Positions 1-54,837 of a stretch of 54,837 nucleotides of DNA are shown one piece after another. The stretch is taken from positions 1-54,837 of IMG/VR virus record IMGVR_UViG_3300018059_000014, one strand, 5' to 3'. Position numbers and translations under genes: made by a program. The stretch is from a virus. The number at the start of each line of letters is the position of its first letter. The stretch's first letter is position 1. A model generated the notes under the pieces. It made no database searches, was not told the origin of the DNA, and was given only the letters and a program-made list of their open reading frames with translations.

Positions 1-1
1 C

Positions 2-484
2 AAACTGTCTCCGGCCAAAGTCGAGGATCTTCTCCTCAAGACTGCCCAAAGTGATGGTCCCGGGACACCAATCATCATCGAGCAGGAACCAGGCTCTTCA
101 GGAAAAGCATATGCGGAACACCTCGCGACGAACGTCCTCCGTGGATACAATGTCACCATCAAACCTGCAGGTGGTGAGAATAAGTGGATCCGTGCGCAGC
201 CCTACGTCGCAGCTGTTTCCCATGGCCGCATCCTCATGCTTCGGGCCGTCTGGAATCAGGTTCACAAGGACGAACTTAAGGACTTCCCAAACGGTCGGTA
301 CGATGATACAATCGACTCTGTGAGCCAGGCTTTCATCGAGCTCCATCAATCCAACATCCTCGTCCCCACATGGGGTCGTCCAAGCCCAGCAGATACTGGT
401 GTTGTCAAAGGTGATACAGGACGACTCATCCAAGGCATCACGTGGGGTCGCAGGACTCAACTATCACTTCCAGGTATGAGATAG
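2..484 (+). CDS. terL: Terminase large subunit, C-terminal part (truncated by window edge)
   Basis: The open frame enters from the left edge and ends at TAG 482-484. It encodes about 160 residues of the nuclease half of a large terminase, the motor that cuts concatemeric DNA and packages it into proheads. Visible family marks are IIIEQEPGSSGK near the start (a strand carrying an acidic residue of the RNase H-like nuclease) and NGRYDDTIDSVSQAF near the end (the DDxxD-type metal-binding motif). The ATPase half is outside the window. The portal gene follows 11 bases later, the usual order in tailed phages. Confidence 0.93.
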   Translation, partial: KLSPAKVEDLLLKTAQSDGPGTPIIIEQEPGSSGKAYAEHLATNVLRGYNVTIKPAGGENKWIRAQPYVAAVSHGRILMLRAVWNQVHKDELKDFPNGRYDDTIDSVSQAFIELHQSNILVPTWGRPSPADTGVVKGDTGRLIQGITWGRRTQLSLPGMR

Positions 485-495
485 AGGAATCAACT

Positions 496-1935
496 ATGGC
501 CAAAGACATGGGTAAGAGCGGAAGCAACGTCACATCGATCAGACAGAACGCCTCAGCTCTGATGGCAAGAATGGGTCTTGCCCGGCTCTTCGGAACAATG
601 TTCGAAGGGAAGCGGAAGCTGTACGACGTATTCGGCTATCCGCAGAAGCTTAATGTCAATCACCTTCTGGCCAAATATCAACGGCAGGATCTGGCCTCAA
701 GAATCGTCGATATGCCACCGGAAGAGATGTGGGCCCATCCGCCAAAGCTCAAGCCGACGCATGGTGTGAAGGCCAGATGGGACGATTTCACTGCCAGGAC
801 TCAGTTCTGGCAACGTGTCATCCAAGTGGACAAGCTCCTCAGTTTTGGCCCCTTTGCAGTACTGTGGGTCGGGATGAAGGGTGACTCCAAGGCAAAGGCC
901 CCCAATATTGGCACAGTGGACGATATCCTCTACGTCCAGGCCTATGGCGGTGAGAACGTCACGGTCAAGTCGTATGAGGACGACACACAGAATCCCAGGT
1001 ACGGACAGCCTGTCGACTACGAGATCAAGGTAGGTCCGGAAAACCAACAGAGGACCGCCATGGTCCATTACTCAAGGCTGATCCACATCGTCGATCGTCC
1101 CTTACAAGGTCTGATGTTCGGCGAACCCCGGTTGGCCCAGATCTACAATACCCTGGAGGACATCCTGAAGGTGGGGGGAGGTAGTGCCGAGCTCTACTGG
1201 CTGACAGCCAACCGAGGAATGCAAATCGACGTGGACAAAGATATGCAGCTCCAGACCGGCGACGCTGAAGCTCTGGAAGATGAGCTGGATGAGTTCCAGC
1301 ACGAGCTCAGGCGCTACATTCGGACCCGAGGTGTGAAAGTGACGCCTTTGGGCGGAGAAGTCGCCGATCCACGCGGAGTTTTCGAGACTTTAGTGTCAAT
1401 TCTGGCCGGAACCACGTCAATTCCGCAGAGAATTCTGACGGGGTCGGAAGCGGGCCAACTCGCGAGTGAACAGGACAGAGCAAACTGGGCGGAGTACATG
1501 GAGCGTCGCAGACGCGTCTTCGGAGAGCCCTACATCCTCCTTCCGACGTTCCAATTCCTGGAGGACAGACAATATCTGTCCAAGGACTCCACTATGAAGG
1601 CCAAACTCGGAACCGACGACTCGGCTTTTGATTGGCCTGAGGCTTTTCACATGTCTCCTCTAGAAGATGCGCGAACCCTTGCAGAGAAAGCCAGGGCAGT
1701 CGTGAATATGAGCCGCAGAGCTCAGTTTGGAGATCCGATCGTCTCCGACGAGGAATGCCGCGTCGTTTTGGGACTCCCAGAGAAGGTGAAGAGTGGAGAC
1801 ACAATGCCAAAGGCCCCCACAGGATCAGCAAACCCAGGAGCTGGGGCAGGTACGCAGAGAGCTAGTCCAACAGAAGCACCAGCAGCAACAGCCCCGGCAA
1901 CTCGCGAGGCACCAGATACTCGCGGCGGACAATAG
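496..1935 (+). CDS. Portal protein (DUF1073-like)
   Basis: A 479-residue portal protein, the dodecameric ring at the unique capsid vertex through which DNA passes. The sequence resembles the DUF1073/anti-CBASS-type portal group: an early region YQRQDLASRIVDMPPEEMW, a central SRLIHIVDRPL segment, and TSIPQRILTGSEAGQLASEQDRANW before the C-terminal part. The tail (last ~45 residues) is rich in Ala, Pro and Thr. An in-frame ATG lies further upstream at 442, but ATG 496 has an AGAGG ribosome site at 484-488 and does not overlap terL, so it is preferred. It follows terL directly. Confidence 0.9.
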   Translation: MAKDMGKSGSNVTSIRQNASALMARMGLARLFGTMFEGKRKLYDVFGYPQKLNVNHLLAKYQRQDLASRIVDMPPEEMWAHPPKLKPTHGVKARWDDFTARTQFWQRVIQVDKLLSFGPFAVLWVGMKGDSKAKAPNIGTVDDILYVQAYGGENVTVKSYEDDTQNPRYGQPVDYEIKVGPENQQRTAMVHYSRLIHIVDRPLQGLMFGEPRLAQIYNTLEDILKVGGGSAELYWLTANRGMQIDVDKDMQLQTGDAEALEDELDEFQHELRRYIRTRGVKVTPLGGEVADPRGVFETLVSILAGTTSIPQRILTGSEAGQLASEQDRANWAEYMERRRRVFGEPYILLPTFQFLEDRQYLSKDSTMKAKLGTDDSAFDWPEAFHMSPLEDARTLAEKARAVVNMSRRAQFGDPIVSDEECRVVLGLPEKVKSGDTMPKAPTGSANPGAGAGTQRASPTEAPAATAPATREAPDTRGGQ

Positions 1936-1964
1936 TTACCAACTACACTAGCAAGGAGAGCATC

Positions 1965-2918
1965 ATGGCAACGAAGCAACCTCGCAAAGTCGCACTCATC
2001 AACGTCGCCGACTACCCGCGCGACAAGTACTCAGCGCACTGGCATATCGTCGTAGAAGGTAACGACGACGAAGGCTATCGCTGGCAAGCGACGATCTCGT
2101 CCTACAGTCTTGTTGGCTGGGACTACAAGGGACAGCGTACGGAGAAACGTCCCGATGTCCCGATGCCTGTCTATCCGCCGGATGTCCCTGTCTCTCAGGT
2201 CCAGTATCTGAAGATGGACGCGGAGGGACAAGCGCAAGTGGAGCGGTGGCAAGACGAGCGTAGAGCCCAGTGTGCGGCCATCTACGAAGCACACCCGAAG
2301 GCCTTATTCCAGACCGCCGAGCAAGTCGGTGTGACGGACACGAGGGACGAAGCCGACACGGCTGCGCAGCAATGGGTTCTGGCTCAGATGGAGAACTACA
2401 AGCGCCCCGAGCCAGCAGTGAACCCACAGAGTGGCCACGCAATGGTGGGCTTAATCTCAGGTGGCTGGATCCTCGATGCGCTATTCGAGGGCCTCCGCCG
2501 TCTCCTTAGCCCACTGATCTTCGCGCTCGCCTACTCGACGACCGTCCGAAACAACCGGATGTCGCAAGTGCTGAACGCGATCGACGGCGGTGCGGGTCCG
2601 GCTCTGTGGCGGATCTACGATGGTTCCAGACCAGCAACCTGCGGCACGGCAACGACGCTCTTGGCGGAGATGACCTGCTCGGATCCATCGGGCTCAGTCG
2701 CCTCGCAAGCACTCACGTTCTCGGCCATCACGGCAGATGCCTCGGCGAACGCGACAGGAACGGCTACGTGGTCCAGAATCGTGGACTCCACCGGTACCTG
2801 CTGTGTCGATATGAGCGTCGGTACTTCGGGCTCGGACTTGAACCTGAATTCCACGTCCATTAGCGTCGGCCAGGAAGTCTCGATCACCTCGGCGGTCATC
2901 ACCGAAGGCAACCCGTAA
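1965..2918 (+). CDS. Virion accessory protein, apparent two-domain fusion
   Basis: A 317-residue protein. ATG 1965 has AAGGAG just upstream. Residues 1-150 are hydrophilic with no fold I recognise. From about residue 185 the sequence (FALAYSTTVRNNRM, then APALWRIYDGSRPATC-like text and a Thr/Ser/Ala-rich beta-type segment ending in TSITSAVI-like strands) matches a small phage virion protein family that normally stands alone and begins ALTYSTxxRN. The protein therefore looks like a fusion of an unknown N-terminal domain to that family. An internal ATG at 2442 with a poor ribosome site could give the C-terminal part alone. It opens a block of accessory genes between portal and protease. Confidence 0.7.
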   Translation: MATKQPRKVALINVADYPRDKYSAHWHIVVEGNDDEGYRWQATISSYSLVGWDYKGQRTEKRPDVPMPVYPPDVPVSQVQYLKMDAEGQAQVERWQDERRAQCAAIYEAHPKALFQTAEQVGVTDTRDEADTAAQQWVLAQMENYKRPEPAVNPQSGHAMVGLISGGWILDALFEGLRRLLSPLIFALAYSTTVRNNRMSQVLNAIDGGAGPALWRIYDGSRPATCGTATTLLAEMTCSDPSGSVASQALTFSAITADASANATGTATWSRIVDSTGTCCVDMSVGTSGSDLNLNSTSISVGQEVSITSAVITEGNP

Positions 2919-2930
2919 CCTGGAGGGTAT

Positions 2931-3365
2931 ATGCGTCACTCAATTGCAGGTCGTGGCACCAGCGTTACGTGGTCCGGTGTTCGCGCGGCATTCTCGCTGT
3001 TCGCCATTGCGGCAACCGGCGGGAAGCTGCGCGAGGTCGGCGTCACGAACACTACCGTCACAGCCTTGGCGGTCGCGCTGGCGCGCTTCACGAACGCCAC
3101 AGGTGTTGGTGCGGCACTTACCGAGGCTGACTATGATCCGGCGCAGCCAGCAGCCTGTACTGGCTTCGCAGGCCACACGGCGGATGGCGCGGTAGGTCAG
3201 ATTTTCCGGCAAGCAACCATCGCGGCGGCTGTTGGTGCTGGTGTGGTGTGGACGTTCGGTGATTCTGGCATCTTGATCCCGGTGGGTACGGGGAACGGTA
3301 TTGGACTGATCGTTCCGACTGGTGCAGGTCAAGTCCTCGACTACTGGATGGACTGGGACGAATAA
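2931..3365 (+). CDS. Small virion-associated protein, unknown role
   Basis: A 144-residue protein with a good GGAGGG ribosome site ahead of ATG 2931. The sequence is rich in Ala, Gly, Thr and Val with alternating hydrophobic positions (SLFAIAATGGKLREVGVTN, then GDSGILIPVGTGNGIGLIVP), suggesting a beta-sandwich structural protein, perhaps with a jelly-roll fold. There is no signal peptide or membrane segment. Similar small proteins sit near neck and fibre genes in environmental phages; that placement is from memory, not shown here. A capsid or neck decoration role is inferred from position only. Confidence 0.65.
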   Translation: MRHSIAGRGTSVTWSGVRAAFSLFAIAATGGKLREVGVTNTTVTALAVALARFTNATGVGAALTEADYDPAQPAACTGFAGHTADGAVGQIFRQATIAAAVGAGVVWTFGDSGILIPVGTGNGIGLIVPTGAGQVLDYWMDWDE

Positions 3366-3368
3366 TCC

Positions 3369-3740
3369 GTGCCTAGTTCAGTCACCATCGACGAGCGCAC
3401 GTTCCCGGTAGGCCCGCCCATCACGCGGCAGGTGGACAGCTTTCCGGCGAACGTGAAGCGCATCCGCGTCACCATGACGCGCGTGAACTGGCCTGTGGGC
3501 AACGTGTTCAAGGTCAGCGTGCTCTGGTCGGACGGCACCGGGATTGCTCCCACGGTGGCGGGTGGTGTCGTTCTCGGCAAGGATGGTCAACCGCAGACGG
3601 TCTTCCCCTTTGAGTTTGAAGTTCCGCAGGAGGCGGATGGGAGCGGTGGCTTGCGCGACCGTAACGTGGTGCACGGTGACTTTTCGCTTCAGGTGTTGCA
3701 GGAGTTCACCAGTGCGATCACCATCGAGGCGCTAACGTGA
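3369..3740 (+). CDS. Hypothetical virion-block protein, 123 aa
   Basis: Starts at GTG 3369, three bases after the previous stop. The 123-residue product alternates hydrophobic and polar positions (VKRIRVTMTRVNWPVGNVFKV near residue 30) and contains FPFEFEVPQEADG, consistent with a beta-sandwich. I do not recognise the family. The stop overlaps the GTG start of the next gene by three bases, so the two are probably translationally coupled. By context it belongs to the accessory virion block. Confidence 0.65.
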   Translation: MPSSVTIDERTFPVGPPITRQVDSFPANVKRIRVTMTRVNWPVGNVFKVSVLWSDGTGIAPTVAGGVVLGKDGQPQTVFPFEFEVPQEADGSGGLRDRNVVHGDFSLQVLQEFTSAITIEALT

Positions 3741-4444
3741 TCTTGCCAGTTCAATCCGTTGCGTTCAAGCTGGGTAGCAACGTCACTACCGTCGATGTGA
3801 CGCTGAACGGGGTGGTGGCCGGGAATTTTCTAGCCATACAGGTAGGCATCATCCAGAACGCCACGCACCAGCAACCGGTGAATTCGCCTGATGGTAACGG
3901 TAACACCTGGAGCACGACGACTCCTTCTGCCCTTCAGGCTCTCATGGTCGAGTACATCAGTTACGCAATGAACGTCTCGGCGGGTAACACCACCGTCACG
4001 CTGGACCAAGGAGGTAGTGACCCTTTTGCTTACAGCGGCAGTTTCGGAGAATACTCTGGCGTGGCGCTCGCTTTGGCGCTTGATCAAGAGGCATCGAATG
4101 TGGGGAACAGCACAACTCCCACCACGGGAACGACGCCCCCGACCACGCAGGATGATGAGTTAGTGCTGGCGTGTGTGACAACCGATGTAGTTGCCGATCC
4201 AGTTGGCATTGACGTGCCACCTACGGCTGGGTACACGAATATCACGGTGGATCAGAATGGCACTGCGATTTGGGCATATGCCACGGACTACAAGGTGGTA
4301 TCCGCCACCGGAGCGCAGAGCGCCGACTACGGCACCATTACCAGCAGCAATTGGGTTGCCAAGATTGCTACGTTCAAGGCGGCTGTGGCAGGTGAGCCGA
4401 GCGTAGCGCCGATCCGCGTCACCCAATCTGGGTTACGCTGGTAA
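3737..4444 (+). CDS. Virion-associated protein, beta-rich, 235 aa
   Basis: Starts at GTG 3737 inside the preceding stop region. The 235-residue product is Ser/Thr/Gly/Val rich, with a segment NSPDGNGNTWSTTTPS and a run TTPTTGTTPPTTQDDE between two similar halves. The pattern (GNTWS, EYSGV, DDELVLA, NWVAKIATFKAA) is like a family of sandwich domains often found in phage fibres and surface proteins. It shares its general layout with the neighbour at 4448, so the two may be paralogues. It ends with APIRVTQSGLRW, a basic tail. The exact role is unknown. Confidence 0.65.
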   Translation: MILPVQSVAFKLGSNVTTVDVTLNGVVAGNFLAIQVGIIQNATHQQPVNSPDGNGNTWSTTTPSALQALMVEYISYAMNVSAGNTTVTLDQGGSDPFAYSGSFGEYSGVALALALDQEASNVGNSTTPTTGTTPPTTQDDELVLACVTTDVVADPVGIDVPPTAGYTNITVDQNGTAIWAYATDYKVVSATGAQSADYGTITSSNWVAKIATFKAAVAGEPSVAPIRVTQSGLRW

Positions 4445-4447
4445 GCC

Positions 4448-5110
4448 ATGGCCATTTCCTTCGTCGGCGCGGCGACCGGTACAACGAGCGCGACACTGCC
4501 ATCGTTTAACAGCGGCGATTGCGCGGTGGTGTTTGCCTTCCGCGATGGCTCGACAACGAATCCATCGGTGCCCGCAGGCTGGACAAACCTCACCAACACG
4601 CTCGATGGCTCGACCTGCTCTGTGTCAATCGGCTGGCGTAGGTTGCTGGTCGGCGACACGACAACTGGTACATGGACGAACGCCTCGATCATAGCGGTGC
4701 AGGTCTATCGTGGGTGCGAACCATTCATTGCACCGTTTCTGCTCGGTGGCACGGCGCAGGGCACGGTGAACACCTCGGTAGCGATGCAGACCTTCACTCT
4801 CAACCGCACGAACGCAACATCGTGGGTAGCTGGCTTTGTTGGTCACCGCAGCGTGGATACCGATCTGAACACGGCGTGGACTGGTATGACAAGCAGGCAA
4901 AACCCGGTCAACGCGACGGCGGAGATGGCGAGCCAAGACACAAATGGCGCGGTGTCCTCGTGGTCCACACAGACACGCAGCATCGGCGGTACGGCGAGCG
5001 GCTGGATTTCCTACACTATCGAGGTGAGGGCGCTGCAAGCGCAGACGCCCGGTGAGTTGATCCTGCCGCCGTTCGCGCCGATGAAACACAACCGAGACCA
5101 CAGGTCGTGA
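4448..5110 (+). CDS. Virion-associated beta-sandwich protein, 220 aa
   Basis: A 220-residue protein beginning MAISFVGAATGTT. The opening, followed by NSGDCAVVFAFRDGS, VPAGWTNL and later ISYTIEVRA, matches a sandwich domain widespread in phage decoration and fibre proteins. It appears related in layout to the preceding 235-residue protein. The last ~20 residues are Pro- and His-rich. The stop overlaps the GTG of the repeat-protein gene at 5107, suggesting coupled translation. A virion-surface role is inferred from family resemblance and context. Confidence 0.65.
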   Translation: MAISFVGAATGTTSATLPSFNSGDCAVVFAFRDGSTTNPSVPAGWTNLTNTLDGSTCSVSIGWRRLLVGDTTTGTWTNASIIAVQVYRGCEPFIAPFLLGGTAQGTVNTSVAMQTFTLNRTNATSWVAGFVGHRSVDTDLNTAWTGMTSRQNPVNATAEMASQDTNGAVSSWSTQTRSIGGTASGWISYTIEVRALQAQTPGELILPPFAPMKHNRDHRS

Positions 5111-6411
5111 GCAAAAACTTCACGAGAGGCTACCCGACCTACACGCGCGACCAGCGCAACTTGTGGCCGCAGATTCTCGGTGGGCTGGAACCACCACCAG
5201 CAGGAATCACGGGCACTGTCGCTAAGACAGAGGGTGCAGATACCAGAGCGATATCAGGCAAAGTCTCAGTCAGAGGCACCGTAGCCAAAACGGAGACTAG
5301 TGACACTCGTGCTATCGCAGGTAAGATCTCTGTTAAGGGCACTCTTACTCGCACAAATACGGATGATATCCAGGCTGCCTCGGGGACTGTAACGAACCCA
5401 GGAGTCAACGGCTCAGTCTCGCAGACCGAGCAACCAGATACCAGATCAATAGCAGGTAAAGTAACAGTCAAAGGTACTGTCTCGAAATCCGAGCAGGGTG
5501 ATACCCGGGCTATTGCGGGTAAGGTCACAGCTAAGGGCTCTTTGGCTCGTACAAACGCAGCCGATACCCAGGCTGCCCAAGGTAAGGTTCGTTGGGTCGC
5601 AACGCTCGCCAAAACTAACCAGAATGACACTCAAGCTGCCTCAGGTAAAGTCACTGCCAAGGGTACGATCGCTCGGACTAACCAAAACGATACGCAGGCT
5701 GCTTCAGGTAAGGTTGCAATCAGAGGTACTGTCGCAAAGCTGGAACAAGGTGATACCCGAGTTCTATCCGGTAAGCTCACAGCTAAAGGCACTCTCGCTA
5801 GGACTAACCAGAACGACACGGCCTCTTTCACTGGGATGGTCGGCTCGGTTATCGTTGGTACAGTCGCTAAAACGGAGCAACATGACACCCTGTCAGCTTC
5901 CGGTCGAGTCGACATCGATGGTTCAATGTCTCGTACGGAGACCCACGACCCGGCAACGGCTTCGGGTAAGATCGCGTCTAGGGGTTCGCTCGCTAAAGCC
6001 AACCAGAACGATTCGCCATCAATCACGGCGAAGATCCGTGCTCACGGAACTCTCGCTCGGACGAATCAGAACGACACCCAAGCAGCAGCCGGCAAACTTC
6101 GGTACGTCGGTACCGTCGCAAAGACCGAACAGTCTGATACCAGAGCGATTACTGGTAAGGTCGTAACGAGGGGCTCTCTTGCTAGAACTGAGCAATATGA
6201 CATCTCAACAATCACTGCTAAGGGTCGAATCAAAGGCGTTCTGGCCATCACGGAGCAACACGACGACCCAGATATGTTCCAGTTGCAGCCTTCACCACCG
6301 GCTGGCGAGGGAAATACGAAGCAAGGTTATAGGCCGAGAAGAATTGTAGACGGAGATCCCAACAGGATGATTACTGGATCCGATAGGATCCGAACCGCTA
6401 GGAGGCCCTAA
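5107..6411 (+). CDS. Tandem-repeat virion protein (sixteen 21-residue repeats)
   Basis: A 434-residue protein starting at GTG 5107. After a 35-residue head it is built almost wholly of a 21-residue unit, G(T/S)(V/L)A(K/R)T(E/N)QxDTxxAxGKVxxx, repeated sixteen times plus a partial seventeenth. Two flavours alternate irregularly: TEQ-type units and TNQND-type units. Such GTLAxTExxDTAxxxG repeats are known from phage structural proteins. Each unit probably forms a few beta strands, giving a stacked rod or fibre. The C-terminal ~50 residues leave the repeat (Pro-rich, then basic). It may be a capsid or neck fibre; that is inference. Confidence 0.75.
   Translation: MSKNFTRGYPTYTRDQRNLWPQILGGLEPPPAGITGTVAKTEGADTRAISGKVSVRGTVAKTETSDTRAIAGKISVKGTLTRTNTDDIQAASGTVTNPGVNGSVSQTEQPDTRSIAGKVTVKGTVSKSEQGDTRAIAGKVTAKGSLARTNAADTQAAQGKVRWVATLAKTNQNDTQAASGKVTAKGTIARTNQNDTQAASGKVAIRGTVAKLEQGDTRVLSGKLTAKGTLARTNQNDTASFTGMVGSVIVGTVAKTEQHDTLSASGRVDIDGSMSRTETHDPATASGKIASRGSLAKANQNDSPSITAKIRAHGTLARTNQNDTQAAAGKLRYVGTVAKTEQSDTRAITGKVVTRGSLARTEQYDISTITAKGRIKGVLAITEQHDDPDMFQLQPSPPAGEGNTKQGYRPRRIVDGDPNRMITGSDRIRTARRP
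5212..6279 (+). repeat. Coding tandem repeat, 63-bp unit
   Basis: Sixteen full units and one partial unit of about 63 bases inside the gene at 5107. The amino acid pattern is kept while many bases differ at third positions, so the array is old rather than newly amplified. Units 3 and 10 carry two or three extra residues before the next Gly. The array also produces long open frames on the opposite strand that are not genes. Confidence 0.9.
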
Positions 6412-6708
6412 ATGTTCGATCCTAAGACCCCGCAGGAAGAAGACTCCTTCGGTTTCGACTACACTGATCTCCTCTCCGCAGGAGAGACGATCGTATCCGC
6501 TGTTGTCACAGTCGACGTGATCGATGGTGTTGACCCGAGTCCCGGTGCAATAATTGCTGGCTCCGCTAGTGTTGCGGGGCCGATTGTCTCGATCAAACTC
6601 CAGGGCGGTGTAGAGGGCGTCCTCTACTGTATCCACTGCCTTGCGACCTGTTCAACCGGTCTTAAGAAGGAACTCAAGGGTGACCTCCGTATTCAAGCAG
6701 AGTGCTAA
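6412..6708 (+). CDS. Fibre/tail adaptor-like small protein
   Basis: A 98-residue product whose ATG directly follows the previous stop, with an AGGAGG ribosome site inside the end of the repeat gene. The layout DPKTPQEEDSFGFDYTDLL, AGETIVSAVVTVDV and a late VLYCIHCLATC strand matches small phage proteins of the fibre-tail adaptor kind (consensus: D..D.GFDWS.WL..GDTI..S.W.V). Such proteins connect fibres to the particle. The Cys-containing end is less typical. Its position after the repeat protein fits a fibre-attachment role, which is inference. Confidence 0.65.
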   Translation: MFDPKTPQEEDSFGFDYTDLLSAGETIVSAVVTVDVIDGVDPSPGAIIAGSASVAGPIVSIKLQGGVEGVLYCIHCLATCSTGLKKELKGDLRIQAEC

Positions 6709-6738
6709 CAAGGCCTGCAGCCTGATTTGAGGGCCGTT

Positions 6739-7089
6739 GTGGCGCAAAAACTTCGCGAGGTAGTCAATCAAGCCAACGAGCTAGTTGGCTACACCCATTG
6801 GTGTCCGGGATGCAAAGGATCCCACTTCATACAGACGAATGGTCGCAACTCTCAAGGAGCTACCTGGAAGTTTAATGGTAATCTCGAGAGTCCAACGTTC
6901 AGTCCAAGTGTTAGATGCTTCACGAATAAGGGTAAGTGGGAGGGAGACAAATGGACACCAACAGGTCCTGATGTAACAACATGCCACTACAATATCACGG
7001 ACGGTAGCATTATATACCATGGGGACTCTCCACATCCTCTAGGAGGTCAGACAATCCCGTTACCGGATTATCCCGAGACCATCATTTGA
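6739..7089 (+). CDS. DUF6527-like protein with Cys/His sites
   Basis: Encodes about 116 residues. I place the start at GTG 6739 because GAGGG lies at 6729-6733; a TTG at 6727 is also possible. Characteristic text is HWCPGCKGSHF, then WKFNGNLESPTFSPSVRC, then CHYNITDGSIIYHGD and a final HPLGGQTIPLPD. This order matches DUF6527, a family of phage and bacterial proteins of unknown function that probably bind zinc through the CxxC and later Cys/His residues. The gene has no obvious link to head assembly. Its stop codon lies just before the next promoter. Confidence 0.75.
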   Translation: MAQKLREVVNQANELVGYTHWCPGCKGSHFIQTNGRNSQGATWKFNGNLESPTFSPSVRCFTNKGKWEGDKWTPTGPDVTTCHYNITDGSIIYHGDSPHPLGGQTIPLPDYPETII

Positions 7090-7103
7090 CCACTAAATTC
7101 CCG

Positions 7104-7132
7104 GTGACACTTTTCTCAGAACCATTTATAAT
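7104..7132 (+). promoter_or_regulatory. Predicted sigma70-type promoter ahead of head protease
   Basis: GTGACA at 7104-7109, a 17-base spacer and TATAAT at 7127-7132. The expected transcript start is near 7139, giving a short leader before ATG 7168, which has its own GAGG site. A TTGACC lies further upstream at 7086. The 14 bases GACCATCATTTGAC at 7077-7090 recur just upstream of the promoter at 48069. It would drive protease, decoration and capsid genes up to the terminator at 10479. Confidence 0.65.
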
Positions 7133-7167
7133 GGAGGTATGGGAAGTCCTGGTAGTGAGGAGAACTG

Positions 7168-8886
7168 ATGCCCGCCGCATTTGACAGGTGCGTTTCGGAA
7201 GGTGGCGCAGTTCGCACGGTCAGTGGACCCAACAAGGAACACAGGCTGAAGGAAGGCGAGTATGTCAGATACTGCACCATGGGAGGCAAGACTCACCGGG
7301 GCGAGGTACACCAGAAGAAGAAGGCCACGAACAGCGGAGCAGACGGAGTGTCACATCAGCACGTCCGAATACAGGTAGGTCAGGACGGGAAGGTCGAGAC
7401 CAGAAAGTGGAACGGTCGAGACCATCTCGTCGTGCCCGCAATTATGTTAGTCGAGGGAGTCCTCCACTCGAGTAACGCCGATCATCCTGCACTTGCGTTG
7501 TCCGAGGAATTCGGAATCTTCCCCCAGAGCTGGGATGGCCGTCCAATCGTCTTTGGTCACCCAAACGAGGATGGCGAGGCAGTCTCAGCGAACAGTCCCG
7601 GGATCTGGGAAGATCAAGTCATCGGCCACTTGTTTGGCTCTGGCATGAAAGGCAAGAAGAAACTCCGGACATATATGTGGCTGGACAAGGCGAAGGCCCC
7701 GAAGAAGGAACTCGAGGCCCTAGAGAAGGGCGAAACGGTCGAAGTATCAACAGGGCTATACGCCCTCGAAGAGAAGACCGAAGGTCAGTTCGAAGGCAAG
7801 GACTACAAGTCAATCTGGCGCAATATCGTGCCGGATCATCTCGCACTACTCCCGATAGGTTCCGTTGGCGCGTGTAGTATCGCCGATGGTTGCGGAGCTC
7901 CCCGAACCAACCAATCAAGCGAGGCATCCATGACTGCAGCTGCGGCCCAGCCCCAACAGAATTGCGCGAAGTGCGCTGAACAAGTCCAGGCCAATACGCG
8001 AAAGGCCCTGGAGAGCTTCTTCGCTAAGAGTGGGTTGCAGACCAACGAACTCTCCGATACCGACAAACGGTCGGCTGTCGAGATGGCACTCAGCGAAGCC
8101 TACGACGGCAACGGCTGGTGCATGATCCTCGCGATGTTCTCCGATACGGTCGTGTACGCACACATGGATCCGCAGTCGTATAAGTGGGAAGTGTACCAGA
8201 GAACCTACTCAGTGGCGGAGGGCGGGGCGATTTCGCTCGGCTCCGACATCACTGAAGTGAGGGCCGAAACGAAGTACGTACCACTCGTCATCACAGTCGA
8301 ACAAACCACCACCACCACCAACGTAGGAGCAGAGAACATGAGCAAACCGAACGAAGCAGCCCCGAGTGGCGCGCAACCGGCGGCCAACGCACAACCCGCA
8401 GTAGCAGCTGTTGCGGCGCAGCCTGTGGTTCCGGCCGTCGCACAAGTCCCAGCAGTAGCAGCAGTAGCAGCAGCAGGGGTAGCACCGATCGTCGCTGCGG
8501 TAGCGTCAGCGGAACCGAAGAAGGCGAAGTCGATGGAAGAGCTGATGGAGATGGCCGAGCCCAATGTCAAGACGCAACTCCAGAGCATCATCAAAGTCAA
8601 CACCGATCGTGCTGCGGCGCTGATCAAGAGCCTGGAGAACAAGGTCGGCCTGGACGCCAACGAGCTGAAGAGCCTCTCCCTGGAACAGCTCGAGAAGATG
8701 GCCACCAAGCTGAACGGCGGTCAGCCAATCGACTATTCCGGTGCCGGTGGCGGAAGCGTCGCAGCGAATGCCGCAGCCGCAGTTCAGGGCAACGGTCAGC
8801 TGGACTTCACGCCAGCGACTCCAGTGTTCGCGGAGAACGAGCAGGTTCCGGCGAAGCAAGTAGTACCCGGCCGTAAGGCAGCGTAG
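7168..8886 (+). CDS. Prohead protease fused to scaffold (DUF2213-like)
   Basis: A 572-residue protein. Residues ~90-260 resemble DUF2213-type prohead proteases: SWDGRPIVFGHPN, IWEDQVIGHLFGSG, GETVEVSTGLYALEE and IVPDHLALLP followed by GACSIADGCG. A further domain (~295-385; DGNGWCMILAMFSDTVVY, YKWEVYQRTYSVAEGG) is typical of the same proteins. Then comes an Ala/Pro/Val-rich linker and a helical scaffold-like part (EELMEMAEPNVKTQLQS to EQLEKMATKLNGG). The protease matures the prohead and the scaffold guides capsid assembly. In-frame internal starts exist at ATG 8338 (strong) and ATG 7930 (GAGG, weaker). The capsid gene lies downstream as expected. Confidence 0.82.
   Translation: MPAAFDRCVSEGGAVRTVSGPNKEHRLKEGEYVRYCTMGGKTHRGEVHQKKKATNSGADGVSHQHVRIQVGQDGKVETRKWNGRDHLVVPAIMLVEGVLHSSNADHPALALSEEFGIFPQSWDGRPIVFGHPNEDGEAVSANSPGIWEDQVIGHLFGSGMKGKKKLRTYMWLDKAKAPKKELEALEKGETVEVSTGLYALEEKTEGQFEGKDYKSIWRNIVPDHLALLPIGSVGACSIADGCGAPRTNQSSEASMTAAAAQPQQNCAKCAEQVQANTRKALESFFAKSGLQTNELSDTDKRSAVEMALSEAYDGNGWCMILAMFSDTVVYAHMDPQSYKWEVYQRTYSVAEGGAISLGSDITEVRAETKYVPLVITVEQTTTTTNVGAENMSKPNEAAPSGAQPAANAQPAVAAVAAQPVVPAVAQVPAVAAVAAAGVAPIVAAVASAEPKKAKSMEELMEMAEPNVKTQLQSIIKVNTDRAAALIKSLENKVGLDANELKSLSLEQLEKMATKLNGGQPIDYSGAGGGSVAANAAAAVQGNGQLDFTPATPVFAENEQVPAKQVVPGRKAA
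8338..8886 (+). CDS. Predicted nested scaffold protein (internal start)
   Basis: An in-frame ATG at 8338 within the protease gene has AGGAG at 8325-8329 and an 8-base gap, as good as the starts of independent genes here. It would give a 182-residue protein made only of the Ala/Pro linker and the helical scaffold domain, without the protease. Lambda uses the same device (Nu3 inside C), which makes free scaffold in excess of protease. The ribosome site is seen; its use is inferred. Confidence 0.6.
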   Translation: MSKPNEAAPSGAQPAANAQPAVAAVAAQPVVPAVAQVPAVAAVAAAGVAPIVAAVASAEPKKAKSMEELMEMAEPNVKTQLQSIIKVNTDRAAALIKSLENKVGLDANELKSLSLEQLEKMATKLNGGQPIDYSGAGGGSVAANAAAAVQGNGQLDFTPATPVFAENEQVPAKQVVPGRKAA

Positions 8887-8959
8887 CCCCAACGGGGCGT
8901 AGTCAAGTCGTCACATAGTCGACGCAAAGAAACCGAACTAACCCTGAAAGGGCACTACC

Positions 8960-9406
8960 ATGGCAAGCAATACCATCTGGCTGAAGGGCGAAGGCCAAGT
9001 CAAAGAAGCAGCCGCTGGGGGCGCAATCACTCCGGGTCACCTGATCAACTACAACACGTCCAAGCAGTTCGTCGTTCACGGTACGGCGGAAGGCAACGCC
9101 TACCCGATGTTCGCCCTCGAGAAGGACTTCGTCGGCAAGGACATCAGCTCCGCCTACAGCTCGACCGAACGTGTCCAAGCGGTGATTCCGCTGAGAGGCG
9201 CCGAGATCTATGCGCTCCTGCCGGCGAGCGCTCTGGCAGTCGTCATCGGCGATGAGCTGGTGAGCAACGGCGACGGCACGCTGAAGAAAGTCACTGCCGG
9301 CGCGGTGACCGTGGGCAATCTGCGTCGAGTACTGGCGCGTGCGCTCGAAGCCGTGGACAACTCCGCCGGCGGTACGGTGGTTCGAATCAAAGTCGAGACC
9401 GTCTAG
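8960..9406 (+). CDS. Head decoration-like protein
   Basis: A 148-residue protein with AAAGGG ahead of ATG 8960. It lies between protease/scaffold and major capsid gene, where gpD-like decoration or stabilisation proteins normally sit. Its sequence is beta-rich, with GGAITPGHLINYN, YPMFALEKDFVGKDIS, VIPLRGAEIYALLP and GDELVSNGDGTLKKV, in the style of DUF2190-type decoration proteins that sit on the capsid surface. Assignment rests on position and general pattern rather than a diagnostic motif. Confidence 0.7.
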   Translation: MASNTIWLKGEGQVKEAAAGGAITPGHLINYNTSKQFVVHGTAEGNAYPMFALEKDFVGKDISSAYSSTERVQAVIPLRGAEIYALLPASALAVVIGDELVSNGDGTLKKVTAGAVTVGNLRRVLARALEAVDNSAGGTVVRIKVETV

Positions 9407-9442
9407 GTCCCAGTTCAGTCCAACTCAGGAAAGGAAGCACTA

Positions 9443-10435
9443 ATGAATCCGAACCAAGTCGAAGGACTGGTGCAAGGCGGTCAGTACCAGCCGGGCTCCG
9501 TGGCCGCAAGGCTCATGGCGAACGGGCTCAATATCAACGCCCTCCGCACCAACGATGTACTCCGCAAGGAGGAGTGGCTGCTGTTCGATCGCACCGTGGT
9601 CGAAGTCGCCCGTCCACGGCTCGTGGCAGTCGGCGATCTGCTGACTCGCGGTCTGCGCATGCCAATCGCCAACGCGATGGGCACAACGATCGTCCAGCAC
9701 GAGACGTCGAGCGACATGTCGGCTGCCGACATCAACATGACGGGTCTGGCGGAGGGCGAGCGTGACCGGGTGCTGTTCAGCCAGGTGAACACGCCACTGC
9801 CGATCATCCACAAGGACTTTCAGTTGTCCTTGCGGAACCTCGAGTCGGGGCGTCGGATGGGTCAGCCAGTCGATACCACGATGGCAGCGATCGCCACGCG
9901 CAAGGTCGCGGATGCGGCCGAAGCGATGGTGTTCAACGGCGCGAGCGTGGTGGCCGGTGGCGGGACGATCTACGGCTACAAGAACCATCCCTCCCGTAAT
10001 ACGGGTTCAACCACGACGGACTGGGATCTCGGCACCACGACCGGTGAAGTGATCCTGACCGACCTGATGGCGATGATCGCCAAGGCCGTGGCTGACAACA
10101 TGTTCGGCCCGTACATCGTGTATGTCAGTGTCGCCTCCTACGTTCGCCTGCTCGGCGACTTCAAAGCGGCCAGCGACAAGTCGATCATCTCCCGGCTGCT
10201 GGAAGTACCGGAGATCGCAGCGATCCGCCCGACGTCGCAAGTCGCCACTGGTGCGGAAGTCCTGCTGGTGCAGATGTCCTCGGACGTCGTCGACTGGCTG
10301 GATGGCCTGCAACCCACGACCGTGATGTGGGACTCGCACGGCGGCATGATGATCCACTTCAAGGTCATGATGATCGGTGCACCACGCATCAAGTCCGATC
10401 AGACGGGCCAGTCAGGAGTCGTGCACTACACGTAA
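9443..10435 (+). CDS. Major capsid protein (HK97 fold, encapsulin-like)
   Basis: A 330-residue shell protein with AAGGAA ahead of ATG 9443. The pattern resembles the encapsulin-like branch of HK97-fold capsid proteins: WLLFDRTVVEVARPRLVAVGD near the N terminus, a central AIATRKVADAAEAMVFNGA, then GPYIVYVSVASYVRLL and a late VVDWLDGLQPTTVMWDSHGG with FKVMMIGAPRI. There is no long N-terminal delta domain, in keeping with a separate scaffold. A strong terminator follows at once, typical of a highly expressed capsid gene. Confidence 0.88.
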   Translation: MNPNQVEGLVQGGQYQPGSVAARLMANGLNINALRTNDVLRKEEWLLFDRTVVEVARPRLVAVGDLLTRGLRMPIANAMGTTIVQHETSSDMSAADINMTGLAEGERDRVLFSQVNTPLPIIHKDFQLSLRNLESGRRMGQPVDTTMAAIATRKVADAAEAMVFNGASVVAGGGTIYGYKNHPSRNTGSTTTDWDLGTTTGEVILTDLMAMIAKAVADNMFGPYIVYVSVASYVRLLGDFKAASDKSIISRLLEVPEIAAIRPTSQVATGAEVLLVQMSSDVVDWLDGLQPTTVMWDSHGGMMIHFKVMMIGAPRIKSDQTGQSGVVHYT

Positions 10436-10478
10436 GCGGCCTGAAGCTCAGGAGCGCACGAACGGCAATAGCATCGGG

Positions 10479-10510
10479 ATGGTGGGGGCCGAGACCCCCA
10501 CCATTTGTTT
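10479..10510 (+). terminator. Rho-independent terminator after capsid gene
   Basis: A perfect 10-base-pair stem, ATGGTGGGGG at 10479-10488 with CCCCCACCAT at 10495-10504, a six-base loop and the T-rich tail TTGTTT. It lies 44 bases after the capsid stop and would separate capsid from connector expression. Confidence 0.88.
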
Positions 10511-10536
10511 CGTAGTCAACTAGTCAGGAGATCATC

Positions 10537-10791
10537 ATGGCAAAGTTCAAGGTCGCAGCAGGCAAGCATCACCAGCGTCAAGCCGATGGGTCGGAAAAGA
10601 CTTTCAACCAGGGCGACCCGATCGAGATGTCGGCGTCGGAAGCCGCCAAGTTCCCGAACAAGTTCGTTCCCGTCATCGAGGACGAGCCAGTAGTCGCGGT
10701 CGCGGCCGCGGCCGAACCCGAACCCGAACCGAACAAGACGCCGACGCCGACTTCGAAGTCAGCACTAGTCGGTCCGAAGACCAGCAAGTAA
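10537..10791 (+). CDS. Small protein after the capsid gene
   Basis: An 84-residue protein with AGGAG ahead of ATG 10537. The first ~48 residues (MAKFKVAAGKHHQRQADGS, then TFNQGDPIEMSASEAAKF and NKFVPV) form a compact domain seen in many phages next to capsid or connector genes. The rest is a low-complexity Glu/Pro/Thr/Lys tail. The function is not established; a minor head role is inferred from position. Confidence 0.75.
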   Translation: MAKFKVAAGKHHQRQADGSEKTFNQGDPIEMSASEAAKFPNKFVPVIEDEPVVAVAAAAEPEPEPNKTPTPTSKSALVGPKTSK

Positions 10792-10803
10792 CGGGAGACT
10801 CTT

Positions 10804-11211
10804 GTGGCCAGAGTAGGACAGGCGGAAGTACGTAGTATCGCGGGACTGCCAGACCAGGCGGCTCCGGCGATTATTACTGCCATCCCGGTTGCCTCTACTC
10901 TAGTCACGGAGAACCTTGTAGGCCAGGGGATGACAGATGCAACGCTTAAGAACATCGAGCTCTTCCTTGCGGCGCACTTTGCGACGCTGTCTTGGGAGAA
11001 GGGTCCCTTAGCTGCAGTCCAAGTCGGTGAGGCTACCGAGAGGTACCACGATATCTACAAAGCTGGTTTCAGCTCCACCCGCTTTGGCCAACAGGCTCTT
11101 TTGCTTGACAGATCCGGGATACTCTCGGATATGTCGGCGAACGCTACGAGCCCAATGAGACGTGCCGAGTTCACTGTGATCGGTACTCCTGATGTGGATC
11201 CCCTGGAGTGA
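10804..11211 (+). CDS. Head-tail connector protein (gp6-like)
   Basis: A 135-residue product starting at GTG 10804. Helical text such as DATLKNIELFLAAHFATL followed by VQVGEATERYHDIYK is typical of the head-completion adaptors that bind under the portal. It is first in the standard connector series (adaptor, stopper, HK97 gp10-like, terminator) that follows over the next 1.6 kb. Family membership is judged from pattern and gene order. Confidence 0.75.
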   Translation: MARVGQAEVRSIAGLPDQAAPAIITAIPVASTLVTENLVGQGMTDATLKNIELFLAAHFATLSWEKGPLAAVQVGEATERYHDIYKAGFSSTRFGQQALLLDRSGILSDMSANATSPMRRAEFTVIGTPDVDPLE

Positions 11212-11218
11212 AGCACTA

Positions 11219-11557
11219 ATGGGCATTCTCGTAGGCCGTCTTCCGCACAAGCTGACTTGGTGGAGAGTCACTGGAGGAGATGGCTTTGGCGGTGATACCT
11301 TTGCATCCCCAGTATTGATCGATGGGCGGTGGGAGGATCGTCAGGAGACCTTCTATGGTGCCCTGGATCGCCGGGAATTGATCAGCAAAGCCGTCGTGTT
11401 CGTAGATCGGGACATGGCAGTTGGTGACTTCCTCCTGCAAGGTAACCAAGTGGCCCAAAGCTCGCCCGTGGCTATTGCTGGAGCACTAAAGATCCAGCGC
11501 TACGACAAGATTCCTGACCTTCGCTCACTAGACGAAGTCAGAAGGGCGGTCCTCTAA
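11219..11557 (+). CDS. Head-tail stopper-like protein
   Basis: A 112-residue protein. ATG 11219 is chosen over the in-frame ATG at 11192 because it follows the previous stop and has GGAG upstream. The layout LTWWRVTGGDGFGGDTFASP, then DGRWEDRQETFYG and VFVDRDMAVGDFLLQG, matches small beta-barrel stopper proteins that seal the head-tail joint. Its stop shares a base with the next ATG. Confidence 0.7.
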   Translation: MGILVGRLPHKLTWWRVTGGDGFGGDTFASPVLIDGRWEDRQETFYGALDRRELISKAVVFVDRDMAVGDFLLQGNQVAQSSPVAIAGALKIQRYDKIPDLRSLDEVRRAVL

Positions 11558-12027
11558 TGGCCACCAGGATTAAAGCCGATTTCCAGCCAAGACTCCCCGG
11601 GCGTGTAAACGAGGGGAGTCACGCATTCTACCGACGGAGCTCCATGATCTCTGCACGTGAGAGCATGGCGACTGTAGTTAGGAACTACGAAAGAATCATC
11701 AAGCAGCTCCATAGCGTTACGCCTGATGCTGTCAGGAATGCGCTCGAGCCTGTCTTCAATAAGAGTCTGGAGTACGTACCCTACAAATCGGGTCGCCTGT
11801 CCGAGTCGGCGATTCTCGAAGTGGAAGGGAGCCCAGGCAACATCCGAGGATCAATCACCTACGGCAACCACGAGGCTTGGTACGCTGCATTGGTACACGA
11901 GTACGTATGGCTTAACCACAATCCACCGACTCGTGCCAAGTATCTACAGTCTGCCCTGGAGGAGGAGATGGATAGCTTCCTCACTTCACTGGCTGTAGAC
12001 TATGCCTCGGCACTGGGGATGGTATGA
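11557..12027 (+). CDS. HK97 gp10-like neck/tail-completion protein
   Basis: A 156-residue protein whose ATG overlaps the previous stop by one base. Diagnostic text is VPYKSGRLSESAILEVEGSP, then ITYGNHEAWYAALVHEYVWL, NPPTRAKYLQSALEEE. The phrase YAALVHE followed by a Pro/Thr-x-Ala-Lys-Tyr-Leu segment is the hallmark of the HK97 gp10-like neck family that links connector and tail. It overlaps the next gene by four bases. Confidence 0.8.
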   Translation: MATRIKADFQPRLPGRVNEGSHAFYRRSSMISARESMATVVRNYERIIKQLHSVTPDAVRNALEPVFNKSLEYVPYKSGRLSESAILEVEGSPGNIRGSITYGNHEAWYAALVHEYVWLNHNPPTRAKYLQSALEEEMDSFLTSLAVDYASALGMV

Positions 12028-12461
12028 AAGATCCAGCCATCTGCATTAAGGACGTGATCGTAGGAGCACCCCCCCTTGGAGCCTTCGGGGCTACGACGGG
12101 ATGGGGCGTGTTTCTCGGAGCGCTTCCTTCAGTGCCAGACACGATTATTCTCGTCAATAGGACTGGTGGTCGTCCTCCCTTCCCTCACTTACTCCTGAAC
12201 GAGCCTTCAGTTCAGGTAATGGTTCGAGGCTCAAAGAATGGTTACGTGGATGCGAGTAACAAGATCCAAGCAATCGTCAATCGCCTTTTAGGGATGACGA
12301 CACAGGTTCTCCAAGGGGATACCTACCGGTCTTGCAACCAGGTCGGTGATGTGAGCTATCTGGGGCAGGACGACAATACTCGCCCGATGTTGGTGGCGAA
12401 TTTCTGGTTCATAGTTGAGCCCGCGGCGGAAGCCGGCGGAAACAGAGTCGCTATTACCTAG
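12024..12461 (+). CDS. Tail terminator / minor capsid-type protein
   Basis: A 145-residue protein starting in an ATGA overlap. It has DTIILVNRTGGRPPFPHLL, then EPSVQVMVRGSKNGYVDASN and KIQAIVNRLLG, the usual layout of tail terminator proteins, which cap the tail tube and join it to the head. It lies just before the tail tube gene, as expected for this role. Confidence 0.78.
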   Translation: MKDPAICIKDVIVGAPPLGAFGATTGWGVFLGALPSVPDTIILVNRTGGRPPFPHLLLNEPSVQVMVRGSKNGYVDASNKIQAIVNRLLGMTTQVLQGDTYRSCNQVGDVSYLGQDDNTRPMLVANFWFIVEPAAEAGGNRVAIT

Positions 12462-12479
12462 TAAAGGAAAGGACAAACC

Positions 12480-13535
12480 ATGGCTGCAAAGCGCATCGAA
12501 ATCTCCGCCGACGACGCAACCTATTACCTTCTTCCTGGAGGTCAGGGCGAAATCAGTCGCGACGGAGCGTCAATCGACGACACCATCTTCGGGCAGGTCT
12601 ACAAGTCTGCCCTGACGGGTCCAATCACGTGGGGTATCAACGCCAACGCTGTGTACAAGGGCTTCCCGGGTTACGCCGCGAAGATCCTCAAGCCCGGTAC
12701 CTCAACAGCGATGTCGGACGAAGCGATGGCCCTTGTTTCGGGCAAGACGTACCGTATTACCGCAACAGCCAAGCGCGCAATCGACCGCGCAACGACGGTA
12801 GTGGTAGAGGACAACGCTGTCGATCACACAGCAGACGTCGATCATATCGACTACTTGCTGGGGACGGTGACGTTCAAGTCAGCCTACACGGTTACGGGTT
12901 CAGTCACTATCACGGGGAATTACTTCCCGATGACGGTGGCGATCGCCAAGTACACTGGCTTTACGCTCAACATGACGGCCGAGGCCCTTCGTACCTCCGA
13001 TATGCCCGCACTCCAGGCGAACTCGGGGTACCATACGCACTCGCCAGGTCTCAAGACCGTTACCTTGGAGCTACCGAACGTCTTCTTGGCAGCCGACGGG
13101 TGGGGCGATGAGGTCGATGACCGCCAGGAATGGTTGATCGAGATCAACCCCGATGGCACTGGGTGGTCAGGCTCCATTGCACGGGGCTTCTTCCGTCTCA
13201 TGTCCCAAAGGCAGTCGGGTAACGTCGGGGCACTGGAAGATGAGAACCTCCGGTTCGAGCTGAACGTCCCGTACTATGCCTCGACGCCGGGTCTCACGTC
13301 GCCGTTCAACTGGTTCCATTCGACGTCGCCACTGTCGCCGATTCCGACGGCCATCAAGACCTGTCTGGATCGGTTCCTCGGGGATCTGCCGATCTATGGC
13401 AAATATCTCCACGACGGTGTCGCCGGCTGGAAAGGTGCAGGCGTCCTGACGAGTCTCTCCCTCACGGCTGGGATGGAGTCGGTCAATACGTTCGCCGTCA
13501 ACATCCAGGGTAGCGGACAGCCAACCGCGGCGTAA
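12480..13535 (+). CDS. Major tail tube protein
   Basis: A 351-residue protein with AAAGGA ahead of ATG 12480. Position between the terminator protein and the chaperone/tape-measure genes, the size, and the beta-rich sequence ending in SLSLTAGMESVNTFAVNIQG point to the tail tube subunit. It is longer than simple tube proteins. The central TYRITATAKRAIDRATTVVV and VDHIDYLLGTVTFKSAYTV region may be an added surface domain; this is inference. No diagnostic motif was identified. Confidence 0.75.
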   Translation: MAAKRIEISADDATYYLLPGGQGEISRDGASIDDTIFGQVYKSALTGPITWGINANAVYKGFPGYAAKILKPGTSTAMSDEAMALVSGKTYRITATAKRAIDRATTVVVEDNAVDHTADVDHIDYLLGTVTFKSAYTVTGSVTITGNYFPMTVAIAKYTGFTLNMTAEALRTSDMPALQANSGYHTHSPGLKTVTLELPNVFLAADGWGDEVDDRQEWLIEINPDGTGWSGSIARGFFRLMSQRQSGNVGALEDENLRFELNVPYYASTPGLTSPFNWFHSTSPLSPIPTAIKTCLDRFLGDLPIYGKYLHDGVAGWKGAGVLTSLSLTAGMESVNTFAVNIQGSGQPTAA

Positions 13536-13620
13536 GATCAATTACCGAATCACCTAGGGGCAAGGGTCTGAAATTAATGTCCGGCGCTCCTAGGCCCCTT
13601 TCAACGTAGAGGAGTAGAAC

Positions 13621-13953
13621 ATGAACACAGTACGTGATAGTATTCGTGGCAAGATCCTGGACGAGAAGATCCGTCGGATCGTAGTAGAGCTTGACGACAG
13701 TACACAGGTGGAAGTCCGCCAAATGTCGATCGGGCAGATGCTCGATGCAGTGAACGAGACCGACAACAAGAAGCGCATGGCGAGTTATCTCATCTCATGT
13801 TGCTTCGTACCTGGCACTGAGGACCCCGTCTTCGAGGCGCAGGACTTCGATGTCCTGATGGGACTTCCGGCTGGTGGTTACTACCAGAAGCTGATGGACG
13901 CGATCAACAAGCAGCTCCTACCGGCGGAGCTCAAAGCAGCGGGAAAAGACTAA
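13621..13953 (+). CDS. Tail assembly chaperone, short form
   Basis: A 110-residue product (GAGGAG ahead of ATG 13621) that sits between tail tube and tape measure, the constant place of tail assembly chaperones (lambda gpG). The text VELDDSTQVEVRQMSIGQML, YLISCCFVPG and AQDFDVLMGLPAGGYYQKL fits the family: a small domain that coats the tape measure protein during tail assembly. The gene ends just after a slippery heptamer that should send some ribosomes into the overlapping -1 frame. Confidence 0.82.
   Translation: MNTVRDSIRGKILDEKIRRIVVELDDSTQVEVRQMSIGQMLDAVNETDNKKRMASYLISCCFVPGTEDPVFEAQDFDVLMGLPAGGYYQKLMDAINKQLLPAELKAAGKD
13941..13947 (+). promoter_or_regulatory. Programmed -1 ribosomal frameshift site
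   Basis: GGGAAAA lies in the exact phase required for simultaneous slippage (G GGA AAA in the zero frame), two codons before the stop of the chaperone gene. The -1 frame then stays open for 64 codons. This is the conserved G/GT arrangement of long-tailed phages. No pseudoknot was worked out. Confidence 0.85.
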
Positions 13954-14141
13954 AGCAGGACTCCTACCAGTTCTTGATCCAGAGCGTCGGATATCATCTG
14001 GGTAAGACAGAGTCGGAGGTAAAGGTGATGGGGGGCGACGAGTTCGCCCGCTGGGTCACGTACCTCAAGGAGCACGTGTACAAAGATGGCCACCCGCCGA
14101 ACAATCGATCTAGGAACAGTCGGATTCGGTCTCGTACCTGA
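13947..14141 (+). CDS. Tail assembly chaperone -1 frameshift extension (T domain)
   Basis: This is the part read only after the -1 shift. From 13947 the frame runs through QDSYQFLIQSVGYHLGK and GGDEFARWVTYLKEHVYKDG to TGA 14139-14141, adding 64 residues to the first 109 for a product of about 173. The FARWVTYL segment is typical of the second chaperone domain. It has no convincing start of its own, and it overlaps the start of the tape measure gene by 56 bases. Confidence 0.8.
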   Translation, partial: RLKQDSYQFLIQSVGYHLGKTESEVKVMGGDEFARWVTYLKEHVYKDGHPPNNRSRNSRIRSRT

Positions 14142-17100
14142 GACTAGGGCGCTCGAGCAATCACTTACCCAGCTCCGCAAGTACGGTAAGGAAGTCGAGC
14201 GTCTTGGTCAGATCGAGGACGATACTGTCCAGAAGCAGTATCGGAAGTTCGCCAGCATCGAGCGTATCCTCACTACACTCTATGTGAGGACTTCGGCTGT
14301 TATCGCCCGCATGAGAGAGGCGGGAGTTTCTGCGACGGAAATCGACAAGATTGATCAGGCGTATAAGAGAGTCAACACGACTCTTACCAGGCAGGCTGAT
14401 TTACTGAGTCGGTCGCAGATCGCCCGAGCGTCCATCGGTATGGGCGCTGTCATCTCAGGTGGTAATCGGTTGGCAAGTCAAAAGGAGGTGGGCGGACTAG
14501 CGCTTGCCTTCAGGGACCTTGAGCGGGCTGCCATTCTCGCAATTGGTCCTCTGTCAGGAGTCGGAGCGCGCCTCGCAGTCTTGGCCGCGCTCTTCGAATC
14601 CGTTGGTAGCTCGATGACGTTGATGATTGCCGGAGCAACGGGCGTTGTCACAGGCATTGGCCTCCTCGCTGCGGCAGGTGTTAAGGCCACGATGGACATG
14701 GAGCGCTTCAACGCCCAGTTGACAGCGTCTACCGGCGCTGCAGTCTTAAATGCCGATACGTACGCCTACCTTCTGGAGCTGTCTAACAGGCTGGGCCAGA
14801 ACGTACGCAACCTCATCGAGCCCTACGCTAAGTTCACGACTGCCGCCCGATTGTCGAATGTTAGTCTCCAAGACCAGCGGAAGATCTTCGAGGCTGCTAC
14901 CGTTGCTGGTACCGCTATGAAGCTCAATAGCGAGCGCATGGGGCTCGTATTCTTAGCCCTGGAGCAGATGTTCTCCAAGGGCACGGTTTCAATGGAGGAA
15001 CTCCGCAGACAGTTAGGCGACTTGCTGCCGGGCTCCTTTGCGATTGCTGCTCAGGCGATGGGAGTCACAGAAAGTCAGTTGACCAAGATGATCAAGAACG
15101 GGGAAGTTCTGGCGAGGGATCTCCTCCCGAAAATGGCCAAGGGATGGATAGAAGCCTTTGGACCTGCGGCATCTCAGGCTGCAATTGCTTTGCAAGCTCA
15201 GCTCGAGAGGCTTGGTTCGGCCAGCTTCGAATTGCTCAAGAGGTTCGATGCCGTTACTGGGTTCTCCAAGCTCTTCCGGGAAGCTGTAATTGCCACTCGT
15301 CTGACCCTGGAGTACCTCACTAAGAACATGGAGACTGTTATTGCACTCTTCGGTGCCATGGCAGGAGCCGGAGCCGGTTTTCTAGTATACCAGCTCTTTG
15401 CTCGGTTGCCGGCAGTGATTATGCTCACTGTTACAGCTATGAAGGCACTTATAGCGTCCATCATCACGCTCGATCTGGTGACACTCGCTACAGGGTGGGG
15501 TGCACTCCTTAGCGTGATGGCCAAAGCGGCGGCTGTCATCATAGGGGCCGTTGTAGGCTACAACCTCCTGAAGGATGCGATCCAGTCTGTCCAGACTCCT
15601 ATGGAGGATTGGGTAAACGAGTCTAAGGCCTGGCTCGATGTCCAGGAGAAGATCGGCAAGTCGCACAAACAGACTACCGACGAGATCAAGAAGGGTACAC
15701 AGGAAAGATTGCAGCTTCTGACTGTTGAACTCTCGTCCGCTCATGAGATGTTGCGTCTGACAATAGCCTCTCAGAAGGCTAGGATGGACGAGGTAAATAT
15801 CAAGCCGAGCATCGCAGCTCCCTTCGGCGGTACATTCCTGGGTATTCAACCAACAGGTGAGTCTCCTGAAGTAACTGCCGCTCGCAAGCGGTTACAGACT
15901 CTGGAAGATCTCCGGAAGGAGATGGAGACTACCCTGGATCGTCTGTCCAAATTGAAGCCTACTAGCGTCGCTGGTGGGGAAGAACCTGGGACTCAATGGG
16001 CAAACTGGGCAGAGAAGATCAAGCAGAGTATCCGCGAGGTCACCGGACTCGGCGAACAGCTAAAGGCCTCAGAGCTTGGACAGGGTGCCATTGAGCAGGC
16101 CAGAGGGATGGCTAAGGCGATCGAGATGATGTCCGATCAGCCTGAGAAGGGTCGTGGTAGTCTTATTGGTCTCGCAAAGGCCTTGAAGGACGCTGGCTTC
16201 GAAGGTGGGAACCTTACGGAGCAGCTGGCCAAGATGTATCTCCTAATCGAGCAGCGCAAAGACACACTCAAGGAACTCGAAGCGTTGCCGGGTAAGGCAG
16301 CTACAGCCGGTGAAGCTATCGCGAAGATGTTCGAGACGGTGGAAGCCCGACGCCAGGCAGCCACGGTGGGCGAAGTTGGTGAACAGACCCAACTGGAGAA
16401 GCAGCTTGTCACAATGACGGAGCACTTCGACGTCCTCAAGAAGATGGGCCTCACGCAGGAGCACATCAACACGTTAGTGGCAGAGTTCCGCAAGCAGTGG
16501 AAGGAGATGTCGGACGCGGAAGATGCCAGCAAGGAAGTTGAAAAGCTGACCAAGGCCTTGGAGCACCTGGACAATCAGTTGGGCGATAAGAGCACCCGAG
16601 TATTGGAGGAATATCGTGACCGGATTGAGCTCGTCTGGCGAGCTTTTGGCCAGGGTATTGGGACGATAGAGGACGTGGAACGCCGTCTCCTCCTGATCCA
16701 GGACGATATGAATCGCAAGGTTGTCGACCGAGCAACTGTGTTTGGTCGGAGCCTTAAAGAGACATTCAGGGAGATCGAAGACACTGCCGCGACAACGCTT
16801 GCCAAGATCTCGATGGGGCAACAGATCGGCTGGAAGGAAATGTTCGATAAGATCCTCCAGTCGGCACTCGAGTTCATGTACAAGATGACGGTTGTAGAAC
16901 CAATCATGAAGGGACTCTTCGGAGGTCTCTACACTGGACAGACAGGAGATGCGAATACTGGCGTCTTCGAAGCAGCTCTGAGGAAGTTTGGTGGCTTAGC
17001 AATCGCGTCAACTATGCCTAATTATCCGAGCTACCAGGGAGTCGATGAGGCGGGCTTCAATGATATTGACTGGCTAGGCGAGAATGCTTCTGGTGGAAGC

Positions 17101-17388
17101 TACAAGATCGGTGGATCAGGTAGCTCGGATAGCCGAGTAGCTGCTATGAGAGTCTCCCCTGGAGAGCGGGTAGACGTTCTCACTCAAGAGCAACAGCACG
17201 CCGCTGGAGCTGGGATGTCCATTAAAGTCATCGTCCGCAATGAGACAGGAGTTGTCATGGAGGCGACTCAAGGTCCAACTACGTTCGATGCCGAAGGAGC
17301 AGTTGTGGAGATGTTCTTCCGTCGTATGCGCAGAGACGCTGGAGCCCGTGAACGGCTCGCGTCCCTAACAAGAGCTCCGACATTCTAA
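14086..17388 (+). CDS. Tape measure protein
   Basis: A 1,100-residue protein, by far the longest in the early tail module, directly after the chaperone pair. Residues ~200-370 carry the tape-measure domain (FNAQLTASTGAAVLNADTYA, QNVRNLIEPYAKFTTAARL, then MEELRRQLGDLLPGSFAIAA). Hydrophobic stretches near residues 125-205 and 430-500 are typical of proteins later released to open a channel in the host envelope. Long helical segments fill 600-950. At ~1.5 angstrom per residue the tail would be roughly 160 nm, a rule-of-thumb estimate. ATG 14086 lies inside the chaperone -1 frame. Confidence 0.93.
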   Translation: MATRRTIDLGTVGFGLVPETRALEQSLTQLRKYGKEVERLGQIEDDTVQKQYRKFASIERILTTLYVRTSAVIARMREAGVSATEIDKIDQAYKRVNTTLTRQADLLSRSQIARASIGMGAVISGGNRLASQKEVGGLALAFRDLERAAILAIGPLSGVGARLAVLAALFESVGSSMTLMIAGATGVVTGIGLLAAAGVKATMDMERFNAQLTASTGAAVLNADTYAYLLELSNRLGQNVRNLIEPYAKFTTAARLSNVSLQDQRKIFEAATVAGTAMKLNSERMGLVFLALEQMFSKGTVSMEELRRQLGDLLPGSFAIAAQAMGVTESQLTKMIKNGEVLARDLLPKMAKGWIEAFGPAASQAAIALQAQLERLGSASFELLKRFDAVTGFSKLFREAVIATRLTLEYLTKNMETVIALFGAMAGAGAGFLVYQLFARLPAVIMLTVTAMKALIASIITLDLVTLATGWGALLSVMAKAAAVIIGAVVGYNLLKDAIQSVQTPMEDWVNESKAWLDVQEKIGKSHKQTTDEIKKGTQERLQLLTVELSSAHEMLRLTIASQKARMDEVNIKPSIAAPFGGTFLGIQPTGESPEVTAARKRLQTLEDLRKEMETTLDRLSKLKPTSVAGGEEPGTQWANWAEKIKQSIREVTGLGEQLKASELGQGAIEQARGMAKAIEMMSDQPEKGRGSLIGLAKALKDAGFEGGNLTEQLAKMYLLIEQRKDTLKELEALPGKAATAGEAIAKMFETVEARRQAATVGEVGEQTQLEKQLVTMTEHFDVLKKMGLTQEHINTLVAEFRKQWKEMSDAEDASKEVEKLTKALEHLDNQLGDKSTRVLEEYRDRIELVWRAFGQGIGTIEDVERRLLLIQDDMNRKVVDRATVFGRSLKETFREIEDTAATTLAKISMGQQIGWKEMFDKILQSALEFMYKMTVVEPIMKGLFGGLYTGQTGDANTGVFEAALRKFGGLAIASTMPNYPSYQGVDEAGFNDIDWLGENASGGSYKIGGSGSSDSRVAAMRVSPGERVDVLTQEQQHAAGAGMSIKVIVRNETGVVMEATQGPTTFDAEGAVVEMFFRRMRRDAGARERLASLTRAPTF

Positions 17389-17398
17389 GGCGATAGAC

Positions 17399-17758
17399 AT
17401 GGCAGCCTTTCCACATTCATACGCCAAGATCCTTGCTGAAGGGTACGAGAAAGATCGTGCCTCAGCTCTTGTTCGTACTCCCATGGAAGACGGGATGACG
17501 AAGCAGCTAAAGGTCCGCAGCCGAGTCTTAGTTGGTCGTTCGTTCGTTGTCGCCATCGCGAACTTATCGGACTACCAGAGCTTCATTACTTGGTTCCAGA
17601 CGACCATTAACTATGGTGCCGACTGGTTCGACTTTACTGACCCTGAGGATAGCGTCGTCCGGACTGCACGTGTAGTCAACAAGCTGGACAAGGAACGTCC
17701 TATTGTTGGTCTGGGACAGTGGCGTATCCCAATTATGATCGAGACCTGGAGTGGCTAA
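17399..17758 (+). CDS. Distal tail-type minor tail protein
   Basis: A 119-residue protein directly after the tape measure gene. Text such as LKVRSRVLVGRSFVVAIANL, FITWFQTTINYGADWFDFTD and WRIPIMIETW matches the small tail-tip proteins found in this position (a lambda M-like or distal tail role). A weak AAGG precedes ATG 17399. The stop overlaps the GTG of the next gene by eight bases. Confidence 0.75.
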   Translation: MAAFPHSYAKILAEGYEKDRASALVRTPMEDGMTKQLKVRSRVLVGRSFVVAIANLSDYQSFITWFQTTINYGADWFDFTDPEDSVVRTARVVNKLDKERPIVGLGQWRIPIMIETWSG

Positions 17759-18971
17759 GAGCTACACCTCGAACTTCAAGGAGAAGGTTGGCTCTTCATC
17801 GGGTCAGGAACCCGTCTACCTCCTCGAGATTAGTCACCTCCAGCTGGCCACACCTGTGCGTGTTGTGAACGACACACAGGATCTGAGCTTCTACCCCGCT
17901 AATGACCTCTCAGGTCAGGCGACTGCAGGTACCTCGAACACTCTCACGCTGGCGGTAGGGTCGTCTTCAGTCACTGACTTCTACAAGGATTGGCTCCTCC
18001 GACTTATTTCTGGTCCTGGATCAATCCAAGAACGGTTGATTTCTGCCTACAACGGTTCGACCCGAGTCGCAACGATCAGTCCGAGATGGGCTACCAATCA
18101 ATTCCCGGGGTTCACAGAAGACTTTGCCAACGGCAATTGGGTGGTGGGGGATGCCGCCAACCCGAAGCTCCCAAACACTCTAGACATTAGTGCCCCTGAC
18201 GGGACCTTTACTGCATGCAAATGGGTGTTAAACAGTATCGCTTCCAACCGTAGCTTTGGACATAGTGGCTCAGGTGTTCCTGCTCCTGCCAATGGACGCA
18301 CGGATGTATTTTCGTTCTACGTTTACATTCCTATCAGCAATTCAGGTGGTGCTTTCAAGGCGTATATGTTCGCCACCGGGGAGATTCCAACTGACTACGT
18401 GGATTTGAATGTGTTGCCAAGGAACTCCTGGCAGAGGGTGAGCTATTCCCATACTTGGGGCGCTGGAGCTAGCGGTACTATCGTTCCCCAGTTTCACCAG
18501 AATGCGCCTGATACTGTGGGCGACATGATGTATATCTGGCATCCACAGTTGGAGCTCGGCGTAGCACTTGGTGACTATGTCAAGGCAGACACTGCCGCAG
18601 TTGTGACTCCGACTTCTTCCACTCTGTACGGATTAGTACAACCTCGAACCTTTGTTGCATGTGCTTTCCGGATTCAGTTGCCGGATGACATCTCTAAGTC
18701 GATCCCGCAGGTGCCTATTTCCATCGACAACGTTGGCCGTGAGCTCACACAGTTCCTCGAGCAGTCCAACGGTGGTAAAGGTGCTACGGTACGTATTATG
18801 CAGGTAATGCGTGATACCCCAGATGTCATCGAGCAGGAATACACTCTCCTACTGACGGGCGTTAGGCAGAATATGCTCGAGGTCCAGGGGCAACTGTCGT
18901 ACGAGAACTTTCTTGACATACCCGCTTTGGCCGCGACGTTTACGCCAGAGCTTGCACCGGGGCTCTTCTAA
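17751..18971 (+). CDS. DUF1833-type tail protein split by inserted binding domain
   Basis: A 406-residue protein starting at GTG 17751. Residues 1-45 (EPVYLLEISHLQLATPVRVV) and 297-406 (FVACAFRIQLPDDISK, ISIDNVGRELTQFLEQSNGG, LAPGLF at the end) together form a normal DUF1833 tail-tip protein. About 250 residues are inserted between them. The insert begins with an AGTSNTLTLAVGSS to YNGSTRVATISPRW unit, common in phage surface proteins, and continues with a carbohydrate-binding-like sandwich (SFGHSGSG, FSFYVYIPIS, SWQRVSYSHTW). The core role is tail-tip assembly; the insert probably faces outward and may bind the host. NlpC/P60 follows, as usual. Confidence 0.8.
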   Translation: MAKSYTSNFKEKVGSSSGQEPVYLLEISHLQLATPVRVVNDTQDLSFYPANDLSGQATAGTSNTLTLAVGSSSVTDFYKDWLLRLISGPGSIQERLISAYNGSTRVATISPRWATNQFPGFTEDFANGNWVVGDAANPKLPNTLDISAPDGTFTACKWVLNSIASNRSFGHSGSGVPAPANGRTDVFSFYVYIPISNSGGAFKAYMFATGEIPTDYVDLNVLPRNSWQRVSYSHTWGAGASGTIVPQFHQNAPDTVGDMMYIWHPQLELGVALGDYVKADTAAVVTPTSSTLYGLVQPRTFVACAFRIQLPDDISKSIPQVPISIDNVGRELTQFLEQSNGGKGATVRIMQVMRDTPDVIEQEYTLLLTGVRQNMLEVQGQLSYENFLDIPALAATFTPELAPGLF

Positions 18972-19399
18972 TGGCCGCCGTCCTTACTCTGTCAGTCCAC
19001 TGGTCAGAGAGTTACGTTGGCCGTCCTTGCGGCGATGGAGCCTTCGACTGTGTGGATCTTGCTATCCTGGTGCAGAAGGAAGTATTTGGCCATGATATCC
19101 AGGGACTTGCTGAGCGCATGTACCGCGGTCATAAGGGCATCGCAAAGTTCCGTCGTATGTCGGAAGAGATAGCTCGCCGTCGAGGGGACTACGTCGATCC
19201 TGTAGTGGATCCGAAAGAGGGCGATGTAGCACTGATTAAAACTCGGGGCTACTTCCAACATGTAGGGGTGTTCTGCAGTATCCATGGGGAAGCCTGGATT
19301 CTCCACGCAGCTGATGGTAACGGTCAGGTAGTCTTGCAGCGCGAGAGGATGCTCCCGATTAGAGGTCTGACTGTAGAGGGGTACTACAGGTGGAAGTAA
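18971..19399 (+). CDS. NlpC/P60 peptidase, tail tip
   Basis: A 142-residue cysteine peptidase of the NlpC/P60 group that phages place at the tail tip to cleave peptidoglycan stem peptides during DNA entry or to process tail proteins. The catalytic set is visible: Cys27 in GAFDCVDLAILVQ, His97 in FQHVGV and a further His112 in WILHAADG. The gene starts one base inside the previous stop and overlaps the next by one base. It corresponds to the lambda K position. Confidence 0.87.
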   Translation: MAAVLTLSVHWSESYVGRPCGDGAFDCVDLAILVQKEVFGHDIQGLAERMYRGHKGIAKFRRMSEEIARRRGDYVDPVVDPKEGDVALIKTRGYFQHVGVFCSIHGEAWILHAADGNGQVVLQRERMLPIRGLTVEGYYRWK

Positions 19400-22300
19400 T
19401 GCAGCCAGCTGTCGTTATTTCACCACATCCGTTCCTTCCCTTGAAGGATCGGGAGATCGTCTTTGCCGAATTCCAGCCCGGCGAAACGATTGGTCAGTAT
19501 CTCCGGCGACAGGGTCTCACAAGCAGATTCGGTCTCGACGGTCGACGCCCTGTTGTGTGTACCATCCAAGGGTATCGGGTTCCGTTCGAGATGTGGCCTC
19601 ATATCCGTCCGAAGTCCGGCTACCTTGTAGAGTTTCACGCCGCCGTTAGAGGAGGGGGCGACGGGAACAAACTTGGTAGGACTCTAGGAACGATCCTCAT
19701 TGCGGTTGCGAGCTATTACACTGGAGGTCTCGTCGCGGCTGAGTACGGTGCGATGATGGGAGCCGCCGCTACAGCTGCGACTACAATTGTTGGTGGCTTA
19801 GCCCTCAACGCGATCTTCCCGCCACCGAAGCCTCATATCGCCAATGAAGGCGATACCTCACCCACCTACGCGGTTGAGGGTGGATCGAACCAGATGCGTC
19901 GCTACGAGCCGATGGTCAAAATTATCGGTACGCATAAGGTCTTCCCTGATATGGGAGCTCAGCCGTACAACGAGTTCCAAGGTGAGGATCAGTTCGGATA
20001 TTACATCTTTGACCTCGGCTATAACGACGTTGAGCTTTCCGACATGAAGATCGGGGATACTCCGCTGGAGAGCTACACAGGAGTAGCCTATGAGATCAGT
20101 GAGATGGATGGGGTTCTCAACCTTTTTCCTGGTAATGTGGACTCAGTTGCGGGCGAGGCTCTTACCGCTGCGGCTAGTTGGATCCAAAGGACGTCAAGTG
20201 CGAATGCCACGCAGTTAGCTGTCGAGGTCACTGGGTATCTATTCCAGATCTCTCCTCAGGGTGATATCTGGAATAATACCGTTACGATCGAGCTCAACTA
20301 TCGTAAGGTAGGATCTTCGACTTGGCTCAAGCTCACCCAGGCAGACGACTCGATCCCCTTCCTGATCGACTGGAGAGCCGTACCAGCGTCGTTGGCTCAA
20401 GCCCTGAGGGACTACCTTCTCAACCTCTCAGCTCCGGACGGTGAGATCACGATCCAGAACAGCAGCCGAAAGCCTCTGCGGCGTACATTCGTCTGGCCAG
20501 TGGCTAAAGGTCAGTACGAGGTTCGCGTACGTCGTGTATCAGCGGAATCGACGGACGAGAAGTTCGTCTCCGAAGTTATCTGGTCACAGCTTCGCACGTA
20601 CCAGCCAGATACTGTAGACTACACCGGTCGCAAGCGTATTGCTCTGAAGGTTAGGGCTACGGGACAGATCTCTGGCCAGCTCCCAGCATTCAGTTGTATT
20701 GCTCGCGCCAAGACTCAAGTATTTGGAGCGGCGTATCTCTCTTTGCCTGCTACAGGCGGGAACTACGCAAGTACTCAGGATAGTGTAGTGCTAGATGCAC
20801 TTACCGCGAATCTGGATATTCGCGTGAAGGTGAGAGTCACTGACTGGACCGGAGCTGACTACCAAGTCTTCATTGCCAAAGATACTGGCGCTGATCCAGG
20901 ACGAGTGTTCGGGCTCTATATCAGTAATGCTAGCTCTGGGGAGCTTCAGTTCTTCCGCTCCGTCGCTGGCGTAGCGCAATTTGCTAGTGGTGGCGATCTA
21001 GTCCCTGGTTTCGCGAACGGATCAATGCATTGGATTGGTGTTAAGCACAACGCGACTAGTGGTGCAGTAACATTCTGGAAGTCGGACGACTACGACCCCG
21101 TGACCGAGATCGGAACGTGGGTTCAGATCGGTAGCACAAAGACACTTGCTACCGGTACCATTGATACGAACAACGCCGCGGTTACGATCGGAACGGTTTC
21201 TGGGGCTAACTATCTGCTCGGTGGTGAGGTCCACTACGCCGAAGTTCGTAGCGACATTGATGGCCCCATCGTTGCCAAATTCGACCCGGGTGATGGGTTA
21301 CCAGACGCAACCTTATTTGTAAGCCAGACAACAGGTGAGGTCTGGACTATCAATCAATCAGGTAGTCCCACAGCTGACTTAGTAGAGGTGCCTGGTCAAT
21401 GGCCTATTCGTCAGACCTCTAATCCTGCCTGGTGGTACCTGAATACTCTTCGCGGTCAACTCCTAAACGGCCGACGTATCTGGGGTGCGAATGCCTCCGA
21501 GTCGGCAATCGATGTTGAGAACATCCGGGATTTTGCCGACTGGTGCGACTCACAAGGCCTGACAGTCGACATGGTACTCGACCAGCAGATGTCGGTCTTC
21601 GATGTGCTCCAAGCTATTGCACTAATGGGTCGTGGTACGCCCTCCTGGGGTTCCGGCAAGATGGGTGCTGTCTGGGACGCTCCGAACTTGCCTGTAACTG
21701 CTGTATTCGGGATGCACAATATTGTCGCAGGTAGCTTCCAAGTTGTGTACACTACCGAGGATCTAGCTGACATTATCGAGGGTGAGTTTATCAATCCCGC
21801 ACTGGATTGGCAGCGTGATTACGTCCGCGTAGCCGTTCCAGAAGCCACTGGTCAAGCAAATGTCCGACGTGTCCAGCTCTTCGGGCGTACGAACAAAGAG
21901 TTGGCAGCAGAGGATACCAACCTCTATGCCGCTACGAATGCGTATCGTAACCGGGGCTACAAGTGGACTTCTGACTGGGAAGCGATGCCCTCGGCTAGGG
22001 GAGACGTTGTCCAGCTCTCTCACGACTTGGCCTCGCTCGATTACTCCGGGCGCTTGATGGAGGGTTCTACGTCTACTAGTCTTAAGCTTCCTCGTCAGGT
22101 TCCTCTCTATGCTGGTGGATCTTTCATTGTCATCATCAAGCCCGATGGTACGTACGCCACTTACTCAGTTAATGGTGGAACAGGTAATACGGACACGCTG
22201 ACACCAACTTCGGCTCTCCCCTTTAGTCCGGATGGTGATACTGAACATCCGCCGTATGACTATAGATGGCTCTACGGTCCAACATCGACGCCTGGCAAGA

Positions 22301-23769
22301 AAGTGAAGATTGATTCACTCCGCCCGATCGACGAACGGTTCGTAGAGGTATCGGCAGTCGATGAATTGCCAATCTTCTACACTGCAAAGGACAATCCGTA
22401 CACGTATGTACCACCACGGCCAATTTTTGGTGCCACTCCAGTCATCAAGTCTCTGACGCTTACACCTGATGGTCAACGAGCAGGACAAGGATACGTTGTT
22501 AGAGTTGCCATCGATTGGCAGATCGAAGGTAGATTCAGCTTCACGGACGTGCGCGTCGCAGTAGGTGGAAATCCATTCTTCATGCTGGCAAGGGAGATGA
22601 AAGGTACGTCGACGGAGATCACCATCGCTGATCGTCAAGATGTCACCGTGGAAATTACGGTGTACAGCGATCTCGGTCGTGTAGGTTCGACTGCCAAGGC
22701 CTCCGTCTCACAGTTCATTGACTTTACCGGTTTAAGAGTACCGGGGGATGCGCCAGGGTTCTTCATCTCGGGTAAGGTGTTTACCTGGAAAGCTGTAGAT
22801 GAGGCAGATGTCATTGGCTACCAGATTCGGTTCCATTTGGGCGACAAACGGACGTGGGAAGATGCACTCCCCCTACACGAGGGCGTTATCACGGAGCACG
22901 ACTGGGAAGCCGCGAGCTTGCCGTTAGACGACTTGCGTACGGTCTATCTCATCAAAGCGATCGATGCCGCAGGCCAGGAGTCAGCGAACGCTGCTGCTAT
23001 TGTCAGAGGACTAGGAGACGCCGGGCTGGCTAACGTTATCGAGGTGATTGACTTCGCGAACGATGGCTGGCCAGGTACGATTACTAACGGAACGATCGTA
23101 GTGGACGAAATCCAAGCTGACACATCGACCTTGTTCTATGGGCCAGATGATGGCGCACCCTTCTATTCAGCTAGCGATGCTGACATCTTCTATCCAGCAT
23201 CCCTGTTCAAGGACTTAACCTTCGAGTCCAATGTTATCGTTCCGGAGGCTCCTCTGTTTGGCTCTATCATCACAGTCCAGCATGTAATGCAAGGGGATCC
23301 ACACTACCTAGAGTGGAAGCAGGATGGTATAGGACCCCTCTACTCACTAAGCGATACCGACTTGATCTACACGGCAGATGCTGATCCCTTCTACGATGGG
23401 TCTAGCGAATACCTGCCTTGGACTGGAGCCCGAGTCATCGAGCCTGGAGACCGCTACATATTCCGACTGAAAGCCGGCGGAGGTGCACTTCAAGGGATCT
23501 TTTCCGAGCTGCTAGTGTCGATTGACGCACCTGACATGGAGGAGGAACTGAACAACGTCGTGATTAGTGGATCAGGAACAAGACTGCCGATCACGAAGGA
23601 CTTTACCAGCATCAAGAGTGTTCAAGGTACGCTTGAAAGTATTGGCGGTACAGCAGTGACATTTACCATCGAGGACAGAGACCCTGACCTCGGACCTCTA
23701 ATCAAGGCTCGCGACAAGGATCTTGCAGCCGTTGCGGGCCAGGGCGATTTTCGTGTGAAAGGATGGTGA
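19399..23769 (+). CDS. Host-specificity (J-like) tail tip protein with LamG-like insert
   Basis: A 1,456-residue tip protein. ATG 19399, with AGGTGG six bases upstream, is preferred to the GTG at 19390. The N terminus has an HPFLPLKDREIVFAEFQPGE ubiquitin-like part, then a hydrophobic stretch (ILIAVASYYTGGLVAAEYGA), then J-like text (YEPMVKIIGTHKVFPDMGAQ, LNYRKVGSSTWLKL, SNPAWWYLNTLRG). Between residues ~447 and ~667, where J proteins normally run straight from CIARAKT to the TSNPAW segment, lies a LamG/concanavalin-like domain (LDIRVKVRVTDWTGADYQVF, GSMHWIGVKHN, GGEVHYAEVRS). Fibronectin-like domains follow from ~1,020. It should mediate receptor recognition. Confidence 0.87.
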   Translation: MQPAVVISPHPFLPLKDREIVFAEFQPGETIGQYLRRQGLTSRFGLDGRRPVVCTIQGYRVPFEMWPHIRPKSGYLVEFHAAVRGGGDGNKLGRTLGTILIAVASYYTGGLVAAEYGAMMGAAATAATTIVGGLALNAIFPPPKPHIANEGDTSPTYAVEGGSNQMRRYEPMVKIIGTHKVFPDMGAQPYNEFQGEDQFGYYIFDLGYNDVELSDMKIGDTPLESYTGVAYEISEMDGVLNLFPGNVDSVAGEALTAAASWIQRTSSANATQLAVEVTGYLFQISPQGDIWNNTVTIELNYRKVGSSTWLKLTQADDSIPFLIDWRAVPASLAQALRDYLLNLSAPDGEITIQNSSRKPLRRTFVWPVAKGQYEVRVRRVSAESTDEKFVSEVIWSQLRTYQPDTVDYTGRKRIALKVRATGQISGQLPAFSCIARAKTQVFGAAYLSLPATGGNYASTQDSVVLDALTANLDIRVKVRVTDWTGADYQVFIAKDTGADPGRVFGLYISNASSGELQFFRSVAGVAQFASGGDLVPGFANGSMHWIGVKHNATSGAVTFWKSDDYDPVTEIGTWVQIGSTKTLATGTIDTNNAAVTIGTVSGANYLLGGEVHYAEVRSDIDGPIVAKFDPGDGLPDATLFVSQTTGEVWTINQSGSPTADLVEVPGQWPIRQTSNPAWWYLNTLRGQLLNGRRIWGANASESAIDVENIRDFADWCDSQGLTVDMVLDQQMSVFDVLQAIALMGRGTPSWGSGKMGAVWDAPNLPVTAVFGMHNIVAGSFQVVYTTEDLADIIEGEFINPALDWQRDYVRVAVPEATGQANVRRVQLFGRTNKELAAEDTNLYAATNAYRNRGYKWTSDWEAMPSARGDVVQLSHDLASLDYSGRLMEGSTSTSLKLPRQVPLYAGGSFIVIIKPDGTYATYSVNGGTGNTDTLTPTSALPFSPDGDTEHPPYDYRWLYGPTSTPGKKVKIDSLRPIDERFVEVSAVDELPIFYTAKDNPYTYVPPRPIFGATPVIKSLTLTPDGQRAGQGYVVRVAIDWQIEGRFSFTDVRVAVGGNPFFMLAREMKGTSTEITIADRQDVTVEITVYSDLGRVGSTAKASVSQFIDFTGLRVPGDAPGFFISGKVFTWKAVDEADVIGYQIRFHLGDKRTWEDALPLHEGVITEHDWEAASLPLDDLRTVYLIKAIDAAGQESANAAAIVRGLGDAGLANVIEVIDFANDGWPGTITNGTIVVDEIQADTSTLFYGPDDGAPFYSASDADIFYPASLFKDLTFESNVIVPEAPLFGSIITVQHVMQGDPHYLEWKQDGIGPLYSLSDTDLIYTADADPFYDGSSEYLPWTGARVIEPGDRYIFRLKAGGGALQGIFSELLVSIDAPDMEEELNNVVISGSGTRLPITKDFTSIKSVQGTLESIGGTAVTFTIEDRDPDLGPLIKARDKDLAAVAGQGDFRVKGW

Positions 23770-23776
23770 TAAAGCT

Positions 23777-24772
23777 ATGACTGCTCTTCCAGCAAAAGGT
23801 GATCTCGATGGTACGACTGGTGGTCACAACCAGGGGATGTTCAAGACGGCGATCGGAGGCGTACGGGACTACCTCTCAGGCCTCTTCGGCACAGCTGGTA
23901 CTCCGGCTAGTGCGATCGACGCACTTAAGGCGCTCGATCCGCAGATGGTGCTGAACTTTGGTGTCAGCTTCGCTGTCGGATCCAACGCCCTGACAGCGAC
24001 GGTCAAGGATTCGAAAGGGGCCGACCTCTCAGCCTCGAATCCCGGGTTTGTAATGCAACGTCATGCTACGCTGAGCAACGGTACCCAAGCCCTCAGAACT
24101 GCAACGGCCAACTTCTCAACCGTCATCTCGTCCGGCTCGACGGCAGGTCACGCCTCGGCAGTCGAGGGGTATCTGCACTGGTACCTCATCGATTCTGGTA
24201 CGCAGGAACTCGCCTGGTCCACGAAGGACTACGGTGACAGTGGTATCGTTACGACAGTAGCAGAGGGCGGAGCTGGGGCAGCCGACTCGGCGACGGTGAT
24301 GTACTCAACTACTGCCAGAACGAGCGTCCCGTTCAGGAAGATCGCCACAACGAAGGACACTCAGACGACAGCTGGTCTCTGGGCCGCGATCCCCTCAGTA
24401 GTCCAACCAGGGCCAAAGAACCTTGTAGTGGAGGAGAATGTCTGGGATAGGCAACAGTACAACCCTACTCAGACGCTAACAGACGGTGCAAACATCGCCT
24501 GGAACCTCCAGACACAGCCCGTCGCCAAGGTTATCTTGGGTGGTAACCGTACTCTGGATAACCCAACCTTCATGCGAGATGGATCATCAGGTATTCTTCG
24601 GGTAATCCAAGATGGAACTGGTACTCGCTTACTAACCTGGGGATCCGCCTATTTGTTCGAAGGCAACGTCGATCCAGTACTTTCGACTGCTATTAACTCG
24701 GTTGACATTTTTGCCTGGCACTCCGATGGAACGAGTGTACACATGATGTTCGCCTCGAGAGGATCCGCATAA
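23777..24772 (+). CDS. Tail fibre protein
   Basis: A 331-residue protein after the tip gene. The first ~50 residues form an attachment region (HNQGMFKTAIGGVRDYLSGL). A middle sandwich-like region follows. The C-terminal 120 residues have TLTDGANIAWNLQTQPVAK, LGGNRTLDNPTFMRDG, GILRVIQDGTGTRLLTWGSA and a final DIFAWHSDGTSVHMMFASR. That module is widespread at the ends of phage tail fibres and probably trimerises. Ribosome site before ATG 23777 is weak. The stop overlaps the next ATG by one base. Confidence 0.82.
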   Translation: MTALPAKGDLDGTTGGHNQGMFKTAIGGVRDYLSGLFGTAGTPASAIDALKALDPQMVLNFGVSFAVGSNALTATVKDSKGADLSASNPGFVMQRHATLSNGTQALRTATANFSTVISSGSTAGHASAVEGYLHWYLIDSGTQELAWSTKDYGDSGIVTTVAEGGAGAADSATVMYSTTARTSVPFRKIATTKDTQTTAGLWAAIPSVVQPGPKNLVVEENVWDRQQYNPTQTLTDGANIAWNLQTQPVAKVILGGNRTLDNPTFMRDGSSGILRVIQDGTGTRLLTWGSAYLFEGNVDPVLSTAINSVDIFAWHSDGTSVHMMFASRGSA

Positions 24773-25524
24773 TGTTCGGACTCATTCCTAGTAGATTTAG
24801 CGGCCTCCCGGTCGCTAGTGCCGACTTTGACGGCACGAACGACTATATGACTCGTGGAGCTGGTCTAACAGGAGCCTCAGATCATGCTCAAGGCATCTTC
24901 TCGGCTTGGTTAAGAATCGACGGTGGGGACGGCACTTCTCGACGTTTTTTCAGTGCAGCTACCACTTTGGGTGGGGCAGTTGACGGTCCACGTTTTTCCT
25001 TGAATACGAGCAACCAGTTTTTGAATACTGTTGTGGCTGGTGCTAGTACATTTCAGCACCGTAGTACAACGGCCTACGCTGCTAGTGCGACGTGGCGGCA
25101 TCTACTGATCGCCTGGGACAGAAGCATCCCCGTTTCTTCTCTCTATGTAGGGGATACAAGTGATCAGACGGTTGTAGACAATGACACTTTCACAGCGGAT
25201 TACACCTATCCTGATTGGGTAGTAGGGGCAACAGCTGATGGCACAATTAAGTTTAACGGGTGTCTGGCAGAGCTATATTTCGCTCCCGGTCAGTACCTCG
25301 ATTTTTCAGTTACGGCAAATCGTCGTAAGTTTATCTCAGCCGCTGGTAAGCCCGTGTCACTAGGTAGATTTGGTGAGTACCCTCTGAATGGGATCAGACC
25401 CCTCGTTTATCAGTCGCTACGTAAGGGGGAAGCTGTCGCCAATTTCGCCACGAACCGCGGTACTGGTGGGAATTTCAGTATTACCGGAACGCTCGACACT
25501 GGTTCAACGAGTCCGAGCGACTGA
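24772..25524 (+). CDS. LamG/concanavalin-like fibre or adhesin
   Basis: A 250-residue protein. Text such as ADFDGTNDYMTRGAGLTGAS, FSAWLRIDGGDGTSRRFFS, WRHLLIAWDR and FNGCLAELYFAPGQYLDF follows the LamG/concanavalin A-like lectin pattern (strand, FDG.ND.., a central WRH, and G.LAELYF). It probably binds carbohydrate on the host or on the partner fibre. It closes the tail module. Base composition is slightly more AT-rich than the preceding fibre gene, so it may be a recent module. Confidence 0.75.
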   Translation: MFGLIPSRFSGLPVASADFDGTNDYMTRGAGLTGASDHAQGIFSAWLRIDGGDGTSRRFFSAATTLGGAVDGPRFSLNTSNQFLNTVVAGASTFQHRSTTAYAASATWRHLLIAWDRSIPVSSLYVGDTSDQTVVDNDTFTADYTYPDWVVGATADGTIKFNGCLAELYFAPGQYLDFSVTANRRKFISAAGKPVSLGRFGEYPLNGIRPLVYQSLRKGEAVANFATNRGTGGNFSITGTLDTGSTSPSD

Positions 25525-25540
25525 GACTAAGGAGAGGTAT

Positions 25541-25954
25541 ATGCAACTATTCGCAGAACGCAATGAGCTCCGACTGGCGACAATGTTGGTCGGGGCTATT
25601 CAAGTACTCTGGTCAGTTCTCCCGATAATCGGAGCGGATCTGAGACTGCATCGTGTACTGGAGTACTACGAACAAGCCGAAGAGTGGTTCACTGTCATGG
25701 CGTCTCTAGGGATACTACTACTCGCCAGTTCGATCCTTCGCTGGCGAGGAGGACGACAGCTTGGGCTAGTACTCTCCTGTGCTATGTGGGCTGCCTTTAG
25801 TGTAATGTACGCCTACTACCTAATAGCAGTCAAGTGGACTATAGGATCGGTGCTCATGACGGCCCCGCTTCTTGCTGTGTTCTGCTTCGTCCTGTACATT
25901 AACGACGTAGCACAAAAACCAAAGAGCAAGGGAGCCTACGATGACTGTGCTTGA
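25541..25954 (+). CDS. Four-pass membrane protein, lysis region
   Basis: A 137-residue membrane protein. ATG 25541 is preceded by GGAGAGG; the same frame extends back to 25388 inside the LamG gene but has no good start there. Four hydrophobic segments are visible near residues 10-30, 48-64, 72-95 and 100-122. The C-terminal tail is Lys-rich and cytoplasmic by the positive-inside rule. It overlaps the holin-like gene by 14 bases. It may be a holin partner or an exclusion protein; I do not recognise the family. Confidence 0.75.
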   Translation: MQLFAERNELRLATMLVGAIQVLWSVLPIIGADLRLHRVLEYYEQAEEWFTVMASLGILLLASSILRWRGGRQLGLVLSCAMWAAFSVMYAYYLIAVKWTIGSVLMTAPLLAVFCFVLYINDVAQKPKSKGAYDDCA

Positions 25955-26315
25955 GATCCTGGATAGTGTTGCGGCTGTAGCCCGCAAGATCGAGACGGTA
26001 ATCCCAATACTAGGGTATCTCCTAGTCTCTATTGTGGGTGGCGCTGCAGCTTTCGTGAAAGAGTGGGAGGATAAGAATCCTACTCGCACTTTCATGCAGA
26101 ACATCTGGGCCCTCTGGCGTAAGCTATTCTTCGCTCTCGTGTCAGGACTTTTGTGGTACAACATCGTAGTGTGGCAATCTCTCACAGGATCACCTCTAAG
26201 CTATCTCGGTGCAACCCTAGTGGGCCTGTACTCGACTGAATTCCTGGATTTCCTGTGGACCCAGATGAAAGCGCGGATTGGAACTATGGGGACTCCAAAA
26301 CCACCGAAGGAATGA
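25941..26315 (+). CDS. Holin-like protein (LydA-type layout)
   Basis: A 124-residue protein with three hydrophobic segments (residues ~22-40, ~60-78, ~84-104) and the text FVKEWEDKNPTRTF, RKLFFALVSGLLWYN and LSYLGATLVGLYSTEFLDFL, which recalls LydA-type holins. A holin is expected because the endolysin lacks a signal peptide. The C-terminal tail is short and Lys/Pro-rich. The gene starts inside the end of the preceding membrane-protein gene. Confidence 0.72.
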   Translation: MTVLEILDSVAAVARKIETVIPILGYLLVSIVGGAAAFVKEWEDKNPTRTFMQNIWALWRKLFFALVSGLLWYNIVVWQSLTGSPLSYLGATLVGLYSTEFLDFLWTQMKARIGTMGTPKPPKE

Positions 26316-26366
26316 GTAGCAGTAGTAGAAGGAAGGTAAGATAGTTAACCAACGCAAGGAGGTATA

Positions 26367-26603
26367 ATGAGTGCAACAGATGCAGTGAAGTCCACGGCAG
26401 CGCTAGTTGCCGACAAGATGTCGATGACTGCGCATCCGCCAGTCACCGTTTCCCTAGTTGCAGGGTCAGCAACCAATATCCTGCTGAAGATCCTGAGCGT
26501 GACTAGCCCAGAGATCGCCGCGGTTCTGCAGGGATCGGAGATCGATATCTCCATCCTTGTCGGAGCTCTTGCGGGGTACTGGACCGGACGGAGGACAGTA
26601 TGA
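26367..26603 (+). CDS. Small membrane protein, possible second holin
   Basis: A 78-residue protein with an excellent AAGGAGGT site ahead of ATG 26367. Two hydrophobic stretches (VTVSLVAGSATNILLKILSV and ISILVGALAGYWTG) flank a short polar loop; the end is RRTV. The size and layout fit a class II holin or antiholin. It overlaps the lipoprotein gene by four bases (ATGA). Confidence 0.72.
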   Translation: MSATDAVKSTAALVADKMSMTAHPPVTVSLVAGSATNILLKILSVTSPEIAAVLQGSEIDISILVGALAGYWTGRRTV

Positions 26604-27001
26604 AGACCGTTCTCGTATTGGTGCTCGCCTTCTTTCTGGCGGGGTGTCCAAGCGTCATGCCACGGGCACCACAAGGGCCTCTGGAGCAAATCGAGGCAAC
26701 GGAGCTCTCCCTGCAAGCAATGGGCGAGTCCATTGTGAACTTGACGTGTACCAAGTACGTCAACAAGCAGTGTGTCGAGCCCGGCAAGGCTTTCAATGCC
26801 ACACAAGGTGAAACCTTGCACAAGCAGGTTCGGGATGCTCGAGCCGCTCTGAAGATCGCCAAGGGCATTACCGGCGGTCAGATCGGCGAGTGTCTCGGTG
26901 CGAAGAGGACTCAAGCAGCTTGCATCTCCGCAGTCAAGGCTCTGATGTTGGAGGTGGAGCGTAAGGTCCTCGAAGCCCAAGCACAAGGAGCCAAGTCATG
27001 A
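26600..27001 (+). CDS. Small lipoprotein, possible spanin-type
   Basis: A 133-residue protein with a lipoprotein signal peptide: MKT, a hydrophobic core, then the lipobox LAGC with Cys16 as the predicted lipidation site. The mature part is helical and contains four further Cys residues (CTKYVNKQC, ECLG, ACIS). Its place between holin-like genes and the endolysin suggests a lysis role such as an outer-membrane spanin, but it is not Pro-rich as Rz1 is, so the role remains open. Confidence 0.75.
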   Translation: MKTVLVLVLAFFLAGCPSVMPRAPQGPLEQIEATELSLQAMGESIVNLTCTKYVNKQCVEPGKAFNATQGETLHKQVRDARAALKIAKGITGGQIGECLGAKRTQAACISAVKALMLEVERKVLEAQAQGAKS

Positions 27002-27240
27002 GCGCAGGCGCAATCGTAGTAGGCGCGAAACTGTTCCAGGGTCTCAATCTGGCCATCGAGCTGATCAACGCCAGCAGTTTGGTGATGACCAAGCTATCGG
27101 AGCTCCAGGCCAAGCGTGCGGCTGAAGGCACACAGGTCACGGATGCGGATGTCGATACCCTGATGTCCGAAGGCGACGTAAAGGAGGCCATACAGGTCGC
27201 CAAGCTGGCTGCAGCAAAGCTCGCACAAGAAACGTCGTAG
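26998..27240 (+). CDS. Hypothetical lysis-region protein, 80 aa
   Basis: An 80-residue protein starting in an ATGA overlap with the lipoprotein gene. The N terminus (GAIVVGAKLFQGLNLAIELI) is amphipathic to hydrophobic; the remainder is helical with acidic residues (QVTDADVDTLMSEGDVKEA). The tight coupling suggests a functional partner of the lipoprotein. No family recognised. Confidence 0.68.
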   Translation: MSAGAIVVGAKLFQGLNLAIELINASSLVMTKLSELQAKRAAEGTQVTDADVDTLMSEGDVKEAIQVAKLAAAKLAQETS

Positions 27241-27304
27241 TCGTAACCCGCGGTAGGGCTGAGCCGTAACTTAGCCCGTCCGTAACTGCATAAGGAGCAC
27301 AGTC

Positions 27305-27958
27305 ATGAGTGTAGTCACTAGAGAACAGTTCATCGAGATCATGCCGGAGTGCCAGCATGTAGTCGATAAGTACGTAGAGTATTTGAACGAGGCCTTCGAG
27401 CACTTCGAGACCAATACGCCACTGAGACAGGCCGGCTTCATCTCGCAGGTAGGTCATGAAAGTACGAGACTAACCCGCACTGAAGAGAATCTGAACTATT
27501 CGGCCAATGGTCTCATCCGAACCTTCCCGACCTTCTTCAACCACGAGACCGCCAAGGAGTTCGCATACAAGCCCCAGAAGATCGCCAATCGGGTGTATGC
27601 CAATAAAGGTGGCAACGGGGATGAAGACTCGGGAGACGGTTGGCGATATAGAGGGCGGGGGCTGATTCAGGTTACTCTCAAGGCCAACTATCGCCGTCGA
27701 GGGCTCCGTCTTCTGTCTATGCCGGAGTACTTCATCGAGAACCCCGACGCCCTCTTGGAGCCTGAGTGGGCTGTCCGAACGGCTTTCGACTATTGGGATG
27801 AGAATGGTCTGAACGACTATGCCGATCGCAACTCCGCGGCAGAGTTCCGAAATCTCACCCGTAGGATCAATCGCGGGCTCCGAGGTCTAGACGACCGACT
27901 CGACCTCTGGCGCAAAGCCAAAGAGGTCTTGGGAGTGACCGAACAAGAAGGGGACTAG
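27305..27958 (+). CDS. Endolysin, GH19 chitinase/lysozyme-like
   Basis: A 217-residue muramidase-type endolysin. AAGGAG lies seven bases before ATG 27305. Family marks are RQAGFISQVGHESTRL with the catalytic-type Glu, EENLNYSANGLIRTFPTFF, then NRVYANKGGNGDEDSGDGWR leading into YRGRGLIQVTLKANY. It cleaves the glycan strands of peptidoglycan. There is no signal peptide and no separate cell-wall-binding domain, as is usual for phages of Gram-negative hosts. It is the last gene before a promoter that opens the replication module. Confidence 0.9.
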   Translation: MSVVTREQFIEIMPECQHVVDKYVEYLNEAFEHFETNTPLRQAGFISQVGHESTRLTRTEENLNYSANGLIRTFPTFFNHETAKEFAYKPQKIANRVYANKGGNGDEDSGDGWRYRGRGLIQVTLKANYRRRGLRLLSMPEYFIENPDALLEPEWAVRTAFDYWDENGLNDYADRNSAAEFRNLTRRINRGLRGLDDRLDLWRKAKEVLGVTEQEGD

Positions 27959-27977
27959 CAGTAACATCAAGTTCCCG

Positions 27978-28007
27978 TTGATTGTTCCCTTTGGACCGCT
28001 ATATAAT
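27978..28007 (+). promoter_or_regulatory. Predicted promoter for primase-helicase
   Basis: TTGATT at 27978-27983, an 18-base spacer and TATAAT at 28002-28007 followed by AGC. It lies in the gap between endolysin and primase-helicase, about 80 bases ahead of the GTG start. One of seven sites in the window sharing an 18-base spacer. Confidence 0.72.
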
Positions 28008-28088
28008 AGCATTAGCGCTGCGAGTCTATTTGTGCCGGCAAGTTCCTGGCTATGACTTCAGTGCCGCTCTACCGGAGGGCGAGTTCAA

Positions 28089-30551
28089 GTGCAAGTAGTC
28101 ACTTCAGAGCAGCTCCTAGCAGAGGATCTAGGTAGGAGCGGCCTCAAAGCTGTTGACCTGGATGCCTATCTGGCCCAGGAAACTGAGCTAGCTGCAGTAG
28201 GGATCAGACCACACCTCTACTTAGATAACCCCGGTGTCGGGACTCCAGGGTATGTGATCCCCTACTACGACCTCAATGGGCATAGGGCTCCATTCTATAG
28301 GGTCAGGCTCTTCAATCCCCTTCCTAAGGGAGCTCGATACCTACAGCCCCAGAACTCCGGTACGTGGATATACTTCCCTAAGACCTTCGCTGCCCTACTC
28401 AAGAATGCAGCTCAAGACAAAGGTCGGACAAAGATCAATGGGTACCCTGCTGCTGTCATAGTGACAGAGGGCGAGAAGAAGGCGGCAAAGGGATGTCATG
28501 ATGGCTTTCCCACATGTGCTGTTGGTGGTGTATACAACTGGCGTACTAGGACAGTAATCCTCCCAGAAGGGACAACTCTCCTCAAGAACCGAGACAACCA
28601 GATTGTTGCCAAGATGGCGACTGGTACCACTTTACCTCCCACTAGTGATCGGAGAGCCTTCTTAGCCGCAGGCCTTGAAGGACTTATGCGGTTCGTCCTC
28701 GAGAACCACATGCAGGTTATCTTTGCGTTTGACACCGATAACCCTATCAACACGGATGTCGAGGCAGCTTGTGCCGAGATGGCGTTCGAGTTTAGGATCC
28801 ATGGCATCCCGACGAACAAGATTCGCCAGCTTAAGCTACCGGCTAATCCCGGGAAGAAATTGGGATTGGATGACTTTCTGACACAACATGGACCGGAAGC
28901 TCTCGATCAGTTGCTAGAACAGGTGATGGCTGCCAAGTCAGCTTTCCCTGCACACCCCAATCTCAAGGCGCTCGTCAACAAGCGGATGAGCGGCCAACTG
29001 GATCGCGCGGAAGCCAAAGAGCTCAGTTTGATGATCCTGACAGATATGGATCGCCATGGTATCCGCATGATAGAGAAAGGCACGAACTCGCCGCACTTCT
29101 TCGATAGTCGGACAAAGGCATTAATGTCCGTCAACTTAATGCAACACCATTCGGAGCCTCTACATGAAACCAAGTTCGGGGAGTTCCTCTACCGCAATTA
29201 TGACATCGGACAAGCCGACCTCAAGCTCGTCCAATGGCTCGCAGCTGGATTCACAGGTGAAGAACCAGTCTCACAGGTTGAACCCCGAAGCGTTCTCGCA
29301 CTGTTGTCTGACAATCGAATTGCTTACCAGCTCGATGATGGCCATTTCGCAGTCGTGTCAGGTGATGCAACTAACCCTATCACAATTTGCGAGAATGGCT
29401 CAGAAGGGGTCCTCTTCAAGGCTGACCAAGTAGAACCTATAGACCGAGGTGCCCTCCTGCAGGAAGTTAAGCGCCAGATTGCGTGGCTCCTCAAGAAGCC
29501 TCCCTACATGGAGCTCTATTGGCCTAAGGCACTAGCCCAGATGAAGTTCTCCCGTGATAATGACGCGAAGGTGCTCTCATGCTTGAACTATATGTCGCCA
29601 TGGTTATTGCGGTGGAACGGAACTCAGTTACCAGTGGAGCTAATGGTTGGCGAACCAGGCTCAGGGAAATCCAGTTTGTACAGTCTCCGATTGCAGATCC
29701 TCAACGGCCGTCCAGCCCTAAGGAACCAGCCGACAGACGTTCGGGATTGGTATGCATCAATAACCTCAGGCGATGGCTTGCACTGTGTGGACAATGTCCA
29801 TATGGTGAACAAGGAACTGCGACAACGGCTTTCGGACGAGATCTGCCGAATCGTAACCGAGCCAGCACCATTCGTCGAGATGCGCAAGCTCTTCACCACG
29901 TCGGACAACTTCCGCCTCCCAGTAAGGGTTACGTTCGCAATGACCGCAATCCAACAACCATTCCTAAGCGCGGACATCCTTCAGCGCAGCTTAATCGTAG
30001 AGGTCCAGGCAGTAGGTAAGGATCATTCCTCTGACTGGGCTGGCATGGCTCTGAAAGCCTTTGGTGGGCGTGTAGGATGGCTCGCTCAACAGCTAGCTGT
30101 TCTCCACCTGTTCTTTCGTCGGGCTAATAGCGGTGGGTGGAACCCTAATTACAAGTCGGGCCATCGGTTGGCGCACTTCGAGCAGATGTTCAGGCTCATA
30201 GGGAACATTATCGGCGTACCTGATGCTGAGTTGGTCTCGCAGACCCTTGCTGGAGTGGCCGAGACTCAGGTCAGTGAATACGATTGGACGATGGAAGGTC
30301 TGAAGCAGTTCAACCAGGAGTACATCGGTCAGTTCCAGAAAGATCCGAAGAAGGTCTTCACCCTACAGGACATCGCTGCTTGGGCCGAGAGTCGCGAGGA
30401 CTTCTTGGACAATCAGACCCTCACGAATGCGCGGAGGCTCTCTCGGTATGTCAAATCGCACAAATATATGGTCGAGACCGTAGCGGGTTTCATGGAGATG
30501 CCGGGTAAATACGCTAATCGAGACGGCTACCGTCTCACGCCCGTCAAATGA
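28089..30551 (+). CDS. Primase-helicase (TOPRIM-like plus AAA+ ATPase)
   Basis: An 820-residue protein starting at GTG 28089 with GGAGGG ten bases upstream. The N-terminal half has the DUF3854/TOPRIM-like signature of phage primases: VIVTEGEKKAAKGC near residue 125, a FAFDTDN strand near 215 and LGLDDFL near 260. The C-terminal half is a AAA+ helicase: Walker A GEPGSGKSSLYS near residue 522, a Walker B-like GLHCVDNVHMVN near 562, and an arginine/sensor region DILQRSLIVEVQ near 635. It should unwind the fork and lay down primers. It stands alone between promoter and next promoter. Confidence 0.85.
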   Translation: MQVVTSEQLLAEDLGRSGLKAVDLDAYLAQETELAAVGIRPHLYLDNPGVGTPGYVIPYYDLNGHRAPFYRVRLFNPLPKGARYLQPQNSGTWIYFPKTFAALLKNAAQDKGRTKINGYPAAVIVTEGEKKAAKGCHDGFPTCAVGGVYNWRTRTVILPEGTTLLKNRDNQIVAKMATGTTLPPTSDRRAFLAAGLEGLMRFVLENHMQVIFAFDTDNPINTDVEAACAEMAFEFRIHGIPTNKIRQLKLPANPGKKLGLDDFLTQHGPEALDQLLEQVMAAKSAFPAHPNLKALVNKRMSGQLDRAEAKELSLMILTDMDRHGIRMIEKGTNSPHFFDSRTKALMSVNLMQHHSEPLHETKFGEFLYRNYDIGQADLKLVQWLAAGFTGEEPVSQVEPRSVLALLSDNRIAYQLDDGHFAVVSGDATNPITICENGSEGVLFKADQVEPIDRGALLQEVKRQIAWLLKKPPYMELYWPKALAQMKFSRDNDAKVLSCLNYMSPWLLRWNGTQLPVELMVGEPGSGKSSLYSLRLQILNGRPALRNQPTDVRDWYASITSGDGLHCVDNVHMVNKELRQRLSDEICRIVTEPAPFVEMRKLFTTSDNFRLPVRVTFAMTAIQQPFLSADILQRSLIVEVQAVGKDHSSDWAGMALKAFGGRVGWLAQQLAVLHLFFRRANSGGWNPNYKSGHRLAHFEQMFRLIGNIIGVPDAELVSQTLAGVAETQVSEYDWTMEGLKQFNQEYIGQFQKDPKKVFTLQDIAAWAESREDFLDNQTLTNARRLSRYVKSHKYMVETVAGFMEMPGKYANRDGYRLTPVK

Positions 30552-30575
30552 ACTTTGGGTACCATCAAAATCCAG

Positions 30576-30605
30576 TTGCGAGGACTACACTCGATGCTAT
30601 ATAAT
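30576..30605 (+). promoter_or_regulatory. Predicted promoter for the 92-residue HTH-like gene
   Basis: TTGCGA at 30576-30581, an 18-base spacer and TATAAT at 30600-30605. It reads into the gene at 30664 and ends at the double hairpin at 30963-31032, so this looks like a one-gene transcription unit. Confidence 0.72.
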
Positions 30606-30663
30606 CTAAGCATCGACTTCATTAGAAGCCGATATACAACCTCAACCAGTGAAGGAGCATGTC

Positions 30664-30942
30664 ATGGCACAAGCACCGCAGAAGCAAGCCCCGAAAGCCG
30701 CAGCCCCCGCCCCCGCCCCGGTAGCAGCGCCGGCCCCGTTGGTCGCACCTGCCACCAACAAGGTCGGCGCCGCGATCGTTCTGGATTCCGGCGAGCGTCG
30801 GGTCGACTACATCAAGCGTCGTTTCGCGGAAGGTGCGAAGCGCGGCGAGATCGCCAAGGAACTCGGCGTCCCGTACCAGATCGTGTTCGCGGCCACCAAG
30901 GCCAAGAAGGAAGCCGCCGCCGCTGCGCCGGCTGCGAAGTAA
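30664..30942 (+). CDS. Small HTH-like protein with Ala/Pro-rich ends
   Basis: A 92-residue protein. ATG 30664 has AAGGAG eight bases upstream. Residues 1-35 are Ala/Pro/Gln-rich. The core GERRVDYIKRRFAEG followed by KRGEIAKELGVPYQIVFAAT reads as a basic helix plus a helix-turn-helix of the kind that recognises DNA (GEIAKELGVPYQIV). The tail is Lys/Ala-rich. It has its own promoter and a strong double terminator, so it is probably expressed at high level and independently. It may be an abundant nucleoid-type or regulatory DNA-binding protein; that is inference. Confidence 0.75.
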   Translation: MAQAPQKQAPKAAAPAPAPVAAPAPLVAPATNKVGAAIVLDSGERRVDYIKRRFAEGAKRGEIAKELGVPYQIVFAATKAKKEAAAAAPAAK

Positions 30943-30962
30943 GTCGTCGTCGTTTCTCCGGT

Positions 30963-31032
30963 CCCTGGGTTCCTCTGACCCAGGGTGCTGCGGGGTGGAG
31001 ATCTCCACCTAGCTCCACCCCGCAGGCTTTTT
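30963..31032 (+). terminator. Double-hairpin terminator
   Basis: First hairpin: CCCTGGGT (30963-30970) with ACCCAGGG (30978-30985), a perfect 8-base-pair stem. Second hairpin: CTGCGGGGTGGAG (30988-31000) with CTCCACCCCGCAG (31013-31025), a perfect 13-base-pair stem followed by GCTTTTT. The second has all features of a strong rho-independent terminator. It ends only three bases before the ATG of the next gene. Confidence 0.92.
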
Positions 31033-31035
31033 AAT

Positions 31036-31539
31036 ATGGCCAACAACCTCCTACAGGAGGCCCTAGGCGATAGTCGCCTGAGGGTTTTGGCGCTCGATCC
31101 AGGCGAGACTACAGGCGCCTGCGTATTCGATGGACCCGATCTTATTGATGCCCGTCAACTCTCGACTGGGCTAATGCCTGATGCTGCGTATACTGTGTAC
31201 GAGTATCTGTCAATGTTCCGGACTAGCAACGCTGTTGTAGTCATAGAAGACTACCGAGTGTACAGCTGGAAGACCAAGGACCATGCATGGGCAGGTCTAC
31301 ATACCCCTCGTCTCATTGGGGCTGTGGAGTACATTTGCCGCTACAATCTCGATCAGCTTCCACTTGTCAAGCAGACTGCCCAGCAAGGTAAAGGGTTCTG
31401 TACTGACGACAAGCTTAAGGCATGGGGGGTGTACCAAATAAACCAGAAACACGCCCGTGACGCAATAAGACATGCATGTTACTACCTATTGTTCACCATT
31501 GCAAAACTGCATATTCCTACTACCGGAGGAAAGTCATGA
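31036..31539 (+). CDS. RuvC-like Holliday junction resolvase-type nuclease
   Basis: A 167-residue RNase H-fold protein. The acidic motifs of RuvC-like resolvases are visible: LALDPGETTGACVF (residues ~18-31, first Asp), VVVIEDYRVYS near 68-78 (Glu) and HARDAIRHACYYLLF near 145-158 (Asp). It would resolve branched DNA before packaging. The start is uncertain: ATG 31036 lies directly after the terminator with no ribosome site, and the same frame runs upstream through the hairpin to GTG 30985. The stop overlaps the next gene (ATGA). Confidence 0.8.
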   Translation: MANNLLQEALGDSRLRVLALDPGETTGACVFDGPDLIDARQLSTGLMPDAAYTVYEYLSMFRTSNAVVVIEDYRVYSWKTKDHAWAGLHTPRLIGAVEYICRYNLDQLPLVKQTAQQGKGFCTDDKLKAWGVYQINQKHARDAIRHACYYLLFTIAKLHIPTTGGKS

Positions 31540-32045
31540 CAGTCAAGAAACTCAAGCCCAAAGACCCGTACTTCAGAGCCGTCAACCCGAAGGATCTCGT
31601 TGCGCAAAGCAAGCTCGACCTCTCCCTCGTACCGGAGACGGCGATCATCGCAGAGGCGCTGGCGTTCCTCGAAGGGGCACTGAAGTACGGCCGCTTCAAC
31701 TGGAGGATGAAACCAGTCAAGATGTCCGTGTACTATTCCGCGTTGATGCGCCATGGTTTGAAACTCCAGGCTGGCGATCATGTGGACTCCAAGACCCTCA
31801 TCTCGCACCTCGGGTATATCCGCTGCTGTGCAGCGATCATGATCGATGCACTCCATTATGGTACGTTGATCGATGATCGCCCTCCGCGTGGGCGTGTCGA
31901 TCCCGACATCGAAAGCTATCTGGATCACGATGTCGTCAAGCTGGTGGAGCATCTGCAGGAGCTCTTCAAGAAGGAAGTGCCGAAGCAATACACCATCAAG
32001 GATGTGTTCCAAAGAGAGCGTCGTAGCCAACGGCGCAGGAGGTAA
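31536..32045 (+). CDS. dATP/dGTP diphosphohydrolase-like protein (DUF5664-like)
   Basis: A 169-residue protein with GGAGG ahead of ATG 31536. It contains EALAFLEGALKYGRFNWRMK, VYYSALMRHGLKLQAGD, then HVDSKTLISHLGYIRCCAAI, matching the family described as dATP/dGTP diphosphohydrolase N-terminal domain (KYG..NW, RH, HL...C). Such proteins hydrolyse deoxypurine triphosphates. In Z-DNA phages a relative (MazZ) acts with PurZ, but no PurZ is in this window. Here it may tune the dGTP pool. The C-terminal 60 residues (YTIKDVFQRERRSQRRRR end) are basic. Confidence 0.72.
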   Translation: MTVKKLKPKDPYFRAVNPKDLVAQSKLDLSLVPETAIIAEALAFLEGALKYGRFNWRMKPVKMSVYYSALMRHGLKLQAGDHVDSKTLISHLGYIRCCAAIMIDALHYGTLIDDRPPRGRVDPDIESYLDHDVVKLVEHLQELFKKEVPKQYTIKDVFQRERRSQRRRR

Positions 32046-32051
32046 CTCGCG

Positions 32052-32696
32052 GTGGCAACAAGTCTCCAGAGGCTCAAAGGTCACGGAGGGATGTTTAACC
32101 TCAAAGACCAGGTCTTTGGGGACTTGACTGTCCTCCGTCTTTTGCCCCAGCGGCACAACCGAAAGCGTATGTGGCTCTGCAAGTGTGCTTGTGGAGTCGA
32201 AGTAGGAGTACGACATGACTATCTCCTCCACACAAACAATCCCAAGCGTCACTGTGGTTGCAAAAATCGTGGACTGCCAACTCTTCATCCGCAAGAGTAC
32301 CACATCTGGAACTCCATGCTTAGGCGATGCAATGTACAGAATCACGTTGGATACCCCCAGTATGGTGGTCGAGGTATCCGCGTTTGTGCTGAATGGTCTG
32401 ATCCTAAGTCCGGATTCGAAGCGTTTCTCACCTACATTGGAAAACGCCCCTCCAAGGATCACAGCCTTGATCGGAAAGAGGTTAATGGTAATTATGAACC
32501 CGGAAACGTTTCCTGGCAGACGGCTAAGTATCAAGCCCGCAATAAGCGCAACTCGATATTCCTCCCTCATCCTAGCACTGGGGAGTTGGTTCCGGCTGCC
32601 CAGGTTGCGGAAGAGTTCTTCAAAGGATCGTACCAAGCGATGAGAGCAAAGTACGTAAGGGAGGGCAAATGGCCAACAGACAAAGGACTGACTTGA
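32052..32696 (+). CDS. AP2/HNH-like DNA-binding protein
   Basis: A 214-residue protein starting at GTG 32052, with AGGAGG at 32037-32042. The N-terminal third has FGDLTVLRLLPQRHNRKRMW then CKCACGVEVGV and HCGCKN, a Cys-rich zinc-binding pattern. The middle has EYHIWNSMLRRC, YGGRGIRVCAEW, SLDRKEVNGNYEPGNVSW and ARNKR, a layout common to phage AP2/HNH-type proteins related to homing endonucleases. It sits between two unrelated replication genes, a normal place for a mobile nuclease gene. Activity is not proven; a host- or phage-specific regulator is possible. Confidence 0.77.
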   Translation: MATSLQRLKGHGGMFNLKDQVFGDLTVLRLLPQRHNRKRMWLCKCACGVEVGVRHDYLLHTNNPKRHCGCKNRGLPTLHPQEYHIWNSMLRRCNVQNHVGYPQYGGRGIRVCAEWSDPKSGFEAFLTYIGKRPSKDHSLDRKEVNGNYEPGNVSWQTAKYQARNKRNSIFLPHPSTGELVPAAQVAEEFFKGSYQAMRAKYVREGKWPTDKGLT

Positions 32697-32857
32697 AGAG
32701 GCAAGCTGAGGAGCGTCTACTTGTAGCTGCAAGAGCGTGGTACGCGGATCGGTCTCGAAGGAGCTACACAGCTAACAATCAGCTCTTGACGGATCTCTTC
32801 GAGGCCTGCAAATGGGATGCCAAGGTAGAGAACCTGGATGATCCTGCAAGATCTTAA
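32669..32857 (+). CDS. Small basic protein, unknown
   Basis: A 62-residue helical protein with GGGAGG ahead of ATG 32669. It overlaps the end of the preceding gene by 28 bases and the start of the helicase gene by 20. Text: LKRQAEERLLVAARAWYADR, then NQLLTDLFEACKWDAK. No family recognised. The double overlap suggests translation coupled to the helicase. Confidence 0.65.
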   Translation: MANRQRTDLKRQAEERLLVAARAWYADRSRRSYTANNQLLTDLFEACKWDAKVENLDDPARS

Positions 32858-34256
32858 CATCTCCGCAGCATGGGAGTCGGCTGTCCCGTTCCAGAAGGAG
32901 GATGCCGACTTTGCTGCTCGCAATAGCTCTGTCGTGTTGGGACATCAGACTGGTCTCGGTAAGACCTTCATTAGTCTTCTAGCGTGGTCGAAGTGGCCTA
33001 AAGCCAACAAGGCCCTCATCTGTGGTACCTTAGGGTCAATGGCCACTTGGTACAAGGTTATGACTCGATGGGGAGGAGTCGAACCTAAGTTCATCCAGGG
33101 TAAGAGCGATCCTCTTTGGGCCGAGGCTCTAGCTGTTAAGGAAGGTGTGTACATGTGTACATACATGACCTTCCTCTATGGCATGAAGACTGTTCTCAGA
33201 GGGAAACCCTACTTCGATCTGCTGGTCAACGATGAATTGCATCGGATGATGCGGACGCGGAATAAGATATGGGAGCAGTTCAAGCGACTAGAGTTCGAAC
33301 ACTATCTTGGACTCTCCGCGACTTGGGCTTCACGAGGTCCTCAGGATTGTTTCCCTGTGCTCAATCTCGTGAATCGCCAGACCTTCTCATCCTATTGGCG
33401 ATTCGTCAATACCTGGTGCTACGTAGAGAAGTCCACATATGGCACGGAGATATTCGGCGTCCGTAATGCCGAGAACCTCCGAGCGATGCTCCACGAGCGG
33501 TACTACAGAGCTAGAACGTGGCCTGAGGTAGGAGCTCAGTTCCGCAAAGGAGAGTTTGCCTCCTCCAATCCTGTCATAAGGCGCGTGGAAGAGATCCTCA
33601 TGGGCAAGCAACAAACCAAGCTCATTAGGGAGCTCGACGCCGAGATGATCGTCGAGCTTGGTCCAGATCGGGTAGTAACACCCAACTCCCTTGCTCTTCT
33701 GACCCGCAAGTTGCAGATGGCGATTAGTCCTAAGATCCTGATGCCCTCAGCCGAATATGGCGGTGTGATCGATTGGATGGTCAACACTATCTCGGACGAT
33801 CGCCATACTGTTATATTCTGCCCCTTCCGCGAAGGGCTTGATGTGTTGCGGCAGGCTCTTATTGACGATAAGTACCCTGAGGACAGAATCTTCGTGTTCC
33901 GCGGTGGGATGCGGCCGGACGAGATTAACGAACGTGTCCGGGCATGGAAGCAGAGTCAAGGAGTAGCACTATGCACGATCGCCTTTGCGCAAAGTTTTGA
34001 TCTGGATACAACGGATACAGCATATATGCTAGGGTTCGATTGGGACCCGAATAATAACTACCAAGCTGAAGGGCGTCTTCGCAGGTTCGACACAATCCTA
34101 CAGACTCCCTGTATGGTTCGATACATAGTACCAGAAGGCTCGGACTACCATCAAGTAATGGAGGTAGTAGATGGTAAGGTGATTAACGTCCGAGAGTTCC
34201 TCGCAGGATACGGCAAGGTTCACGCCCATCAAATTCCTATGGTCAACTACTTGTAG
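32838..34256 (+). CDS. SNF2-like superfamily 2 DNA helicase/ATPase
   Basis: A 472-residue helicase-like ATPase. Motif I is GHQTGLGKTFISLL near residues 34-47; motif II is LLVNDELHRMM near 130 (DELH instead of DEAH); motif III LGLSATWAS near 157. The second RecA lobe has VIFCPFREGLDVLRQAL, then VFRGGMRPDEIN, SQGVALCTIAFAQSFDLD and a motif VI-like NYQAEGRLRRFD. It probably remodels DNA or removes proteins during replication or recombination. ATG 32838 has a weak site; coupling to the upstream small gene may help. Confidence 0.88.
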   Translation: MILQDLNISAAWESAVPFQKEDADFAARNSSVVLGHQTGLGKTFISLLAWSKWPKANKALICGTLGSMATWYKVMTRWGGVEPKFIQGKSDPLWAEALAVKEGVYMCTYMTFLYGMKTVLRGKPYFDLLVNDELHRMMRTRNKIWEQFKRLEFEHYLGLSATWASRGPQDCFPVLNLVNRQTFSSYWRFVNTWCYVEKSTYGTEIFGVRNAENLRAMLHERYYRARTWPEVGAQFRKGEFASSNPVIRRVEEILMGKQQTKLIRELDAEMIVELGPDRVVTPNSLALLTRKLQMAISPKILMPSAEYGGVIDWMVNTISDDRHTVIFCPFREGLDVLRQALIDDKYPEDRIFVFRGGMRPDEINERVRAWKQSQGVALCTIAFAQSFDLDTTDTAYMLGFDWDPNNNYQAEGRLRRFDTILQTPCMVRYIVPEGSDYHQVMEVVDGKVINVREFLAGYGKVHAHQIPMVNYL

Positions 34257-34280
34257 ACCCCCTTATTGAGCCTATATAAT
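34251..34280 (+). promoter_or_regulatory. Predicted promoter for recombination genes
   Basis: TTGTAG at 34251-34256 (overlapping the helicase stop), an 18-base spacer and TATAAT at 34275-34280, then AGGGATATAG. CCTATAT at 34271-34277 and ATATAGG at 34285-34291 form an inverted repeat around the -10 element. It would drive the Cas4-like, Sak4-like and SSB genes. Confidence 0.75.
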
Positions 34281-34357
34281 AGGGATATAGGATGAATTAA
34301 GGGTTCGAGCTACTCTCACCCGGCCACACAAGGCAATCAACCAGCGGAGGAAGTTCA

Positions 34358-35617
34358 GTGCTAGATGTACCAGTCCAGGCAGTCAGCCTGGAGCACCTCA
34401 GAGTTCACCTCGAAGAGGACTTGTCACCGTTCATGTTACGGACGAGTGATCGGATATTATTCAAGAGGTGTCGTAGGCTCTGGGGGTGGATGTCTCACCT
34501 CCGTCAAGGGAGGCGGCTCCAAGAGAACGCCGACTACTTGTGGTTTGGTACCGGCATACACTACGCCCTCGAAGATTACCACGGTCTCAACCTCTACGGC
34601 CATCCGGCCAAAGCGTTCATAGCGTTCGTCGAAGCCTCCCGAGCAGCAGAAATGTTACCTCCTACATGGCAGGAGCATCTTCGGCTTGGCATCGTGCTGA
34701 TGACGTATTACGCGGAGGAGTGGCTATCATGCAGACCAGCACTCGATACGTATGAACTTAGAGGAGTACCTCAGGTCGAGGTTAATGGAGCAATTGATCT
34801 TGGGGTACGCACAGCGGATGGGCGAAGAGTTCTTTACGGCTTCACACTTGACCGGGTCATTGTTGACGACTTCGGCCGTCTTTGGATTGTGGAGTACAAG
34901 ACCGCCAAGCAAATCCGCGTACTACATCTCGATGTTGACGAGCAGGTTACGGCATATTGTTGGGCCGCATGGCGTCTCTACGGAGTACACGTTGCAGGCG
35001 TGGTGTACCAACAGTTTGCGAAACGAATGCCTGTATTACCTAAAGTACTGGCCACAGGAAGAGTATCTACTGACGTGCGCCAGGCGACTTCCGCCGCACT
35101 CTATGCTCGACTGCTCGTGGACATGTACGGAAATCTTGACACAGCCCCAAACGAGAACATCATTGCCCTGAACAAGATCCGTATGTCGGAGGACGAAGAT
35201 CGTGACAGATTCATTGTTCGCCACCGGATCGAGCGCAATGAGATGCAGCTCTTGTCCTTCGAGCAGAAGGTTCTCCTGGAGCTGGAAGATGAAGCCAATC
35301 CCAATCTCGCTATGTATCCGAACGCTACCAAAGACTGTGACAATATGTGCCCGCTACAGGCAGCATGTATCGCCATGGACGATGGTTCGGATTGGGCAAA
35401 CATTCTCGATTCGATGACGATAATGACCGGAGACGGTCTTACAGGAAGAGAAAAGGAGCAAATCAGATGGCGCAATCTACTACCGGAACCCAACGAAGTG
35501 CAGCTCCCGCTGGAAGGAGTGCAATACAGCCAGCTACTAAGCAACCTGGAGCCGGTGTCGGAGGACAGTCAATTGTCCCCGGAGGAAGCATTCAGCCAGG
35601 AAATCGGCCTGCAGTAA
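34358..35617 (+). CDS. Cas4/RecB-like PD-(D/E)XK exonuclease
   Basis: A 419-residue nuclease starting at GTG 34358 with GGAGG upstream. The nuclease core is visible as FTLDRVIVDDFGRLWIVEYK (residues ~162-181; the D...EYK ending is the PD-(D/E)XK signature) followed by DVDEQVTAYCWA. A single Cys early (ILFKRCRRLWGW) and a C-terminal cluster (DCDNMCPLQAAC) could hold an iron-sulphur cluster, as in Cas4 and AddB-type nucleases. It would resect DNA ends for the downstream annealing ATPase. Its last 50 codons are overlapped out of frame by the next gene. Confidence 0.83.
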   Translation: MLDVPVQAVSLEHLRVHLEEDLSPFMLRTSDRILFKRCRRLWGWMSHLRQGRRLQENADYLWFGTGIHYALEDYHGLNLYGHPAKAFIAFVEASRAAEMLPPTWQEHLRLGIVLMTYYAEEWLSCRPALDTYELRGVPQVEVNGAIDLGVRTADGRRVLYGFTLDRVIVDDFGRLWIVEYKTAKQIRVLHLDVDEQVTAYCWAAWRLYGVHVAGVVYQQFAKRMPVLPKVLATGRVSTDVRQATSAALYARLLVDMYGNLDTAPNENIIALNKIRMSEDEDRDRFIVRHRIERNEMQLLSFEQKVLLELEDEANPNLAMYPNATKDCDNMCPLQAACIAMDDGSDWANILDSMTIMTGDGLTGREKEQIRWRNLLPEPNEVQLPLEGVQYSQLLSNLEPVSEDSQLSPEEAFSQEIGLQ

Positions 35618-36546
35618 CAGGAATAGCTTCACAGCCACAAGTAGGGGTTGCTCCGGTGGCCCCAAAGGTGCCAGCTGGGCCTCCGTTCCAGATGCATGGA
35701 CTCACCGAGTACGATCGGTGGCTCAAGATGTTGGCCTACGGCGACTACGGCTCGGGTAAGACCCGCCTCCTCGGATCGGCAGTGCTAGTGCCGGATATGA
35801 GGGACATCTTCTTCATCGACGCCGAAGCTGGTGACCTTACGATCGCGACGGAGGAACTGTTCGCCCCTCTGAAGAAGCACTTCACTGTCGTTCGCGTGAA
35901 GGACTTCAAGGTGTACGCTCGTGTGCAGGAGTACCTCAAGCTGCATTGCTCACTCAGGGATCAGCATACGCCCGAGGCAGACAAGAAGCTCAAGGATCTG
36001 GAGAAGCTCCTCATCCCGGCAGATCAGTACGAGCCGGATGCACCGCCGAAGCGCTTCCGTACTGTCATCACGGACTCGTTGTCGGAGGTCGAGAGCTACT
36101 CTATGTACCAGCTCCTTGGCGTCAACGATCGTACCAGAATCGATGAGGAGCTTGCGAACCCTGAGTGGTCAGAGTTCAAGCGTAATCACAGTCAAGTCCT
36201 CCGGGCTATCCGGGCTTACCGCGATTTGCCCATGCACGTGATGTTCACGGCAGCTGGATCTTACGTCCAGGACGATGCCAAGAAGATGATCTGGATGCCG
36301 GCTCTCACTGGTAAGCTGGCTCGTCAATGCCAGGGCTTCATGGATATCGTCGGCTTCATGTACGTAACGCAAGGTGAGAACAACACCAAGGTTCACAATA
36401 TGCAGGTTCAGCCAAGCCGAACAATCAACGCGAAGTGCAGGTTCTCGAACTTCAAGCTCCTTGGCTGGCAGAATCCGACGATGCACTCGATCCTGGAGTC
36501 AGTCGGCTTACTGGAGAAAGGACTCGTCAAGGCGAAACAAGCTTAA
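35467..36546 (+). CDS. Sak4-like RecA-fold ATPase
   Basis: A 359-residue ATPase. ATG 35467 has AAGGAG at 35453-35458 and an 8-base gap; the only other starts lack sites. Residues 1-75 are low complexity (Gly, Ala, Pro, Gln, Ser). The core has Walker A AYGDYGSGKTRLLGS near residue 92, acidic IFFIDAEAGD near 120 and Walker B TVITDSLSEVE near 200. This is the pattern of phage Sak4-type recombination mediators, which work with an SSB (next gene). The first 151 bases are inside the Cas4-like gene in another frame. Confidence 0.82.
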   Translation: MAQSTTGTQRSAAPAGRSAIQPATKQPGAGVGGQSIVPGGSIQPGNRPAVTGIASQPQVGVAPVAPKVPAGPPFQMHGLTEYDRWLKMLAYGDYGSGKTRLLGSAVLVPDMRDIFFIDAEAGDLTIATEELFAPLKKHFTVVRVKDFKVYARVQEYLKLHCSLRDQHTPEADKKLKDLEKLLIPADQYEPDAPPKRFRTVITDSLSEVESYSMYQLLGVNDRTRIDEELANPEWSEFKRNHSQVLRAIRAYRDLPMHVMFTAAGSYVQDDAKKMIWMPALTGKLARQCQGFMDIVGFMYVTQGENNTKVHNMQVQPSRTINAKCRFSNFKLLGWQNPTMHSILESVGLLEKGLVKAKQA

Positions 36547-36646
36547 CCTTTACCTGGGAGACGGTTGGGCACTCAGGGGTCAACCAGTACGTTGACTGGA
36601 TCGAAGTAAGTCCCGATCAACATACCAAACCAGAAGGAGTACTACC

Positions 36647-37186
36647 ATGGCAAAACCGAAGCAGGAAGCAGCACCAGCACCAGCACCAGCAGCAGAACCA
36701 GCTGTACAACAGCCGGTACCCGCCGAAGAGGCAGCCGGTAGCGAAGGTGGCGGCAGTCTGATGATCGATCTTTCCTCGGTGCCGGACGAGACGGAACGTC
36801 CGGTTGTGCCGAGAGGGATCTACCCCGCAACCGTCGACGACGTCACTTTCGGCTTTAGCCAGAGCAGCGGCAATCCGATGTGGACGTGGGTGTTCGAGCT
36901 GATGGAAGGTGCAGGCGAACACGCGGGCAGGAAGATGTTCTTCCATACGCCCTTCGTCGAAGTGATGATGCCGCGCGTCAAGAAGGTGATCAGCCGTGTG
37001 GCTCCCGAGCTGTTGCAAGGCCCGTTCGACCCCGAGAAGATCGCGGCCGACGGTGTCCTGGTCGGGAAGGCGTGCCGCGTTCGTCTCGACATCAAGCAGT
37101 ACGAAGGGAAACCCCGCAACAACGTCCGCGATGTGCTTCCGGCGGAAGAGGGCCAAGGCGGCGCGTTTCTCGCAGCCGGCCAGTAA
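36647..37186 (+). CDS. Single-stranded DNA-binding protein (DUF669-like)
   Basis: A 179-residue protein with AAGGAG ahead of ATG 36647. After a ~35-residue Ala/Pro/Gln/Glu-rich head comes an OB-like part: PRGIYPATVDDVTFGFSQSS, GNPMWTWVFELMEGAGEHAG, KMFFHTPFV, and ACRVRLDIKQYEGKPRNNV. This matches DUF669, a phage SSB family. The usual partner of Sak4-type ATPases, and it directly follows one. The gap 36547-36646 before it shows no convincing promoter. Confidence 0.83.
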   Translation: MAKPKQEAAPAPAPAAEPAVQQPVPAEEAAGSEGGGSLMIDLSSVPDETERPVVPRGIYPATVDDVTFGFSQSSGNPMWTWVFELMEGAGEHAGRKMFFHTPFVEVMMPRVKKVISRVAPELLQGPFDPEKIAADGVLVGKACRVRLDIKQYEGKPRNNVRDVLPAEEGQGGAFLAAGQ

Positions 37187-37232
37187 CGAGCAAGAGCACC
37201 TGCTCGGGTAGTTGTATGAGCATCTGTTGAGG

Positions 37233-37266
37233 AACCCAGTCACCCACAAGGTGGCTGGGTTTATTG
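37233..37266 (+). terminator. Terminator before the deazaguanine genes
   Basis: AACCCAGTCACC (37233-37244) pairs with GGTGGCTGGGTT (37250-37261) over 12 base pairs with one G-U, a five-base loop and the tail TATTGT. The U-run is short, so release may be partial, allowing some read-through into queC. Confidence 0.75.
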
Positions 37267-37286
37267 TCCATCAACCGGAGATAGAC

Positions 37287-38051
37287 ATGCGACAGCTCGG
37301 ATTCGTCTTGCTGTCAGGCGGTATCGATTCGTCTACGTGCCTGGCATACGCAGTAAGGGATTGTGGCAGAGAGAACGTCATAGCAATTTCGATCAACTAC
37401 GGACAACGACACCAGAAGGAACTATCGCAAGCAATGAAGGTCGCTTCGTACCTCTCGGTCTCGCACGAGATCCACGATATTGTCGGGATGCCTAAGGCTG
37501 GCCTTACTGACCATCACGCGGATATCCCCTCAGTATCCTACGCGGAGCTCCGAGGGGTAAGTCCCACATATGTTCCCTTCCGCAATGGTCAACTGATCTC
37601 GCGTATCGCCGGGATCGCAGCCCATCGTGTCGAGCAATTGAACAAGGCGATCGAGGCCGATCCGAGCTCAGAGACTGATGCCGACTGGGAAGGCCGGATC
37701 TACTTCGGAGCGCATGCCGAGGACGCTGCCGGAGATGCGTATCCCGACTGTAGATTGGACTTCGTCGGCGCGATGGGAGCAGCCGTGTACATCGGGACGT
37801 ACCACCAAGTGCGTATCGCGGCGCCTCTGATCCAGATGTTCAAGGATGAGATCGTCTTAGCAGGCGAGAAACTGGGTGTGCCCTGGCATCTCACGTGGTC
37901 CTGCTACAAAGGGGAGGAACTCCACTGTGGCATCTGTCCCACTTGTAGGGCTCGTAAGGCTGGTTTCCTCAAGGCTGGTGTCAAAGATCCAACCATCTAC
38001 AAGTCTGACAAGGTTGGAGTTCCTGGCCTTATCGACGACATCCCATTCTAA
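37287..38051 (+). CDS. queC: 7-cyano-7-deazaguanine (preQ0) synthase
   Basis: A 254-residue QueC. ATG 37287 follows CCGGAG. It converts 7-carboxy-7-deazaguanine to preQ0 with ATP and ammonia. The PP-loop LLSGGIDSSTCLAYA is near residues 8-22; SINYGQRH follows; FRNGQLIS binds substrate or nucleotide; the zinc-binding Cys set is WSCYKGEELHCGICPTCRAR near 210-230. No glutamine amidotransferase domain (Gat-QueC) is fused to it. It is first in a run queC-queD-queE-folE with spacing of 2-26 bases, evidently one operon. Confidence 0.94.
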   Translation: MRQLGFVLLSGGIDSSTCLAYAVRDCGRENVIAISINYGQRHQKELSQAMKVASYLSVSHEIHDIVGMPKAGLTDHHADIPSVSYAELRGVSPTYVPFRNGQLISRIAGIAAHRVEQLNKAIEADPSSETDADWEGRIYFGAHAEDAAGDAYPDCRLDFVGAMGAAVYIGTYHQVRIAAPLIQMFKDEIVLAGEKLGVPWHLTWSCYKGEELHCGICPTCRARKAGFLKAGVKDPTIYKSDKVGVPGLIDDIPF

Positions 38052-38061
38052 GGAGAGGCCC

Positions 38062-38532
38062 ATGATTACCTGCCATCGGTATCACGACATCTCCTGTGGC
38101 CATCGTGTCTATGGTCACGAATCGAAGTGTGCTCACCTTCATGGGCACAACTATCGAGTGCACTTCACGTGTGCAGCTCCTGAGCTTGACCAGGTAGGAA
38201 GAGTAATCGACTTCTCGGTCATGAAGAGTCGCCTGTGTATGTGGCTCGAGGATGTGTGGGATCACCACTTCCTCGTCTGGCAAGAAGACCCCTGGTCGAA
38301 CGATCTCGGGTTGCTTGATCCTACTGTCGTCGTACTACCGTTCAATCCGACGGCGGAGAACATGGCAGACTTTCTTTGCCGGGTCATGGGACCCAAGCTC
38401 CTCGAAGGAACGGGAGTCGACCTTATTAAGGTCACTGTGGAAGAGACTAGAAAGTGTTCGGCATCAGCCGATACTATGTCGAACATACTCATCGAAGAGA
38501 TGGTCAAACGGCGAATAGCCAAAGGGGGCTAA
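38062..38532 (+). CDS. queD: 6-carboxy-5,6,7,8-tetrahydropterin synthase
   Basis: A 156-residue QueD with AGGAGAGG ahead of ATG 38062. It turns dihydroneopterin triphosphate into 6-carboxytetrahydropterin. The catalytic Cys and zinc His lie in ESKCAHLHGHNYRVHF (residues ~21-36), with a further zinc His in DISCGHRVYG; WDHHFLVWQ and PTAENMADF are the other family motifs, and VTVEET is the late catalytic strand. Length is normal for QueD. It is followed by queE after one base. Confidence 0.94.
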   Translation: MITCHRYHDISCGHRVYGHESKCAHLHGHNYRVHFTCAAPELDQVGRVIDFSVMKSRLCMWLEDVWDHHFLVWQEDPWSNDLGLLDPTVVVLPFNPTAENMADFLCRVMGPKLLEGTGVDLIKVTVEETRKCSASADTMSNILIEEMVKRRIAKGG

Positions 38533-38533
38533 C

Positions 38534-39355
38534 ATGTTCGGAACGAACCCTCTGAGTAGTCCCATCGAAGGAGATGGGATGTGGCTCGAAGTGCAGGACA
38601 TCTTCTCCACGATCCAAGGTGAAGGGCCCTTTGCTGGGAAGCCTGCTATCTTCCTTCGGCTGGCTGGATGTAACCTTCGGTGTCACTTTTGCGACACGGA
38701 CTTCGAGAGTCGCCGTACTACGATGGCTTTGGGTGAAATCCGGGTAAAAGTCGAGATGCTGGCTACCCGCGATAAGATCGGAAAGACAAATCTTGTTGTA
38801 GTAACTGGTGGTGAGCCTCTCCTCCAGAACATTGGGCCCCTGTGCTCAGTACTCGACAAGAGTGGGTTTCACGTCCAGTTTGAGACTGCTGGTACAGTCT
38901 GGGTTGAACATTTAGAGGACTATATCGTTCCAGGTCGTATCTCTCTGGTTTGCTCGCCCAAGACTCCAAAGGTTCATCCCCAGATTGCACGATGGTGTAA
39001 GCACTGGAAGTACCTCATTCGTGCGGGCGAAGTATCTCTGCTGGATGGATTACCAATTATGTCGACTCAGATCCCAGGTAAGGAGGCTCAGATCTTTCGG
39101 CCGCCTAGTCCGGAAGATGACACGGTGTGGCTCCAACCTTGCGAGGCGTACAAGGTGGGATACCGCATCAAAGGGACTCTAGGTACAAAGGCTGTATCTG
39201 GTCCTTTAGTACCACAACTCGAAGACCAAGAAGTGACGTCATCTGTCCGAGACGAAGAGGCTACTCAGCGCAACATCCGGCTCTGCGCTGAGCTCGCCAT
39301 GAAGTTCAACTACCGAGTTAGTCTGCAGCTCCACAAGCTGCTACACCTGCCATGA
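38534..39355 (+). CDS. queE: 7-carboxy-7-deazaguanine synthase (radical SAM)
   Basis: A 273-residue radical SAM enzyme that contracts 6-carboxytetrahydropterin to 7-carboxy-7-deazaguanine. The SAM-cluster motif is RLAGCNLRCHFCDTDFE near residues 43-59 (CxxxCxxC). VQDIFSTIQGEGPFAGKPAI upstream of it and VVVTGGEPLLQ are family hallmarks. It is somewhat longer than many QueE proteins, mainly from a region (residues ~185-240) before the C-terminal helix. It overlaps the reading frame start of folE. Confidence 0.93.
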   Translation: MFGTNPLSSPIEGDGMWLEVQDIFSTIQGEGPFAGKPAIFLRLAGCNLRCHFCDTDFESRRTTMALGEIRVKVEMLATRDKIGKTNLVVVTGGEPLLQNIGPLCSVLDKSGFHVQFETAGTVWVEHLEDYIVPGRISLVCSPKTPKVHPQIARWCKHWKYLIRAGEVSLLDGLPIMSTQIPGKEAQIFRPPSPEDDTVWLQPCEAYKVGYRIKGTLGTKAVSGPLVPQLEDQEVTSSVRDEEATQRNIRLCAELAMKFNYRVSLQLHKLLHLP

Positions 39356-39381
39356 CAATAAAACCACAGAGGAAACAGGCA

Positions 39382-39984
39382 ATGGCCCGTAAGAAGACTA
39401 CCAACCCGATCCAGGACGCTGCTAATCTCATAGCAGCTGTTCTGGAGACCCTAGGATTCGACCTGACAGACGAGAACTTCGATGGAACACCTGAGCGATT
39501 CGTGCGCTACCTCTTGGAGTACAAGAAGCCCTACGACGTTAACCGTGTCCTTAAGGTGGACTTCACATCGACTCATATCGACAACGGATACAAGGGGGTC
39601 TTGGTTCAGTCGGGAATCCCCTTCAGGACGATCTGCCCACATCATCTTCTCCCCGTTCTCGGGGTGTGCCACATTGGGTATATTCCTTCCACTCGGGTAG
39701 TCGGACTCTCAAAGCTGACTCGCATTGTCGAAGCTGTTGGTCATGAGTTTCCAAGGATGCAGGAGACCTGTACGGATCTCATTGCGGACGTGCTAGAGAA
39801 GCATCTGGGAGCCAAAGGAGTGATGGTCGTTATCAAGGCAGATCACTCCTGTATGACTGGTCGTGGAGTAAAGGTACACTCGACCCCGACCTCAACTTCG
39901 ACAGTCAGGGGGCTCTTTCGTGACGTCCCTGCTGCAAGAGAGGAGTTCTTCGAGCTAGTCCGTATGGGGTCGAGGTCAAATTAA
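39382..39984 (+). CDS. folE: GTP cyclohydrolase I
   Basis: A 200-residue FolE. ATG 39382 has AGAGGA at 39368-39373; an upstream in-frame ATG at 39352 overlaps the queE stop and would add ten residues. It opens GTP to dihydroneopterin triphosphate, the first step of the preQ0 pathway. Motifs: RTICPHHLLPVLGVCHIGYI (zinc Cys and His), VVGLSKLTRIVEAV, and ADHSCMTGRGV. It completes the set needed from GTP to preQ0. The gene ends 87 bases before dpdA. Confidence 0.94.
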   Translation: MARKKTTNPIQDAANLIAAVLETLGFDLTDENFDGTPERFVRYLLEYKKPYDVNRVLKVDFTSTHIDNGYKGVLVQSGIPFRTICPHHLLPVLGVCHIGYIPSTRVVGLSKLTRIVEAVGHEFPRMQETCTDLIADVLEKHLGAKGVMVVIKADHSCMTGRGVKVHSTPTSTSTVRGLFRDVPAAREEFFELVRMGSRSN

Positions 39985-39999
39985 ATGATGGTACTCCAC

Positions 40000-40029
40000 T
40001 AGATACCATAGCTGGGACTGCTGTATAAT
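40000..40029 (+). promoter_or_regulatory. Predicted promoter for DpdA and polymerase genes
   Basis: TATAAT at 40024-40029 followed by AGGGTATAAG. At an 18-base spacer the -35 is TAGATA (40000-40005), a poor match, unlike the TTGnnn of its relatives. ATGGTA (39988-39993) and TACCAT (40004-40009) form an inverted repeat overlapping this -35, a possible operator. The promoter may need an activator or be under repression. Confidence 0.6.
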
Positions 40030-40071
40030 AGGGTATAAGCTCGAATCCAATTCACCTGAGGAGGCCCGCAA

Positions 40072-40902
40072 ATGGCCCGCTTTGCTCCTGTAGTGCCAAT
40101 CCAGATCGCCCGTGAGCTACAGAAGGGGCCCAAGGACTATCTCGGCCGTTATCATCTCTTGCTGGCACATGATATCCTCGAGAAGCCGGATGAGTACCGT
40201 GAGGTCTACAACAAAGTGCGTGAGGACTACGAGGATTCGTTCATCATCCTGGACAACTCGATCGTCGAGCTTGGGCACCCACTCGATCTGGATGATCTTC
40301 TGGCCGCAGCAAATATCGTCCCTCCTGACTGCATTGTGATCCCAGATGCGATGGGTGATGGAGCCGGAACAAGGGAGATGGCCAAAACGTTCGTACGCGA
40401 GTATTGCCGATACTTTCAGTCCAAACAGCAGTTCGCCGACGAGGTACCTGCCTTGCTTGGTGTACTGCAAGGATCGAATGTCGATGACGCGATGGAGACC
40501 ACCGCGGTGATGTATTCCCTCCCGATGGTGGACTACGTATCTGTTCCTAGGATCTTCGCCAACGAGAATGGGTCTCGCATGCCAGTGTTGCACGAACTCA
40601 TCCGGCGCGACACCTACAAGCTCTTCAAAGGGGTTCACCTCCTCGGGTTCTCGAACAATATCCTCGATGATGTGGCTTGCGCCCGGATGCAGATCGTCAA
40701 AGGGATCGACTCCGCAGTTCCGATTCGTGCGGGTTTGGCTACGATGGAAGTCCGCGACGCTATGTGGGCCTACAACTGGTCCAGCGAGTTAGGACCAAGA
40801 GGAAAGTTCTGGGACATCCCGATAGAAGAGGTTCTTCAGCCTGAGAGACTTGCCTGTATCCGGGAAAATCTCGATCAATATCGGAGGTGGATCCAGGAGT
40901 AG
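40072..40902 (+). CDS. dpdA: DNA 7-deazaguanine transglycosylase (DpdA-like)
   Basis: A 276-residue member of the phage DpdA branch of tRNA-guanine transglycosylases, which swaps guanine in DNA for a 7-deazaguanine such as preQ0. Recognisable motifs in order: RYHLLLAHDIL, FIILDNSIVELG, IVIPDAMGDG, LLGVLQGSN, YVSVPRIF, GVHLLGFSNNILDD and VKGIDSAVPIRAG. The last motif, with Asp and Ser, is characteristic of phage DpdA proteins. It lacks the zinc-binding tail of bacterial Tgt. It lies just after the preQ0 operon but behind its own promoter-like site, and is followed eight bases later by the polymerase gene. Confidence 0.88.
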   Translation: MARFAPVVPIQIARELQKGPKDYLGRYHLLLAHDILEKPDEYREVYNKVREDYEDSFIILDNSIVELGHPLDLDDLLAAANIVPPDCIVIPDAMGDGAGTREMAKTFVREYCRYFQSKQQFADEVPALLGVLQGSNVDDAMETTAVMYSLPMVDYVSVPRIFANENGSRMPVLHELIRRDTYKLFKGVHLLGFSNNILDDVACARMQIVKGIDSAVPIRAGLATMEVRDAMWAYNWSSELGPRGKFWDIPIEEVLQPERLACIRENLDQYRRWIQE

Positions 40903-40910
40903 GAGTAGCT

Positions 40911-43364
40911 ATGTTGTTCAAGCGACTCCTCCCTACTCCTGATAAGAAGTTCTCGCCTGAGCCTTGTCCGATGTGTCCCCTCAGTGGTAGTCGACGGGTA
41001 GGTGCTCGTGGGACAATAGATTCTCCCCTTGTCATCATTTTGGAGGCTCCAGGGACTGAGGAGTTGAAGTATGGTGCTCCTATTTGTGGTCCATCTGGGG
41101 ATCTCCTAGACAAAACTGTTCCAGAAGGGTATGACTTTGATGACGCATATATCATCAATGCCATGCAGTGTCGCCCTCCTAAGACGGACGATACACTTCG
41201 GGATAAGGACTTCAAGGCTAGAGCCTGTGCTGCTTGTCGCTCAAGAGTTCTCGCGCAGGTCTTTGCTTATCCTCGTCGGTGTGTACTGGCGATGGGTGCC
41301 TACTCCAACATTTCTCTCACGGGCGACTATGGCTATAAGATCACGCAGAAACGTGGGCAGCTCTATACCATTAAGGATCCTGATTCCGGCCAAGAAGCTG
41401 TTGTCGTACCAACAGTTCATCCTGCGTTCCTTCTTAGAGGATCCGGCAATCCTAAGGTCTTCAAGGATGATATCACTCTGGCAATGTCGATTGCCTACGA
41501 TAACCATCCCGTGCAAGTCAGGACGTATAAGTGGGAAGAGCCGCATAATATTGTCCTCCGCGAACTCGAGGATCTCGTGGCGTACACACGCAAAGTTAAG
41601 GGCCTACTTGAAAAGGGTAAGGATGAGGGGGTAGTTGTAGCAGCGGACATTGAGACCTCCGGCTTCAATCCGAAGGTTGACTATATTCTTGGGATCGGGT
41701 TCTACTTTGATGATCCGTCGGATACGGCAGCTATCGTTCCCAAGGAAGCCCTTCTGGATCAAGCCTATTGCTATTACCTCCGTCGACTGCTGTTGATACC
41801 CGGAGTCCGCTGGGTATGGCAGTTCGGGAAGTTCGACGAGAAGTTCTTGCACGAAGAGAAGTTGCTTCGCCCAGAGGAGAGTATCAACACGGAAGATACT
41901 GGGTTGTTGTCCTATGCCCTCTCCGAGGCTACGAAGGATCACGACCTAGACGAGCAAGCTAAGAACGACCTCGGCATTCCCGAGCACAAAGGGATGCTCA
42001 AGAAGTGGGCCCCGAAGAAGACCGATTCATATGCTGCAGTACCAGAGCCTGTTCTCTTCGACTACCTCGCCAAGGACCTAAAGAAGACTCTTCTCGTCTA
42101 TATGCACAAACGTCCCCAGGTTAAGGCAGATGCAAACCTGGAGAAGCTCTATACTCGAACCTTGATACCAGCTAGCCATCTCCTGGCACAGATTGAAGGT
42201 TACGGTATTGAGGTCGACTGGGAGTACGTAAAGCTCAACCGTTTGGAACTAGAAGCCGAGCTTGTTGGGCTTGAGGTAAAGCTCCAGGAGTTAGTCGGAC
42301 GTCATATAAACCCCAATTCGCCAGATGAAGTCTCTACCCTGCTATATGACGAGTATGGACTGAAGATCAAGGGGAGGAGACCACAAGATACCACCAAGGA
42401 AACGTTCGAGAAGCTCCCCGCACATCCAGCGGTAAAGCTCATTAGACAGTATCGTTCCACGACTAAGATGCTCTCGACCTATGTGAAAGGGGTCGAGAAG
42501 CACGCCGTCGGGAATCGCATTCACACCTCGTTTAAGCTCCATGCTACGACTACAGGTCGATTGTCGTCGTCTGAACCGAACATCCAAAATATCCCTCGTG
42601 AAGGTCGTTACCGGCGGATGTATTGTGCCCGTCCAGGTTATATTCTACTGGAGGCCGACTATAACTCCGCCGAACTACGAATGCTCGCCGCCCTCTCAGG
42701 AGACGAGTTCCTAACCGGAGTATTCCTTGACGACAAACGCAATCTGCACGATGAAGTCTCCGTCGCGATGTATGGTCAAGGGTTCACCGTTGACCAGCGA
42801 ATACGTGCTAAGGCAATTAACTTCGGTATCCCGTACGGTCGAGAAGCGTTCTCAATCGCAGAAGAGTTTGATATACCTACTCCTGAGGCTCAGAGGCTTA
42901 TCGACGCATGGTTCGAGCGTGCGCCTCAGGCTGCCCAATTCCTCAAGAGGTGCCGGCGTGCTCCGCTTGAAGGGCGTACCCTCATTACGGTATTTGGTCG
43001 CAAACGTCGACCGGGAGTAGTATCCGCCGAACGCATGCATGGGCTGCAGAACGAGTTCGCCAACTTCCATGAGCAGAGTCCAATCTCGGACTTCACCTTG
43101 CACACAGGGATGGAAGCTCTACCGCTCATCAAGCAGTATGACGCACACTTTGTCAATCTTGTCCACGACTCGACTGTGGCCGAGGTGCCAAATGACCCTT
43201 CAGTCATATGTAAAGTGGCGGACATCATCAAAGAGGTGCAGGAAGAAGTACCAACGAGGTGGATTACTACTCCGATCCGTTTCAAGGTGGATTTGAAGGT
43301 TGGCACTCACTGGGGACAGGCTCAGAGCTATGAGAAGTGGCTCGAAAGGGTGAGTGCGTCTTAA
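40911..43364 (+). CDS. Uracil-DNA glycosylase / family A DNA polymerase fusion
   Basis: An 817-residue protein; ATG 40911 with AGGAG upstream is preferred to GTG 40887. Residues 1-190 are a family 4-type UDG: LEAPGTEE near 44-51, VVVPTVHPAFLLR near 165, and Cys19, Cys22, Cys87, Cys106 spaced as for its iron-sulphur cluster. The 3'-5' exonuclease begins at VVVAADIETSGFNP near 240. The polymerase has TGRLSSSEPNIQNIP, motif A LEADYNSAELRMLAAL, motif B RIRAKAINFGIPYG and motif C LVHDSTVAEVP (HDS rather than HDE). It should replicate the phage genome. Similar fusions are known in SPO1-like phages. Confidence 0.92.
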   Translation: MLFKRLLPTPDKKFSPEPCPMCPLSGSRRVGARGTIDSPLVIILEAPGTEELKYGAPICGPSGDLLDKTVPEGYDFDDAYIINAMQCRPPKTDDTLRDKDFKARACAACRSRVLAQVFAYPRRCVLAMGAYSNISLTGDYGYKITQKRGQLYTIKDPDSGQEAVVVPTVHPAFLLRGSGNPKVFKDDITLAMSIAYDNHPVQVRTYKWEEPHNIVLRELEDLVAYTRKVKGLLEKGKDEGVVVAADIETSGFNPKVDYILGIGFYFDDPSDTAAIVPKEALLDQAYCYYLRRLLLIPGVRWVWQFGKFDEKFLHEEKLLRPEESINTEDTGLLSYALSEATKDHDLDEQAKNDLGIPEHKGMLKKWAPKKTDSYAAVPEPVLFDYLAKDLKKTLLVYMHKRPQVKADANLEKLYTRTLIPASHLLAQIEGYGIEVDWEYVKLNRLELEAELVGLEVKLQELVGRHINPNSPDEVSTLLYDEYGLKIKGRRPQDTTKETFEKLPAHPAVKLIRQYRSTTKMLSTYVKGVEKHAVGNRIHTSFKLHATTTGRLSSSEPNIQNIPREGRYRRMYCARPGYILLEADYNSAELRMLAALSGDEFLTGVFLDDKRNLHDEVSVAMYGQGFTVDQRIRAKAINFGIPYGREAFSIAEEFDIPTPEAQRLIDAWFERAPQAAQFLKRCRRAPLEGRTLITVFGRKRRPGVVSAERMHGLQNEFANFHEQSPISDFTLHTGMEALPLIKQYDAHFVNLVHDSTVAEVPNDPSVICKVADIIKEVQEEVPTRWITTPIRFKVDLKVGTHWGQAQSYEKWLERVSAS

Positions 43365-43382
43365 CGTACCAGAAGAGGCAAC

Positions 43383-43607
43383 ATGGATAAGCTACTGCAG
43401 GTATACTTTAGAGTGTCGAGGTGCTGGAACGATCCTTCGCTGGCCATTAAGGAGAAGATGACGGTCGAGAAGGCCCTCAAGCTCTTACGCCGTATCCGGG
43501 AAATAGCCCTCCGAACACCCGGTGGTGCTCCTTTGGCAAAGAGGGCTAATAAGCTGACACGGGAGATCGTCGAGAGGCAAGTGGACTCCGAGATGTCGGT
43601 GGGCTGA
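43383..43607 (+). CDS. Small helical protein, unknown, 74 aa
   Basis: A 74-residue protein with AGAAGAGG ahead of ATG 43383, 18 bases after the polymerase stop. It is basic and helical (DKLLQVYFRVSRCWNDPS, then EKALKLLRRIREIALR and LAKRANKLTREIVERQ). No family recognised. It may accompany the polymerase in the same transcript; the next promoter lies directly after it. Confidence 0.65.
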   Translation: MDKLLQVYFRVSRCWNDPSLAIKEKMTVEKALKLLRRIREIALRTPGGAPLAKRANKLTREIVERQVDSEMSVG

Positions 43608-43625
43608 GCGACGCTTATTTGACTC

Positions 43626-43655
43626 TTGCAAACCATCGCTGTGGTGCTATATAAT
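43626..43655 (+). promoter_or_regulatory. Predicted promoter for the ligase block
   Basis: TTGCAA at 43626-43631, an 18-base spacer and TATAAT at 43650-43655, then AGGGTATG. A second TTGACT lies seven bases upstream at 43619-43624, a spacing shared with the promoter at 48069. The first gene downstream starts at 43681. Confidence 0.77.
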
Positions 43656-43680
43656 AGGGTATGCTGATGAAAGGGACTCT

Positions 43681-43929
43681 ATGAAGAGTTGGCCGCATCC
43701 AGTAGGAAGCCATAACATACATGCCATTCTTCGGGCCGTACGGAACGAGGTCTGGCAGAGATTCCGTCTGTCAATCAAGGGCACATCGACAGAGGTCAAG
43801 TTGGAGCGACTGGATAGCTATCGTCTGGCCTATCCAGATGATCTTGACACTCGGGTTTGTATTGACAACTACATCAACGCTCTCCGTCGGGGTGGTCAAT
43901 TGGACCTCAATAACAACGTGCAAAGGTGA
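43681..43929 (+). CDS. Hypothetical protein, 82 aa
   Basis: An 82-residue protein with AAGGGA ahead of ATG 43681, first gene behind the promoter at 43626. Text: AILRAVRNEVWQRFRLSIKG, then ERLDSYRLAYPDDLD and IDNYINALRRGGQLDL. It reads as three helices, basic in the first half. No family recognised. The ligase gene follows after six bases. Confidence 0.7.
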   Translation: MKSWPHPVGSHNIHAILRAVRNEVWQRFRLSIKGTSTEVKLERLDSYRLAYPDDLDTRVCIDNYINALRRGGQLDLNNNVQR

Positions 43930-43935
43930 CTGCTA

Positions 43936-44850
43936 GTGACCGACAAGCCTTTTAGAGTGCTGCTTGCTGCGGAGACTCCTGAGGATCTTCGGGCGTTCGA
44001 GCCCCATTATCCCTGCTTCGTATCGGACAAGATTGACGGTATACGAGGTCATAGGCGAAGTGAGTCTGTGATGAGTCGGACGATGACCCGTATCCCTTCG
44101 GCCTATGTCCAGAGGATGTTCGGCCAGGAGGAGTACGAGGGGTTCGATGGTGAGCTATTAGTACCGAAGCAGCACGGTCCAACGATCTACCACGACACCT
44201 TCTCAGCTGTCATGACGCATGGCTCTGAGGAGCCTGTGTGTTGGCATGTCTTCGATCACACTCGTATCGACTTACCGTACGAGAAGAGGTACGAGTACCT
44301 CCTGAAGTTTGCTCACAACCACGCAGGTTATCTAGGACCTGAAGTTCTACTCGTTAATCAGGTACTTGTCAGGAATCTAGATGATGTACTGGAGTACGAG
44401 AAACAGGCGCTCGATAGTGGACACGAAGGCGTTATTCTTAGGCGTTTGGATGCTCCGTACAAACAGAATAGGTCAACGATCAAGCAGGGCTACTTGATGA
44501 AGCTGGCTCGATGGTTGACTTCAGAGGCCGTAATTGTTGGCTTCGAGGAGATGATGCACAATGACAACGTCGCCACAACAGATGCGAGGGGCTTCACGAA
44601 GCGGTCCTCGCATCAGGCCGGTCTGCGTCCGTCAGGAATGCTCGGCGCGTTCATTGTCGAGCATCCTGACTATGCGGGACCTTTCCGTCTCTCAGGGGAG
44701 ATGGATCATGCATTCCGCAAGCATGCCTTCGACAACTTCGAGACCCACTACAAAGGGAAGCTAGCCACCTTCAAGTACAAGCCATATGGAACGAAGGATG
44801 CTCCTCGCCAACCAATCTTCAAAGGACTACGTTCACCGGAGGATATGTGA
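43936..44850 (+). CDS. ATP-dependent DNA ligase
   Basis: A 304-residue ligase starting at GTG 43936. Motif I SDKIDGIRG gives Lys32 as the adenylated lysine; motif III is EGFDGELLVP; motif IV is SGHEGVILRR; motif V is GYLMKLARW. A C-terminal OB-type domain (RPSGMLGAFIVEHPD, FKYKPYGTKD) follows. It should seal nicks after replication and repair. It is a compact ligase like those of T7-type and other small phages. The stop codon overlaps the GTG of the next small gene. Confidence 0.9.
   Translation: MTDKPFRVLLAAETPEDLRAFEPHYPCFVSDKIDGIRGHRRSESVMSRTMTRIPSAYVQRMFGQEEYEGFDGELLVPKQHGPTIYHDTFSAVMTHGSEEPVCWHVFDHTRIDLPYEKRYEYLLKFAHNHAGYLGPEVLLVNQVLVRNLDDVLEYEKQALDSGHEGVILRRLDAPYKQNRSTIKQGYLMKLARWLTSEAVIVGFEEMMHNDNVATTDARGFTKRSSHQAGLRPSGMLGAFIVEHPDYAGPFRLSGEMDHAFRKHAFDNFETHYKGKLATFKYKPYGTKDAPRQPIFKGLRSPEDM
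44838..44850 (+). repeat. Direct repeat GGAGGATATGTGA, copy 1
   Basis: Thirteen bases combining a ribosome site, the stop TGA of the ligase gene and the GTG start of the next gene. An exact copy lies at 45068-45080 with the same relation to the gene at 45077. The pair looks like a duplicated translation-coupling junction. Confidence 0.7.
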
Positions 44851-45026
44851 TCGTTTGTAATATGTCAGCTTACGCTGGTCCAGTCGATCACAACAGGTTT
44901 GCTGTCGGTAACCGAGTACGGCACCTGAAGTTCTCCATGACGAACATTAAAGCCGGAACACTAGGAACTATCGTCGAACCCGGTACAGTATTTAGGAGTG
45001 GTCACAAACGCTATCTGGTCAAGTAG
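44847..45026 (+). CDS. Small SH3/KOW-like protein, 59 aa
   Basis: A 59-residue frame from GTG 44847 to TAG 45024-45026. The text VGNRVRHLKFSMTNIKAGTL followed by GTIVEPGTVFRSGHKRYLVK matches a small phage protein type with a KOW/SH3-like barrel (GxxVR...N.K.GT.GTIV...Y.V). GGAGGA lies only three bases before the GTG, so translation is probably coupled to the ligase gene. ATG 44862 is a second choice. Function unknown. Confidence 0.62.
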   Translation: MIVCNMSAYAGPVDHNRFAVGNRVRHLKFSMTNIKAGTLGTIVEPGTVFRSGHKRYLVK

Positions 45027-45067
45027 GAGGACCACGCCGAAATGAGGTGGACTCGTGAGGACGTAAT

Positions 45068-45080
45068 GGAGGATATGTGA
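45068..45080 (+). repeat. Direct repeat GGAGGATATGTGA, copy 2
   Basis: An exact copy of the junction at 44838-44850. The gap 45027-45076 in between holds a 12-codon mini-frame starting at ATG 45042 and stopping at TGA 45078-45080. This would feed ribosomes into the GTG at 45077 just as the ligase gene does for the first copy. Confidence 0.7.
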
Positions 45081-45337
45081 GCTCACAGCGAGATCCTCTT
45101 ATCCTTAAGTTCCGGTGGGACTATAGTACGCCTCCTAAGAAGGTCTCGATAGAAGATGCCGTCGAGCGCACCATTGATGGTCCTGGTTTCGAGGAGTCAG
45201 GTGAACTGGAGGGTCTGAGGTACAAATTGGACGACGCAACCAGGTTTCTGGCAAGTCTAACCGTGACTTTGTATAAGTCAGGTAAGCTTACTGACCAAGA
45301 GATTCTTGATCTACTGGATAGCTTCGAGAGGTACTAG
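45077..45337 (+). CDS. Hypothetical protein, 86 aa
   Basis: An 86-residue protein from GTG 45077. It is acidic, with ILKFRWDYSTPPKKVSIEDA then helical ELEGLRYKLDDATRFLASLT and KLTDQEILDLLDSFERY. No family recognised. The start lies in the repeated GGAGGATATGTGA junction, and the next gene begins two bases after its stop. Confidence 0.68.
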   Translation: MSSQRDPLILKFRWDYSTPPKKVSIEDAVERTIDGPGFEESGELEGLRYKLDDATRFLASLTVTLYKSGKLTDQEILDLLDSFERY

Positions 45338-45339
45338 TA

Positions 45340-45771
45340 ATGCGCACCAAGATTCTCGTTCCAGGACACCTTTATAGGGTGCCGTATCTTGAGCACTCTG
45401 GATATCTGCTTGTTCGGTTCATCCGTCGATCGTCGGATATGGTGTCTCATCCACTCGAGTGGTCTGGTATCAACACTCAGGAACTCATCCGAGTATTGAT
45501 CGATAGGACGGAGTACCTCAATGCTCTAGGACCATGCGAAGAGTCCGAGAACGCTATCTACTGGCTTACAATGGCCTTGTACGAGTATGAAGCTAGAGCC
45601 TGGAGGCGGAAGCAGCAGAAGTTGAACAAACGGGCCGACGCTCAGGCAGATGTCGATAGGGTTAACTCTACAAGGGAGTTCTATCGAGATGTACCTTTCA
45701 CACCGCAGGAGATTCTTGACATGCGTGTAGGTCCCGATGGACATGTAATCATAGAGGGAAACCATGGGTAA
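45340..45771 (+). CDS. Hypothetical protein, 143 aa
   Basis: A 143-residue protein from ATG 45340. The N-terminal third is beta-like (ILVPGHLYRVPYLEHSGYLL, with a LVRFIRRS strand). The middle is helical (EYLNALGPCEESENAIYWLT, ALYEYEARAWRRKQQKLNKR). The C terminus, FTPQEILDMRVGPDGHVIIE, is a further small module. No family recognised. It overlaps the next gene by eight bases, at the left border of the GC-rich mosaic block. Confidence 0.68.
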   Translation: MRTKILVPGHLYRVPYLEHSGYLLVRFIRRSSDMVSHPLEWSGINTQELIRVLIDRTEYLNALGPCEESENAIYWLTMALYEYEARAWRRKQQKLNKRADAQADVDRVNSTREFYRDVPFTPQEILDMRVGPDGHVIIEGNHG

Positions 45772-46387
45772 TCTGCGTGGTAAGGTAGTGGAGATATATC
45801 GCACGCCAACCATGATCGGCGTGTTGGTGAACGGTACAGCATACGACCCAGCAACCTTAATCGGTGCGCTTGCCATTGAACTGCATGCGCTGCGGTCTGC
45901 CCCCGCGAACGCTCGGGCGGTGGCAGAGAAGTGCGCGTGGCTGTGCGGCGAACTTGACGGCGGGGAGCCTGACCGCGACGAAGCAATCCGCGAGTGCATG
46001 GCGACGATCCGCGCCTACGCCGCCACCCTGCCGGACGCGCCGCAGCCTGCGACACAGCGGAGCAAGGCCGCGCACCACGCTGCGCATGGGCTGACTGCGG
46101 CCATGATCGACGCTCACTACCCAATCAGCCAGCACCAGCCGGACGAGTGCGAAATGTGCCACGCGCTCCATGAAATTGCGAAGGAGGCCATCGAAGCGTC
46201 CCTCTCGGAGACCGCGCCCAGCGGTACGGCGAAGGTGGAGGGGTGGAAGCTGGTGCGGGATTTCCCCACCGCCGAGCAACAGATCGCAGGAGTGAAGGCG
46301 GCAGGCGGAACACTTGCTGAGGGCTTTATCGTCGGCATCTACCGCGCCATGCTCGCCGTCGCACCTTTGCCAAAGGAAAGCGCATGA
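45764..46387 (+). CDS. Mosaic protein with GC-rich body, 207 aa
   Basis: A 207-residue protein from ATG 45764. The first ~30 residues (GKVVEIYRTPTMIGVLVNGT) have base use like the surrounding phage. From about 45850 the DNA turns strongly GC-rich and the protein reads VAEKCAWLCGELDGG, RDEAIRECMATIRAYAATLP, then ECMCHAL-like Cys/His and a final GFIVGIYRAMLAVAP. The YRAMLAVAP ending recurs in small proteins of phages of GC-rich hosts. The gene appears to be a junction between native and acquired sequence. Function unknown. Confidence 0.65.
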   Translation: MGNLRGKVVEIYRTPTMIGVLVNGTAYDPATLIGALAIELHALRSAPANARAVAEKCAWLCGELDGGEPDRDEAIRECMATIRAYAATLPDAPQPATQRSKAAHHAAHGLTAAMIDAHYPISQHQPDECEMCHALHEIAKEAIEASLSETAPSGTAKVEGWKLVRDFPTAEQQIAGVKAAGGTLAEGFIVGIYRAMLAVAPLPKESA

Positions 46388-46581
46388 AAGCTCTTACTTG
46401 GAATGACTTGGCTAATCTCTATGATGCCAAACATAGTGGACGGCCCGCAAGAACTTTGCCAATGGACAAAGTATTTGAGTGGGCTGAGAAACAAACGGAT
46501 AAGTTCATTGTATCTGAAGATGGCTCAATCAGTTTGTTACCTGCGCCTTCGCAGTCTGGCAACTCGCGCGAAGGAGGCTGA
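46384..46581 (+). CDS. Small hypothetical protein in mosaic block, 65 aa
   Basis: A 65-residue protein with AAAGGA ahead of ATG 46384, overlapping the previous stop (ATGA). Unlike its flanks it is AT-rich at third positions. Text: LTWNDLANLYDAKHSG, then TLPMDKVFEWAEKQTDKFIV and EDGSISLLPA. It resembles small DUF-type phage proteins with an NLYD...W motif. Function unknown. The different base use marks it as a separate piece of the mosaic. Confidence 0.65.
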   Translation: MKALTWNDLANLYDAKHSGRPARTLPMDKVFEWAEKQTDKFIVSEDGSISLLPAPSQSGNSREGG

Positions 46582-46582
46582 C

Positions 46583-46774
46583 GTGGCACCAGGACCAGGA
46601 TACGGCAGTTGCCTCCGCGTGGTGGAAACCAAGCCTGGCATGGGAACAGGTGAATCTCGATACCGCACGGCAGACGGTCGCTGGTGGCGTGAATGTCCGG
46701 CGACCGTGACCGACAGTACGCTCGGCCAAGAAGTCCGCTACCTGCACGGAGATCACCTATGCAATCGCCCATGA
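46583..46774 (+). CDS. Small hypothetical protein, 63 aa
   Basis: A 63-residue protein from GTG 46583 with a strong AAGGAGG five bases upstream. The same frame is open to 46403 but the ribosome site fixes the start here. Text: PGYGSCLRVVETKPGMGTGE then YRTADGRWWRECPATVTDS. No family recognised. It is in the GC-rich block and overlaps the next gene by 16 bases. Confidence 0.6.
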   Translation: MAPGPGYGSCLRVVETKPGMGTGESRYRTADGRWWRECPATVTDSTLGQEVRYLHGDHLCNRP

Positions 46775-47526
46775 AACCTTCGCGCGAGTCCTCCAACAGC
46801 GAATCCCCCGAGCGCAGGCTGCTGCGGGTGGAGGATGCGTTGCGCCATATTCTTTGGATCAAGGAATGCGGCATCGACGGCAAGGATGAGCATGGCGTCT
46901 TTCGCAACTGGCCGGAGTCCGAACGCGACGCCATGTACCGCATAGCTAAAGAGGCTCTCCTCGCGCAGCCGGAGGGACAGAACAATGCAGCGGGGCAGGC
47001 AGGACGGGCCGAGGAAGGCTCACTGAACATTAAAGGCGTCGGCAAAGGTGAGCGCCTGCCTGTCCCCGCTGCGCCCGGAGAGAAGGACGGCGAAGGGCTG
47101 GTGGCACGGCTGCGGAAGAAATGCAGCCCAACCCCTAACCAACCTTTGCTTGACGGAATCGTGATGCTCATCAACAAGATGGGCGACGAAGCAGCCGACC
47201 GCATCGAGCAACTTGAGCGGGAGTTGGCGGAGGCGAACGAGCAGCGAGTGATGTGGCACCAGCGATGGAGCGAACACGAAGCTGCGCTCTCGCTGCGGTC
47301 CGCAAGAGGGGGAGCCCAAGAAGGTTTGCACTTATGGGTCCCGGCGGAGATATGCCGCGGAGACGAGCTCTGTTTGGCGAATATGCCCCGGGATCGGTAC
47401 GTTTACGTCGCCCGAGGTTCTGAGATGTTCCGCTTTACGCTACCTGAGTTGCCGCCTCCTGATCCTACTGTAGGAACGGGCACGAAGAGTATCGACCGTA
47501 TGTTACCTAACAAGGGGGCGAAGTGA
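46759..47526 (+). CDS. Chimeric protein, GC-rich N-part and phage-like C-part
   Basis: A 255-residue protein; ATG 46759 has GGAG seven bases upstream. Residues 1-~190 are GC-rich in codon use and helical: RLLRVEDALRHILWIKECG, RIAKEALLAQPEG, then DRIEQLERELAEANEQRVMW (coiled coil). From ~47320 both base use and protein character change: HLWVPAEICRGDELCLANMP, RDRYVYVARGSEMFRF and a Pro-rich end look native to this phage. The gene marks the right border of the mosaic block. Function unknown. Confidence 0.62.
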   Translation: MQSPMKPSRESSNSESPERRLLRVEDALRHILWIKECGIDGKDEHGVFRNWPESERDAMYRIAKEALLAQPEGQNNAAGQAGRAEEGSLNIKGVGKGERLPVPAAPGEKDGEGLVARLRKKCSPTPNQPLLDGIVMLINKMGDEAADRIEQLERELAEANEQRVMWHQRWSEHEAALSLRSARGGAQEGLHLWVPAEICRGDELCLANMPRDRYVYVARGSEMFRFTLPELPPPDPTVGTGTKSIDRMLPNKGAK

Positions 47527-47714
47527 AAGAGACATGTACTACGTGTGGGTTCCTACGTACGGATCCAAAGGGTATGGTTTGTATCCGTTTTCCGCCGACA
47601 CTTGTGATAATGCGCACCCCGGAGGGGAAGCCCGCAGCCCAAGGTGGCTTTCCGCCTACAATGCCCGAGTGGGTCTGTGGTGAGCACAAACCCGTTATTA
47701 TTGTACCGCGCTAG
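47523..47714 (+). CDS. Small Cys-rich, zinc-ribbon-like protein
   Basis: A 63-residue protein from GTG 47523, overlapping the previous stop. Cys residues in KETCTTCGFL, KGMVCIRFPP and EWVCGEHK give a CxxC...C...C set likely to bind one zinc. The pattern RFPPTLVIM and FPPTMPEWVCGEH is common in small proteins of many phages. Function unknown. Confidence 0.72.
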   Translation: MKETCTTCGFLRTDPKGMVCIRFPPTLVIMRTPEGKPAAQGGFPPTMPEWVCGEHKPVIIVPR

Positions 47715-47734
47715 TTGACTATAGGAGAAGTAAT

Positions 47735-48046
47735 ATGGACATCTATGAATTTTCCAAGCGCGTCCACCAGACTGCCTGCGATCATGGCTTCTGGGATGGA
47801 CAGGCAAACAAGGCTGAGAAGATCGCACTGATGCACTCCGAGCTCGCCGAGTGCCTCGAAGGGGTACGCAAGCCGGGTCCTGACAAGCATTGCCCCGAGT
47901 TCACACAGGAAACCGTAGAACTGGCGGATGCTGTCATCCGCATCCTCGACTACGTGTATCACTACGGCCTTCGTCTCGAGGAAGCGTTGGTCGCAAAGGC
48001 TACGTACAATGAGTCGAGGCCATACAAGCATGGGAAAGCGTTCTAG
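47735..48046 (+). CDS. MazG-like nucleotide pyrophosphohydrolase
   Basis: A 103-residue all-alpha NTP pyrophosphohydrolase. Metal-binding acidic residues lie in EKIALMHSELAECLEGVRKP (the ExxE of helix 1-2) and VELADAVIRILDYVYHYG (ExxD of the later helix); the end YNESRPYKHGKAF is characteristic. MazG-type enzymes hydrolyse dNTPs or (p)ppGpp; phage versions may adjust precursor pools or the stringent response. Length is normal for a single-domain MazG. Confidence 0.88.
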   Translation: MDIYEFSKRVHQTACDHGFWDGQANKAEKIALMHSELAECLEGVRKPGPDKHCPEFTQETVELADAVIRILDYVYHYGLRLEEALVAKATYNESRPYKHGKAF

Positions 48047-48068
48047 TCGGGCGACCATCATTTGACAC

Positions 48069-48098
48069 TTGATGACCCATTTAGTTTGCCTGTATAAT
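48069..48098 (+). promoter_or_regulatory. Predicted promoter for the RNR/ThyX block
   Basis: TTGATG at 48069-48074, an 18-base spacer and TATAAT at 48093-48098. TTGACA lies seven bases upstream (48062), and GACCATCATTTGAC at 48053-48066 also precedes the promoter at 7104. The gene downstream starts at 48127. Confidence 0.75.
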
Positions 48099-48126
48099 TG
48101 AATCAGGCTTGAGAAAGGAGTTCACC

Positions 48127-48561
48127 ATGAGCAAGCCCGCTGTTCCTGTAGGCTCGCCAGTCCATGTGTTCGCAGTCGTAGCACCCGGAGCCGATCCCGC
48201 CTCTGTTCTGCTCGTCCCACACCTCATCAAGCTCGGCTGGAAGTTCGGCGATGTTCCCTTGGGGGATCTTATTGACCAAGTCCGGATGGTTGATGACCAT
48301 CTGAAGGCCCTCGAGAAATGGGTCGAAGGGGCAAGAGGGGTTCTGAAGCAGAAGCTTCCTGTACCGGCTCAAGCAGGCGAAGAGACCGTGACGCCAGGAA
48401 GACTCTTCGAGGCGCACTACTCCAAATCGACCCGAACGGACATCGATCGCGACAAGGTCAAGACGTATTTCGGTGCGGAGTACCCGAACTACTGCAAGAC
48501 CTCGGAGATTTTCACCCTCAAGATCGTACCGATCGCTCAGTCACCTGGTGTGGCTGGGTAA
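48127..48561 (+). CDS. Hypothetical protein, 144 aa
   Basis: A 144-residue protein with AAAGGAG ahead of ATG 48127, first gene behind the promoter at 48069. Text: VHVFAVVAPGADPASVLLVP, then GDLIDQVRMVDDHLKALEKW (helix), GARGVLKQKLPVPAQAGEET, and DRDKVKTYFGAEYPNYCKTS. The C-terminal KTYFG...Y.KTSE..TLKI pattern is found in other phage proteins of unknown role. No function proposed. Confidence 0.75.
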   Translation: MSKPAVPVGSPVHVFAVVAPGADPASVLLVPHLIKLGWKFGDVPLGDLIDQVRMVDDHLKALEKWVEGARGVLKQKLPVPAQAGEETVTPGRLFEAHYSKSTRTDIDRDKVKTYFGAEYPNYCKTSEIFTLKIVPIAQSPGVAG

Positions 48562-48567
48562 CTCTCA

Positions 48568-48666
48568 ATGGGCCCCCTACGCGGAATGAGCTACGGAGTC
48601 GCTGTGACGGCCTTAGGCCAAGCGTTCGTCACACTCGTCGGTAGCGGCGGCTGGGGGCCCTCCTAA
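48568..48666 (+). CDS. Possible tiny hydrophobic peptide, 32 aa
   Basis: A frame of 32 codons from ATG 48568, reading MGPLRGMSYGVAVTALGQAF and ending GSGGWGPS. The only ribosome site is a weak GGGTAA. It fills the gap before the next gene and its GGGCCCCC/GGGGGCCC ends could also pair as RNA. Reported because nothing else explains this gap; low confidence. Confidence 0.25.
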   Translation: MGPLRGMSYGVAVTALGQAFVTLVGSGGWGPS

Positions 48667-48671
48667 CTTCT

Positions 48672-49070
48672 ATGGACAGAGCCAACGTGATTATGCATTC
48701 GACTTCGACTCCGACTCCGACTCGAAAGGGTCGGAGTTGCTCCGAGTGTGACTGTAGCTGGAATCTTCCTCCTAACTTCCAAGAGGTCAGGAGTGGGGTA
48801 ACAGAGCTTCTTGTCTTCTGCTTACACCGGGATGCTCGAGTTGTAATGTCTGACGGCATATACCCTCGTCTCGCATCGATCGTTCGGGGATCTCGAGGAC
48901 TCTGCGGTGCTGAGGCTCGGTGGTGGACTCCTGCAGTAGAACCTGTCCAGATTGGCGGAGTACCTCCGACTAAGAGGCAGCACAGTACCGAGTACTACAA
49001 ACCCAAGCTGGCGACGAATCCATCTCGCCCACCACGCGAACCCTACAAGTTAGCCAAGGAGAAGGCATGA
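48672..49070 (+). CDS. Hypothetical protein with Cys motifs, 132 aa
   Basis: A 132-residue protein from ATG 48672, with no good ribosome site; ATG 48693 is an alternative. It has a CSECDCSW Cys cluster near residue 25, a beta-like LLVFCLHRDARVVMSDG, then GLCGAEARWWTP and a Lys/Pro-rich tail. CG.EA.WW also occurs in small phage proteins. No family assigned. It overlaps a 38-residue gene by four bases (ATGA). Confidence 0.6.
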   Translation: MDRANVIMHSTSTPTPTRKGRSCSECDCSWNLPPNFQEVRSGVTELLVFCLHRDARVVMSDGIYPRLASIVRGSRGLCGAEARWWTPAVEPVQIGGVPPTKRQHSTEYYKPKLATNPSRPPREPYKLAKEKA

Positions 49071-49183
49071 CCGACGCAGAGAAGGTAGCAGCGATCAAGC
49101 AGCTCCTCCAGGACTATATCGACGGTTCGATCGAGACGACCCTCGATCTGGTTCGTGCCATCAGAGAGGTCATCATCAAATGA
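49067..49183 (+). CDS. Small helical protein, 38 aa
   Basis: A 38-codon frame from ATG 49067 with GGAG upstream, linked by ATGA overlaps to both neighbours. It reads TDAEKVAAIKQLLQDYIDGS then ETTLDLVRAIREVIIK, two clean amphipathic helices. The tight coupling to the RNR gene and the ribosome site support it as real. No family recognised. Confidence 0.65.
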   Translation: MTDAEKVAAIKQLLQDYIDGSIETTLDLVRAIREVIIK

Positions 49184-51510
49184 ATGCCAACCTGAAGGAA
49201 TCTGGCTTTGACAGTATTCAAGGCTTCCGCAAGATCGAGCAGGTTCGAAAGCGGGATGGAACTTTAGTCCCCTACGATTTCCACAAGATCGAGACCGCTA
49301 TCTGCAAGGCGATGTACTCAGCTGTGGAAGCTCCGGATCCTGACAACGATTCGACGTTTGTCGCCCGGAACGTTCAATCGCAGTTCCAACGAGCCGCTAC
49401 TCTGATGAAGGCGGTGAGTGTACCGGAAGTTGAGGCCATCCAGGATGCCATCGAGAGGGAGCTAATGCTCCAAGGCTTCACGGCAACTGCCAAGCACTTT
49501 ATTTTGTACCGCGACGAGCGAGCTAGACTGCGAGCAGTAGAGACTGAGATCTCTCCGGAAGTCCGGAGTCTCGTCGAAAGTAGTCGGAAGTACTTCCGTA
49601 ATCCCTTAGCGGAGTTCGTCTACTATCGGACGTACAGCCGATGGATCGAGCAGAAGAGTCGTCGTGAGACCTGGATCGAGACCGTCGAGCGCTACATGGC
49701 CTTCATGCGTTCTGAGATTGGTGGGACGCTGAGTGACAACGAGTACGACGAGATTTTCCAGGCTATCCTTCGTATGGAGGTGATGCCCTCCATGCGTCTT
49801 ATGTGGTCTGCTGGAGTCGCTGCTGAGAAGACCAATGTCAGCGCTTTCAACTGTGCCTTCATTGCTCCGACGTGTTTCCAGGACTTTGCTGAGATCCTCT
49901 ACGTTCTCGCCTGCGGAACTGGTGTTGGCTTCTCCGTTGAAAGCCGGAGTGTACAACAGTTACCGATGGTAGAGTTCCAGAAGTTGGAGCGGATTCTGCT
50001 CTACAAGATCGAGGACAGCAAAGAGGGCTGGGCAACAGCCCTCTCAATAGGAATGCGTACTTGGTACGGCGGTGATGATGTTCACTTCGACTATTCCCTG
50101 TTGCGCCCCGAGGGGGCTCGTCTTAGGACGATGGGTGGTCGGAGCTCCGGACCTAAGCCCCTTATGGATCTGTTGCAGTTTGTTCGTTCCAAGATCCTGA
50201 ATCGCGAAGGTCGACGGCTCACCAATCTTGACGTCCACGACATCATTTGTAAGATCGGTGACTGCATTGTTGCTGGTGGCGTCCGGCGCTCGGCACTTAT
50301 TTCCCTTAGCGACTTAGACGATACGGACATGAAGTTGGCCAAGCAAGGCCACTTCTTCATCTCCAACAACCAACGTCAGTTAGCCAACAACTCTGCCGTC
50401 TATCTCTCTAAGCCCTCTGCCGGGGAGTTTCTTCGGGAGTGGATGGCGTTAGTCGAAAGTAGGTCAGGGGAGAGGGGAATCTTCAATCGTGGTGGCCTCT
50501 TCGATCAAATTCCTCAGCGGCGGAGAGCAAACTGGCTTCAGTATGCCCATGCCAACAACGCGGCGGTTCTTTCCCAAATCGGAACGAATCCCTGCGGTGA
50601 GATCAATCTCCTCTCGAAGCAGTTCTGCAATCTAACCGAGGTAGTATGCCGTGCAGACGATGATTTTGCGTCGCTCCTCCGAAAGGCTCGTATAGCTACT
50701 ATCCTCGGGACTTACCAGTCGATGCTCACCAATTACCCCTACCTCTCCGAGGAGTGGAAGGAGAACTGTGAGAGGGAGCGTCTGCTAGGAGTCTCGCTCA
50801 CCGGCCAGTGGGATTGCGAAGTCGTACGAAACTCTAGCGTACTAGAGGGTCTACGTGAAGCCATTGTTGAGACCAACATCGAGTTTGCCAAGAAGTTCGG
50901 TATTAACCCTTCGACTGCGGTTACATGCGTCAAGCCCTCTGGCACTGTGTCTCAACTAGTTGATGCCGCTCCTGGGATGCATCCCCGCTACGCTCCTTAC
51001 TACATTCGGCGAGTTCGTATTTCCTCCTCTGATCCCTTGTTCCGTATGCTCAAGGATCAGGGTCTCCCCTTCTTCCCAGATGTTGGACAGACTTTTGATT
51101 CGGCTTCGACATTCGTGTTCGAGTTTCCGGTAAAGTCGCCTGAGGATCACGACAAGGTCTACAATGGTACGCTCAATGCATTGGATCAGCTTGAGTACTG
51201 GAAGAAGGTCAAGAAGTATTATACTGAGCATAACCCCTCCGTTACTATCTCCGTAGGCGAGAACGAGTGGGTCGATGTTGGCCACTGGGTGTGGCAGAAC
51301 TGGGAGATCGTCGGAGGATTGAGCTTTCTACCCAGAGAAGACCATGTCTACCAGCTCGCGCCCTATGAAGCAATCGACGAAGCTCGGTACACAGAGATGT
51401 GCAAGAAGTTCGAGGGGGTGGATTACAGCCGGATCGTGACATACGAGAAGGAAGACAACACCGAGGGATCTAAGGAGTTCGCCTGCGTTTCAGGAGCATG
51501 CGAAATCTAG
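49180..51510 (+). CDS. nrdJ: Adenosylcobalamin-dependent ribonucleotide reductase (class II)
   Basis: A 776-residue RNR, monomeric RTPR type. An N-terminal ATP-cone-like part (EQVRKRDGTLVPYDFHKIET to ~100) precedes the barrel. FNCAFIAPT near 223 and NPCGEINLLSKQFCN near 469 hold the active-site Cys and Glu; VKPSGTVSQLVDAAPGMHPR is the usual loop; the C-terminal CVSGACEI has the redox Cys pair that passes electrons. It makes dNTPs from rNTPs with B12, so the host must supply adenosylcobalamin. No intein is evident. No separate small subunit is present or needed. Confidence 0.92.
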   Translation: MNANLKESGFDSIQGFRKIEQVRKRDGTLVPYDFHKIETAICKAMYSAVEAPDPDNDSTFVARNVQSQFQRAATLMKAVSVPEVEAIQDAIERELMLQGFTATAKHFILYRDERARLRAVETEISPEVRSLVESSRKYFRNPLAEFVYYRTYSRWIEQKSRRETWIETVERYMAFMRSEIGGTLSDNEYDEIFQAILRMEVMPSMRLMWSAGVAAEKTNVSAFNCAFIAPTCFQDFAEILYVLACGTGVGFSVESRSVQQLPMVEFQKLERILLYKIEDSKEGWATALSIGMRTWYGGDDVHFDYSLLRPEGARLRTMGGRSSGPKPLMDLLQFVRSKILNREGRRLTNLDVHDIICKIGDCIVAGGVRRSALISLSDLDDTDMKLAKQGHFFISNNQRQLANNSAVYLSKPSAGEFLREWMALVESRSGERGIFNRGGLFDQIPQRRRANWLQYAHANNAAVLSQIGTNPCGEINLLSKQFCNLTEVVCRADDDFASLLRKARIATILGTYQSMLTNYPYLSEEWKENCERERLLGVSLTGQWDCEVVRNSSVLEGLREAIVETNIEFAKKFGINPSTAVTCVKPSGTVSQLVDAAPGMHPRYAPYYIRRVRISSSDPLFRMLKDQGLPFFPDVGQTFDSASTFVFEFPVKSPEDHDKVYNGTLNALDQLEYWKKVKKYYTEHNPSVTISVGENEWVDVGHWVWQNWEIVGGLSFLPREDHVYQLAPYEAIDEARYTEMCKKFEGVDYSRIVTYEKEDNTEGSKEFACVSGACEI

Positions 51511-51647
51511 TCGACGGGTTGTATCGCGTTACGACGCGGTACTTGTGTGCTGGGTTCGTCGTTGAGAACGGACGCATTATTAGGTGTGCCCCGATCCTTC
51601 GGAGGCGACTGGAGTACTGGGTAACTATAGCAAGGAGAGTGGGATGA
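51498..51647 (+). CDS. Small phage protein, 49 aa
   Basis: A 49-residue frame from ATG 51498, overlapping the RNR gene by 13 bases. It reads DGLYRVTTRYLCAGFVVENG followed by RIIRCAPILRRRLEYW. The pattern YRVTTxxxxAGFVVENGxxxxCAPIL is common in small phage proteins, so this is judged real. GGAG lies very close to the ATG, suggesting coupling to RNR translation. Function unknown. Confidence 0.75.
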   Translation: MRNLVDGLYRVTTRYLCAGFVVENGRIIRCAPILRRRLEYWVTIARRVG

Positions 51648-51946
51648 GAGCGAGACCAAAGAAGCTACCAAGGATAGTGGATATTGCTCAGCGGAAGAAG
51701 TTCCAGGAGGCCCGTGACGCGATGTACCGTCAGGCTCCACTGGAGGCCTTCTTCAAGGGTATCCAAGCATTCATTCCTACCTTGGGGAAGAAGCCTGTTA
51801 TTACTGCCGAAGAGGCAGTTCTGCAGGTGAAGAGAGTCCTCGAGGAGAAACCTCATCCTTGGAGGAGTCACCAGAAGTACTGGAGGCGTGCCGCGAACCA
51901 GAGTCGATACGGGAGGCGCAATGGACGATTCTATCAGAGTGCTTGA
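51644..51946 (+). CDS. Basic hypothetical protein, 100 aa
   Basis: A 100-residue protein; ATG 51644 has AAGGAG seven bases upstream, while the same frame upstream has no good start. It is strongly basic: RARPKKLPRIVDIAQRKKFQ at the N terminus and WRSHQKYWRRAANQSRYGRR near the C terminus, with a helical middle. Possibly nucleic-acid binding. It overlaps the thyX gene by 26 bases. Confidence 0.7.
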   Translation: MRARPKKLPRIVDIAQRKKFQEARDAMYRQAPLEAFFKGIQAFIPTLGKKPVITAEEAVLQVKRVLEEKPHPWRSHQKYWRRAANQSRYGRRNGRFYQSA

Positions 51947-52760
51947 TCACGGGTACGTTCGGCTCATCGAGACTTGGGGCTCGGACGAGGTAATCATCGA
52001 GGCTGCTCGGATGTCGACCCAGAAGGGCTTTCAGGGATGGGGTCCACGATGGAGATGTACTCTGTGCTTGTGCTTGTGGCGGAAGAACCCCGACGAGTCG
52101 TGGTCTCTATACGACCAAAACCAGAAGTCGTGTAAGCAGTGTGACAACAGTGACGATTTCCTGTTTGTCGTCAAGGAAGAAGCTGGGGACGAGAAGCTGT
52201 TGGCGTATCTCTACAAGCGCAAGCACATGACCCCATTCGAGATGGCTGGTGCGATCTTCGAGATCAAAGCGCCGATCATGGTGTTTCGGGAGTGGCATCG
52301 CCATCGGACGCAGAGCTACAACGAGATGTCCGCTCGCTACATTCCTTTGCCGAACGAGAACTATGTGCCAGATCGGAAGGATGTCATGGAGAGATCCCAG
52401 GCCGCCTATGACTCCAAGAACAAGCAGGCTCGCTCGGCTTCGGATCGTGTTGTTACTGAAGGGGAGACTCTGCAGTGGCTACACGATCTAGACAGCTACT
52501 ACGAGAGGGGACAGCGCCTCTACGAGGAGGCCCTCCAACTAGGGATTCCTAAGGAGCTCGCCCGTTTGCCAGTTACCGTTGGGAGGTTCTCTGTGATGAG
52601 GGCCTCCGCGAACTTACGCAACTGGCTACAGTTCCTCGAGCTCCGGACAGCTCTTCAGGCCCAGAAGGAGATCCGGTTGTATGCCGAATCTGTTTGCTCT
52701 GTGCTCGAGCTGGACTTCCCCCGAACGATGGCACTCTTTGGGAGGTCACATGGTTCCTGA
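51921..52760 (+). CDS. thyX: Flavin-dependent thymidylate synthase with zinc-ribbon-like insert
   Basis: A 279-residue ThyX; ATG 51921 has GGGAGG five bases upstream. The ThyX signature is WHRHRTQSYNEMSARY (residues ~125-140; RHRxxSxNExSxRY). FE-like HMTPFEMAGAIFEIKAP precedes it, and LPVTVGRFSVMRASANLRNW is the C-terminal part. It makes dTMP from dUMP with FAD and methylene-tetrahydrofolate. Between EAARMSTQKGFQGWG and GDEKLLAYLYKRK is an extra segment of ~45 residues carrying CTLC and CKQC pairs, a likely zinc ribbon absent from typical ThyX. Confidence 0.9.
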   Translation: MDDSIRVLDHGYVRLIETWGSDEVIIEAARMSTQKGFQGWGPRWRCTLCLCLWRKNPDESWSLYDQNQKSCKQCDNSDDFLFVVKEEAGDEKLLAYLYKRKHMTPFEMAGAIFEIKAPIMVFREWHRHRTQSYNEMSARYIPLPNENYVPDRKDVMERSQAAYDSKNKQARSASDRVVTEGETLQWLHDLDSYYERGQRLYEEALQLGIPKELARLPVTVGRFSVMRASANLRNWLQFLELRTALQAQKEIRLYAESVCSVLELDFPRTMALFGRSHGS

Positions 52761-52941
52761 ACCAGCATTTGACCATATTTTCTGGTTGTGGACAGCTGTT
52801 GTAGTCCTAGCTGTGTACAACGTAGTTGTTGTCCACCATACCGTTAGGACGATGGGAGCCTTTATGAGGTGGGCTAAAGTTGTGACCGATCATCTTCAAG
52901 GGCGGGACCCACTAAAGCCCCCACCTCCTGGTGTCCTATGA
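52750..52941 (+). CDS. Small single-pass membrane protein, 63 aa
   Basis: A 63-residue protein; ATG 52750 has GGGAGGT five bases upstream, inside the thyX end. One membrane helix (FWLWTAVVVLAVYNVVVVHH, residues ~11-30) is followed by a basic, Pro-rich tail. No family recognised. It may act at the host inner membrane; the context gives no more. Confidence 0.7.
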   Translation: MVPEPAFDHIFWLWTAVVVLAVYNVVVVHHTVRTMGAFMRWAKVVTDHLQGRDPLKPPPPGVL

Positions 52942-53198
52942 GTCCGGACAGCGAGATTGTTCTTCCGTCTGGTGCCTTTGCACACATACGTGTGCTAAAG
53001 GCTCGTGATCTCCTGGCAGCCCAAGCGGAGATGAAGTCGGACAAGGACAAGGACATAGTTGTTATACTGATTACACTCGGAGTGAAGATCGACGGGAAGA
53101 ACCCTACGTACGATGAGGTCCTGGATATGGACCTCCGCGACTTTGTTGCCCTGCAGGCTAAGATAGGATCGTATCTCACGGGGCCCGTAACATCATAA
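52938..53198 (+). CDS. Tail-assembly-chaperone-like protein, 86 aa
   Basis: An 86-residue protein starting in an ATGA overlap. The layout IVLPSGAFAHIRVLKARDLL, a middle IVVILITLGVKIDG and a C-terminal DMDLRDFVALQAKIGSYL follows that of phage tail assembly chaperones (P.G..A.IR..KA.DLL; I..LI...IDG; D...ML.RDF..L). Here it lies in the nucleotide-metabolism region, far from the tail genes. The assignment is tentative; a distinct unknown family with the same outline is possible. Confidence 0.55.
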   Translation: MSPDSEIVLPSGAFAHIRVLKARDLLAAQAEMKSDKDKDIVVILITLGVKIDGKNPTYDEVLDMDLRDFVALQAKIGSYLTGPVTS

Positions 53199-53203
53199 GC
53201 CAC

Positions 53204-53233
53204 TTGCTTACCCTCTAGGGGGTTCTATATAAT
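53204..53233 (+). promoter_or_regulatory. Predicted promoter for the right-end genes
   Basis: TTGCTT at 53204-53209, an 18-base spacer and TATAAT at 53228-53233, then AGGGATAC. It lies in the 82-base gap before ATG 53281 and would transcribe the 265-residue gene. Confidence 0.75.
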
Positions 53234-53280
53234 AGGGATACTGCGAATTGCAGCCAACTGGAAACGGAACGGAGAACTAC

Positions 53281-54078
53281 ATGACGATCTACGTATGGAA
53301 GGCGAGCGGTGGTAGAGAGATCCCTGTTAGCCGTATGACGGACGAACACCTGATCAACGCTATCAACTGGTGCGAGAAGGATCGTCAATCCCACTACCAA
53401 GTCCCGAATCGGGAACAGCGGTCGGACGGCTACTTCTGGCTCCGCCAGGAGGCAATGAAGCGCGGCCTCCGCTGGCGCAACTACTCTGATCAGTTGCCGC
53501 TTCGAGATGGCGATCTAACTATTCGGCAGCGGCATCTGTCTGGTGACGAGGAGATCACCCCTCTCAGTTGGCTCATTGGCAAGCGGGTGTATCTCACTCT
53601 CAGCAAGTGGCGTCTCGGACCTTCGTCACAGAAGCGCGAGGTATCTGGCGAGGTGGAATCGATCGAGATCCATCACAGCGATATCGAGCCTCGTGAAGTG
53701 GCTCAGTATCAGTTCCCGACCTACGAGGACATCGCTCGTGGCTACGGCGGCAAACACCCCAGGGATCGCGACGAGAAGGAGATGCCGTTACGCGATCTGG
53801 CCCCCGGCGGGAAGTTCAAGCTCCTCCCAACCTCTACTCTGGTGATGAAGGGGAGCTCTCCTTCCTACATCTACATGAAGACAGTCCCAATTGGGATGAT
53901 GGCCCAAGCATTGCGCGATCGCGGCTGTCGAATGGAGCACCTCTGGACGAGAGATGGGAACTTGAGTTCGGCGGACTCGACCGTCAGATGTCTTGTGGCC
54001 AATCTCGTTAAGGGGAGTACGTTCTTGATCCCGGCCGACGAAGTGGTGATGCACTACGAAGGTCATCGCATCGGCTAG
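53281..54078 (+). CDS. Hypothetical protein, 265 aa
   Basis: A 265-residue protein; ATG 53281 has GGAG six bases upstream and lies about 40 bases after the predicted transcript start, so it is preferred over TTG 53248. The first half is helical (DEHLINAINWCEKDRQSHYQ, GYFWLRQEAMKRGLRWRNYS). The middle has IGKRVYLTLSKWRLGPSS and a beta-like EVSGEVESIEIHHSDIEP. The last third has RDLAPGGKFKLLPTS and TFLIPADEVVMHYE, two similar short modules of strand and loop. No family recognised. Confidence 0.75.
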   Translation: MTIYVWKASGGREIPVSRMTDEHLINAINWCEKDRQSHYQVPNREQRSDGYFWLRQEAMKRGLRWRNYSDQLPLRDGDLTIRQRHLSGDEEITPLSWLIGKRVYLTLSKWRLGPSSQKREVSGEVESIEIHHSDIEPREVAQYQFPTYEDIARGYGGKHPRDRDEKEMPLRDLAPGGKFKLLPTSTLVMKGSSPSYIYMKTVPIGMMAQALRDRGCRMEHLWTRDGNLSSADSTVRCLVANLVKGSTFLIPADEVVMHYEGHRIG

Positions 54079-54086
54079 TTTTTAGT

Positions 54087-54108
54087 ACGTCCGAGCTCTG
54101 GCGGACGT
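54087..54108 (+). terminator. Inverted repeat, possible terminator
   Basis: ACGTCCG (54087-54093) and CGGACGT (54102-54108) form a perfect 7-base-pair stem with an 8-base loop, nine bases after the stop of the preceding gene. The following TTATAGTGT is only weakly T-rich, so it could equally be an operator or RNA-stability hairpin. Confidence 0.4.
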
Positions 54109-54167
54109 TATAGTGTCCAGAGACGGTAGCCATACCGAAGAGGACGGAAGGAAATCTCTCGACGTGA

Positions 54168-54278
54168 ATGGGCGATAAGTTTGACCGGGGCTTCCTCGCG
54201 ACCAAATGGCTGGAAGAAACGGCGGACCTTAAACTCAGCACCGACGGTCTATGGTGCACCAAACAGGAGGTAACATGA
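54168..54278 (+). CDS. Possible small protein, 36 aa
   Basis: A 36-codon frame from ATG 54168 to TGA 54276-54278, overlapping the DHH gene start by four bases. It reads GDKFDRGFLATKWLEETADL then KLSTDGLWCTKQEVT. The ribosome site is weak (AAGGAA about 15 bases upstream). The clean ATGA coupling favours it, but it may be chance. Confidence 0.45.
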   Translation: MGDKFDRGFLATKWLEETADLKLSTDGLWCTKQEVT

Positions 54279-54837
54279 AGAAACTTTGCATTTATCACGG
54301 CAACTGCGCCGATGGCTTTACCTCCGCGTGGGTCGTCCGGAAGGCTCTTGGCGAGGATGTCGAGTTCCATGTCGGGGTCTATCAGGACGCGCCTCCTGAC
54401 GTGGAGGGCCGCGACGTGGTGATGGTGGACTTCTCCTACAAGCGTGCCGTGCTCGAGGAGATCAGAGAGCGCGCCGCCAGCGTCCTGATTCTGGACCACC
54501 ACAAGACGGCCGAGGCCGATCTGCGTGACCTGCCGGGAGTGGTGTCCGTATTCGACATGAACAGGGCCGGGGCTCGCATAACTTGGGACCACTACTTTCC
54601 CAATCAGGAGCCTCCCCAACTGTTGCTACACGTCGAGGACCGCGACCTGTGGCGCTTCGCCCTGCGCAAGACGCGAGAGATTCAGGCGTCCGTGTTCGCC
54701 TACCCATACGAGTTCAAGGTGTGGGACTTCCTCATGTCGGCGGACTTGGAGCAATTGGCCGTCGAGGGCGAGGCAATCGAACGCAAGCACTTCAAGGACA
54801 TCCGAGAACTGGTTGGCGTCGTGACGCGGCGCATGAA
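54275..54837 (+). CDS. DHH-family phosphoesterase (runs off window)
   Basis: A frame from ATG 54275 (AGGAGG upstream) that is still open at the right edge, giving at least 187 residues. Motifs: YHGNCADGFTSAWVVRK (Asp-Gly metal site), VVMVDFSYKRAVLEE, ILDHHKTAEADL (the DHH motif) and MNRAGARITWDHYFPN. This is the layout of DHH/DHHA1 nucleases such as nanoRNases and oligoribonucleases that degrade short RNA or cyclic dinucleotides. Codon use is more GC-rich than the preceding gene, so it may be a recent acquisition. Substrate cannot be told from the sequence. Confidence 0.82.
   Translation, partial: MKKLCIYHGNCADGFTSAWVVRKALGEDVEFHVGVYQDAPPDVEGRDVVMVDFSYKRAVLEEIRERAASVLILDHHKTAEADLRDLPGVVSVFDMNRAGARITWDHYFPNQEPPQLLLHVEDRDLWRFALRKTREIQASVFAYPYEFKVWDFLMSADLEQLAVEGEAIERKHFKDIRELVGVVTRRM

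Follow-up and report, generated by a model that had tools for sequence, protein, structure and literature searches.

Organization of the locus

The window, by which we refer to the whole 54,837-nucleotide stretch of DNA analysed, from an uncultured bacteriophage (IMG/VR record IMGVR_UViG_3300018059_000014), carries the genes queC, queD, queE, folE and a transglycosylase gene, which all lie on the plus strand in open frames with zero internal stops (Table 1). The first four form a run from 37287 to 39984 with intact catalytic motifs, in which the start of folE overlaps the stop of queE by four bases. The transglycosylase gene follows, preceded by a GAGGAGG ribosome-binding site, and is in turn followed by a DNA polymerase A (PolA) gene, whose reading frame opens at a GTG at position 40887 and whose conserved start is probably the ATG at 40911. 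A sequence-only reading had described a tight queC/queD/queE/folE run with a DpdA-like gene next to it, and all five genes were recovered where it had placed them, with intact frames and family matches.

Table 1. Features of the que–transglycosylase–polymerase locus.
Feature	Position	Strand	Remarks
queC, preQ0 (7-cyano-7-deazaguanine) synthase	37287..38051	+	254 aa; PF06508 E 4.8e-51
queD, 6-carboxytetrahydropterin synthase	38062..38532	+	156 aa; PTPS E 2.7e-25, phrog_2389 E 4.8e-51
queE, radical-SAM 7-carboxy-7-deazaguanine synthase	38534..39355	+	273 aa; phrog_2076 E 1.4e-47, Radical_SAM E 5.7e-10
folE, GTP cyclohydrolase I	39352..39984	+	210 aa; GTP_cyclohydroI E 1.3e-47
DpdA-type DNA-guanine transglycosylase (predicted)	40072..40902	+	276 aa; fold, motifs, remote profiles, synteny
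DNA polymerase A with N-terminal UDG-like domain	40911..43364	+	DNA_pol_A E 8.7e-65, UDG E 8.2e-13

As isolated Brevundimonas, Weizmannia and Bacillus phages and dozens of IMG/VR contigs show the same order of que genes, transglycosylase homologue and PolA, this arrangement is not a product of chance. PolA is the constant neighbour downstream of the transglycosylase. Its fusion to the uracil-DNA-glycosylase (UDG)-like domain is shared by 36 related loci and phage MaInes, while being absent in Youna2, BSP7 and immuto. A megablast search with 25 kb against known phages gave no match, so there is no close sequenced relative outside IMG/VR. A near-identical longer record of 68.6 kb with overlapping ends adds 13.6 kb missing from the window. 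Neither the window nor this extra stretch contains tRNA genes. Palindromic 6-mers, the avoidance of which might hint at restriction pressure, come out as slightly under-represented (mean z −0.63, with AAGCTT lowest at −3.4), but each palindrome is counted twice in this test, and z is thereby inflated by about 1.4.

Enzymes of the preQ0 pathway

The GTP-to-preQ0 pathway had been described as complete, which holds true, as FolE, QueD, QueE and QueC are all present by family matches and catalytic motifs. FolE retains its zinc ligands in CPHH and a second cysteine (CMTGRG), whereas QueD shows the cysteine in CAHLHGH together with the further conserved histidines and has a GGAG ribosome-binding site upstream of its gene. 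QueE contains the radical SAM cluster motif CxxxCxxC as CNLRCHFC and shares 45.6% identity with its counterpart in Edwardsiella phage vB_EpM_ZHS; it scores below the NCBIfam equivalog cut-offs and may start alternatively at Met16 (38579), which is preceded by GGAG.

QueC reaches 150.0 bits against the NCBIfam model TIGR00364, the cut-off of which is 150.3. Its motifs SGGIDS, YGQRHQKE, VPFRN and YPDC are canonical, conforming to the cluster 1 signature SGGxDS, YxQxHxxE, VPxRN and YPDC (PMC13329287). In the zinc site CYKGEELHCGICPTC the four cysteines and the tyrosine are kept with the spacing C(x)7CxxCxxC, compared to C(x)8CxxCxxC in the published motif (PMC13329287), and the shorter first spacer is shared by nearly all aligned QueCs of related phages. 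The residues essential in E. coli QueC, namely the tyrosine of YxQxHxxE, the arginine of VPxRN, the tyrosine of YPDC and the tyrosine after the first zinc cysteine (PMC13329287), are all four found in the window QueC.

The sequence-only reading had further noted that QueF, a glutaminase-fused QueC (Gat-QueC) and ArcS are missing. None is present in the window, where QueC carries no fused Gat domain, and none is added by the extra 13.6 kb of the overlapping record. Over both, the gene set consists of FolE, QueD, QueE, QueC and a DpdA-type protein without QueF, ArcS or Gat.

A diverged transglycosylase

Searched alone, the 276-aa protein has zero matches in Pfam, PHROGs, NCBIfam and the sequences of the PDB. 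By fold, motifs, remote profiles and synteny it is nevertheless a transglycosylase of the TGT/DpdA superfamily, whose divergence puts it beyond the reach of every curated family model. Its AlphaFold2 model (pLDDT 93.1, pTM 0.90) was compared to the PDB using Foldseek, and all 50 matches listed are TGTs, the best with E 1.9e-7, a probability of 1.00 and a query TM score of 0.62. The best PDB match by sequence profile is 7ui4, a 'DNA-guanine transglycosylase' (E 0.017), in an alignment spanning HLLG...IDS. Pairwise hhalign against DpdA1 of phage CAjan alone places the motifs in register at a score below significance, and we used profile–profile hhalign with shuffled controls in its place. The family profile then aligns to the DpdA1 profile with E 2.7e-4 and a probability of 42%, a signal that disappears with shuffled and reversed profiles. 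In this register the DpdA1-invariant residues D63, D105, H187 and D206 correspond to D61, D92, H189 and D213 of the window protein, of which D61, H189 and D213 are invariant across 33 family members. The Pfam TGT model PF01702 matches neither the window protein nor its relatives in related phages at E ≤ 1, but as it also misses the validated CAjan DpdA1, this does not argue against a DpdA.

How the protein relates to the known DpdA subfamilies is less direct. At E ≤ 1 the family HMM yields no hit in CAjan, with the profile–profile comparison as the sole link to DpdA1, and none in Vibrio phage nt-1, the source of DpdA2. The conserved histidine, kept here as H189, is reportedly missing from DpdA2 (PMC6884629). 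The iterated family profile does recover the transglycosylases of Flavobacterium phage immuto (E 9.9e-71) and Campylobacter phage CP220 (gp056, E 2e-51); the immuto family member, gp206, is annotated as DpdA in a phage with a preQ0 pathway. Judged by these sequences, the window transglycosylase is part of a separate, largely phage-borne lineage that includes immuto DpdA and CP220 gp056. We take the immuto/CP220 lineage to be probably DpdA3 of Cui et al. 2023, who reportedly defined the subfamilies DpdA3 and DpdA4. The label 'DpdA-like' given earlier therefore stands at the level of the superfamily, by fold, motifs and profile, and does not extend to DpdA1 or DpdA2, as which the protein is undetectable by sequence profile. 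In the DpdA phylogeny proposed as a check, the protein groups with MaInes in an 18-row clade (SH-aLRT 99), while CP220 and immuto fall into another.

The family occurs in at least 534 stretches of IMG/VR, compared to 3 contigs among 84,980 genomes of prokaryote species. A single-protein scan of viral contigs with the MaInes homologue returned no match. All eight tested genomes of family members encode QueC, including three in which the que genes lie partly away from the transglycosylase.

Predicted DNA modification and alternatives

We consider it probable that the five genes constitute a phage DNA-modification operon, whose preQ0 is made and subsequently exchanged for guanine in the phage DNA. 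FolE, QueD, QueE and QueC would turn GTP into the free base preQ0, and the transglycosylase would swap guanine for it in double-stranded phage DNA by TGT-type chemistry. D213 is predicted to attack C1' of the target deoxyguanosine, so that guanine departs and preQ0 comes in, with D61 binding or deprotonating the base. The resulting dPreQ0 would protect the genome against those host restriction enzymes that depend on N7 of guanine or on its major-groove face. We infer DNA rather than tRNA as the substrate, preQ0 as the final base and protection from restriction as the benefit. In phages CAjan and Rosebush the minimal set of FolE, QueD, QueE, QueC and DpdA yields dPreQ0, which is abolished by loss of dpdA in CAjan (PMC6884629).

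The sequence-only reading had concluded from the lack of tailoring enzymes that the base is dPreQ0. As the longer record also lacks QueF and ArcS, dPreQ0 remains the likeliest product on present gene content. The step from missing enzymes to dPreQ0 nevertheless falls short of proof, since CP220 encodes QueC and a transglycosylase of the superfamily and yet carries dADG; in PMC8306585, which cites earlier work, 100% of its guanines are given as dADG. It is thus conceivable, albeit unlikely, that the window operon inserts ADG as in the Campylobacter phages CP220 and CPt10, with QueC freeing the amide intermediate or the transglycosylase preferring it. The CP220 QueC, however, deviates from the canonical motifs, with YGSNH for YxQxH and FPDC for YPDC, and the Y131F variant of E. 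coli QueC is only partly active (PMC13329287). The window QueC is canonical at both positions, which favours dPreQ0 as far as motifs can indicate, and its transglycosylase and gp056 belong to separate, well-supported clades.

A base that is inserted as preQ0 and then tailored to dPreQ1, dG+ or another derivative appears distinctly unlikely. Host enzymes or unrecognised phage proteins could perform such a step, as several open reading frames at 45340–48641 and in the extra 13.6 kb have no family match, and the derivatives in some phages are reportedly produced by unusually folded enzymes (Cui et al. 2023). Against this stand the missing QueF and ArcS and the fact that no homologue of immuto QueF, immuto formyltransferase or HVTV-1 QueF was found. 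Furthermore, the close relatives L017 and L018 lack counterparts, at the DNA level, of the unknown genes that follow the DNA ligase gene, apart from two stretches of less than 50 bases.

We regard it as highly improbable that the genes serve to enrich host tRNA in queuosine or preQ0 and so aid translation, with the transglycosylase acting on tRNA. The fold is that of a tRNA-guanine transglycosylase, and such a role has been proposed for phages having the pathway without DpdA (PMC6884629). Without QueF, however, the phage cannot make preQ1, the substrate of bacterial TGT. The protein is also short and lacks the tRNA-TGT zinc site CxCxxC...H, having four scattered cysteines (87, 112, 203 and 262), while the DpdA1-invariant residues are kept and its gene is fixed beside that of a DNA polymerase. 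Incorporation of a modified dGTP by the phage polymerase, a route suggested earlier for Campylobacter phages (PMC6884629), is barely credible despite the fixed adjacency to PolA and the ribonucleotide reductase encoded in the phage genome, as a transglycosylase with intact catalytic residues makes this route unnecessary and no dedicated kinase or glycosylase was seen.

Returning to the exchange of guanine for preQ0, one may speculate, at low probability, that the window clade represents its own DNA-guanine transglycosylase subfamily tied to UDG-fused PolA and replacing most or all guanines across the genome with preQ0. Complete substitution would parallel the complete dADG of CP220 and differ from the dPreQ0 content of approximately 30% of G in CAjan and Rosebush.

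Anti-restriction by 7-deazaguanine DNA is a known strategy, to which the window should add a new member from a lineage unrecognised by the protein-family databases searched. As this large, almost entirely phage-borne family of 'hypothetical proteins' carries the DpdA fold and catalytic residues, the inserting enzyme that many phages with a preQ0 pathway seemed to lack is probably present in them. The QueC differences moreover offer a residue-level hypothesis as to why CP220 ends with dADG and others with dPreQ0.

Comparison with known systems

The CAjan/Rosebush type features the same five functions, likewise without amidotransferase or QueF, and the catalytic residues of its DpdA1 have counterparts in the window protein despite the lack of sequence-profile detection. 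The two differ in gene order and in the partner polymerase, which is PolA in the window compared to PolB plus clamp in the CAjan/Rosebush type. With DpdA2 of nt-1, unrecovered by the family profile, a TGT-like fold is held in common, and an nt-1 protein, R9TGF0, appears as a weak BFVD structural match (E 4.5e-5).

The immuto and CP220 transglycosylases have the same length as the window protein and share the motifs DNSxxELG, QG, HLLG and D(S/T), but are only about 24% identical to it and sit in separate clades with high support. Immuto has QueF and a looser grouping of its que genes, in contrast to the tight run without QueF in the window, and CP220 reportedly carries dADG.

The closest isolated relatives are the Brevundimonas phages vB_BpoS-MaInes and StAshley with circular genomes of approximately 69 kb. 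Their homologue, 33% identical over its length, is annotated as 'hypothetical protein', and the paper describing them is silent on 7-deazaguanine chemistry. As in the window, queC-queD-queE lie upstream of the homologue and a UDG-PolA fusion downstream, whereas folE is located about 7 kb downstream instead of within the que run. MaInes and StAshley represent culturable test cases.

Gene organization and genome context

A run of queC, queD, queE and folE with a transglycosylase gene just behind it had been read from the sequence alone, and we find all five genes (5/5) in open frames on the plus strand across 37287–40902, with a DNA polymerase A (PolA) gene adjoining on the 3′ side. The que genes are separated by gaps of at most 10 bases or a 4-base overlap, and 87 bases precede the gene of the 276-aa transglycosylase. 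Purine-rich ribosome-binding sites lie ahead of queC, queD and the transglycosylase gene, while that of queE sits at the alternative start Met16. QueC, QueD, QueE and FolE can be assigned with certainty from Pfam and PHROGs matches (E down to 1e-51) and intact motifs. By motif comparison, QueC retains all residues essential in the E. coli enzyme (Tyr, Arg, Tyr and the zinc-loop Tyr; PMC13329287) and carries no glutaminase extension.

Features of the modification locus and its surroundings in the window
Feature	Position	Strand	Basis or content
queC	37287–38051	+	Pfam/PHROGs, motifs
queD	38062–38532	+	Pfam/PHROGs, motifs
queE	38534–39355	+	Pfam/PHROGs, motifs
folE	39352–39984	+	Pfam/PHROGs, motifs
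276-aa transglycosylase	40072–40902	+	fold, motifs, remote profiles
PolA with N-terminal uracil-DNA-glycosylase (UDG)-like domain	40911–43364		PF03167, E 8e-13
ORFs downstream of ligase	46693–48641		no family matches
Ribonucleotide reductase, ThyX-type thymidylate synthase	49180–52760		after replication genes

All four que genes lie within about 6 kb in 21 of the 49 long loci, and 27 of the 49 carry a related PolA. QueC is encoded in all eight family-member genomes tested, including three with que genes not all nearby; at loci L029, L049 and L058 (contigs G004, G005 and G006) the full que set does not stand beside the family member, yet QueC is present on the contig. The fusion of PolA to the UDG-like domain marks the window's clade, being common to 36 related loci and Brevundimonas phage MaInes, and is not seen in PolA of Youna2, BSP7 or immuto. 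The ORFs downstream of the ligase have only stretches below 50 bases in common with the close relatives L017 and L018, so this stretch varies between phages and is unlikely to belong to the modification operon.

The window, an IMG/VR record, is incomplete, and genes outside it had been named as a caveat. Contig G001 (IMGVR_UViG_3300011427_000002; 68,611 bp), a record of the same phage obtained from a different sample, agrees with it at 99.97–100 % wherever compared and has ends overlapping by ~123 bp, so the phage genome is likely circularly permuted and ~68.5 kb in size. The ~13.65 kb missing from the window (L024:175–13822, in G001) hold mostly small unannotatable genes. Neither QueF nor ArcS, nor homologues of immuto QueF, immuto formyltransferase, HVTV-1 QueF or the CAjan preQ0 transporter, were found in the window or this stretch, whose ten main ORFs gave no Pfam match to a tailoring enzyme. 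The reported lack of QueF, Gat-QueC and ArcS thus extends beyond the window, and as QueC has no glutaminase, the caveat is largely lifted, persisting for unrecognisable proteins and host enzymes.

A viral transglycosylase family

The 276-aa protein is unrecognised by Pfam, PHROGs, NCBIfam and PDB sequences. Its AlphaFold2 model (pLDDT 93.1, pTM 0.90) retrieved tRNA-guanine transglycosylases from the PDB in 50 of the 50 Foldseek matches listed (best E 1.9e-7), and the top PDB sequence-profile match, albeit weak (E 0.017), was the DNA-guanine transglycosylase 7ui4, spanning the HLLG and IDS motifs. Aligned by hhalign to a DpdA1 profile of ten sequences, including CAjan, 9g and a Rosebush-group phage, the family scored E 2.7e-4, against 0.28–0.81 for six column-shuffled profiles and one reversed, with D61/D63, D92/D105, H189/H187 and D213/D206 (window/DpdA1) in register. 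When 33 members are aligned, H33, D61, N62, S63, E66, L67, G68, G134, R169, H189, L190, G192 and D213 are among the positions without variation. Pathway, fold and residues are all in place.

Homologues occur in Brevundimonas phages MaInes and StAshley, Weizmannia phage Youna2 and Bacillus phages BSP7 and BSTP, with CP220 as a weak match; in MaInes, Youna2 and BSP7 the gene lies downstream of queC/queD/queE (and folE where local) and upstream of PolA. The IMG/VR scan gave at least 534 confirmed relatives, against three contigs in a similar scan of 84,980 prokaryotic species genomes that used a somewhat tighter pattern, so the family is in essence a viral one.

The assignment to DpdA holds in part: searched with the family profile, immuto yields its transglycosylase, annotated DpdA (E 9.9e-71), and CP220 yields gp056 (E 2e-51), while CAjan, nt-1 and HVTV-1 give no match at E ≤ 1. 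In the tree, whose midpoint root is a drawing aid only, the window and MaInes share their own 18-row clade (SH-aLRT 99), a second clade holds CP220 and immuto and a third Youna2 and BSP7. A DpdA3 subfamily, reportedly tied to complete guanine replacement, was named by Cui et al. in 2023, and CP220 gp056 is presumably their DpdA3 protein.

Predicted modification and comparison with known phages

FolE, QueD, QueE and QueC would yield preQ0, which the transglycosylase would exchange for DNA guanine via a covalent D213 intermediate, and the modified genome would resist restriction; DNA as substrate, the identity of the final base and the biological consequence are proposed by analogy with CAjan, Rosebush and 9g (PMC6884629). 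Six-base palindromes are mildly under-represented across the window (AAGCTT 12 versus 31 expected, with both strands counted, so that palindromes count double and z is inflated), which may hint weakly that some restriction pressure persists. Heavily modified DNA is one possible cause of odd library behaviour. In a winter "ssDNA virome", 17 of 17 contigs on Brevundimonas aligned to the dsDNA phages MaInes and StAshley (PMC10070969).

The earlier prediction of dPreQ0 is sound in kind, yet names the base more exactly than the evidence does. The main rival, insertion of dADG, is real because Campylobacter phage CP220 has QueC and a same-family protein, yet 100 % dADG is reported for its DNA (PMC8306585). 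We nevertheless regard dADG as improbable here, since the canonical YGQRH and YPDC motifs of the window's QueC, compared with YGSNH and FPDC in CP220, favour completion to preQ0. In Flavobacterium phage immuto, QueC has lost the zinc cysteines altogether, and the departures in CP220 and immuto could each explain why end products differ. The system is of a known kind, with a transglycosylase lineage missed by public family models.
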